A stretch of 44,417 bases of DNA from Candidatus Cloacimonadota bacterium (GTDB lineage Bacteria; Cloacimonadota; Cloacimonadia; Cloacimonadales; WRIO01): assembly GCA_029553545.1 (NCBI GenBank), contig JAKPKU010000245.1:1-44417 (forward strand), in the 5' to 3' direction. Positions 1 through 44,417 of the stretch are shown in pieces. A model generated the notes under the pieces. The model saw only the letters and a list, made by a program, of their open reading frames with translations. It ran no database searches and was not told the origin of the DNA. The position numbers and the translations under genes were made by a program. Positions within the stretch are counted from its first letter, which is position 1; every line of letters starts with the position of its first letter.

Positions 1-448
1 AGCTTAAATCGACGATATATTCAGTCCATTCATTTGGTATTGAAGTATAACTTGCGACATTTACAGTAAAGTTTGCAACAGCATTACCAGTTGTAGATAG
101 TTTGATATTGAAATCTTCGTAATAGTTTGTGTGTGTCGATCTTGCATAGAATTTTAGAACTTTTTGGTCATTTGTGACATTGATTTGTGGTGTGACAAGC
201 CAATCATTATTTCCTCTTGCATTCCAGCCTACGTCTGCAGTCCAAGCGCCTTCATACGCATTTGCACCATTATTCACTGCAGTAAACTGCTTTGTGTCGC
301 CGTCAACATTATAGACAGTCCACATGCTTGGAATTGCGCCGCCTTCAAATCCTTCAGGGAATTGAGCGAAAAGTGCGCTACTAAATAATAAACATAAGAT
401 GAAAAGTATCCCGTATATTCTTTGTTTTCTATGTATATCGCTTGCCAT
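1..448 (-). CDS. Secreted choice-of-anchor J / cleaved-adhesin-like domain protein, 5' part only (continues beyond window start)
   Basis: Manual minus-strand translation from ATG at 448, open to the window edge: MASDIHRKQRIYGILFILCLLFSSALFAQFPEGFEGGAIPSMWTVYNVDGDTKQFTAVNNGANAYEGAWTADVGWNARGNNDWLVTPQINVTNDQKVLKFYARST... Signal peptide plus 'FEGG.IPxxWTVYNVDGD ... NDWLVTPQI' pattern of choice-of-anchor J domains. Missing from ORF track because it has no stop in the window. Confidence 0.85.
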   Translation of the reverse strand, partial: MASDIHRKQRIYGILFILCLLFSSALFAQFPEGFEGGAIPSMWTVYNVDGDTKQFTAVNNGANAYEGAWTADVGWNARGNNDWLVTPQINVTNDQKVLKFYARSTHTNYYEDFNIKLSTTGNAVANFTVNVASYTSIPNEWTEYIVDLS

Positions 449-539
449 TTAGTTGCCTCCTTTTAGCAATTAGGTATAATACTATAGTTTATTATTATCT
501 TTGTCAATAAAAAAATTATTTAATTTTTGTTTTGTTGTA

Positions 540-640
540 GGTTAGGTACTTTTCTTCGTAAAGGTTAGGTATTTTCACTTCGTGAAAAGTTAGGTACTTC
601 GACTTCGTCGAAGGTTAGGAGCTTTCACATTTGTGAAAGG
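540..640. repeat. Array of four short hairpins separated by a conserved GGTTAGG(T/A)(A/G)C linker
   Basis: Linkers at ~540-549, 563-571, 588-597, 613-622; hairpins cttt..aaag (549-563), ttttcac-ttc-gtgaaaa (572-588), cttcgac-ttc-gtcgaag (597-613), ctttcaca-tt-tgtgaaag (622-639). Confidence 0.85.
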
Positions 641-813
641 TTTTTTTTTAAGGTAGCAGAAGCGATAAATGCGACTTCGTCGCTTTCTGACGAGCACAGC
701 TCGCCCCTACATTATTTTGGTAAGGTAAAAAATCAGTATGAAGATGCAATAATAGAGGTGGTTTTTTATAACAAATAGTAGAAAATACATAGAGTAAATT
801 AAAAAAGAAAATA

Positions 814-842
814 TTGCCTTGACAATGTAAAAAGATTATAAT
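814..842 (+). promoter_or_regulatory. Putative sigma-70 type promoter of the HTH-EIIA gene
   Basis: TTGCCT (814-819) - 17 nt - TATAAT (837-842), 37 nt upstream of the ATG at 879. Confidence 0.5.
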
Positions 843-878
843 ATTGGTATTAATATGAAAAAATGAAAGGAGTTTATA

Positions 879-1562
879 ATGAGTGAAAAGACATTATTTA
901 CAGTTGCAGAGGCAGCCAAATATTTAAAAGTAGCTGAGTCTGTGATTATCGAAATGATTAATTCTGGCACATTTAAAGAACAAAAAACAGGTAAAACTGT
1001 CAAACTTGATAAGGACGAAATAGACGAATGGTTATCAAACTTAAACAAAACTGATGAGGCATATTTGGCAATGAAGAGAACAATTTGTCGTTTTCAAGAT
1101 TATTTTAAGTTGGAAAATATCTTTTTAGACTTTGAGGCAGACAATAAATACGAGGCTATCGCAGTTATGTCTAAAAAAGCACGCGATTTAAAATTGGTTC
1201 GTGATCATCGTTGGCTTTATGAAGTGGTAGTAGCACGCGAAGAGCTTGTCTCTACAGCAGTTGGCGAAGGGGTTGCTCTACTTCACCCACGTCATATGCA
1301 TCCAACCAAGATCAAGACTCCATCGATTCTCTTTGGCAGATCTATTGAAGGTGTTGAGTTTGACGCACCAGACAATAAACCAGTGACCATTTTCTTTTTA
1401 TTAATTTTGCACACAGATATGCAGCATTTGTTCTCTTTATCTTTTATTTCAAAGTTTTTAAAGACAGGCGATAACTTACGTAAACTTTCCGAAGCAAACA
1501 CACCAGAAGAAGTTATGGCGCTTATCGAAGCTTATGATGCCACTCAACCAATAAAGAGTTAG
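879..1562 (+). CDS. Excisionase/MerR-type helix-turn-helix domain fused to PTS EIIA (PtsN-like) domain
   Basis: N-term 'LFTVAEAAKYLKVAESVIIEMINSGTFKEQKTGKTVKLDKDEIDEWL' is DNA-binding excisionase-like; C-term 'LVSTAVGEGVALLHPRHMHP...KPVTIFFLLI' matches the EIIA-2 pattern around the phospho-His. Confidence 0.8.
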   Translation: MSEKTLFTVAEAAKYLKVAESVIIEMINSGTFKEQKTGKTVKLDKDEIDEWLSNLNKTDEAYLAMKRTICRFQDYFKLENIFLDFEADNKYEAIAVMSKKARDLKLVRDHRWLYEVVVAREELVSTAVGEGVALLHPRHMHPTKIKTPSILFGRSIEGVEFDAPDNKPVTIFFLLILHTDMQHLFSLSFISKFLKTGDNLRKLSEANTPEEVMALIEAYDATQPIKS

Positions 1563-1573
1563 AGGTCAATCTT

Positions 1574-2023
1574 ATGCCATTAGTTCGAATAATTGTAGGT
1601 AGTCAGTCTGATTTGCCCCATGCAGTAAAGGCTGTAGAGCAATTACATGCTCTTGGGATCAGTAATGATATGCATACTGCTTCTGCGCATCGAACACCAG
1701 AGCGAGTTAAAACCTTGATTGATTCAGCTGAGAAAGATGGAGTAAAAGTGATCATTGCAATGGCAGGAATGGCAGCTCATTTGCCTGGTGTTATCGCCTC
1801 AATGACTCTCTTACCCGTCATAGGTGTACCACTTTCTGGTTCTGCCTTAAGTGGTATTGACGCCCTGTATGCAGTCGTTCAAATGCCTCCAGGCATCCCT
1901 GTAGCGACAGTTGCCGTAGATGGAGCCAAGAATTCAGCATTACTTGCTGCTCAGATCATAGCATTGGACGATAAAAAGGTTTTAGAATCACTGATCAATT
2001 TTCGTAAAGAATTTTATAATTAA
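1574..2023 (+). CDS. purE: 5-(carboxyamino)imidazole ribonucleotide mutase (PurE)
   Basis: VGSQSDLPHA, SAHRTPERV, MAGMAAHLPGVIASMTLLPVIGVPL, VVQMPPGIPVATVAVDGAKNSALLAAQI motifs. Confidence 0.92.
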   Translation: MPLVRIIVGSQSDLPHAVKAVEQLHALGISNDMHTASAHRTPERVKTLIDSAEKDGVKVIIAMAGMAAHLPGVIASMTLLPVIGVPLSGSALSGIDALYAVVQMPPGIPVATVAVDGAKNSALLAAQIIALDDKKVLESLINFRKEFYN

Positions 2024-2107
2024 GGTTAATAGATATGGGGCAGAGGCGTGCAAGCGTCTCTGCAAGTTTAAAAGATATATTATTTTTAGGGTTTAAAAAG
2101 AGGGAAT

Positions 2108-3649
2108 ATGTTTGCACGCTCAATTTCTTATACTTTAAATGGCATCGATGCCGAGAAGCTAATCGTCGAATGTGATGTAAGTGGAGGTACTTTTGGCTTT
2201 TTTATGGTAGGTTTACCTTCAAATTCTGTTAAAGAGAGTAAAGATAGGGTTGCATCTGCAATTAATAATGCAGGTTATAATTATTATGCGCGAAAATATA
2301 CGGTCAATTTGGCGCCAGCCGATTTAAAAAAAGATGATGTCGGACTTGACTTGCCAATTGCTATAGCTATTATGGCTGCCACCAAGCAAGTCAAGAGTTT
2401 AAAATTAGAGAAATTAGCTATCGCAGGCGAATTGTCTTTAGATGGTGAAGTTCGCCCCATTAGAGGCTTGTTACCTATGGCATTGGCTGCAAAAAGAGAT
2501 GGCATGGAAGGTATAATTGTTCCCAAAGAAAATGCTCAAGAAGCAGCTATGATCGAAGGTTTAGACGTATATCCAGTTGAAAACCTTAGAGAAACAGTAG
2601 AGTTTTTAGAAAATACTATCCAAATACCACCCCTGGTCGTTGACACACAAGAAATATTCTCATATTTAAATGTCGTTTCAGATGATATGTTTGATGTCAA
2701 GGGGCAATATCATGTCAAGCGGGCAATGGAAGTCGCTGCCAGTGGCGGTCATAATCTCTTAATGATTGGACCTCCAGGCTCTGGCAAAACTATGATTGCA
2801 CGCCGTTTACCCTCTATCCTGCCAGAATTTTCCATGGACGAAGCCTTAGAAACAACCAAGATCTTTTCTGTAGCAGGTCTATTGACAGGTAAAAATAGTG
2901 GCATTATTACAAATAGACAGTTTCGCTCGCCACACCATACAATTTCTGATATTGCGCTCATTGGTGGTGGCTCTTATCCCAAGCCAGGAGAAGTATCTCT
3001 GGCTCATAATGGCGTTTTATTTTTAGATGAATTACCTGAGTTTAAAAAGTCTGCATTAGAAGTGATGCGTCAACCACTCGAAGATGGCTTTGTGACTATT
3101 GCACGTGCTACTCAGACTCTCTCATTCCCTGCAAAGTTTATGCTTATTGCTTCAATGAACCCTTGCCCATGCGGTTACTATGGCTCACATATCGAGGGGC
3201 ATTCATGCAATTGCCCTCCCCAACAAATAGTGCGCTATCGCTCGAAAGTCTCTGGTCCGCTTTTAGACCGTATTGATTTGCATATCGAAGTCCCTCAGCT
3301 CCATTATAATGAATTAATGTCTACACCCAATGGAGAAAAATCAATCGATGTTAGAAAACGAGTAAATGATTGTCGCAATATCCAATTAGAACGTTTTAAA
3401 AATGAATCAATATACTGTAATGCACAAATGACCTCAAAACTTATTAGAAAATATTGCGTTCTCAATGAAGGCAGTAAAGAAATTTTAAGAGTTGCTATGC
3501 AGAAAAAAGGTTTATCTGCAAGAGCTTATGACAGAATCCTTAAAGTTTCAAGAACTATTGCCGACTTAGATGGTAGTACTGATATTCAGATGCAACATAT
3601 CAGTGAGGCTGTAAACTATCGTAGCCTGGACAGAAAGTATTGGGATTAA
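2108..3649 (+). CDS. YifB/ComM-family Mg-chelatase-like AAA+ ATPase
   Basis: 513 aa; MFARSISYTLNGIDAEKLIVECDVSGG.. start, Walker A IGPPGSGKTMIARRLPSILP, NPCPCGYYG motif. Confidence 0.93.
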   Translation: MFARSISYTLNGIDAEKLIVECDVSGGTFGFFMVGLPSNSVKESKDRVASAINNAGYNYYARKYTVNLAPADLKKDDVGLDLPIAIAIMAATKQVKSLKLEKLAIAGELSLDGEVRPIRGLLPMALAAKRDGMEGIIVPKENAQEAAMIEGLDVYPVENLRETVEFLENTIQIPPLVVDTQEIFSYLNVVSDDMFDVKGQYHVKRAMEVAASGGHNLLMIGPPGSGKTMIARRLPSILPEFSMDEALETTKIFSVAGLLTGKNSGIITNRQFRSPHHTISDIALIGGGSYPKPGEVSLAHNGVLFLDELPEFKKSALEVMRQPLEDGFVTIARATQTLSFPAKFMLIASMNPCPCGYYGSHIEGHSCNCPPQQIVRYRSKVSGPLLDRIDLHIEVPQLHYNELMSTPNGEKSIDVRKRVNDCRNIQLERFKNESIYCNAQMTSKLIRKYCVLNEGSKEILRVAMQKKGLSARAYDRILKVSRTIADLDGSTDIQMQHISEAVNYRSLDRKYWD

Positions 3650-3680
3650 CTGACAGCAATTATGAGAGGGCAGATGTCAA

Positions 3681-3851
3681 ATGAAAAAGACAAAAGAGAT
3701 ATGGCGGGTAACACGGGCGCTTTTACTTCTTGGTGTAATTCTCTGGATATTGATCGCAATAATGCATTATACTCAGAAAAAAAAGGATTACTCCCAATAT
3801 AATCTGGAAAAGTATATAGAATTTCATAGAGAAGTTGAAAAGAATAAATAA
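3681..3851 (+). CDS. Small single-pass membrane protein (56 aa)
   Basis: Manual translation: MKKTKEIWRVTRALLLLGVILWILIAIMHYTQKKKDYSQYNLEKYIEFHREVEKNK*; GAGAGGG about 10 nt upstream; too short for the ORF track. Confidence 0.6.
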   Translation: MKKTKEIWRVTRALLLLGVILWILIAIMHYTQKKKDYSQYNLEKYIEFHREVEKNK

Positions 3852-3902
3852 AAAAGGAAAGTTGCGCCACTCTATTGCCAATAATTTGTTGGTTGAGTCT
3901 TC

Positions 3903-3943
3903 TTTTTTAAAAAAAAAGCTTAGGCACCGTATAGTGCCCAAGC
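3903..3943 (-). terminator. Intrinsic terminator downstream of the phosphomannomutase gene
   Basis: Minus strand gcttgggcac-tatacg-gtgcctaagc followed by a T-rich run. Confidence 0.75.
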
Positions 3944-4007
3944 CCAAATAATTAATCATCTATTAATGTGCAAAATTTCTTGCACTTTTTCTTTAAGCTC
4001 TTTTGAT

Positions 4008-5366
4008 TTATGCTTTAAAATCGGTCAATTTGCCTTCAATCATCCCTTGTATTTCTTTTAAGCGTGCTTCTGTTTCTGCTTCAAATCTCAAGACTAAGAC
4101 AGGCTGTGTATTGGATGCACGAATCAAGCCCCAACCATCTTCAAAGGTCACGCGCATACCGTCGGTAGCATTCACATCATATCCTTCTTTGATAAAGTAA
4201 TCGCGCACTTTGTCGACAAGAGCGAACTTTATTTCTTCTTCTATTTCATAGCGTAATTCAGGAGTAGAATACATTTTTGGTTGATCTGCCAGCATTTGTG
4301 AGCATTTTTTATCTGATTTTGCAATAATCTCAGCAAAGCGACAACAAGCATACATTGCATCATCAAAGCCAAAATAACGATCAGCAAAGAAGATATGCCC
4401 AGACATTTCTCCACCAAACTTGATTTTGTCTGCCCTCATTTTATTTTTTATATTTGCATGCCCTGTCTTGTACATGATTGGTTTTCCCCCTCTTTTTTTG
4501 ATATCATCGAAGAGGTTTTTTGAGCATTTCACATCCGCTAAGACAACTTCACCAGGGTTTTCTGCCAAGAAATCGCGTGCAAAGATATTTAAAATCTGAT
4601 CACCATAGAGCATTTTACCCTTTTCATCAATCACGCCAATACGATCAGCATCGCCATCAAGCCCAAAGCCAATCTCATACTCACCTTGTTTCATCACAGC
4701 GATCAAGTCAGTCATATATTCTTCAATGGTAGGGTCTGGATGATGATTTGGGAATGTGCCATCAACTTCACAGTACATTTCTTTTACCGTGCAGCCCAAA
4801 CGACGCAATATATTAGGTAGAATATTGCCGCCAGCACCATTACCTGCGTCTACAACGCACTTAATTGGGCGCTTTAACTTGATGTTTTCAACTAAATAGT
4901 CGCTATATACATCAATAATTCCTTTAAACTCTTTAACTGAGCCTTGACCCTGTGCAAAATCGCCCTTTTGAATAATCTGTAAAACTTCTTGAATCTGCTC
5001 ACCATAAACCGAAGCCAAGCCTTCATTGAGCTTAATACCATTGTACTCTGAAGGATTGTGTGAAGCAGTAATCATTGCTCCACCCTGAACACCAAGCTTC
5101 CATATCGCAAAATATAGCACAGGTGTCGCACATAATCCAATGTCAGTCACATCACAGCCTGTCTCAATTAGCCCCTTGATAAACTGTGCTTTAAACGCAG
5201 GCGTAGAGGGGCGCGCATCACCACCAATCGCAACAGTTTTTAAATTACGATTATTTAAATAAGTCCCAAAACCTTTGCCAATCAAGTATAGTGTCTCTTC
5301 TGTTAAATCAGAACCAACAATTCCCCTAATATCATATTGCCTGAAAATCTGCGCATTAACTGTCAT
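4008..5366 (-). CDS. Phosphomannomutase/phosphoglucomutase
   Basis: MTVNAQIFRQYDIRG, TASHNPSEYNGIK, GLDGDADRIGV, GEMSGHIFF. Start moved from 5378 to ATG 5366 because the GGAGGG Shine-Dalgarno overlaps the upstream codons. Confidence 0.93.
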   Translation of the reverse strand: MTVNAQIFRQYDIRGIVGSDLTEETLYLIGKGFGTYLNNRNLKTVAIGGDARPSTPAFKAQFIKGLIETGCDVTDIGLCATPVLYFAIWKLGVQGGAMITASHNPSEYNGIKLNEGLASVYGEQIQEVLQIIQKGDFAQGQGSVKEFKGIIDVYSDYLVENIKLKRPIKCVVDAGNGAGGNILPNILRRLGCTVKEMYCEVDGTFPNHHPDPTIEEYMTDLIAVMKQGEYEIGFGLDGDADRIGVIDEKGKMLYGDQILNIFARDFLAENPGEVVLADVKCSKNLFDDIKKRGGKPIMYKTGHANIKNKMRADKIKFGGEMSGHIFFADRYFGFDDAMYACCRFAEIIAKSDKKCSQMLADQPKMYSTPELRYEIEEEIKFALVDKVRDYFIKEGYDVNATDGMRVTFEDGWGLIRASNTQPVLVLRFEAETEARLKEIQGMIEGKLTDFKA

Positions 5367-5394
5367 CTTACCCTCCATTTTCTTTTTTTATTAT

Positions 5395-5423
5395 AATATA
5401 GCAAAACTGTGTATTTCTGTCAA
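5395..5423 (-). promoter_or_regulatory. Sigma-70 type promoter for phosphomannomutase
   Basis: Minus strand TTGACA - 17 nt - TATATT, about 30 nt upstream of the start codon. Confidence 0.65.
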
Positions 5424-5760
5424 GAACAATTTGATTAATTCATTATTCTATTATTTATTCCTCGCTGCGCTACTGGTTTGGAATACAACTTTTTTATTTA
5501 GCACAAACATAATTTTCCTATAGATTAGTTGTATCGATGGTAAAAAAAATCGCTGTAGGTCCGCTTGTAGTAGGCACCTGCTGATATGGGTGAAAATAGT
5601 TTTCAAAAAAGCACGTTTTATAAGCCCTATATATAGAGGGTGATGTTTTAATTTATGAGTCTGCTTTATTCTTTTATAAGTTATCTTGGTTACAATGCGA
5701 CAGCCTCTATTATTGTGAATGATAGAATATTTCAAATGAATATTCTTCCTTATGAAAAAC

Positions 5761-5847
5761 AAAAATCAATTGATTTTTTACCTAACCTTCGACGAAGGCG
5801 AAGTTCCTAACCTTTACTAAGTAAAGTACCTCACCCGCAGCGTAGCG
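5761..5847. repeat. Second hairpin array (reverse orientation) with the same GGTTAGG(T/A)AC linker, abutting an 18-bp perfect palindrome
   Basis: Plus strand: aaaaatcaattgattttt (5761-5778), acctaacc (5780-5787), ttcgacgaaggcgaa (5788-5802), gttcctaacc (5803-5812), tttactaagtaaa (5813-5825), gtacctcacc (5826-5835), cgcagcgtagcg (5836-5847). Confidence 0.75.
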
Positions 5848-5923
5848 AGGACCAAAAGGTGTGTTGTTTAAAAAAGAAAGGTGAATTGTGGAATGCGTAT
5901 ATTACAATAATCACAATTTTATC

Positions 5924-5951
5924 TTGACATTAGAACAAAAATATATATTAT
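5924..5951 (+). promoter_or_regulatory. Putative sigma-70 type promoter of the response regulator/kinase pair
   Basis: TTGACA (5924-5929) - 16 nt - TATTAT (5946-5951), upstream of ATG 5983. Confidence 0.55.
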
Positions 5952-5982
5952 TAATTAATGGAAATTTAGTGAAGGGAAACAG

Positions 5983-7416
5983 ATGAGAATATTACTAATT
6001 GACGATGATGATTATAGCAGAAGAGCAATAAACAACTTCTTGACAGACGCAATGGGCTATCAAGTTGATAGTCTTGACAACTGTATGGATGGCTTTAAAC
6101 TGTATCAGAATAAGAGGCATGAGATAATTATTTCAGATATTAGGATGCCAGGTATGAACGGTATCGAGTTGCTCAAAGCGGTGAAAGCCATAGACAATGA
6201 AAATAGGACACAGGTGATTTTGATCACGGGCTTTGGTGAATTGGAGACGAGCATTGAGGCATTGAGGAGCGGTGCCTTTGACTATATGCTCAAGCCTGTG
6301 AATATCAATGAGCTCGACATTGTCATCAAAAAGATAGAAGGCTATAAAAGATTAGAGCATGAAAATGAACGCCTAAACAAGCATTTTACAGAAGAAATAA
6401 ATAAGACGACTGCCTCAATTCAAAAGAAATTAGAACAGATGGAAATGGTCTATTCTGACCTCTTTGAAAATAGAAAGATTGGTATCTTTTCCAATCAAAT
6501 GCAGGAGATTGTCGAGCTGAGCAAGGTCTTTCATCAACACCGTGATGTTAATGTCTTAATTCAAGGTGAAACAGGCACAGGAAAAGAGATAATTGCTCAA
6601 CTCATACACAATGGAGGGCAAAAGTCCGCATTGCCCTTTATCTCGGTAAATTGCTCTGCTATCTCAAGTAGCTTGTTTGAATCAGAACTCTTTGGCTATG
6701 AAAAAGGCTCTTTTACAGGTGCTTTACAAACGGGATCGATCGGCAAGATTGAGTTGGCACAAGGTGGCACGATATTCTTTGATGAAGTGGGTGACCTACC
6801 ATTTGATATGCAACCAAAACTATTACGTGTTTTACAAGAAAAAGAATTGTTTAGAATTGGAGGGAAAAGCGCAATTAAGTTGGATGTGCGGTTTATTTTT
6901 GCCACAAATGCTAACTTGGAAGAGATGGCGCAGCAAGGCAAATTTCGCACTGATCTCTTGTATCGCGTGAATACGGGTAAGATCTTTATACCACCATTAC
7001 GCGAGAGAAAAACTGAAATTGCTCCCCTTGCCCTGATGCTCTTAAAGGAGATTACAGAACAGAGAAACAAATCGTATAAAGAACTCGATAAAGAGGCTGT
7101 GCTAAAACTTGAAAGCTATCATTGGCCCGGTAATGTGCGCGAATTACGTTCAGCTATTGAGAGGGCTGTTATTTTGAGTGACGGGCATACTCTGCAAGCA
7201 AACCAAATCCTCTTGAACAGCCAGGATATGGGGCTCTTAATCCCAGCTACAAAGAACTTTAGCCTGAATATGTTAGAGAGTATATTCCCACTCGAAGATA
7301 TTGAATATGAAATCGCACAGTATGTTTTAAAACGTTTTGATGGTAATATCACACAAGCATCACGCTACTTGAATATTTCGTGGCGCCGTTTGAAAAGAAT
7401 CGCAAAGCTAAGCTGA
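5983..7416 (+). CDS. Sigma-54-dependent response regulator (NtrC family: REC-AAA+-Fis-type HTH)
   Basis: MRILLIDDDDYSRRAI, DIRMPGMNGIELL, GETGTGKEIIAQLIH, ELFGYEKGSFTGAL (GAFTGA-type), C-terminal HTH NITQASRYLNISWRRLKRI. Confidence 0.95.
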   Translation: MRILLIDDDDYSRRAINNFLTDAMGYQVDSLDNCMDGFKLYQNKRHEIIISDIRMPGMNGIELLKAVKAIDNENRTQVILITGFGELETSIEALRSGAFDYMLKPVNINELDIVIKKIEGYKRLEHENERLNKHFTEEINKTTASIQKKLEQMEMVYSDLFENRKIGIFSNQMQEIVELSKVFHQHRDVNVLIQGETGTGKEIIAQLIHNGGQKSALPFISVNCSAISSSLFESELFGYEKGSFTGALQTGSIGKIELAQGGTIFFDEVGDLPFDMQPKLLRVLQEKELFRIGGKSAIKLDVRFIFATNANLEEMAQQGKFRTDLLYRVNTGKIFIPPLRERKTEIAPLALMLLKEITEQRNKSYKELDKEAVLKLESYHWPGNVRELRSAIERAVILSDGHTLQANQILLNSQDMGLLIPATKNFSLNMLESIFPLEDIEYEIAQYVLKRFDGNITQASRYLNISWRRLKRIAKLS

Positions 7417-7433
7417 AAATAGGGAAGGTGAAC

Positions 7434-9065
7434 ATGAGTAGCAAAAAATTAGAAGCAAGATTTGAGGCGAGTAAAGAATTAAGAGAAAAGATTCAAATTG
7501 CTGAGCTATTGACAAAAGAGATAAAAGAACCCAAAGAGAAGCTGTTTTTTTATCATGAATTTATCTATAAGAATTGTCACTTTTCAGACTATGAAGAAAT
7601 TCGAGTGAAGACTATCGATTGGCTGGCAAATTACTACTTTTTCAAGTCAGATTTTGATATGGCAATCGAGCTGGCATATGAGATTCTCTATTTGTTGGAA
7701 GATAAAAAAGGCAGCGATATTTGGTTTGATAATATGAACCTCTTGGCTGTGACTTACAATGCATTGAACCAAAAAGACAAGGCAAAAGAGGTCTATGAGC
7801 AAATTTTGCCCTATAAGCCCCGTCAAATAAAGATCTGGGATAATTATTCGTGTCTGTTGACTGATCTTAAGGAATATGACAAAGCTATCGAATATATTAC
7901 TACAGCAATGGAATTGAATAAGGGCAATATTAGCGAATATTTGGATATTTTAACAAGCTTAGAGAATTATTATATCAAGACAAATCAGCCACAGAAGGCT
8001 GCGGACATATTTGTTGAGCAAAAAGAAAACATTGAGAAACACGCTATTTACCGCACGCAATGTTTCCACTACCTGAATTATGCAGAGGCACTTTTAGCAC
8101 TAAATAGATTGCCAGAATCGATAGAAATAATCAATAGAGCAATTGCCTTTGCCGAGCAATATAAAAACGATGAATTGCTGTTCTTTTCGTATTCCATAGC
8201 TATAGAGGTCTATGAAAAGTCAAAGAATCTTGAGAAAACAAATGAGTATTTGAAGAAATTACTGAGTTTGAACCAAAGATTATATGCCTCACAAAGTGCG
8301 AGCAAAACAAAAGCCCTGGAAGCAAGAGCCATGAAAGAAAAGCAACAAGCACATACATATGAAATGATAGATAAAGGCAAAAATATGGTGTCGGTGGGAA
8401 TTATGGCTTCTGGTATAACTCATGAAATAAACCAGCCACTAAATGCGATCATGATAGAGGCACAAACCCTTATCTTTAAAGATAATAATGAAAAAGTATT
8501 GCCCGAATCTTATAGAGAGAGGATTAATTATATCATCGAAGGAGCAGAGCGAATTAATGCCATTATCAAACACATTCGCTCTAATTGGATTAATAATGAC
8601 TGCATCGACAAAAAAGAGTTTGATGTAAACCAAACGATAAATAATGCCATTAGCCTGATAAACCAGCAGTTGAAGGCACATGGGATAATATTTAGAGTGA
8701 AGCTCGATCCAAAATCTGTAACCCTATATGGCACGCCAATTAGTATGGAACAAGCCCTGATTAACCTCATTATCAATGCTATGCATGCGCTTGATACACT
8801 AAATCAGAGAGAGAAATTTATTAGGCTGACCACAATGATAAAAGAAAATAGCTTGCTGATTCACTTGGAAGATAATGGCCCAGGTATTAGCGATGATATT
8901 GCAAATAAGATATTTGACCCCTTCTTTACCCAAAAGCCAAAAGAACAAGGCACAGGATTGGGGCTCACCTTGGTACAAAACTTTGTCAAAGATTTGAATG
9001 GAAAAATTGTTTTAGTAAAAGAAAAAAGGAAAGGGACGCATTTCCTCATCACCATTCCTTTTTAA
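7434..9065 (+). CDS. Cytoplasmic TPR-containing sensor histidine kinase
   Basis: TPR-like helical repeats then H-box GITHEINQPLNAI, N-box INLIINAMHAL, DNGPGIS, GTGLGLTLV. No TM segment evident. Start moved from 7380 to ATG 7434 after the RR stop. Confidence 0.9.
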   Translation: MSSKKLEARFEASKELREKIQIAELLTKEIKEPKEKLFFYHEFIYKNCHFSDYEEIRVKTIDWLANYYFFKSDFDMAIELAYEILYLLEDKKGSDIWFDNMNLLAVTYNALNQKDKAKEVYEQILPYKPRQIKIWDNYSCLLTDLKEYDKAIEYITTAMELNKGNISEYLDILTSLENYYIKTNQPQKAADIFVEQKENIEKHAIYRTQCFHYLNYAEALLALNRLPESIEIINRAIAFAEQYKNDELLFFSYSIAIEVYEKSKNLEKTNEYLKKLLSLNQRLYASQSASKTKALEARAMKEKQQAHTYEMIDKGKNMVSVGIMASGITHEINQPLNAIMIEAQTLIFKDNNEKVLPESYRERINYIIEGAERINAIIKHIRSNWINNDCIDKKEFDVNQTINNAISLINQQLKAHGIIFRVKLDPKSVTLYGTPISMEQALINLIINAMHALDTLNQREKFIRLTTMIKENSLLIHLEDNGPGISDDIANKIFDPFFTQKPKEQGTGLGLTLVQNFVKDLNGKIVLVKEKRKGTHFLITIPF

Positions 9066-9075
9066 TAGATAATTT

Positions 9076-12000
9076 TTATTTAGATTGTGGACCGAGCTTT
9101 TTAAACTTTACCACATTCTTTGTTACAACATAATATAGCATGGGGATTATCACCAGAGTCAAGATCGTGGACGCAATCAAGCCACCAATGCTCACAATAC
9201 CCATAGCTTGCCTGAATTCTTTACCTGAAGAGCCAATACCCATAGCCATCGGCGCCATACCGAGAATAATGGAGATATTTGACATAAGAATTGCCTTGAG
9301 TTTCACTGGCGCAGCCTTGATAAGAGCCTGGCGAACTGTCATACCGCTCCAACGCAGCTGATTGGTATAATCCAAAATAAGAATTGCATTATTGACCACA
9401 ATACCGACGAGCATAATGATAGACATCATGGAGAAAATATTCATGGTCAGACCAGATAAATACTGGACATAGAAGACACCAATCAATGCCAAGGGAATGG
9501 TGGAAAGGATAAGCAGAGGCTGAACAAAACTCTCAAGTATCGCTGCTAAAAGCATATAAGTGAGCAAGATAGCCAAAAGAGCTGCCTTTGCCATGTCTGT
9601 GACTGTCTCGTTCATCATCTGTGCACTACCACCCCATTTATAACCGTAGCCAGCAGGAAAATCAAATTTGGCAAGTCTATGATTTATCTCTTTGGTAATA
9701 TTGCCGATAGGTACGCCTGTAGCGGGAGAGCCAGTGACTTCGACTGTCTTTGCTTTATCACGACGAATAACTTTATTGATACTATCTTCAAAATGAACGT
9801 CGGCTAATTGACTGAGGCGGAAAGGACCACTCGCTGTCATGATCGTGATGTTTTTTATCTTGTCGATACTATCATATGAGCCTTCATCGAAAGTCACCAT
9901 AATATCGTATTCATTCTCTTGTTGCTTGAGCTGTGTGCTTACTGAACCAGCCATAATAGCTCTGAGGTTTAGTGCCAATTCTGCGACATTAGAGCCTGAT
10001 TGTAGCAGCTCATACATTCTTGGCTTTACTACAAGCTCAACCTTGCCCGAACGCGAGCTGCTGTCGAGATTTATCAAGCCAGGGATATCAGCTATTGCAT
10101 TCATGACTTTGACTCTTATATCGTCCAACTCTTTGTTTTCTTGCCCATATAAATACATGGTAATAGGTTCTCCGCCACCGCCACCAGCAGAAGACTGGAC
10201 TTTGACTTTGATATCGGCATTGGGAATGATAGACAAGTCTTTAATAAGCAAATCGGCTAATTGTTGGGTACTGATCTCCCTCTCTTTCGCATCTATTAAT
10301 TTAACGCTGGCATTGGCGAGGTTTAGCCCTGTATCGATAGAGCCCTTGCTGCCTAAAGTGAAGAGAATGTGTTGCACTTCTTTATGCTTGGCAATGATGT
10401 TTTCTATTTGTTGCACTGTGTTTGATGTTTCTGATAGAGTATAGCCTTGTGGTAATTCGACATTTATTTGAAGATTTCCTTCATCTAAGCTTGGCATGAA
10501 TTCAAAGCCAATTTTGCTTGCTACAAATAAACTGCTAAAGAATAAGAGAATAGCAATGAAAATATAGAAAACGCTGCGTTTTTTTCTTCTCATTACATAA
10601 ACTAAAATGCCTTTATAAGCGCGCTCCCAGCTATTGAACATCTTTTCAAGTTTATTGCCAAGACGCCCTTTTTTTGGCTTTTCTGGCAAAATAAGAGAAG
10701 CCAGCATCGGCGTGAGTGTAAAGGAGATGATAATGGAGAAGATTGTCGCAAAGGTAACGGTGAGAGCAAATTCTTTGAAGAACTGACCTGCAATAGAGCT
10801 CATCGTGCCAATGGGAATAAATACCACGACATTAGTGAGCGTAGAAGCCAATACGGCAATGGCAATCTCTGATGTGCCAATCTGCGCAGAATCTTTGCTA
10901 TTATGCCCCATATTCTTGTGGCGGAAGATGTTTTCCAAAACAACTACAGAGTTGGTCACCAGCGTACCCACCGACGTCGATAAGCCGAGCAATGTCATGA
11001 TATTCATCGAAAACCCTGCCATTTTCATCACAGAAAACGTAGCAATGATGGAGACAGGCATGGAGATAGCTACGATGAATGTGGAGCGTAAATCGTATAA
11101 GAAAAAGAGTAAAACTAAACCTGTGAGTAAAATGCCTAAGTAGATATTTGATAAAGTGTCTGAAACGGCGCTCTCAATGAATTTGGAGCTATCGTCCACT
11201 ATATGAAGGGTCATGCCTGCTGGTAAGCTTGCTAAGATGGAAGGCAATTCTTTTCTTAGTTGTTTGGATATCTCAACAGGGTTACCATCAGAGCTTTTTA
11301 ATACATTGATACGGATAACATTGTCGTTTTTTGTATTATCGGCGACATTAAAGTAGGTCGATCTTTTCCTTACTTCTTCACCTGAGTCTTTGATATTTGC
11401 AATCTGGTTTAGCTTTTTCACACCAGTAGCAGTAGGCACATCTAAATCCTTAATCTGATCTACATCAATGTATTGCCCCTTAATCTTGACAGCAACTTCT
11501 TGCTTGTCAGATTTGAAATTGCCTGCTGGTAAGTCGAGATTATATGCAGCTAAAATCTGCGATAATTGAAGGATGGAAAGAGAGTTTTGATAGACAGCTT
11601 GGTCGGTAAGCTCAATTTGAATCTCTCTTTTTCTGCTACCCTCTAAGTTTACTTGACCAACACCATGTATCTGTGAAAGCCTATCTTTTAAGACATTTTC
11701 TGCATAGTCTGTGAGCTCGAGCAGGGATTGATCGCCACTCAAAACGAGGTTCATCACAGGCATTTCAGTCAAGTCTATCTTTGCTACAATGGGCTTTTGC
11801 GCATCGGCAGGGAAATCATTGATAATACTATCTATCTTATCTTTGATCTCTTGGTTGGCTATATCAACGTCTTTGCCCATCTTAAACTTCACAAGCACTA
11901 TCGAGGCATTATCCATCGAATAAGACTGTATGAAATCGATGTTACTGACCGTGGATATTTGGTCTTCTATCTTCTTTGAAATCTGAGTCTCTATTTCCTC

Positions 12001-12168
12001 AGGTCCAGCACCTGGATATATTGTCTGCACCGATACAACAGGTAATTTGATATCGGGCATAAGGTTATATGCTAAAGAAAAATAGGCCATGGCACCAAAG
12101 ACCACGAAAACAAGTATCAACATGGTCACAGTGACTGGTCTGTTAACTGACATTTTTGATAAAAACAT
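9076..12168 (-). CDS. RND-family efflux transporter permease (AcrB/HAE1-like)
   Basis: 1030 aa; MFLSKMSVNRPVTVTMLILVFVVFGAMAYFSL, YPGAGPEEIE, repeated TM clusters, GIVVNNAILILDY. Confidence 0.95.
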   Translation of the reverse strand: MFLSKMSVNRPVTVTMLILVFVVFGAMAYFSLAYNLMPDIKLPVVSVQTIYPGAGPEEIETQISKKIEDQISTVSNIDFIQSYSMDNASIVLVKFKMGKDVDIANQEIKDKIDSIINDFPADAQKPIVAKIDLTEMPVMNLVLSGDQSLLELTDYAENVLKDRLSQIHGVGQVNLEGSRKREIQIELTDQAVYQNSLSILQLSQILAAYNLDLPAGNFKSDKQEVAVKIKGQYIDVDQIKDLDVPTATGVKKLNQIANIKDSGEEVRKRSTYFNVADNTKNDNVIRINVLKSSDGNPVEISKQLRKELPSILASLPAGMTLHIVDDSSKFIESAVSDTLSNIYLGILLTGLVLLFFLYDLRSTFIVAISMPVSIIATFSVMKMAGFSMNIMTLLGLSTSVGTLVTNSVVVLENIFRHKNMGHNSKDSAQIGTSEIAIAVLASTLTNVVVFIPIGTMSSIAGQFFKEFALTVTFATIFSIIISFTLTPMLASLILPEKPKKGRLGNKLEKMFNSWERAYKGILVYVMRRKKRSVFYIFIAILLFFSSLFVASKIGFEFMPSLDEGNLQINVELPQGYTLSETSNTVQQIENIIAKHKEVQHILFTLGSKGSIDTGLNLANASVKLIDAKEREISTQQLADLLIKDLSIIPNADIKVKVQSSAGGGGGEPITMYLYGQENKELDDIRVKVMNAIADIPGLINLDSSSRSGKVELVVKPRMYELLQSGSNVAELALNLRAIMAGSVSTQLKQQENEYDIMVTFDEGSYDSIDKIKNITIMTASGPFRLSQLADVHFEDSINKVIRRDKAKTVEVTGSPATGVPIGNITKEINHRLAKFDFPAGYGYKWGGSAQMMNETVTDMAKAALLAILLTYMLLAAILESFVQPLLILSTIPLALIGVFYVQYLSGLTMNIFSMMSIIMLVGIVVNNAILILDYTNQLRWSGMTVRQALIKAAPVKLKAILMSNISIILGMAPMAMGIGSSGKEFRQAMGIVSIGGLIASTILTLVIIPMLYYVVTKNVVKFKKLGPQSK

Positions 12169-12178
12169 GGATAACCTC

Positions 12179-13207
12179 TTAATCTAAAATATTGACTTTT
12201 TGTTGGTCTTTTACAATATTAAAACCTTCGGTAATGATTGCATCACCAGGGTTAATGCCACTTAGTACTTCCATATCGAGATTGTTTTCCATGCCAGTTG
12301 TTACGATCTTTTTAACTGCCAGACCATTTTCGACTATATAAACATAATCATTCTTTTGTTCATCTCTTTGAATCATATGACGGGGGATAATAATGCTGTT
12401 TGGTTTGTTAATTAGACTGACTGTTACTTGAGCATTAATGCCGCTTTTTAGCTTTCTTTGAGGATTATTTACAACAATATCAACCCCGAAAGCTCTTTGG
12501 CTTGGGTTCATTGAAAGTGCAATATCAGAGATTTTGCCAGAATAGCTCAGCCCATTCCATTCAACAGTGAGAGGCATGCCGACCTTTGCATATGCGATCT
12601 CTGCTTCTGTCATCCAAATACGCCCTTTTAACTGCGTGAGCTGGGCGATAGTACACAAGAGTTCACCAGGATTGACCTTTTGTGCAAGCTTGACATTCAC
12701 GTCGGTAACTATGCCCGCAATAGGCGCCTTGACCTTGACAGCACGCTGCACAGATTCGAAATTAGCCTTGCTGACCTTAAATTGCGTTTCTACGCCGTCT
12801 AATTCTTGCTTTGAGAGTCCACCGCTATTGTATAAGCTTTGCATGCGCTGTTGCGTTTGATCACTCAATAGATAGGCAGCTTCTGCTTGTTTGTAGCTCG
12901 CTGCAGGATTGGTAATGGGAAATTCCATTAGTACATCGTCTTTGCTGACTTGTGAGCCTATTTTAATATTTATCTTCTCTATCTGATCGCTCAAAGACGC
13001 ATAGACAGGGGTCTCTTGAATGCCCGTAAGAAGGCAATTATAGGTGTTTTGCAGGGCGAAGTTTTGAGTCTCTATAGTTGCTATTTTTATAGGAACCCCT
13101 TGTTCAATATATAGATCTTCCATACTGGTGGATTTGATTACTTCTTTTTTGCCGCAAGCAGTGAAAGCGAGTGTAGCTATCAATAGAACATAGATTATTC
13201 TTTTCAT
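12179..13207 (-). CDS. RND efflux periplasmic adaptor (membrane fusion protein), lipoprotein
   Basis: Lipobox LAFTACGKK, biotinyl-lipoyl-like KVKAPIAGIVTDVNV, adjacent to RND gene. Confidence 0.92.
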   Translation of the reverse strand: MKRIIYVLLIATLAFTACGKKEVIKSTSMEDLYIEQGVPIKIATIETQNFALQNTYNCLLTGIQETPVYASLSDQIEKINIKIGSQVSKDDVLMEFPITNPAASYKQAEAAYLLSDQTQQRMQSLYNSGGLSKQELDGVETQFKVSKANFESVQRAVKVKAPIAGIVTDVNVKLAQKVNPGELLCTIAQLTQLKGRIWMTEAEIAYAKVGMPLTVEWNGLSYSGKISDIALSMNPSQRAFGVDIVVNNPQRKLKSGINAQVTVSLINKPNSIIIPRHMIQRDEQKNDYVYIVENGLAVKKIVTTGMENNLDMEVLSGINPGDAIITEGFNIVKDQQKVNILD

Positions 13208-13220
13208 TATTTCTCCTTTT

Positions 13221-14579
13221 TTATAATTTTGTGCCGATTGATTTATTAAAGCTGTTTACAGCGATATTTAACTGGTATAATGCTTGAATATAAGAGACTT
13301 TTGCACCATTAAGCTGCGTTTGTGCATCCAATATCTCAAGCTGAATACCGATATTATTTTCGTATCTTTCATTGGCAATCTCATAGCCTTTTTCTGCTGT
13401 CTTGATATTCTTTTCTTGCACATTTAGCTGTTGAACCGCTGTCTGCAAGCTTTGCCAATTGTTTGTAATCTCAAGCTTGATTAAATCTTTCGCATCCATA
13501 TTACCCAATTCAGCCTTCTTCAACTCATGCTTAGTCTGCTGGATCTTGGCATTATTTGACATGCCCGTAAAAAGGGGTATTTGAAAAACTATCCCTGCTG
13601 AATACTGCGTGCCAAAGTTTTCACTCTTGATTTCAAACTCTTTTGTTGAAGAAAACTTTGTAATATCCGCTGTCAATAAGACATTTGGTAGATAATTGCC
13701 CTTTTCAGCATTGTGCTTCACTTGATACATCTCGACACTCAAGTCAGATAGATAAAGCTCGATTCTATTCTCTAAACCGCTATTTATCGCCTCGTCGAGG
13801 GTTAAGCTTGGCACAGTAACCTTCTCAAGTTTATCATCAAAGGCTAAATCATCTGTCGACAATTCACCGATCTGCCTTTTAAAATTAGTCTGAGCAATTG
13901 CAAACTTGTTTTCTATATCTTCCAATGCTGGTGCCAGCTTGGAAACCTCCAGGTCAGCACGAAGTAGGTCATATTCAGAGACAAGACCATTTTTATTTAA
14001 GTTCTGCACCCTTTGAAAATGGCTATTAGCAAGGTCGAGAGCCTCTCTTTGGATATTTACCACTTCATTGAGCAAAACTAATTCATAATAAGCCTTCGTA
14101 ATATCAAAAACTAATTGCTCTTCCTGTAGCTCATAAGTCTTCTTCTGCAGGTTTCTGTACTTTTGGGCGACTTTGATACCATTGATGAGTTTGCCGCCTG
14201 AAAACAGCACTTGTTGAGCCTTTAATTGTGCAGCAATGCTTGCTTCCTCCGTTGACTTTCCAGGTAAGAGTAATTTATCCAAAGTGGAGGCGAGATTAGA
14301 CTCGGAAGTAACATTATTAAAACTAAAGCCAGTCTGCGTTACATCTGGTAAATATGTTTTTGACTTTTGCACAGAGCCATTTAAGCTGATCTGAGGCAGT
14401 AACATGCCCCTAACATCCTGATAAAGATACTCTGCCATTTCAACATCTTCTGCTTGTCCCAGAAACTGTTTATTATTCTTTTTTGCCATATCAATTGCTT
14501 CGTTAAGCGACAGTGCAGGCATTGATACAAAAAGACAACTTAGTAAAAATAAAACTAAGTGCACTTTTTTAGATTTCAT
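13221..14579 (-). CDS. TolC-family outer membrane efflux protein
   Basis: Signal peptide; helical TolC repeats (LSLNEAIDMAKKNN; TLDEAINSGLENRIEL; ERYENNIGIQLEILDAQTQL). Confidence 0.92.
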   Translation of the reverse strand: MKSKKVHLVLFLLSCLFVSMPALSLNEAIDMAKKNNKQFLGQAEDVEMAEYLYQDVRGMLLPQISLNGSVQKSKTYLPDVTQTGFSFNNVTSESNLASTLDKLLLPGKSTEEASIAAQLKAQQVLFSGGKLINGIKVAQKYRNLQKKTYELQEEQLVFDITKAYYELVLLNEVVNIQREALDLANSHFQRVQNLNKNGLVSEYDLLRADLEVSKLAPALEDIENKFAIAQTNFKRQIGELSTDDLAFDDKLEKVTVPSLTLDEAINSGLENRIELYLSDLSVEMYQVKHNAEKGNYLPNVLLTADITKFSSTKEFEIKSENFGTQYSAGIVFQIPLFTGMSNNAKIQQTKHELKKAELGNMDAKDLIKLEITNNWQSLQTAVQQLNVQEKNIKTAEKGYEIANERYENNIGIQLEILDAQTQLNGAKVSYIQALYQLNIAVNSFNKSIGTKL

Positions 14580-14580
14580 T

Positions 14581-15180
14581 CTAACTCCTTTTCTTAATCC
14601 CGTAGAGGATTATATCGATAAATATGTCGTGGTCTTTCAGTCCTTGCTCAAAGACCTCTTTGTTGATATTGATATTTACATTATCGTCGCCAATGATGAA
14701 CCTTCGGATTAACAGCGAAATGAGCTTTCCTACATCAAGGTCTTCATTGATTTCATTATTCTGTTGTGCTTCGATCAATACACTCTTCATCAAGTCAAAA
14801 TAGAGCCCAATCTTCTCATTTTTAAAGTCACACATTTTTCTTAATAAAGACTTGGTATGCGTTTGTAAAGCATCGTAATAGACGGGGTAAGTTTTGACCG
14901 CATGACTAATGGGTAATTTGATCATCAGTTTGAACTTTTCATCAAAAGTTTTACATTTCTCTAACTCAATATTGAGCTGCGAAAAGATCTTTTTATGATA
15001 ATGTTTTGCCAATTCTAAGAAGATATCTTCTTTTGTTTTGAAGTAATAGTAGATAGCTCCCTTGCCGATAAATGCTTCAGAAGCGATGTCTTCCATAGAT
15101 GTCTTGTTATATCCATACTTTTCAAAGAGCATTTCTGCTGTATTGAGTATCAACTCTCTCTTATCTTCCTTATTATCCAT
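14581..15180 (-). CDS. TetR/AcrR-family transcriptional regulator
   Basis: RELILNTAEMLFEKYGYNKTSMEDIASEAFIGKGAIYYYFKTKEDIFLEL - canonical TetR HTH. Confidence 0.95.
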   Translation of the reverse strand: MDNKEDKRELILNTAEMLFEKYGYNKTSMEDIASEAFIGKGAIYYYFKTKEDIFLELAKHYHKKIFSQLNIELEKCKTFDEKFKLMIKLPISHAVKTYPVYYDALQTHTKSLLRKMCDFKNEKIGLYFDLMKSVLIEAQQNNEINEDLDVGKLISLLIRRFIIGDDNVNININKEVFEQGLKDHDIFIDIILYGIKKRS

Positions 15181-15202
15181 AAGTTATCCTTTCATAATAC
15201 GT

Positions 15203-15229
15203 TTCGACCATAATTGTATTTTAGTCGAA
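15203..15229. promoter_or_regulatory. Candidate TetR-family operator overlapping the efflux operon promoter
   Basis: Inverted repeat TTCGAC (15203-15208) ... GTCGAA (15224-15229), 22-48 bp upstream of the TetR start; TACAAT -10-like element lies between the arms on the minus strand. Confidence 0.4.
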
Positions 15230-15243
15230 CAATAGACAAATAA

Positions 15244-15267
15244 AGAGCCCTAAAATTTTAGGGCTCT
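15244..15267 (-). terminator. Terminator hairpin downstream of the lipoprotein gene
   Basis: Perfect 24-nt palindrome AGAGCCCTAAAATTTTAGGGCTCT just beyond the stop at 15278; only a weak T tract follows. Confidence 0.65.
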
Positions 15268-15277
15268 ATGTATTGTC

Positions 15278-17704
15278 TTATTTAATTATATTACCTAATA
15301 ACAGTTTTGCATCTGTTTTGTCCATGACACTAATTGGGAAAGCAAAGAGATATCCTTTACCTTTTGTTCCACTGAGTGTTCCATTTTCTTTAACAAGAGC
15401 AATAACTCTATCATTATATTCTTGGTATTGAGCATCAGTCTGTGGTGAGTTTGCATCGCTTGTATTTACTGGTTTACAAACAGTTTTGTACAATGCATAA
15501 TCTGGATTAATATCTTTGAAGTAAGAGACAGTTGCTAATCCTTGTCTTTGATTGATCAGAGCAATAATTTGGCTATCAGATAAATCAACAGCTAAATTAC
15601 CAAATGGTGGGTTTTTAAGAGAAGTAACGCCAGTGATATAAGGTTTTGTTGTATAGCTCATTTGAGGGTTAATGGTGAAAACCTTATCTGTTGATTGAGG
15701 TAAGCCAAAGTGTGAGGAGAAGAAGAAATTACCAACACTGACCATTTTTTTGTGAGATACAGCAATATTATCGCCACCAGATATAATCAGCGTGCCATTC
15801 AAATCTAAGAAGGATTTAAAAGTCACAGCATCATCACTAATATCAGCTTCGTTTGGTTGGAAATCTTTGTAGTAAATCACATACTTATATTGTTGTAATA
15901 AGCTTGGTGCAAATGGGTTATTACTGAAAAGTCTCATGGTATTAGGAAGTGCAGCAATAGCATCTGACCATGGTTTTCTTCTTACAAAATGAACTTTTTC
16001 ACCTTCAGGCAAAAGCTCTTTCGCAGTATTCACGTAAAAGTCTTTTATCTGTTCAGTCATTGCATTTGAAGTTTCTGAAGTAATGATTAAAACGCCTTTT
16101 CTTTCATCAAGAGGCTTTGGTCTCACGATTTCAAATTCGAATACTTCTGGGGTAGGGTCTTGTTTACCTTGTAGGTCTTCAACTTTTACTTTGAAAACGT
16201 GTTTACCAGGTTCAAGATCACCAACGTTAATCTTTTGAGCGATATCATGTCCAGCAGGAACTTTTAACCAATGTGGGTCAAAGTTGCCCATAGCAGCTTG
16301 TGTAGCATCATCTTTGAGAGGTCCGAATTGATATCTTGTACCATCTAATTGGATTAAGTAATATGAGATCTCTGTTTGGTAGTCAACGCCAGCAGCGCCA
16401 GTGGAGTCACGAGGCACAGACACTTTTTTATTATCAGGGTCATTAGCTTCAAATTCACCACGGTAGCCCCATCTGAGCCAGATTTTGGTTTTGCCATTAG
16501 TTGTATTACAAATAGCGGTTGGCTTAAATTTGGTTGGTGTTTGTAGTACGCCATTTACTTCATTATCAACAGGTTCAAGATAGAAAGGTCTTGCAATTTT
16601 GTAGCCTGATGGTGTTTGGATAAATGGAACAACTTCAGTACCGCTATCATCTTGATTTTCAACATAGTGGTTGTCACTCAATACATAGCATTTTTTGTGA
16701 TAGAGTATTGATTGTGGGAAATATTTACCATTAACAAAGAACTTATATGTTTTGGTCTCAGATTTAATACCTGCTAAGTCAATAGCACGTACGCGTAATA
16801 CAGTGATAGTCTCTTTTTGAGTAAAGTTAGAATTGAAATTACTAACGAGCGGTGGATTTGATGTAGCAGTAAGAATTTTTTCATTAATTGTTTTTTCATT
16901 TTTGGTTGATAACCATGCAGATTCCCAAACAGGGCTAACAAAAGTAGTATCCACATCTATATCATCCGAATTTGCTAATGGATAGCGTGATAGCTGGTAT
17001 TCAAAATACCATGGTACGGAGCCAACATATGGATCATTATCATTCATTGAAAACACAAGTTTGAATCCTTGACCAACTTCACTTGGTACCATTACCCCGT
17101 TTACTTCTTTTTCAAAAGTACCTTTTGAAGTTGAAGCAAACACGATAGGTTTGTAAGATTGAGCTTGAAAATACTTTGTTGCAATATTACTGATATCACC
17201 TCTATTATCGATAGCTACAACGTCAAATCTTGAGACAACTTGCGCTGAATCTCCATCAACGTTTGCAGGGAAATTGATAACTGCAGAGACGCGGTCTGTC
17301 CAAATAGTTCTCTTACTTGGATCGGTAATGCCAGCAGGTGTGCGGAAAACCCAACCATTTTTTGAGTCAACAGCCTTTAAAACAGCTGGTGTATAAACGC
17401 CGTTAACATCGATTGAATCATTACCTGGTGTAACAATTGGCACGCCATCTTTGTTTAACACTCTATATGCATAACCAACAACAGAGCCATCTGAATCGTA
17501 TGCGTTCCAATAGATTGTTTGTTGGAACAAGATTGCAGGTTCTGTTTCTGCTGTATCAACTGCTTCTTCCCCTGCATATGAGGTTATAAAGATTTGTGGT
17601 GGTACGTTTGTCTTTAATTTACCTGAGTCACAGGCAGTTGTAATTAAAGCCATTGTTATCAGAAGACTTGCAGCTATGGTAAAGACTGCATATTTTTTAA
17701 ACAT
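15278..17704 (-). CDS. Large secreted lipoprotein (808 aa), FnIII/Ig-like N-terminal part and GATase/ThuA-like C-terminal region
   Basis: Lipobox LITTACDSG; repeated 'NDNDPYVGSVPWYFEYQLS', 'VKVEDLQGKQDPTPEVFEFEI' beta-sandwich patterns; C-term 'RKGVLIITSETSNAMTEQIKDFY...YKYVIYYKDF...FKSFLDLNGTLIISGGD'. Confidence 0.75.
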   Translation of the reverse strand: MFKKYAVFTIAASLLITMALITTACDSGKLKTNVPPQIFITSYAGEEAVDTAETEPAILFQQTIYWNAYDSDGSVVGYAYRVLNKDGVPIVTPGNDSIDVNGVYTPAVLKAVDSKNGWVFRTPAGITDPSKRTIWTDRVSAVINFPANVDGDSAQVVSRFDVVAIDNRGDISNIATKYFQAQSYKPIVFASTSKGTFEKEVNGVMVPSEVGQGFKLVFSMNDNDPYVGSVPWYFEYQLSRYPLANSDDIDVDTTFVSPVWESAWLSTKNEKTINEKILTATSNPPLVSNFNSNFTQKETITVLRVRAIDLAGIKSETKTYKFFVNGKYFPQSILYHKKCYVLSDNHYVENQDDSGTEVVPFIQTPSGYKIARPFYLEPVDNEVNGVLQTPTKFKPTAICNTTNGKTKIWLRWGYRGEFEANDPDNKKVSVPRDSTGAAGVDYQTEISYYLIQLDGTRYQFGPLKDDATQAAMGNFDPHWLKVPAGHDIAQKINVGDLEPGKHVFKVKVEDLQGKQDPTPEVFEFEIVRPKPLDERKGVLIITSETSNAMTEQIKDFYVNTAKELLPEGEKVHFVRRKPWSDAIAALPNTMRLFSNNPFAPSLLQQYKYVIYYKDFQPNEADISDDAVTFKSFLDLNGTLIISGGDNIAVSHKKMVSVGNFFFSSHFGLPQSTDKVFTINPQMSYTTKPYITGVTSLKNPPFGNLAVDLSDSQIIALINQRQGLATVSYFKDINPDYALYKTVCKPVNTSDANSPQTDAQYQEYNDRVIALVKENGTLSGTKGKGYLFAFPISVMDKTDAKLLLGNIIK

Positions 17705-17790
17705 AGATCCTCCTATATTTTATATCTTTTTTTAAATACACGACTATATTAAAACATAATTTCATAAATAGCTCTTTTTAGTCAATCATT

Positions 17791-18660
17791 TTATTCTTTT
17801 TTTTTAATTTTCTTTGCAGACCGCACTACATGATGCAACAAAACTGTTGTAGTTACAGAACCTACGCCACCTGGCACGGGTGTTATTGCTTCACATTTAT
17901 CCAAACAATCTTGATAATCAACATCACCAACGAAGGTGTTTTTGTCATTTTCTTTAGAAATCTCGTTAATTCCTGCGTCAATTATGACACAATTTTCTTT
18001 AATCATTTCCTTTTTTATCATATTTGGTCGACCAACTGCTGTGACGAGAATATCAGCTTGTTTTGTATAGTTCTCTATATTTTTGGTTTTTGAATGACAA
18101 ACTGTGACTGTCGCATCGCCTGTTGGTGATTTATGTAAAAAGAGATTTGCGATAGGCTTTCCAATGACATTACTTCTTCCGACTACTACGATATGTTTTG
18201 ACTGTGTTTGAATTCCATAAAACTTAATAATTTCTAAGACAGATTCAGCTGTACACGGGATAAAGCACTCTTGCCCCAAGTATAAATTACCTGCATTAAG
18301 CGGGTTCAGCCCATCGACATCTTTATCTGGCGAAATGATGCTGTTAATCACTTTCTCATCAATGTTTTTTGGCAAAGGCTTTTGGATCATAATGGCAGAA
18401 ATATTATCATTTTCATTACATTGTTTAATTTCATGTATCAAGCCTGCAAGATCGATGCTTTCAAATTTCTTTAGTATAACAGCAATACCGAGTTTTTCAC
18501 CCTGTTTTGCAATGTTTTCTACATAGTATTCCGAGGCAGGATCATGCCCCACAATAATCACTGCGAGCGTAGGTTTTAGATCGTCAGCGGCGATCATTTC
18601 TTCTGTGATCTTCTTAATGCTATTAGCAACGGGTTTGCCTTTTAAAACAAGAGAGCTCAT
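17791..18660 (-). CDS. folD: Bifunctional methylenetetrahydrofolate dehydrogenase/cyclohydrolase
   Basis: IIVGHDPASEYYVENIAKQGEKLGI, IQKPLPKNID, KDVDGLNPLNAG, VVVGRSNVIGKPIANLFL, ITPVPGGVGSVTTTVLL. Confidence 0.96.
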   Translation of the reverse strand: MSSLVLKGKPVANSIKKITEEMIAADDLKPTLAVIIVGHDPASEYYVENIAKQGEKLGIAVILKKFESIDLAGLIHEIKQCNENDNISAIMIQKPLPKNIDEKVINSIISPDKDVDGLNPLNAGNLYLGQECFIPCTAESVLEIIKFYGIQTQSKHIVVVGRSNVIGKPIANLFLHKSPTGDATVTVCHSKTKNIENYTKQADILVTAVGRPNMIKKEMIKENCVIIDAGINEISKENDKNTFVGDVDYQDCLDKCEAITPVPGGVGSVTTTVLLHHVVRSAKKIKKKE

Positions 18661-18674
18661 TTTAACTCCTTATA

Positions 18675-19466
18675 TTAAGAGATAGAGTCAAGCACTTTTT
18701 GGCGTATGCGCTTGATATTAACTGCTTTACCTGATGCTTCATCAATCTCAATTAAAACAGCATTTATATAAATATTGTTAAATGATACTTCATGTCGCAT
18801 AGGTAGCCCTTTTTTTATCTTTTCAATTGCAATATCTTTTTTTATTCCAATAACAGAGTCTATCGGACCTGTCATACCAACGTCGGTCAGATAGGCAGTT
18901 CCATTAGGTAAAATCTCTTCATCTGCCGTCTGAATATGGGTATGAGTGCCAACCATAGCGCTTATTTTACCATCAAAATAAAACCCAAAAGTTCTTTTTT
19001 CTGCTGTTGATTCAGCATGAAAATCGATCAAAATATTTGAAGTAAGATCTCTAAACTCTTCAATTCTTTTTTCCAGAGCGAAGAATGGCGAGTCAATAGG
19101 CTGCATAAATGCTTGTCCGCAGAGGTTTGCGATCAGGAGTTTTTTGCCATTCTTTTCTAATAAGCAGTATTCATTGCCTGGTGCTTCTTCTGGAAAATTA
19201 AATGGTTTTACGAGGCGTTTTTCATTGATAATGACGTCGATGCTATTTTTCTTATCCCAAAGGTGATTACCGCTTGTCAAGCTATCAACGCCCGCATTGA
19301 AGATTTCGTTTAGGGTATGTTCCGTCACGCCTTTTCCATCAGCAGCATTTTCACAGTTTGCGATCACAAAATCGACATTGTTTTCTTTTAAGAAAGGCGG
19401 CAGAAAAGCTTCTACAGCTCTTCTGCCAGGTCTTCCAAATATATCTCCAAAGAATAATATATTCAT
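18675..19466 (-). CDS. ymdB: YmdB-family (TIGR00282) metallophosphoesterase
   Basis: MNILFFGDIFGRPGRRAVEAFLP, ANCENAADGKGVTE, TSGNHLWDKK, DFHAESTAEK, GTHTHIQTADEEILPNGTAYLTDVGMTGP. Confidence 0.94.
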   Translation of the reverse strand: MNILFFGDIFGRPGRRAVEAFLPPFLKENNVDFVIANCENAADGKGVTEHTLNEIFNAGVDSLTSGNHLWDKKNSIDVIINEKRLVKPFNFPEEAPGNEYCLLEKNGKKLLIANLCGQAFMQPIDSPFFALEKRIEEFRDLTSNILIDFHAESTAEKRTFGFYFDGKISAMVGTHTHIQTADEEILPNGTAYLTDVGMTGPIDSVIGIKKDIAIEKIKKGLPMRHEVSFNNIYINAVLIEIDEASGKAVNIKRIRQKVLDSIS

Positions 19467-19468
19467 TT

Positions 19469-21037
19469 TTACTTTGCTACGGCGGTTTGTCTTGTTTCTC
19501 TTAAAACAGTGACTTTGATCTGACCAGGGTATTGAATTTCCTTTTCTATTTGCTTGGCAATATCCATCGCGATAAACATGGTTTGATTGTCATCAATATT
19601 AGAAGGATCGACGATGATACGTAATTCTCTACCTGCTTGAATAGCGAAAGATTTGTTTACGCCTTCGAATGCATTAGCTATTTCTTCGAGCTTTTCAAGT
19701 CTCTGCATATAGGTCTCCAGCATTTCACGTCTTGCTCCAGGTCTTGCGCCTGATATAGCATCTGATGCTTGTGCTAAGACTGCATAAACGCTTTCAGCTT
19801 CAACTTCTTCGTGGTGAGATTCAATTGCATTTACAACAATTCTGCTCTCGCCATTTTTACGTGCAAAGTTAGCCCCCAATACAGCGTGTGAACCGTCAAA
19901 TTCATGGTCAATAGCCTTACCAATATCATGTAAGAACCCGCAACGACGTGCGATTTCTTGATCAAGCCCAAGCTCTTTTGCCATAATTCCGCAAATCCAT
20001 GCTGCTTCAATACTATGATTGAGCACATTTTGTCCATAGCTTGTGCGATAGTGAAGGCGTCCAATCAGCTTGATTAGATTAGGTGAAATATTATGGATAT
20101 TTGTATCAAGGCAAGCCTTTTCACCAATGGTAATGAGGTTTGCATCCATTTCTTTTCTTGTTTTTTCGATCAGTTCTTCAATTCTACCTGGATGGATTCT
20201 ACCGTCAGAGATAAGTTTTTCAAGAGAAAGTCTTGCGATCTCTCTACGTACGGGATCAAAGCATGAAAGCACAACAGCTTCTGGAGTATCATCGATAATC
20301 AAATCGACACCAGATGCTTTTTCAAATGCGCGAATATTTCTACCTTCACGACCGATAATTCTGCCTTTCATCTCATCAGAGGGCAGAGATACCACAGCGA
20401 CAGTTGTTTCAGAAATATGATCCACTGCCAGTCTTTGAATGGCGGTAGAAATAATCTCTGCAGCCTTTTTATTAGCGTCAATTTTCAGCTGTTCAATATC
20501 TTGTCGTATTTCATTAGCTGTTAGCGTGCGAGCTTCTTGCTTCATTTCATCACGTAAAACAGACACTGCCTGATCTTTAGTCATGCCAGCAATGTCTTCC
20601 AGTTTCTTCTTTTGTTCTTCGACGATTGAGTGAACTTCTTCGCTTTTTTTAGAGAGTTGTTCTTCTTGGTTCTTTAATTTCTTTTCAATTTCAGAGAGAG
20701 TGTTTTCTTTTTTATCAAAAGCTTCTAAGCGTTTATCAAAATTATTTACTCTTTCATTGAATTTATTTTCGAGATTACGGACTTCTTTTTGGCGTTCTTT
20801 GATCTCATTTTCATAACCTTTTTGAGTTTTAAACCATTCTTCTTTTGCATCAAGTACAACTTTTTTCTTTAAGCTTTGTGATTCTTTTTTTGCATCTTCA
20901 ATTAATTCTTTTGCGATTATTTCGGTTTGTGCTATCATTTTAAATGCGGTGTTTTTCTTTGCGAAGTAAATAAACAAAGCAAATAAAAAGCCGAGCACAA
21001 GCCCAACAGCAGCTGCAATAATAATATATGTAAGCAT
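19469..21037 (-). CDS. rny: Ribonuclease Y
   Basis: N-term TM + long coiled coil, KH domain GRIIGREGRNIRAFE, HD domain GFLHDIGKAIDHE. Start moved to ATG 21037 (GGAGGAAG SD overlaps the TTG start of the track). Confidence 0.96.
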   Translation of the reverse strand: MLTYIIIAAAVGLVLGFLFALFIYFAKKNTAFKMIAQTEIIAKELIEDAKKESQSLKKKVVLDAKEEWFKTQKGYENEIKERQKEVRNLENKFNERVNNFDKRLEAFDKKENTLSEIEKKLKNQEEQLSKKSEEVHSIVEEQKKKLEDIAGMTKDQAVSVLRDEMKQEARTLTANEIRQDIEQLKIDANKKAAEIISTAIQRLAVDHISETTVAVVSLPSDEMKGRIIGREGRNIRAFEKASGVDLIIDDTPEAVVLSCFDPVRREIARLSLEKLISDGRIHPGRIEELIEKTRKEMDANLITIGEKACLDTNIHNISPNLIKLIGRLHYRTSYGQNVLNHSIEAAWICGIMAKELGLDQEIARRCGFLHDIGKAIDHEFDGSHAVLGANFARKNGESRIVVNAIESHHEEVEAESVYAVLAQASDAISGARPGARREMLETYMQRLEKLEEIANAFEGVNKSFAIQAGRELRIIVDPSNIDDNQTMFIAMDIAKQIEKEIQYPGQIKVTVLRETRQTAVAK

Positions 21038-21059
21038 ATATGCTTCCTCCAATCTTTTT

Positions 21060-21234
21060 TATTGCCCCGCTATTGCCGTGTTTTATTTGCCCCTGAAACC
21101 TAAGTTACAAGGTGGGCATCTACCTTCTAAGCTTTATAAATCCTGCATGGCAGGCATATATGCCACTTATGGCTCGATTCCCTTTATATATTTGGTTCCT
21201 TCACAAACTTAAAATCACAAGCATAGCAGGGTTA
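21060..21234 (-). ncRNA. ssrS: 6S RNA (SsrS), between zapA and rny
   Basis: Minus-strand gap folds with a long closing stem: 5' CCCUGCUAUGCUUGU pairs with 3' ACACGGCAAUAGCGGGG (one bulge either side of GCU/GGC), inner pairing GGAACC/GGUUUC, apical hairpin region and GGUAGAUGCCCACCUU; location directly downstream of zapA is the classical 6S position. End coordinates approximate. Confidence 0.82.
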
Positions 21235-21236
21235 AT

Positions 21237-21494
21237 CTATAAATCTTGAAGCAATGAATTTACTTTATTCAATTCCTGCTCAAGCATTTCATTTTTCTCT
21301 TTAAGTGTATAGATCGTTTCAACAAAATTCAAGCCAGCCAAGATAAACAAAGTTTTTTGGTCAACAAAGCCAAGTGTATCACTAACTTCGCGCAAGTAGC
21401 TATCCAGATACCTTGCATACTCTTTTATTTTTTGTGCATTATCACCTTTAACAGGTAAAGTATGCCCTAAAACTTTGATCTCTACGACTTCCAT
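21237..21494 (-). CDS. zapA: Cell division protein ZapA
   Basis: 85 aa; MEVVEIKVLGHTLPVKGDNAQKIKEYARYLDSYLREVSDTLGFVDQKTLFILAGLNFVETIYTLKEK. Confidence 0.88.
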   Translation of the reverse strand: MEVVEIKVLGHTLPVKGDNAQKIKEYARYLDSYLREVSDTLGFVDQKTLFILAGLNFVETIYTLKEKNEMLEQELNKVNSLLQDL

Positions 21495-21504
21495 GATTAA
21501 GTTT

Positions 21505-21867
21505 CTACGAATCTAAGAGTTGGGATAAAGCCAGATCGATTTTATCAACTGCTTCTTGGGTATTAATCTCCAAATTAGCATTTTTATCGTTGAGGCTAAC
21601 AATTTCGAGCTCTAATAGCGCTATTTTCTCATTAAGTTCTTTGATCGTGCCTTCACTGTTTTGAGTTGTAGCTGAAAGTATTTGATACTGATCATCCAGC
21701 TCAATGTAGTCTTTTTCGAGTTTTTTCTTTTCTTCTTCTAACAGTGCATAGTCTATCTTCGTGTCTTCTAATTTTTGAATTAAAGCTTGTACTTTTTCAA
21801 GTAGAGACATTGGTTTTGGTTGTTCTTTTGTTTCTGTATCAGGATGATTTATTGTTAATTGCTCCAT
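21505..21867 (-). CDS. Coiled-coil protein (possibly ZapB-like) upstream of zapA
   Basis: 120 aa, almost pure heptad coiled coil (LLEEEKKKLEKDYIELDDQYQILSATTQNSEGTIKELNEKIALLELEIVSLNDK). Confidence 0.7.
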   Translation of the reverse strand: MEQLTINHPDTETKEQPKPMSLLEKVQALIQKLEDTKIDYALLEEEKKKLEKDYIELDDQYQILSATTQNSEGTIKELNEKIALLELEIVSLNDKNANLEINTQEAVDKIDLALSQLLDS

Positions 21868-21871
21868 TTTA

Positions 21872-24253
21872 TTACCTCATTTCTATATGGTATTTAGACT
21901 TTAGTTTGTCTATGATATTATTGATTAGACCATTTATATAATCATCAGTCAAGCTTTTTGTTTCTGGTACTATCAAAATATTTAGAGAAAGACTTCTAAA
22001 GCCGCTTTGGATCTGCTTTCCAGTAAACTCATCAAATGGAATAACCTCTTTAATTAGTTTTGGATTACATTGAATAATATCAGCAACAATCTTTTGCACA
22101 GAGTGTTCTTTGGAAATAATAAATGAAATATCTCTTGAAACAGACTGTAGCTTGGGTATTTCTGTAAAAATAATGCCTTTTTTATTTTGATATTCAAGGC
22201 ATTGAGTAAAATCTATCTCAAAACCATAAATATCTTTCTCAAACTCAAACTTATCAGCAATTTTTTTATCAAACTTGCCAAATGTACCAATCACCTTTTT
22301 GCCAACAACTATCTGTGCTGCAAGGTTTTCTTGGTAAAATGGCTCTGTGCATGGCTCTATTTGAAATTTATTTAAAGGGAACAAAGCCAAAACACTTTCC
22401 ACTATGCCTTTTAAATAAAAGAAGTTCACGCTTTCAGTTTTATTCTTCCAATGAATTGGACCGATATTACCTGAAAGAATCGCTGAAGCAACCCATTTTT
22501 CTGTGCCTAATTTCTTCTCTGATTTAAAGAAGACTTTATTAAGCTCAAATAGTTTGATATTTTCTTGACCGTGATTATAATTATAAACCGCATTTTTTAA
22601 CAAGCCAGGCAATAATGTGCTTCTCATAATCGAAGAAGCCTGCCCCTGTGGGTTCATAATCTCAATTGCTGCACGGCGATAATCATCTTCTTGAAGACTT
22701 AGCAAATCAAAATATGCAGGATCTGAAAAAGATAGATTTAACACCTCATAAAACCCTTGACTTACCAAAAAGTCTTGTACTTTTCTACGTAAATAGAATG
22801 ATGTCTTATTCGTGATTTCATGTTTTTCTGGTTTAGATTCGATTGAATTATAGCCATGTAAACGGATTATTTCTTCGATAAGATCTATTTCTCTGGTTAA
22901 ATCTTTTCGCCAAGATGGAATCTTAAAAGAGAGAGCATCATTATCTTCTTTTACCAGCTCCAACCCCAAGCCTGTTAAATAGCTTATTAACTCACTATTA
23001 GCAAGCGATAAAGTCAATAGTTTTGTAACGCGTGAAGGGCGTAAAATGACAATTATTTCATCTAATGGATTTGGATAAATATCATTAGTCTGAGTAAGTT
23101 TGCCACCGCAAATTGTTAGAATAAGGTCAACCGCTCTCTGTGCGACAGTTTCTGCAACTTTATCCGAGCACCCGCGCTCAAAGCGGTATGAAGAATCTGT
23201 AAATATCTTTTTTTCTGATGATGTGCGGCGAATTTGGCTTGGATTAAAGCAAGCAGCCTCTAATACGATATCAACAGTACTATTTTGGATATGCGAGTTC
23301 AAGCCACCAATTACTCCTGCGAGCGCAATTGGCTTTACACTGTCAGCAATAACCAGCTCGTTGCCATTTAACTCATAAGTATTATGATCAAGAGCAGGGA
23401 ATTTCTCACCTTTATGAGCTTTACGAATGATGATTTTACCACCTTCTACAAAGCTTTTATCAAAGGCATGCAATGGATGCCCATACTCTAAAGTAACATA
23501 ATTAGTGATATCTACAATATTATTGATAGGTTTTATACCGCCTGCGATCAGACATTGCTTGATCCATTCTGGGCTCTCTGTAACTGTTACTCCCTCAATC
23601 ACATTGGCAATATATCGTGTGCACAGTTCAGGTTCAACAATTTCAACTGGGTATTTGCCCAAATCACTACGATTATAATCTTTTAGCAAAGGATACTGCA
23701 TATCGAGATCTAATTGAGCAGACAAGTCACGTGCTACGCCGATCATACCCAATAAATCAGCACGGTTTGGTGTAATTTCTACATCAAAGACCGTATCTGC
23801 AATATCGAGATAGCGTGATAGTGGCTTGCCAATCGGTGCATCATTATCGAGCACTAAAATGCCTTCATGATTCTCTGAAATGCCCAATTCACGTTCTGAG
23901 CATATCATACCATAAGATTCTTCGCCTCTGAGCTTTGTTCTTTTGATTACGATATCGCCTATTTGCGTACCTACGCGTGCAAAGGCTATCTTTTGCCCCT
24001 GCTCGCAGTTTGGTGCTCCACAAACAACTTGCACAGTTTCATTGCCATCAAATACCTGACAGATCGACAAATGATCTGAGTTTGGATGGTTTCTTTTTTC
24101 TTTAATTTCTGCTATAAAAATATAATCGAGCAATTCATTTGATTGATGAACTGCTTCGACTTCTATACCTGAAAAGGTCAATTTATCTTTTAATTCTTCG
24201 ACACTTAAATCTATATCAAGATATTCTTTAAGCCATTTATAGCTAATTCTCAT
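21872..24253 (-). CDS. pheT: Phenylalanyl-tRNA synthetase beta subunit
   Basis: MRISYKWLKEYLDIDLSVEELKDKLTFSGIEVE, VVCGAPNCEQGQKIAFARVG, ITPNRADLLGMIGVARDL, B5/ferredoxin-fold anticodon-binding C-term. Confidence 0.97.
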   Translation of the reverse strand: MRISYKWLKEYLDIDLSVEELKDKLTFSGIEVEAVHQSNELLDYIFIAEIKEKRNHPNSDHLSICQVFDGNETVQVVCGAPNCEQGQKIAFARVGTQIGDIVIKRTKLRGEESYGMICSERELGISENHEGILVLDNDAPIGKPLSRYLDIADTVFDVEITPNRADLLGMIGVARDLSAQLDLDMQYPLLKDYNRSDLGKYPVEIVEPELCTRYIANVIEGVTVTESPEWIKQCLIAGGIKPINNIVDITNYVTLEYGHPLHAFDKSFVEGGKIIIRKAHKGEKFPALDHNTYELNGNELVIADSVKPIALAGVIGGLNSHIQNSTVDIVLEAACFNPSQIRRTSSEKKIFTDSSYRFERGCSDKVAETVAQRAVDLILTICGGKLTQTNDIYPNPLDEIIVILRPSRVTKLLTLSLANSELISYLTGLGLELVKEDNDALSFKIPSWRKDLTREIDLIEEIIRLHGYNSIESKPEKHEITNKTSFYLRRKVQDFLVSQGFYEVLNLSFSDPAYFDLLSLQEDDYRRAAIEIMNPQGQASSIMRSTLLPGLLKNAVYNYNHGQENIKLFELNKVFFKSEKKLGTEKWVASAILSGNIGPIHWKNKTESVNFFYLKGIVESVLALFPLNKFQIEPCTEPFYQENLAAQIVVGKKVIGTFGKFDKKIADKFEFEKDIYGFEIDFTQCLEYQNKKGIIFTEIPKLQSVSRDISFIISKEHSVQKIVADIIQCNPKLIKEVIPFDEFTGKQIQSGFRSLSLNILIVPETKSLTDDYINGLINNIIDKLKSKYHIEMR

Positions 24254-24293
24254 TTAATACCCCATCTGCATCTTTAGCCTTTTTCATTAATAA

Positions 24294-25325
24294 CTAATTA
24301 TTAAAAGTGAACTGCTTCAAGAAGCGGATATCATTTTCATAAAGTATTCTAAGTCCTGGAATATTATACTTCAAAATAGTAATACGATCGATGCCTAAAC
24401 CAAAGGCAAAGCCACTATATTTCTCTGCATCTATTCCCAATTTATTTAAAACATTTGGGTCAACCATACCAGCTCCACCCATTTCCAGCCAACCTGAGTT
24501 TTTACATATTGCACAACCTTTTCCGCCACAATTTACACAAGAGATATCAATTTCAGCAGAAGGTTCAGTAAAAGGGAAGAAATGCGGTCTAAATCTTGAC
24601 TTCATATGACTTCCAAACATCTTTTTAACAAAAGTATTCAAAGTGTCTCTTAAATCTTGAAAAGTAATATTTTCATCTACAACCAAAGCCTCTACCTGAT
24701 GAAAAGCTGGCGAGTGTGAAGCATCAGGTCTATCATTACGATAACAGCGTCCAGGAGAGATGATTTTGATTGGTGGCTGATACTTTTCCATAGTTCTTAT
24801 TTGCACAGTAGAAGTTTGTGTTCGTAACAGCACATCATCTTTAATATAAAAGGTATCAGCAAGATTACGTGAGGGATGATCTTCTGGGGTATTTAAGGCA
24901 TCAAAGTTGTGAAATTCATCTTCAATATCATAGCCCTCAGCAATATCAAATCCCATACTGATAAAGATATCTTCAATCTCCCTCCAGACGATAGTGAGCG
25001 GATGTAGGCTACCATATTGAATAGCATAGCCTGGCATACCCATATCTAACTTACTATCTTGCAGGGTTTTTAAATATTCTTTTTCTTTTAAATCATTTTC
25101 TTTTTCATCGATTAGAGCTTCGATTTTTTGTTTTGCAATATTTATAATTTTACCGACAGCGGGTCTTTCTTCAGGGCTTAAAGAGCCCAGAGTTTTCATC
25201 ACATTCATAACTTCACTTTTTTTACCGATATATTCGGATTTAAGATTCATTAATTCATGAATACTCTGAGCACCCTTTATTGCAGTTTCAGCGGCAATAA
25301 CTATCTGGTTGAGTTTTGTTTCCAC
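24294..25325 (-). CDS. pheS: Phenylalanyl-tRNA synthetase alpha subunit
   Basis: HPLTIVWREIEDIFISMGF, LLRTQTSTVQIRTME, GRCYRNDRPDASHSPAFHQVEALVV, GFAFGLGIDRITILKY. Confidence 0.97.
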   Translation of the reverse strand: METKLNQIVIAAETAIKGAQSIHELMNLKSEYIGKKSEVMNVMKTLGSLSPEERPAVGKIINIAKQKIEALIDEKENDLKEKEYLKTLQDSKLDMGMPGYAIQYGSLHPLTIVWREIEDIFISMGFDIAEGYDIEDEFHNFDALNTPEDHPSRNLADTFYIKDDVLLRTQTSTVQIRTMEKYQPPIKIISPGRCYRNDRPDASHSPAFHQVEALVVDENITFQDLRDTLNTFVKKMFGSHMKSRFRPHFFPFTEPSAEIDISCVNCGGKGCAICKNSGWLEMGGAGMVDPNVLNKLGIDAEKYSGFAFGLGIDRITILKYNIPGLRILYENDIRFLKQFTFNN

Positions 25326-25327
25326 TG

Positions 25328-25690
25328 TTAATTAGATCCTTTTGCGGATTTAGCTGAGACGCATAATTCAGTAAAAGCAGAAGGTTCATGCCATGCTAAA
25401 TGAGCGAGTGTTTTTCTATTTACAGTGATATTTGCTTTTTTTAATCCGTCGATTAAATTGCTATAAGACATACCGTTGATTCTTGCGGCAGCGTTAATAC
25501 GTGCAATCCAAAGTTGTCTAAATTGTCTTTTCTTTTGTTTTCTATCGCGATAAGCGTAGGTCAAGCCTTTTTCAAGGGTTTGGCGTGCTGTTTTATAGAG
25601 TTTACTTCTTGCACCAACATAACCTCTTGCAGCTTTCAAATATTTTTTATGTCTTCTGTGGCCTGCCACATTATTTGCTGATCTTGGCAT
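25328..25690 (-). CDS. rplT: 50S ribosomal protein L20
   Basis: MPRSANNVAGHRRHKKYLKAARGYVGARSKLYKTA...RDRKQKKRQFRQLWIARINAAAR. Confidence 0.98.
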   Translation of the reverse strand: MPRSANNVAGHRRHKKYLKAARGYVGARSKLYKTARQTLEKGLTYAYRDRKQKKRQFRQLWIARINAAARINGMSYSNLIDGLKKANITVNRKTLAHLAWHEPSAFTELCVSAKSAKGSN

Positions 25691-25708
25691 AATAATTCTC
25701 CTTCCTAA

Positions 25709-25903
25709 TTACATTCCTAATAGTTTTGCCATTCTTGGATAATCTGCATTTGAAACTAAAGTGCTTTGTGAAAGTCTTTTCTTTCTTTTGCGATTTTTGG
25801 ATGTTAAAATGTGGGAATGTCCAGCATGATGTCTTTTAATTTTGTTTGTACCTGTAACCTTAAAGCGTTTTGCTGCGGCACGGTGTGTTTTTATTTTTGG
25901 CAT
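25709..25903 (-). CDS. rpmI: 50S ribosomal protein L35
   Basis: [44 protein letters not shown]. Confidence 0.98.
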
Positions 25904-25934
25904 TTTTCCTCCTTAAGAATTCACCAAATTTTGT

Positions 25935-26564
25935 TTATTCTTCATTGTCTTCTGATTCAGGCTCTGCAGGCGAGCTAATATCTAAATCAGTTTGTTTTGC
26001 AATTAATCGTTCAATATCTTTTTTGGGAGATACAACCATGGTCAATAAGTTTTTTTCTGCTGATGGGCTTGAATCGATTTCGATAAAATCTTTCAATTCT
26101 TCTTCAAGTCGCTTTAAAACGTCATAACCAAGCTCTTTATGAGCCATCTGACGCCCTTTAAATCTTACGGTAAACTTCACCTTATTGTGTTGTTTTAAAA
26201 AGCGTATAGCATTATTCTTTTTGAAGTTGTAATCATGATCATCTGTATTAGGACCAAACTTGATTTCTTTGATTAATACCACATGTTGCTTTTTTTTCAT
26301 TTCACGTGTTTTGCGCTCTTTTTGATAATAATACTTACTAAAATCAAGTATGCGACAAACAGGTGGTTCTGCATTTGGTGAGATTTCAACCAAATCAAGT
26401 CCTGCCTCTTCTGCCATATGTAAAGCCTTTTGAACTGTTACCACTCCGACTTGCTTACCCTCTTCATCAATAAGACGAACTTCTCCAGCGTCAATTTCAT
26501 TATTAATTCTTTCTTTTGGCACAACGGCTTTTGTCTTTGCCTTGCCTTTACGAATGCGTATTAT
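25935..26564 (-). CDS. infC: Translation initiation factor IF-3, probable non-canonical start codon
   Basis: INNEIDAGEVRLIDEEGKQVGVVTVQKALHMAEEAGLDLVEISPNAEPPVCRILDFSKYYY. Track start TTG (26576) overlaps the GGAGG SD (26570-26574); in-frame ATA at 26564 or 26561 (5 or 8 nt from SD) or ATT at 26555 more likely. Confidence 0.92.
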   Translation of the reverse strand: MIRIRKGKAKTKAVVPKERINNEIDAGEVRLIDEEGKQVGVVTVQKALHMAEEAGLDLVEISPNAEPPVCRILDFSKYYYQKERKTREMKKKQHVVLIKEIKFGPNTDDHDYNFKKNNAIRFLKQHNKVKFTVRFKGRQMAHKELGYDVLKRLEEELKDFIEIDSSPSAEKNLLTMVVSPKKDIERLIAKQTDLDISSPAEPESEDNEE

Positions 26565-26629
26565 AATTGCCTCCAATTCTTTTTTTAACTATTTAGTCTT
26601 TGCATTCCATTTACCACATCTATATATGT

Positions 26630-26658
26630 AAAAAAGCGAGCTTTTGCCCGCTTTTTTT
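26630..26658 (-). terminator. Intrinsic terminator-like hairpin inside the infC leader (possible attenuator)
   Basis: Minus strand aaaaaaagcgggcaaaagctcgctttttt: stem + T6 ending about 55-65 nt before infC. The A-rich flank means it would also read as a terminator on plus. Confidence 0.65.
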
Positions 26659-26785
26659 ATCTAATCATCAATATCTGATTATCTTCATCTTGACCTTAAG
26701 AGTTACCGTTCATAGCGTAGAATCTTTCATCTACGAGCGACAATAAGGTAGAAGCTACGGGCTTCTTTTTTACACTTCTAATGCA

Positions 26786-26813
26786 AAAATATAAAACTAC
26801 CAAAATCAGTCAA
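26786..26813 (-). promoter_or_regulatory. Putative promoter of the infC operon
   Basis: Minus strand TTGACT (26813-26808) - 16 nt - TATTTT (26791-26786), giving a leader of roughly 200 nt. Confidence 0.5.
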
Positions 26814-27477
26814 GAAAAATATTACAAAAAAGAACATTGAATTAAAAAACAGACGATTTATTGTTGTTAATACAATAAGTAACAAGATGTTAAACTAATG
26901 CTTAACGCAGTGATATACAATATAGTTGGAGGCTGTTGAATAGTAATCTAAAATAACTCATGAATCAATAAAGCACTTTTATAAATAAAAAACAACGAAC
27001 CATGTAGCTCCGCGCTTCGCTCGTCTTATTTTGCAATCATAATTTCTTCTTTAAAAAAGTTATCAAATCATCCTTTTTCGTCTCATAAAAAAATCTTAAT
27101 AAATCTCCTTTACACTTCCTTTTGATTCCTATAAGATTACCTTTCATTCTCCAAGATAGCAAGGGGAATGTAAAGGGAATCACATGGATAAATGAATGAT
27201 AAATAGTGAAATACAAAAAGTGACTGTAAGCTCGCAAAAAAGATGAAAAATGGGTTTGCAAACACGATTTTTTGTGATACTTTTAGTGCTAAATTTTACA
27301 TTAAAAGGGCAATTTTATTAGTTGATTTATTACACATGTTTCGTTTTTTAGTGAAACAGCTTCATCTTGTATAGTTTATTGTTTAAAATCATATTTTTTA
27401 ATAAATAATAATTAAACATATTGACAAGATTTATAAAAAAATAAAAATGGATAAAAAGGAAGATTTTTGATAAACAT

Positions 27478-28701
27478 ATGAAAAAAATTTCTATTGCAAT
27501 AATTAATATTGGTAATGAATTATTATTAGGTAAGACAGTAAACACAAACCTCAGTTGGATGGGTAATGAGTTGGCATGCATGGGCATGGAAGTGGCGAAA
27601 GCCGTTATTATACCAGATGCGGGTGAAGATATTCGTGCTACCTTAAAAGAACTTGTGGGCAAGCATTCTGTGATAATATTTACTGGCGGACTTGGACCAA
27701 CAAAAGATGACATTACAAAGAAAGAAATAGCAGAGTTTTTTGGTAAAGAATTGATTTATGATGACTCTATTTGGCAAGATATGCTCACAAAATTTACACA
27801 AAGAAATAGGCCAATACCAGAAAATAATAAGATTCAGGCTTATGTGCCAGAAGACTTTGTGGTGTTGGAAAACTCGCGTGGTACCGCACCAGGCTTGTAT
27901 TATCAGACAGATGATCTATTGTTATTTGCTGTGCCAGGCGTGCCTTTGGAAATGAAGCATCTCTTTACAAATAAGATAAAACCTATACTTTTAGAGAAAT
28001 ATCCAACAAATGGATGGTTTTTGCAGACATTAAATACATACGGTATTGGCGAGTCGGCTACTGCTGAATTGATGGACGATATAGTCTTGCCCGAAGATGT
28101 AAATATCGCTTGGTTGCCACAGACAGGGCGTGTTGATATTCGTGTCTATGGCTCAAATTCTGAAGGTTGCAAGCAAGTTTATGCAGAACTAAAGCATATT
28201 TTACATGAGTGGGTCTGGGGCGAAAATTATCAAACTGTGGCAGAAAAAGTACATGAACTTCTTACCGCTAATAATATGACTTTAGCATTTGCTGAAAGCT
28301 GTACTGGCGGCCTGGTAAATAAGCTTTTAACAGATATGGCTGGTTCATCAAATTATTTACTTGGAGGCATTGTCTCTTATGCAAATGAGGTAAAAGAAAA
28401 CTTATTGAATGTCCGCAAAGAGACTTTAGAAAGCTTTGGTGCTGTCAGTGAAGAATGCGCAAAGGAGATGGCAGAGGGACTTAAAGCAAAGTTTAAGGCA
28501 GACTTTAATGTCTCGATAACAGGCATTGCAGGACCAGACGGTGGTAGCGAAGAGAAGCCTGTTGGACTGGTGTATATGGGTTTTGCCTATCGCGATACAA
28601 CCGAAGTATTTAAAATGCGTTTTACAGGCAATCGTGATTCAGTACGCTTGAAGGCAGCGGAATTTGTATTTCATCAGATAGTAAAGAGTTTGGAGAAATA
28701 A
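27478..28701 (+). CDS. cinA: CinA-family protein (competence/damage-inducible; nicotinamide-nucleotide amidase)
   Basis: IAIINIGNELLLGKTVNTN, FTGGLGPTKDD, AFAESCTGGLVNKLLTDMAGSSNYLLGGIVSYANEVKENLL, ITGIAGPDGGSEEKPVGLVY. Confidence 0.95.
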   Translation: MKKISIAIINIGNELLLGKTVNTNLSWMGNELACMGMEVAKAVIIPDAGEDIRATLKELVGKHSVIIFTGGLGPTKDDITKKEIAEFFGKELIYDDSIWQDMLTKFTQRNRPIPENNKIQAYVPEDFVVLENSRGTAPGLYYQTDDLLLFAVPGVPLEMKHLFTNKIKPILLEKYPTNGWFLQTLNTYGIGESATAELMDDIVLPEDVNIAWLPQTGRVDIRVYGSNSEGCKQVYAELKHILHEWVWGENYQTVAEKVHELLTANNMTLAFAESCTGGLVNKLLTDMAGSSNYLLGGIVSYANEVKENLLNVRKETLESFGAVSEECAKEMAEGLKAKFKADFNVSITGIAGPDGGSEEKPVGLVYMGFAYRDTTEVFKMRFTGNRDSVRLKAAEFVFHQIVKSLEK

Positions 28702-29982
28702 ATGGCGAAGGTTTTGATTGTCGGTAGTGGAGCGCGTGAGCATGCAATAGCAGTGGCTTTTCAACGCGATACGGCGGTAGAAGAGGTTTTTGTTAGCCCA
28801 GGTAATGATGGGATAGCGCAGTTTTTTTCTTGCTTTAAATATGAGGCAAAAGATAAGAATGAACCATTTGTAGAAATAGTTAATTTTGTTAAAGAGAAGA
28901 AGATAGATTATGTATTTGTAGGCAATGAGCAGGCTTTGGCAGATGGCATTGCTGACTATTTGGAAGCCCATGGTATTGACGTCATTGGACCTTCACAAAA
29001 GGCAGCTCAGATAGAAAGCTCGAAGGTGTTTTCGAAGAATTTGATGAAGAAATATGGTGTGCCGACCGCTGATTATGCCGTTTGTGAGGATTATGTTGCA
29101 GCACTAAGACATATTGCAGGTCAGTCTTTTCCGCTGGTATTGAAGGCAGATGGCTTGGCAGCAGGAAAAGGCGTGATAATTGCGCAGGATAAACAAGAAG
29201 CAATTGCTGCGCTTGATTTAATCTTTTTGGATAAGAAGTTTGGTAATGCAGGCAATCAGGTTATCATTGAGTCTTTTTTAAGCGGGGAAGAGGCATCTAT
29301 TTTTGCTTTTTCTGATGGTGAGCATTTTGTTTCAACTGTTTTTTCGCAAGACCATAAAGCTCTTTATGACAATGATGAAGGACCAAATACAGGGGGTATG
29401 GGAGCCTTTGCGCCAGTTGATAAGTTTTTCATGTTGAAAGACAAGGTTGACAAGGTCATTTTTGAGCCTATATTTCAGGGTTTGAAAAATGAGGGTATGC
29501 CTTTCAAAGGTGTTTTATATGCGGGTTTGATGATAGATGGTGAGGATATCAATGTTGTAGAATTTAATTGTCGTTTGGGAGACCCCGAAGCAGAAGTTAT
29601 CTTGCCGATCATGACTAATTCTTTGGCAGAGCTATGTCAGGCGATTATTGAGAAGAGCATTGATCAGTGCGAGTTGAAGTTTTCTGGCCAGTATGCAGTG
29701 GGCGTGATATCTGCGTCAAAGGGGTATCCAGAGGCTTTTGAACGTGGCAAACCGATATTTATCCATAAAGGCATCGAAACTCTAACAGGGCAAATCTATT
29801 TTGCAGGGGTGAAACAGCAAGGTGAGAATTTGTTTACCAATGGCGGGCGTGTGCTTTGTGCTACAGCTTTGGGGAGTAGTTTGCAAGAGGCAATAGATAA
29901 GGCATATTCTATGACAGAATGTGTGCAGTTTTCTAATCAATATTACAGAAAAGATATAGGGCAAAAGGGATTAAAGGTTTAA
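28702..29982 (+). CDS. purD: Phosphoribosylamine--glycine ligase
   Basis: MAKVLIVGSGAREHAIAVAF, GPSQKAAQIESSKVFSKNLMKKYGVPTA, LKADGLAAGKGV, HKALYDNDEGPNTGGMGAFAP, EFNCRLGDPEAEVILP. Confidence 0.97.
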   Translation: MAKVLIVGSGAREHAIAVAFQRDTAVEEVFVSPGNDGIAQFFSCFKYEAKDKNEPFVEIVNFVKEKKIDYVFVGNEQALADGIADYLEAHGIDVIGPSQKAAQIESSKVFSKNLMKKYGVPTADYAVCEDYVAALRHIAGQSFPLVLKADGLAAGKGVIIAQDKQEAIAALDLIFLDKKFGNAGNQVIIESFLSGEEASIFAFSDGEHFVSTVFSQDHKALYDNDEGPNTGGMGAFAPVDKFFMLKDKVDKVIFEPIFQGLKNEGMPFKGVLYAGLMIDGEDINVVEFNCRLGDPEAEVILPIMTNSLAELCQAIIEKSIDQCELKFSGQYAVGVISASKGYPEAFERGKPIFIHKGIETLTGQIYFAGVKQQGENLFTNGGRVLCATALGSSLQEAIDKAYSMTECVQFSNQYYRKDIGQKGLKV

Positions 29983-32900
29983 ATGATGAAAAAGTATGTG
30001 TTTCTATTTTTAATTGTAGTAAGTATTTTTAGCTTGTCTGCAGAGAGTGCGTTTCGCATTGTGCATATGTCTGAAAGTGAGATAATTCTTGATTTTACAT
30101 TGCCAGCCTATGAATTATTAGATGTGACGATGAATAATCAGACTTACAAGGATGTTCAAATCGAGAATGCACTTGTGCGCGCAGAAGAGGGAAAGCCAGT
30201 CTTACCATGGTTTTCAGAGCAAATTGGCTTGCCAATAGACGGTGATTTCACTGTAGAATTGCAGAATAAAAAAGTGTTTTATGTAGATAATGTTATGGTT
30301 CAACCTACGATGAAGATGAGCGTGTCCGGTAGCGATGATCGACCAGTTTATGAGTATTTCCGACACGATATGTACTCTGTTGATCAATATTATCCTTTGA
30401 CGAATATCTCTCAATCTGAGTCTTACTTTTTTGGAGACAGTAAAATCAGGGCTTTTCATTTTAACCCTGTGAGATTTAATCCTGTTCAAAAGAAATTAGA
30501 GTTTATCGAGAAAGCAAGAATAAGAATTAGCGTTAGTGGCAATAAAAAAGCTTCGCCTGTACGTACTTATAAACAAGTGAGCGACAGTGCAGGAGAGATG
30601 TTGACTCTCAACTGGCAATATGCAAAAAACTGGAAAAAAGAAAGCGAAAAGACTAAAGAAAAATACAGAGCTCAGCAGAACTTGACTCAAGTGTCAGAGA
30701 TTCAGTTTGTGATCAAGGAAGAAGGCTTGTACAAGGTTACTTATGAGGACTTGAGAGATTCTTTGCAGGCTTTGAAAGATCGACACAGTATTGAATACAG
30801 CTTTAATATAAAGACTCTCGATCCAAGATATTTTGAGCTTTATGACAAAAAAGGAGCTGTGCCGATTAATTTTGTTGGTGAAAATGATGGTGTCTTTAAT
30901 AAGGGAGATTATTTTGAGTTTTATGCTTATCATAATAGGGGCGAGACCTGTTATTATGATAATTATAGCAATGAAAATATCTATACATTAAAGTTTTTAG
31001 ACCATATGGGTACGCGTATGGTAGTGGAAAATGGCGGGCTTCAGGTTATTAATCCATCAGGATATATTGCACCAACCAGCTATGAACAGACACTGCATTT
31101 TGAGAAGCAGATGTTTTCAGATAGGCTTGGCTATCAAATTTCTCAAAAATACTATGAGGGCAAGCCTCTCAGATATGACCGCGAAGATGTGCTCTTTTGG
31201 AAGTCAATTACAGCGCCAGATCTGAATATTACTCCTTTTGAATTGGAGTATCCTGAGAATGCAAATACAAGATATTTTCAATCTAAAATTGTTATGTTTG
31301 GTTCATCTTATCGTGAATACCCGTATCTAAACCCCGATCACCATGCAATTGTGCGCGTTAACTCTGCATTGGTAAACAATAAATGGTGGTCGAAACAGAA
31401 TGAATGTGTTTTTGAAAATGAGAGCAATATGGCAAATAGTTATCTTGTACATGGGACAAATAATCTATTTATAGACTTGCTTGGCGACGGACCATCAGGC
31501 TATTTTGAACAGCAGTTTTTGGACTATTTTGAAATTACTTATTGGCGTGAATATAAGACAGATAAGAATGAGATCAAGTTTAGCAAGCCTTCTAATCGAC
31601 CATTGGGACTATATCAATTTACTGTGGAAAACTTTAGCCGAGAAGATATCTCTGTGTATAAACTCGGATCAAGTGTATTTAATCACTGTACAATCAGCCC
31701 CTTTACCGAAGAAGGCGGCGCACCTTATGCTTTGATCTTCCAAGATGAACTTTTTACCGAAGGAATCGAGTACTATGCGTGTACTGAGAATAAAAAGAAA
31801 AAACCTGCTGCTATGCGATTGAACTTTCCATCAGACTTGAAAAACCCAAATAATCGTGCAGACTACATTATCATTACAGCAAGGGATTTTATCGATGATG
31901 AGGGTACACAATTATTAAAGTCAACATGGGAAACGAGAAATAATCAAGTTAAAATCGTCGATATACAAGATATTTATGATGAATTTAATAGCTCCATAAA
32001 GAGCCCACAAGCAATACAAGACTTTTTGAAATTTGCCTATAATAATTGGCAAGAACCAAAGATTTCTAATGTATTACTGCTTGGCGATGGTATTTATGAT
32101 AAAAGAAATGAAAGTGATGTTTTGAAATATGATATAATTCCTGTGAAGAACTTTTGGACATTTAAGTATGGGGCAGCAGCGAGCGATAACTGGTATGGTT
32201 GTATCGTGGGCGAAGACCCAGTAGCAGATATCAATATTTCAAGAATTGCCGTATTTAAAAAAGAGCAGATCTTGCCGATTGCGCAAAAGACAGTGAATTA
32301 CCTTGATAATCCGAACTTTAATAAAAAATGGAGTTCTAAAGTTACTCTGACTACTGGTGGTAAGATTGATGATGAAACTGATATTTTTGCTCAACAATCA
32401 GAGCGTATCCGCAAGCAAAGTATACCACAAAAGTACTTTACACAGAGGGTCTATACCGCTGCTCAAGGAGATAGAACCGCATATATTGGTGGGACTTTCC
32501 AATTAAAAGATAGAATCAATGATGGTACGACCTTTTTGCAGTTTATGGGGCATGGTGGTGGACGTATTTGGTCAGACTATAACCTGCTAAACGCTAATGA
32601 TATAAAGACATTGGTTAACACAACATATCCATTTGTGAGTAGTCTATCCTGTTATGCATCTGCATTTGATACTAATGGCTTGGCGTCTATCGGTGAGATT
32701 TTTGTTGCTGAGCCTAATAAAGGAGCAATTGCCCATATCGGCTTTACAGGCTTGGGTTATCTGTATGAAGACGAGCCTTTTGGACAGTTTTTGGCACAAG
32801 GTTATTTTCAAAAGAACTTGCAAAATATTGGTGATGTGGCAAGCTTTACTAAAGCGTCTTTTTATGGTAGATACGGCGAAAGCTTTTCTGGCTTAGCTTT

Positions 32901-35040
32901 GACACAGTCCTGTGCATTGATTGGCGAACCAATGATTCCTTTAATTCGTCCTGAAGAAACTAATGATATTAGCGTAATTGGTAATCAATATCATGCAGCG
33001 CCTGGCGATACTTTGAGAATCAAAGGTCATTTTGAAAATGGGATTAATAGTGCCCGTATTATGATTTTGGATAATAGAGAATTGCCATTGAATATACCTT
33101 ATGACCTTCCTGTAATCGATAATCAGATAGATTATGTGCATGTAGTGCCACAAAACTCACCAAACCCAATGGGTGGTCAGATTAAAATCTTGGCAAACTC
33201 AACAACAAAAGAAGTGATCAATACAACTAAGTATGCTGTTGGTAATCAGATTACACACGTGGTACAAACAGTGCCTATGCAGCCTACAGCTAATGATTCG
33301 ATCATGGTGAAAGTACGATTTATAGATTATCCAAATATACAGAGTGTGAGCCTCTTGATTAACCCCGATTACTTTATTGATGAAAAAAAAGGGGCGATCG
33401 AAGAAGATAATGCTCTGATTGGGATTGATGCCGAGATTATTAGACCGCTTTCTATGAACTATGACGCAGCCAGCGGGTTTTGGCAATTGGATAAAAAGCT
33501 GTATGATTTTGCTGTAACAGGGCTTGTACAGTTTTATTTTAAAGTAACTAAAACCGATGGACAAGATTATTATACACGATCAACATACGATACTTTTACA
33601 ATTCATGGACCAGATCTGGCAATTAATTATATAGAGACTTATTCGCGTAATAATGTGCCTGTTATCAGGGTCTTTAGCCAAAATGTGGGCAATGCTGCGA
33701 GCTATAATACAAGTTTGCGTTTGTATGAAATTAAAGCTGATAATAGCAAAGTATTGATCAATGAAGTGCCTTTCTTGCCGCTGGCATCAATGCAAGAGCG
33801 CTGGGACTATCTGGAATTGCCAGAATTAGTGGGTAATTTGAACCTGCAAGTGTATGTTAATGAGCTAAATCAAGACTTTGTTGAATTGGCAATAGGTAAT
33901 AATTATAAGAACTTGAAAAAAGAATTTAATCTCTTTAAAGCAGGGCTGAATAGCAATGCTGTAGCATCTCTTGATAGCAATAGTGAAGTGAGCATGGCAG
34001 CAAACTTCTATCATCAAGATGTTTATTTTAATTACTCTAAAGTTGAGGCAAAAGACGCAATGCTGCAACCTGATATTTACCCCGTTAAGCTGCAGAATAA
34101 AGAGAGTAAAAAAGGCTATTTATTGGAGTGCTTTGACAAGAATGTGACAGACTCTTTGAACGTATTTCATAATAATAAAAAAGTTAGTATTCGCTTTTAT
34201 TATGATAAAACTGACTCGCTAAATACATATTATGCAAATCAGGGTAAACTGGCTGTCTATCGTTGGCAAGACGTCTATCAAAAATGGATTTTGCAAGCAA
34301 GCTTTATCAATGCCAGCCAAGGCATCGTCGAAGCTGAAGTGGCACGAACGGGAGTGTATGCACTGTTTAGAAATATGGACGAGAAAAAGCCCGTTATAGA
34401 AATAAATATCGAAGGACAAGAGTTTACTGTGGGTGGCTATATTTCAGGTAAAGGTATGCTGTCGTTTATGTTCACTGATGCGAATGGTATCGATTTATTT
34501 GACAATACGATAACTATGCATATCAATGGAGCAGAAGTGGATAATAAGGATTTTGCCATATCAGCAATACCAGGGCATATTAATCATATCCCTATGAAAT
34601 ATAAGCTGGATCTGCCAAAAGGAGATTATACGATTTCGATCTCCTGTACTGACTTAAATGGGCTGAATGAAGTGAATCAATTCTCTTTTAAAGTTAATGA
34701 TAAGTTTGATTTAATAAAAATAGCCAACTATCCAAACCCCGTGCAATCCAAGACAATAGACCCGATCAATACCAATAGAACGAGATTTACTTATACATTG
34801 ACCGACGATGCTGATGATGTGAAAATTAAGATTTATACTGTAAGCGGGCGCCTGGTTAAAGTGTTTAATAACTTGCCTATATCAGTTGGATATCATGAGT
34901 ATCCACGAACTATATATGGTTGGGATTGTTCAGATGATAAGGGCTATCCATTGGCTAATGGAGTATATTTTTATAAAGTAATTGCTAAAAAGGGTAATAA
35001 AGAAATTGTCAAAAATGGCAAAATGGCAATTATTAGGTAG
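29983..35040 (+). CDS. Gingipain-like (C25 family) peptidase, PorU-like, with C-terminal FlgD-like/T9SS-type sorting domain
   Basis: 1685 aa with signal peptide; FLQFMGHGGGRIWSDYNLLNANDI (catalytic His) and PFVSSLSCYASAFDTNGLASIGEIF (catalytic Cys); C-term IANYPNPVQSKT...KIKIYTVSGRLVKVF...WDCSDDKGYPLANGVYFYKVIAKKGNKEIVKNGKMAIIR. Confidence 0.88.
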   Translation: MMKKYVFLFLIVVSIFSLSAESAFRIVHMSESEIILDFTLPAYELLDVTMNNQTYKDVQIENALVRAEEGKPVLPWFSEQIGLPIDGDFTVELQNKKVFYVDNVMVQPTMKMSVSGSDDRPVYEYFRHDMYSVDQYYPLTNISQSESYFFGDSKIRAFHFNPVRFNPVQKKLEFIEKARIRISVSGNKKASPVRTYKQVSDSAGEMLTLNWQYAKNWKKESEKTKEKYRAQQNLTQVSEIQFVIKEEGLYKVTYEDLRDSLQALKDRHSIEYSFNIKTLDPRYFELYDKKGAVPINFVGENDGVFNKGDYFEFYAYHNRGETCYYDNYSNENIYTLKFLDHMGTRMVVENGGLQVINPSGYIAPTSYEQTLHFEKQMFSDRLGYQISQKYYEGKPLRYDREDVLFWKSITAPDLNITPFELEYPENANTRYFQSKIVMFGSSYREYPYLNPDHHAIVRVNSALVNNKWWSKQNECVFENESNMANSYLVHGTNNLFIDLLGDGPSGYFEQQFLDYFEITYWREYKTDKNEIKFSKPSNRPLGLYQFTVENFSREDISVYKLGSSVFNHCTISPFTEEGGAPYALIFQDELFTEGIEYYACTENKKKKPAAMRLNFPSDLKNPNNRADYIIITARDFIDDEGTQLLKSTWETRNNQVKIVDIQDIYDEFNSSIKSPQAIQDFLKFAYNNWQEPKISNVLLLGDGIYDKRNESDVLKYDIIPVKNFWTFKYGAAASDNWYGCIVGEDPVADINISRIAVFKKEQILPIAQKTVNYLDNPNFNKKWSSKVTLTTGGKIDDETDIFAQQSERIRKQSIPQKYFTQRVYTAAQGDRTAYIGGTFQLKDRINDGTTFLQFMGHGGGRIWSDYNLLNANDIKTLVNTTYPFVSSLSCYASAFDTNGLASIGEIFVAEPNKGAIAHIGFTGLGYLYEDEPFGQFLAQGYFQKNLQNIGDVASFTKASFYGRYGESFSGLALTQSCALIGEPMIPLIRPEETNDISVIGNQYHAAPGDTLRIKGHFENGINSARIMILDNRELPLNIPYDLPVIDNQIDYVHVVPQNSPNPMGGQIKILANSTTKEVINTTKYAVGNQITHVVQTVPMQPTANDSIMVKVRFIDYPNIQSVSLLINPDYFIDEKKGAIEEDNALIGIDAEIIRPLSMNYDAASGFWQLDKKLYDFAVTGLVQFYFKVTKTDGQDYYTRSTYDTFTIHGPDLAINYIETYSRNNVPVIRVFSQNVGNAASYNTSLRLYEIKADNSKVLINEVPFLPLASMQERWDYLELPELVGNLNLQVYVNELNQDFVELAIGNNYKNLKKEFNLFKAGLNSNAVASLDSNSEVSMAANFYHQDVYFNYSKVEAKDAMLQPDIYPVKLQNKESKKGYLLECFDKNVTDSLNVFHNNKKVSIRFYYDKTDSLNTYYANQGKLAVYRWQDVYQKWILQASFINASQGIVEAEVARTGVYALFRNMDEKKPVIEINIEGQEFTVGGYISGKGMLSFMFTDANGIDLFDNTITMHINGAEVDNKDFAISAIPGHINHIPMKYKLDLPKGDYTISISCTDLNGLNEVNQFSFKVNDKFDLIKIANYPNPVQSKTIDPINTNRTRFTYTLTDDADDVKIKIYTVSGRLVKVFNNLPISVGYHEYPRTIYGWDCSDDKGYPLANGVYFYKVIAKKGNKEIVKNGKMAIIR

Positions 35041-35058
35041 TAAGGGAGAAATGATTTG

Positions 35059-36066
35059 ATGAGAAGAATAACTGTTTTATTAATTGGAATGGCATTGATC
35101 AGCTCATTGTTTGCTGGCAGATATGCAGGAGATTTTATGGAGATTGGCTCTGGTATCAAATCTATCAGCATGGGTGGCGCTTATACTTCAATTGCAGATG
35201 AGGGGTCGGCTATCTATTGGAATGCCTCTGGTATCGCACAGATAAGAGATAATCAAGTTTTTGCTATGAGAGCTTTCTTGTATAATGGGCTTGCGTCCTA
35301 TGATAATATCTCTTATTGCCATGCTTTGCCAAATGGCGTAACTATCGGTGCAAACTGGACGCGACTGACCATTGATGATATTCCGATATTTAGTGAGAGC
35401 CACTTGGTCGGCACAAATATAGATCAAAGGTCGGCTTTTGCAGAATTGCAGCTGACAGCTATACCCGATGGTAAGTTTAAGAGTACAGACGATTTATTTC
35501 AATTCGCTTTTGCTAAGCATATCCACCAGGATGCAGATTTGGGCTGGTATTTGTTTGTTTTGCCGATAGATTACTATTTGGGCATTAATTTTAAATATAT
35601 CAAGAGACAGATGTTTGAGTATTCAGGGGATGGAACAGGGTTTGATGCAAGCTTTTTATTAAAGACAAATTTTGGTGTTTTGATTGATCAAGAATGGATG
35701 GGCACTATCGCTACAGGTATGAATATTCAAGATATTTCTGGTACGAATATCACCTGGGATACGCAGTCACGACATCAAGATGAAATACTGTTTAATACGA
35801 AGTTTGGTATATCTTATAATCAACCCTTGCCAGCATTAGAGTCTGATTTTACAATTGCTTATGATAAAGACTTTGTTTATGATAAGACTGATCATTTTGG
35901 GGCTGAATTTAATTATAAAAATAAAGCTCAGTTGAGAATGGGCGTTTATGACGGTAATTTTGCAGCAGGCGTCGGAATAGCATTATCACGGGTAGATGTG
36001 GATTACGCTTTTGTGACTAATAATTTGGGTAATACCAATAGAGTAGGGCTGACTTACAAGTTTTAG
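35059..36066 (+). CDS. PorV/PorQ-family outer membrane beta-barrel protein
   Basis: Signal peptide then AGDFMEIGSGIKSISMGGAYTSIADEGSAIYWNASGIAQI; ends in beta-barrel-like GLTYKF. Confidence 0.87.
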   Translation: MRRITVLLIGMALISSLFAGRYAGDFMEIGSGIKSISMGGAYTSIADEGSAIYWNASGIAQIRDNQVFAMRAFLYNGLASYDNISYCHALPNGVTIGANWTRLTIDDIPIFSESHLVGTNIDQRSAFAELQLTAIPDGKFKSTDDLFQFAFAKHIHQDADLGWYLFVLPIDYYLGINFKYIKRQMFEYSGDGTGFDASFLLKTNFGVLIDQEWMGTIATGMNIQDISGTNITWDTQSRHQDEILFNTKFGISYNQPLPALESDFTIAYDKDFVYDKTDHFGAEFNYKNKAQLRMGVYDGNFAAGVGIALSRVDVDYAFVTNNLGNTNRVGLTYKF

Positions 36067-36074
36067 GAGGAGAA

Positions 36075-36860
36075 ATGAAGCAGGCTTTTATCATATTGCA
36101 GCTGATAGTGTTGGTTTTGTTACTTGCATGTTCAGGAGAAGAAGTGACAGGTGTCGATAAAACACCACCATCAAAGCCACTTTTATACAAACACTTGGGC
36201 GATACAGGTGATGGTTGGGTCTATCTTGATGAAAGTCAGACAGATAGCCTTTATATCAATGAGTATAATAATGGTATTGATGCCGTTCCTACAGGCAATA
36301 AAATAAGAATTCATTGGGAACATATACTCGATAAAGACTTGAAGATAATAAGAATTTTTAGATTCGCAAGGGGATATCATGCAATAAAGATAGACTCTTT
36401 GGCTGCAGATTATGACGAATATGAAGATCAATTAGTAAATATAGGCGACTTTCCAGCATTGGAAACAGAATGGAATTACTTTATTCAAGCAATAGATCAT
36501 GCAGGGAATATGTCAATATCAGATACTGTATCGTATAGATTGATCGAAAAAGCATCATTGCTAACACCCGCTGATAATACAAGCTTGATGAACTCTAATA
36601 TAACCTTTAAGTGGAATAAGGGGCGCGATGTAGAGAAATATAGGCTGCTTATTTTTGATCATATGCAGCAATATTTGTGGCATCGTGATTTGGATGTTTC
36701 GCTCGAAGAGAATATAATTGAATTGGAGTACAATTCAAATAATCCTTTACCCAAAGGCACGTATTATTGGCGTGTAGATGCCTTTAGAGACCGCATTGAA
36801 GGAGGAGATAAATTCTTTAGTGGGTCAGAATCATTGGAAAGGAAGTTTATAATTGAATAA
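36075..36860 (+). CDS. Lipoprotein with fibronectin type III-like domain(s)
   Basis: Lipobox VLLLACSGEE; TPPSKPLLYKHLGDTGDGWVYLDES, LTPADNTSLMNSNITFKWNKGRDVEKYRLLIFD, LPKGTYYWRVDAF. Confidence 0.75.
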   Translation: MKQAFIILQLIVLVLLLACSGEEVTGVDKTPPSKPLLYKHLGDTGDGWVYLDESQTDSLYINEYNNGIDAVPTGNKIRIHWEHILDKDLKIIRIFRFARGYHAIKIDSLAADYDEYEDQLVNIGDFPALETEWNYFIQAIDHAGNMSISDTVSYRLIEKASLLTPADNTSLMNSNITFKWNKGRDVEKYRLLIFDHMQQYLWHRDLDVSLEENIIELEYNSNNPLPKGTYYWRVDAFRDRIEGGDKFFSGSESLERKFIIE

Positions 36861-36920
36861 ATATTTCTTGACTAAAACACAGTCAAATAAAGAATGCCAT
36901 TATTACTTTTAGGAGGATAT

Positions 36921-37409
36921 GTGAGAAAAATAATTTTCACTTTACTTTTTGCGAGCTTTATGTCTTTAATATTTGCTCAAACTTTGGGAAGCGGACTTTC
37001 TGGTTCTTCTGCTTATAGCTATTCAGGAACTATGAATGAACAAGACCAGCTGAAGATTTTTGTGTATATTTGGGGGCAAGTAAGCAAACCAGGGCTTTAT
37101 ATCGTACCTGATGATACAGACTTAATCACTGTTTTATCACTTGCTGGAGGTCCTACTGAAAATGCAAAATTAAAAACTATACGTATCGTAAGACAAGATC
37201 TGACCAAAGAAAAAGAAATTGTCTGGGTTGATTTAAAAAAATATATCGAAGATGAAAATGAAAAGGTTAATATTCCTACTCTGAAGCCTGGTGATACTAT
37301 TATCGTTTCTGGTACATCATTCTACGCTTTTTCACGAGTTGCAGAGTTTTTGTCTAAAGTCGCAATAACCTTGGGCGTTTATTCAACAATTAGGAATTTA
37401 ACAAAATAA
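36921..37409 (+). CDS. Small secreted SLBB-domain protein (polysaccharide export-associated)
   Basis: Signal peptide; KIFVYIWGQVSKPGLYIVPDDTDLITVLSLAGGPTENAKLKTIRIVRQD...LKPGDTIIVSG. GTG start at 36921 after AGGAGG (36911-36916) preferred over the track start. Confidence 0.82.
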   Translation: MRKIIFTLLFASFMSLIFAQTLGSGLSGSSAYSYSGTMNEQDQLKIFVYIWGQVSKPGLYIVPDDTDLITVLSLAGGPTENAKLKTIRIVRQDLTKEKEIVWVDLKKYIEDENEKVNIPTLKPGDTIIVSGTSFYAFSRVAEFLSKVAITLGVYSTIRNLTK

Positions 37410-37419
37410 TTGAGGGCTT

Positions 37420-39711
37420 ATGGATAACAATTTATTAAAAGATCAAGAGGTTTTACACGAAGAAGATATTTCCATAATGGATTATATCAGGATTTTATTC
37501 CAATATATAAGTTTGATTATTGGAATCTTTGCTTTTGTTGCGACAGTTACAGTTATTTACACATTTACCCAACCAAAGATCTACCAAGCAACATCAAAGG
37601 TGCTTTTGGAAGATAAAAGCGCACCAGGTATGGACTTTATGCTTTATTCGACGGGTGCAGGCAAATCTTCAATCAATAATAATATAGAGATTTTAAAAAG
37701 CCGACCTGTTGCAACACTCGGTTTTCAACTACTGCAAAAATACCCAGATTACGATCTGTTTCCACTAATGAAAAAAGTTGATCAAGATGCTGATTTCGAC
37801 CCCGTTTCTTCTCTTATTAAAAATATAAAAGTTGAGTCAAAAAGAGAGACAGATATTTTAACAGTTACTTATGAGTCGACCAGCCCAGCTGAAGCTATGA
37901 TCGTGGTAAACTCAATGGCTGAAGCACTTTTCCAACAAACAACTCAAGTTGCAAGAACTGAATTTACAAATATTAGAGAATTCTTGGAATCACAGCTTGA
38001 TGCTATTTCACGTAGATTGCAGAATTCAGAAGAAGAATTGAGAAACTATAAAATAGAGTCTGGTACCTTTTTATTGAGCGAAGAGACAAGAAAGTTGATC
38101 GAAAAATCAGCCGATGCTGGTGCTAAATTGCAAGAAGCTCAAGCAGAAATGGAAATTGCTCAGAATAATAGAGACTATTTAATCGATGAATTATCAAAAC
38201 AAGATACATTATTGGTTGATGTCGGTATGGCTATTTCTACCGCTTATATCGATAAATTGAGAGAAGATTTGGTCAGAAATAAAACAAAAATAATGACACT
38301 GATGAATAATAATGACTATCCAGAAGATCACCCCGAAATTGTAAAGCTCAATGCTTCACTTGATAATGCAAAGAAAAGACTTAATGAAGAATTGCAAAAA
38401 GCTCTCAATATCCGCTCTGGATCATCTGATGTGATGGGCTATAGAAACTCATTAACTTCACGAATTGCAGAGGCAGATATTAGATTGAACATGGCGGTGG
38501 CAAAGGTAAATAGCTATCAATTGATCGTTGATGACTATAATAATAGAATGAGCAGCTTACCTGATACAGAATTGGAACTTGCCAGATTGCAAAGAAATTA
38601 TCAAATAGACGAAAGAATACACTTGCTGCTTACTGAAAAATATGAAGACGCAAAAGTTGCTGAACAAGCAAAGATGGGTAATATTCGTATTCTCGATAGA
38701 GCTGTTTTGCCTTCAGTACCTATTAAACCAAATAAAAAGATGAACCTCTTGGTAGGCTTTGTCTTAGGACTTGGACTTGGTATTGGTGCCGCAATGGTTC
38801 TTAATTCAATGGATACAAAAATTAGAACACTTGATGACGTGGAAAGATATATTAAAGTGCCTGTTTTTGGCACAATCCCTTATATGAGTACAAGCGATAA
38901 TGAAGATGCTCAAGAGATCAGTGAAAAGTCTGGCGAAGAGCTGGTGACTATGCGCGATGAACAGACTAAAGTCTCCGTACGCCTTATCTCTCACTATGCA
39001 CCAAAATCACCCGTCGCTGAGTCTTATCGTACTTTGCGTACTAATGTTTTGGCAAAGAAACCACAAGGTCCAGTTGCAATTGTTATTACCAGTTCTGGCG
39101 CAAGTGAAGGTAAAACTACAACTTTGGCGAACCTCGCTATTACGCTTGCTCAAATGAAATCTACTGTATGTTTGATTGACTTTGACTTGAGACGCCCTAT
39201 GGTGCATAATGTTTTTGAACTTGACCGTAATGGTGGTAGCTCGGACTATCTGAGTGACCCAAATGTTGGTATAGATTCTATTATAAAACAATCTCCCGTA
39301 GAGAATCTAAGTGTTATCACATCGGGTGCTATACCACCAAACCCATCAGAGTTGATTTCCTCTGATCGAACAGATATGATGATCAAAGAATTAAAAGAAA
39401 GATTTGATTATGTATTGTTTGACATGCCTCCTGTGATAGCTGTTACAGACTCAATGATTATGGCTAAAAAGGTCGATATGTTGATTCTGGTGATTAGAGT
39501 GAATAATACAGAAAAAGGCGTGGTACAAAGAACAAAGACAATGCTTGAAAATATTAATGTAACAATTTCAGGTATCGTTGTAAACGGTATCGTTCATGAG
39601 AAATACTATCGTGGTTACAGTTATTACTATTATTACTACTATTACTACTATGGAGAGTCAACAAAGAAAAAGAAAAATGGAATATTCTCAAGATTCTTAC
39701 GCAAAAGTTAA
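37420..39711 (+). CDS. Wzz-Wzc type polysaccharide biosynthesis tyrosine autokinase (BY-kinase)
   Basis: N-term Wzz domain, IVITSSGASEGKTTTLANLAITLAQ Walker A, CLIDFDLRRP Walker A', FDYVLFDMPP Walker B, tyrosine-cluster tail YRGYSYYYYYYYYYYGES. Confidence 0.95.
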   Translation: MDNNLLKDQEVLHEEDISIMDYIRILFQYISLIIGIFAFVATVTVIYTFTQPKIYQATSKVLLEDKSAPGMDFMLYSTGAGKSSINNNIEILKSRPVATLGFQLLQKYPDYDLFPLMKKVDQDADFDPVSSLIKNIKVESKRETDILTVTYESTSPAEAMIVVNSMAEALFQQTTQVARTEFTNIREFLESQLDAISRRLQNSEEELRNYKIESGTFLLSEETRKLIEKSADAGAKLQEAQAEMEIAQNNRDYLIDELSKQDTLLVDVGMAISTAYIDKLREDLVRNKTKIMTLMNNNDYPEDHPEIVKLNASLDNAKKRLNEELQKALNIRSGSSDVMGYRNSLTSRIAEADIRLNMAVAKVNSYQLIVDDYNNRMSSLPDTELELARLQRNYQIDERIHLLLTEKYEDAKVAEQAKMGNIRILDRAVLPSVPIKPNKKMNLLVGFVLGLGLGIGAAMVLNSMDTKIRTLDDVERYIKVPVFGTIPYMSTSDNEDAQEISEKSGEELVTMRDEQTKVSVRLISHYAPKSPVAESYRTLRTNVLAKKPQGPVAIVITSSGASEGKTTTLANLAITLAQMKSTVCLIDFDLRRPMVHNVFELDRNGGSSDYLSDPNVGIDSIIKQSPVENLSVITSGAIPPNPSELISSDRTDMMIKELKERFDYVLFDMPPVIAVTDSMIMAKKVDMLILVIRVNNTEKGVVQRTKTMLENINVTISGIVVNGIVHEKYYRGYSYYYYYYYYYYGESTKKKKNGIFSRFLRKS

Positions 39712-40513
39712 TCTTTTTTTAGACATTATTTCAAGGTTGCCAAATGCTTATCATGAGATACTCACAGTGTTTGCTGAGATTGATTTGCATGATAAGTTGA
39801 AATTCCTTTTGACAAATAAGCAAGAAATAAAAATATTGTCTAATGTGGAGAATCTTAATAATTCAAATAACTTGATTTATAAGATTGCGATCTATTTACA
39901 GAACAGATTTGGTGTAAAAAAAGGTGTTATTGTTAAATTAACTAAAAGAATACCTATTGCCGCAGGCTTGGGAGGCGGAAGTAGCAATGCTGCTACGACT
40001 ATTCAGGCTCTCTCAAAGCTTTGGGAGCTCGACCTTTCAGAAGAGATTATGCATGAAATTGCTGCTGAATTTGGCAGTGATATCAACTTCTTTTTGAAAG
40101 GGGGTACAGCAATAGGCAAAAATAGAGGTGAAGTGCTTGAAGAGTGTACTCAGATTGATTTGAAAAATCTGTTATTGGTAAATCCAAATATCTCTATATC
40201 AAGCAAGACAGCCTACCAAGCTGTCACAATTAGTCAACCAAGCAATACCTGGAAAGATCTTTTAGAGACCAATGATCCACAGTATTGCTATAATAAATTG
40301 GAAGAGGGGCTTTTGTCGCGATACCCAATTATTATGGAAATAAAAAATCAGCTTAATAATCAGGGCGCAAAAAATGCGCTGCTGTCTGGTAGCGGACCAA
40401 CAGTTATAGGCTTTTTTGATAATCCAGAAATATGTAAAAACGCCCAAACCTACTTCAAAGAAAAAGGGTATTGGAGCTATATAACCACAACAAGAAGGAG
40501 ACAAGAAAAATGA
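39677..40513 (+). CDS. ispE: 4-diphosphocytidyl-2-C-methyl-D-erythritol kinase
   Basis: SYAKVNLFLDIISRLPNAYHEILTVFAEIDLHD, PIAAGLGGGSSNAATTIQAL, GSDINFFLKGGTAIGKNRGE, LSGSGPTVIGFF. Start set to ATG 39677, overlapping the kinase 3' end. Confidence 0.93.
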   Translation: MEYSQDSYAKVNLFLDIISRLPNAYHEILTVFAEIDLHDKLKFLLTNKQEIKILSNVENLNNSNNLIYKIAIYLQNRFGVKKGVIVKLTKRIPIAAGLGGGSSNAATTIQALSKLWELDLSEEIMHEIAAEFGSDINFFLKGGTAIGKNRGEVLEECTQIDLKNLLLVNPNISISSKTAYQAVTISQPSNTWKDLLETNDPQYCYNKLEEGLLSRYPIIMEIKNQLNNQGAKNALLSGSGPTVIGFFDNPEICKNAQTYFKEKGYWSYITTTRRRQEK

Positions 40514-40785
40514 ACATTACGGATGTTAAAGTATTCACAAGAGATGCAGAACAACTTAAGGCTTTTGCAAACATTGTTATCGACGATGCTTTTATTATCA
40601 AGAACATCAAGGTCATTAACGGAAAAGAAGGTTTATTCGTAGCTATGCCTAGCCAAAAGAACAAACAAGGCGAATATAAAGATATCGCTCACCCTTTAAA
40701 CACAGAAACCAGAACTCGCATTGAACAATTGATTTTAGACAAATACAACGAAGTTATTGCAGAAGAAAATCAAGCACAAGAATAA
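40510..40785 (+). CDS. spoVG: SpoVG-family RNA/DNA-binding regulator
   Basis: MNITDVKVFTRDAEQLKAFANIVIDDAFIIKNIKVINGKEGLFVAMPSQKNKQGEYKDIAHPLN; ATGA overlap with ispE stop. Confidence 0.95.
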   Translation: MNITDVKVFTRDAEQLKAFANIVIDDAFIIKNIKVINGKEGLFVAMPSQKNKQGEYKDIAHPLNTETRTRIEQLILDKYNEVIAEENQAQE

Positions 40786-40798
40786 GCTGAGATTAAAA

Positions 40799-41749
40799 AT
40801 GTTTTCTAAATTAAAACTATTTACTGGTAATGCAAACCCAGACCTGGCAAAGGAAGTAGCTTCCTTTGCTGGGGTACCAATAGGAGACGCAGAAGTTTTC
40901 AAGTTTTCAAATGATGATACATTTGTAAAAATTAATGATAATGTGCGCGGCACAGATGCATTTATAATCCAATCTACATGTTATCCTGTAAACGACAATA
41001 TGATGGAATTATTGATTATGATAGATGCATTAAAGCGAGCTTCTGCACAGCGAATTAGCGTTGTGATACCGTATTATGGATATGCAAGATCTGATAAAAA
41101 AGACCAACCACGCGTACCTATCACAGCAAAATTGGTAGCAGACTTGATAACAGTTGCTGGCGCTGATCGCGTAATAACTGTCGATTTGCATGCAGACCAG
41201 ATACAGGGCTTTTTCAATATACCTGTCGATCACTTATTCTCAATTCCAATCTTTGTTAGATACTTCAAATCTCTGGGAATTGACGAAGCAGACTTAGTCG
41301 TTGTATCTCCTGATTCAGGCGGTGCAAACAGAGCAAGAGCACTCGCAAAAAGACTCAACTGCTCGCTGGCAATAGGTGATAAGAGAAGAACAGGTAATGA
41401 TGACAATGCAGAAGTTTTGAATGTGATCGGTGATGTAAAAGGAAAAGTAGCAATTTTATTTGATGATATTATCGATACTGGTGGTAGCATGATTAAAATT
41501 GCTGGCAAACTTGCTGATTTAGGTGCTGCAAAAATATATGCCGCTTGCGTGCATGGAGTACTCTCTGGCACTGCAGCTGATAAATTAGAAGCATCACCTA
41601 TCGAAAAGCTTTTCATCACGAATACTATTCCACTATCAGAAAACAACAAAAAATGTAAGAAAATCGTTCAGCTTTCAATTGCTGAACTATTAGCAACCGC
41701 AATTAAAAAAATTCACTTGGAAGAATCCATTAGTATTCTTTTTAGATGA
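40799..41749 (+). CDS. prs: Ribose-phosphate pyrophosphokinase
   Basis: LKLFTGNANPDLAKEVASFAGVPIGDAEVFKFSNDDTFVKI, PYYGYARSDKKDQPRVPITAKLVADL, VSPDSGGANRARALAKRL, ILFDDIIDTGGSM. Confidence 0.96.
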   Translation: MFSKLKLFTGNANPDLAKEVASFAGVPIGDAEVFKFSNDDTFVKINDNVRGTDAFIIQSTCYPVNDNMMELLIMIDALKRASAQRISVVIPYYGYARSDKKDQPRVPITAKLVADLITVAGADRVITVDLHADQIQGFFNIPVDHLFSIPIFVRYFKSLGIDEADLVVVSPDSGGANRARALAKRLNCSLAIGDKRRTGNDDNAEVLNVIGDVKGKVAILFDDIIDTGGSMIKIAGKLADLGAAKIYAACVHGVLSGTAADKLEASPIEKLFITNTIPLSENNKKCKKIVQLSIAELLATAIKKIHLEESISILFR

Positions 41750-41767
41750 TCACACCACGGAGGAAAA

Positions 41768-42376
41768 ATGATACTAAACTTAGATGTAGAAAAAAGAACG
41801 CTTGGTAAAAAGTCAGACTTGAATAAGTTAAGAAGAGACGGCTTTATTCCTGCTGTTGTTTACTCAAGCGGAGAAAAAGGAACACCTATCACAGTTCCTA
41901 CTATCGAATTTAATAAGTTGTACAAAAAATCAATCGGAGAAATTGCTATTTTCTATTTAAAAGACGGCAATGATGAAGTACGTGCAATTATTAAAGAAAA
42001 ACAAATACACCCTGTAACAAGAAAAATCACACATATTGACTTTCTTGAATTACATCCTGGCAAAGAAATATCTCTCGACATACCTATTAACTTTATTGGC
42101 ACACCTGCCGCTGTTAAAGAAGGCGCTGTTGTGGATATCGCAAGACGTACCTTAAATGCTGCTTGTTTACCAAAATACATTCCTGAGGATATCTCTTTAG
42201 ATATTACTAATATGGAAGTTGGCGAAACAATCTTTTGCAAAGATATCACACTCGAAAACATTCGCTTTAATGAGCATGAAGACTTGGCAATTGTAACTGT
42301 CAGTATCCCTCGTTCAGCTGAAGGCACAGCAGAAGAAGCAGGCGACGCTCATACTGAAGAAAGCGCTGCCGAATAA
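41768..42376 (+). CDS. rplY: 50S ribosomal protein L25/general stress protein Ctc
   Basis: KRTLGKKSDLNKLRRDGFIPAVVYSSGEKGTPITV, EKQIHPVTRKITHIDFLELHPGKEISLDIPINFIGTPAAVKEGAVVD. Confidence 0.94.
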   Translation: MILNLDVEKRTLGKKSDLNKLRRDGFIPAVVYSSGEKGTPITVPTIEFNKLYKKSIGEIAIFYLKDGNDEVRAIIKEKQIHPVTRKITHIDFLELHPGKEISLDIPINFIGTPAAVKEGAVVDIARRTLNAACLPKYIPEDISLDITNMEVGETIFCKDITLENIRFNEHEDLAIVTVSIPRSAEGTAEEAGDAHTEESAAE

Positions 42377-42379
42377 AAA

Positions 42380-42979
42380 ATGAAATATATCATCGGCTTA
42401 GGTAATCCAGGCTTTGAATATGAAAAAAACCGACACAATATCGGATTTCTTTTTCTTGATTTTATAGCTGAGAAGGCAAAATGTGCTTTTGTTAAAGAAA
42501 AGAATTATCATCTTGCCAAAACACGAACCTATGCCCTGATTAAACCGCAAACTTATATGAATAATAGCGGAATCGTTGTCAAATCTTTGATAAACGAACA
42601 ATTCAATGACATTATTATTGTCGTGGACGACATCAATCTGCCTTTTGGCTCACTACGCATTAGAGAGCAGGGCGGAGATGGTGGTCATAATGGACTAAAA
42701 TCAATAATCGAAAATATAAACTCTGATAATTTTACCAGGATCCGTATCGGAGTTGGCAGTCCTGAAAACAAAAAACTTAGTGACTATGTCTTAGAAGACT
42801 TTTCGCAAGATGAGTTTTCACAGTTAAATGATATTTTTGATTTTGCATACAATTTGATAAAGCAATTTATTCATCGCGATTATCAAACTATGCTCAACTA
42901 TTACAGTAAAAATAAGAGATCCTATTCTGAACGCTTTCAAGACGATCAGAATCAAAGACCAAAGGAGGAAAATAAATGA
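42380..42979 (+). CDS. pth: Peptidyl-tRNA hydrolase
   Basis: MKYIIGLGNPGFEYEKNRHNIGFLFLD, KPQTYMNNSG, VVDDINLPFGSLRIREQGGDGGHNGLKSI, RIRIGVGSP. Confidence 0.97.
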   Translation: MKYIIGLGNPGFEYEKNRHNIGFLFLDFIAEKAKCAFVKEKNYHLAKTRTYALIKPQTYMNNSGIVVKSLINEQFNDIIIVVDDINLPFGSLRIREQGGDGGHNGLKSIIENINSDNFTRIRIGVGSPENKKLSDYVLEDFSQDEFSQLNDIFDFAYNLIKQFIHRDYQTMLNYYSKNKRSYSERFQDDQNQRPKEENK

Positions 42980-43272
42980 AAGCTAAGTACGAATCTATGT
43001 ATATCGTTGCTCCCGTTTTATCTGCAGAAGATGTAGAAAAAGAACAGGAAAAAGTGCTTAAGGTTATTGACGAATTTGAGGGTGAACTGATAAAAACTGA
43101 TATTTGGGGAAAGAAAAACCTCGCTTATGAAATTAATAAGTTCAAAGAAGGTCATTATTTCATCAATTATTTTATCATGGACACACAAAAAATCAAAGAA
43201 CTCGAACGTCACTACCGTCTTAATGAAGATATTATTCGTTATAACATTTTAAAACTTGAAGAACTTGATTAG
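42976..43272 (+). CDS. rpsF: 30S ribosomal protein S6
   Basis: KYESMYIVAPVLSAEDVEKEQEKVLKVIDEFEGELIKTDIWGKKNLAYEINKFKEGHYFINYF; ATGA overlap with pth. Confidence 0.96.
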   Translation: MKAKYESMYIVAPVLSAEDVEKEQEKVLKVIDEFEGELIKTDIWGKKNLAYEINKFKEGHYFINYFIMDTQKIKELERHYRLNEDIIRYNILKLEELD

Positions 43273-43280
43273 GAGATGAA

Positions 43281-43757
43281 ATGGCAAAGAAGCTGAGATT
43301 CCCAAGATTAAACATACTTACACTGAGTGGAAGATTGACACGTGAACCTGAAATTAGGTTTTCAAACAATAGTATGATGATTGCCAAACTGAGTCTTGCT
43401 TTTGATAAGATTAAAAAAGACGAATACGGTAATTATCAAAGTATATCAAACTTCATTGATGCAACTGCATTTGGAAAACAAGCTGAGTATTGTAAAGATC
43501 AATTACACAAGGGTGCACCTGTTATTGTTGAAGGTGAGCTCGGCATCAATGCTTACACTGATCAATCAGGTAATAATCGTCGATATCCCGAGATTATTAT
43601 CAATAGAGTTCATCTGTTAGAAAGAGAAGAAACGCAAGGTAGTTATGTTCAAGGCGCTGATGGTGAAAGCTATCCAGAACAAGCAAACGCCCCTGCTGCA
43701 AATCAATATCAAAACAATGATCAAGATAATGAATCCGAAGACGATGTACCATTCTAA
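43281..43757 (+). CDS. ssb: Single-stranded DNA-binding protein
   Basis: OB-fold LTLSGRLTREPEIRFSNNSMMIAKLSLAF...FIDATAFGKQAEYCKDQLHKGAPVIVEGEL; acidic C-terminal tip DNESEDDVPF. Confidence 0.96.
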   Translation: MAKKLRFPRLNILTLSGRLTREPEIRFSNNSMMIAKLSLAFDKIKKDEYGNYQSISNFIDATAFGKQAEYCKDQLHKGAPVIVEGELGINAYTDQSGNNRRYPEIIINRVHLLEREETQGSYVQGADGESYPEQANAPAANQYQNNDQDNESEDDVPF

Positions 43758-43842
43758 ACAAATAATAATATCGCTTTCAGCGAAATAAGCTAATAACATA
43801 CAAATTACTGCTATTAGCGCTAATTAAAGAAAAGGAGAAAAA

Positions 43843-44076
43843 ATGGCTTTCGATAAAAGAAGAACACGCTTTAAAAAAAGATCATGCCGTTTTTGCGGTA
43901 ATAAAGAAATTACTGTTGATTATAAAAATATAGATTTATTAAGAAACTACGTGTCTGAATCAGGTAAAATCGAACCAAGAAGAGCTACTGGAACCTGCGC
44001 AAAACACCAAAGACTCGTTTCTAATGAAATCAAAAAAGCCCGTCAAATGGCTTTAATCGCATACGTTGTTGACTAA
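43843..44076 (+). CDS. rpsR: 30S ribosomal protein S18
   Basis: KKRSCRFCGNKEITVDYKNIDLLRNYVSESGKIEPRRATGTCAKHQRLVSNEIKKARQMALIAYV. Confidence 0.97.
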   Translation: MAFDKRRTRFKKRSCRFCGNKEITVDYKNIDLLRNYVSESGKIEPRRATGTCAKHQRLVSNEIKKARQMALIAYVVD

Positions 44077-44079
44077 AAA

Positions 44080-44417
44080 ATGATATTTCTACTTGCTGTT
44101 TTTGGAATAATCTTAAGTATTGTTTCGCCAGCGATTGGACTGCTCTTAGTAGTCTCTTTTGCCAATGAAATAAAAGGTGAAACTGTATCAAGAATCGACC
44201 TATTTTATAGCACATGGGTTGTGATGAGCGCCATCTTATACTATCTCAAGATAATCGACTTAACTATACTCTTATCAATTACAATCAATGTCGGTTTATT
44301 ATCATATTTATGTATTCTGATGCTCAAAAGAGAATTTTCTCTTGCCACTATTTTTTCAACTGCATTTGGCATAGCTGGTTTGTCCAGCGTGCTCAAATAT
44401 GCGTTTTTTAGAGATAA
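44080..44417 (+). CDS. Multi-pass membrane protein, truncated by window end (position of the YybS/DUF2232 gene in rpsF-ssb-rpsR-rplI clusters)
   Basis: Manual translation MIFLLAVFGIILSIVSPAIGLLLVVSFANEIKGETVSRIDLFYSTWVVMSAILYYLKIIDLTILLSITINVGLLSYLCILMLKREFSLATIFSTAFGIAGLSSVLKYAFFRD..., open to the edge. Confidence 0.65.
   Translation, partial: MIFLLAVFGIILSIVSPAIGLLLVVSFANEIKGETVSRIDLFYSTWVVMSAILYYLKIIDLTILLSITINVGLLSYLCILMLKREFSLATIFSTAFGIAGLSSVLKYAFFRD

Follow-up and report, generated by a model that had tools for sequence, protein, structure and literature searches.

Intergenic hairpin arrays of a Cloacimonadota genome look like a strictly ordered, mix-and-match variety of known mobile REP repeats

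Background

The REP sequences of the GTAG super-family, associated with RAYT (TnpAREP) transposases, are short tagged extragenic palindromes, present in high copy and specific to the species (PMC2817692, PMC3733652, PMC6006769). Their usual tag is GTAG (PMC2817692, PMC3733652, PMC6006769), and a GTAG or GTGG located 0-2 nt upstream of the stem has served as a criterion for REPs (PMC6006769). RAYTs and REPs have been described mostly from Proteobacteria, and the formation of BIME mosaics is still a model (PMC2817692, PMC3733652). BIMEs and REPINs are clustered intergenic mosaics of several palindrome types, and are proposed to be non-autonomous units mobilised by RAYTs.

The hairpin arrays described here share these traits with REPs and BIMEs: they consist of short, tagged, high-copy extragenic palindromes of several types, clustered between genes and kept by complementary changes, in a genome that has RAYT genes and in which GTAG-REPs are intermixed with the arrays. 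They differ from REPs in their tag, which is GTTAGG-TA and not a stem-adjacent GTAG (the units carry GTTAGGTAC, with neither GTAG nor GTGG 0-2 nt before the stem), and in that several different stems are strung within each array. From BIMEs and REPINs they differ in being head-to-tail instead of alternating in orientation, nearly fixed in order, built of interchangeable hairpins and closed by one of two alternative terminal modules.

Results and discussion

Two arrays in the window

In the window (the whole stretch of DNA analysed, 44,417 nt), four head-to-tail units with one short palindrome each occupy positions 541-649 of the plus strand; their GTTAGG linkers start at 541, 564, 589 and 614, that is 23, 25 and 25 nt apart. 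The four-unit iterated hairpin array with a constant linker that the initial annotation had reported at 540-640 is therefore present. The features of the region are:

521-540, plus: 5' neighbour of the array, similar to the tail of a T2 module (ATTTTTGTTTTGTTGTAGG)
541-563, plus: unit 1, 23 nt, linker GTTAGGTAC, hairpin CTTTTC-TTC-GTAAAG at 549-563
564-588, plus: unit 2, 25 nt, type E, GTTAGGTA, hairpin TTTTCAC-TTC-GTGAAAA at 572-588
589-613, plus: unit 3, 25 nt, type G, GTTAGGTAC, hairpin CTTCGAC-TTC-GTCGAAG at 597-613
614-653, plus: terminal unit T1, terminator-like, GTTAGGAG, hairpin CTTTCAC-ATTT-GTGAAAG at 622-639, T-run, AAGG
653-710, no strand assigned: REP doublet after T1, with GTAG at 653-656, hairpin GCGAC-TTC-GTCGC at 671-683 and GTAG-REP GTAGGGGCGAGCTGTGCTCGTCAG at 687-710 (minus)
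879-1562, plus: downstream gene, HTH_17 and PTS EIIA-like protein

The claim that each arm matches its partner holds for units 2 to 4 but not for unit 1, whose hairpin pairs imperfectly because of one mismatch; this hairpin is a chimera of CTTTTC/GAAAAG and CTTTAC/GTAAAG, both of them frequent unit types elsewhere. The S hairpin usual in other arrays is absent, and the array starts directly behind the T2-like tail, while the module that follows T1 has GTAG...CTAC ends. Folded as single-stranded DNA, positions 539-642 reach -16.8 kcal/mol; dinucleotide shuffles give -6.2 +/- 2.0 (z -5.4; 0/200). The array lies between divergent promoter-like sites at 479-507 (minus) and 814-842 (plus), and therefore probably falls outside both flanking transcripts.

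A second array is found at 5761-5850 on the minus strand, and both sit in divergent intergenic regions. Its hairpins are:

5835-5850, minus: S hairpin, CCTCGC-TAC-GCTGCGG, imperfect, with one bulge
5812-5826, minus: unit hairpin, CTTTAC-TTA-GTAAAG
5787-5803, minus: unit hairpin, CTTCGCC-TTC-GTCGAAG, with one mismatch
5761-5778, minus: terminal T2 hairpin, AAAAATC-AATT-GATTTTT

The array at 541-649 has no Rfam family: in a search of the window only 6S RNA scored above its gathering threshold (RF00013, 63.8 bits, at 21060-21235 on the minus strand).

Two other kinds of array were considered. A CRISPR array, with identical repeats and unique spacers, was rejected, in agreement with the initial annotation, since what varies is drawn from a limited repertoire of palindromes that recur. 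Integron attC sites have a GTTRRRY core, which the array linker GTTAGGT fits; this origin was also rejected, because the GTTAGGT copies are direct and on one strand only, with no inverted RYYYAAC partner and no gene cassettes.

A genome-wide family with a nearly fixed order

Pairs of the form GTTAGG-N(12-40)-GTTAGG occur 110 times in the 2.88-Mb genome, compared with 6 for the reversed control. From 30 fetched stretches of this draft genome (268 contigs, with many arrays near contig ends) we extracted 47 arrays, counting those of the window, so that the genome holds at least 47. Essentially all are intergenic: with ORFs called by length only, a single array of the 47 lies across an ORF that reaches the minimum of 110 codons, and this ORF (125 aa) is doubtful. 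The units are thus, like REPs, extragenic palindromes of 20-40 nt in high copy.

Within each array all GTTAGG units point in the same direction, and the order from 5' to 3' is S, 23-nt units, 25-nt units, an optional second S and a terminal T1 or T2. S is the imperfect hairpin GGTCCTCGCTTCGCTGCGG; the stems of the 23-nt units are CTTTTC, CTTTAC, CATTGC and CTTTGC, those of the 25-nt units TTTTCAC, CTCTGAC, CTTCGAC and CTTTCAC; T1 consists of the CTTTCAC hairpin and a T-run, and T2 is AAAAATCAATTGATTTTT. This order is nearly fixed, a 23-nt unit standing immediately before a 25-nt unit 37 times and immediately after one once, yet the 47 arrays show 33 distinct compositions.

The hairpins are often preceded by a TNAGG tag, commonly followed by TA, as in the unit 2 sequence above and in TGTAGGTA, TAAAGGTA, ATAAGGTA and TGTAGGGG. 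The GTAG form is present in modules neighbouring the arrays (GTAGGTAATTTCAC, GTAGGGGCGAGC) and absent from the GTTAGG units. In our reading of these sequences GTAG, the usual REP tag, may be one form of the TNAGG tag.

The placement of the arrays bears on the proposal that they are terminators, attenuators or mRNA-end structures, in which T1 with its T-run would end transcription. By score T1 does count as an intrinsic terminator (observed 1, expected 0.2), and it stands at the end of 24 of the 47 arrays; however, 21 others end in the A/T-rich T2, the 5' gene reads into the array in only 11 of the 33 placed arrays with T1 or T2, and the window array lies between divergent promoter-like sites. 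An intrinsic terminator was accordingly rejected, since T1 has the hairpin and the T-run but the arrays show no placement downstream of co-oriented genes; a terminator function of the arrays in general is unlikely, and we judge the whole proposal very improbable. Concerning the location bias that the initial annotation had advised looking for, the arrays are intergenic and often divergent in placement but show no preference for the 3' ends of genes, which speaks against the mRNA-end element it had listed among three options.

Covariation of the stems

Among distinct 23-nt units 95% of the stem cells are paired, with 13 double-sided changes, and among distinct 25-nt units 94%, with 17; in both cases 0/500 shuffles were as high, the counts being uncorrected for the relatedness of copies. 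One pair of the S hairpin reads GC 48 times, AT 13, AC 3 and GT 1 (Fisher p 4.5e-10, likewise uncorrected for copy relatedness). Both other genomic copies and covariation, on which the initial annotation had made its proposal depend, have therefore been found. The compensatory change that it described is real between unit types and at this S-hairpin pair; within one type, stem changes are mostly uncompensated singles. The unit types are discrete, with strong stem covariation between them, and three hairpins, unit 1 of the window among them, join the arms of two types. The 33 compositions in a nearly fixed order, taken together with these three chimeric hairpins, point to an exchange of modules.

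Such exchange could also come about if recombination, slippage or template switching had spread the arrays and quasi-palindrome correction kept the pairing, the RAYTs being incidental. Gene conversion from one array to another would be expected to leave chimeric hairpins and module mosaics, and the discreteness of the stem types fits as well, but the presence of arrays at dozens of unrelated intergenic sites requires a dispersal activity, and we hold this explanation to be unlikely.

RAYTs of the same genome

The search for a REP-associated tyrosine transposase, suggested by the initial annotation, gave two RAYTs, on contigs C113 and C20. The C113 protein (216 aa) scores 80.5 bits with the NCBIfam equivalog REP_Tyr_transpos, against a cut-off of 80, and is similar to the solved TnpArep 4er8 (E 6e-8), with the NHxH and Tyr motifs aligned; the C20 protein (211 aa) was found with the C113 protein as query and aligned to it. 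The immediate neighbours of the C113 gene on both flanks are inverted long cruciform modules, GCTTCGCTGCGGGTA...GCAGCGAAGC, and a GTTAGG array lies about 0.6 kb upstream. The C20 gene has inverted GTAG-REPs, GTAGGGGCGAGC-NNN-GCTCGTCAG, on both flanks, and the same REP is found at 687-710 (minus) of the window, beside the array. It should be noted that no RAYT of this genome stands between two GTTAGG arrays, C113 having cruciform modules and C20 GTAG-REPs, a point in favour of spread by recombination with incidental RAYTs.

The cruciform module has the structure GCTTCGCTGCGGGTA-(hairpin)-TACCC-(ACAACTATCCTTAGTTGT)-GCAGCGAAGC; two copies are at 1215-1320 and 2335-2425 of the fetched locus L051, and the fetched DNA contains 11.

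Other candidate mobilisers were evaluated. Two Y1 transposases were set aside. The one on contig C186, of 131-133 aa, belongs to an IscB-carrying IS200/IS605 element (locus L049, 254-1869), whose IscB gene beside TnpA scores 337 bits with NCBIfam guided_IscB; the other is encoded on a contig of 1.3 kb, C133, and is possibly foreign. An orphan family of proteins of about 190-220 aa has about 17 copies here (58-75% identical, several with internal stops) and no Pfam or NCBIfam match above cut-off. Its members are on C113 (L051, 207-875, minus), C75, C20, C180, C228, C210, C62 and others, at least seven of them close to hairpin arrays; as mobiliser of the arrays it was rejected, because an array-free genome of the same genus also has at least two copies.

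Arrays and RAYTs in related genomes

This congener, G104, gave no RAYT match, and in the 1.44 Mb searched of its approximately 2.1 Mb arrays and GTTAGGTAC are absent, as are essentially all associated modules. The gene at position 879 of the window has an 88% identical counterpart there, whose upstream region is without the array, and it is also missing from two further intergenic regions of G104, those between genes that lie on either side of an array here and next to each other there. Within the genus, a comparison of two genomes, the arrays are therefore species-specific and their presence follows that of a RAYT, as is the case for REPs.

In G106, a genome of the same family, a RAYT is embedded in arrays that repeat GTAGCAGAAATCTCCGATTTC head to tail and in which GTTAGG joins some of the units; this GTAG hairpin unit has about 250 copies genome-wide and 0 in controls. 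The G106 arrays resemble ours in their head-to-tail units (of about 28-30 nt), in some of the linkers and in their genome-wide spread, and differ in having a single hairpin, AAATC-GGA-GATTT, throughout and a linker with GTAG on the opposite strand. The RAYT embedded in them, on contig C9 (L086, 1673-2257, minus), has its reading frame interrupted by copies of its own hairpin repeat, giving KSEISFDG-like peptide repeats.

Across the phylum, sufficient flanking sequence was available for 16 RAYT loci, and at 11 of them the two flanks have a 14-nt hairpin core in common, compared with 0/60 and 0/185 control windows; many RAYT loci have inverted hairpin pairs with GTAG/CTAC or related ends. Spread by recombination alone remains the main rival, but both this tight linkage of RAYTs and hairpins and the lack of arrays in the RAYT-free congener call for a dispersal activity. 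The array-free sites of G104 also tell against terminators.

The same sites bear on the hypothesis that a DNA-binding protein of the host, such as gyrase, IHF or a regulator, binds to the arrays, the constant linker being the recognition signal. The constancy of the linker and the frequent divergent placement agree with it, and E. coli BIMEs bind gyrase and IHF (PMC2817692), but the arrays are not conserved in G104 and vary freely in position and composition. We give this hypothesis hardly any credence as the main explanation; a mobile repeat may, however, bind a protein as a secondary function.

A putative RAYT-mobilised element

Of the three options in the initial annotation the REP/RAYT-like unit is the best supported, by the RAYTs of this genome and by the RAYT-hairpin association across the phylum, and we favour a mobile REP/BIME-like element over a regulatory one. 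The arrays are probably intergenic, non-autonomous elements, related to REPs and similar to BIMEs, that a RAYT mobilises. Each would be a chain of small DNA hairpins sharing a 5' tag (TNAGG, often with TA; here GTTAGGTAC), whose palindromes would extrude in single-stranded DNA, such as the template of the lagging strand. A RAYT from another genomic locus would recognise hairpin and tag, cut beside the tag and rejoin the ends in trans, so that arrays would be copied to new intergenic sites and single hairpin modules swapped between arrays, the swapping leading to ordered mosaics with interchangeable hairpins. We infer the mobility of the arrays from their distribution; recognition and cutting by the RAYT, and module exchange by that route, are likewise conclusions that we draw from the comparisons above. 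Several observations speak against this reading: the units have no canonical GTAG or GTGG directly before the hairpin and run head-to-tail, the two RAYT genes have other modules than GTTAGG arrays as their immediate neighbours, the comparison within the genus comprises two genomes, and neither a precise empty site nor a target duplication was identified.

More tentatively, and with some doubt, the arrays could be a slot-based element (S, slots 1-3, optional S, T1 or T2) in which the RAYT cuts at the TNAGG before each hairpin and swaps modules singly. If so, the compensatory differences between stems would arise by replacement of whole hairpins and not by point mutation.

Dozens of arrays with discrete, countable modules, a congener with neither RAYT nor arrays, and a phylum in which most RAYTs have hairpin pairs of their own make two points testable in this system, namely the exchange of single hairpins by RAYTs and their tolerance of an altered 5' tag.

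Other repeats of the genome and of the phylum

Phage and plasmid collections searched for the arrays gave no match. A search within the genome for empty sites, with both flanks located elsewhere, matched only inside other repeat modules, the flanks themselves being repeats. On many contigs further modules adjoin the arrays, namely AACAACACAC-rich segments, ATACAAATAAGGCTATTTGTAT and AAGTTGCAACTTC, and the intergenic DNA of this genome is a mosaic of several repeat-module families.

Where other genomes of the phylum show GTTAGG-spaced patterns, these are mostly different repeats, and therefore the motif alone is not diagnostic. Genomes of the same order have such repeats with units of 31-33 nt (GTTAGGCAACTATTATTCTTCGCCGAACGGA, in G062) or 23 nt (GTTAGGGGGTTGATTGGTTCTTG, in G063), while G034 carries 7-nt GTTAGGT tandems with hairpin insertions and G044 7-nt tandems.
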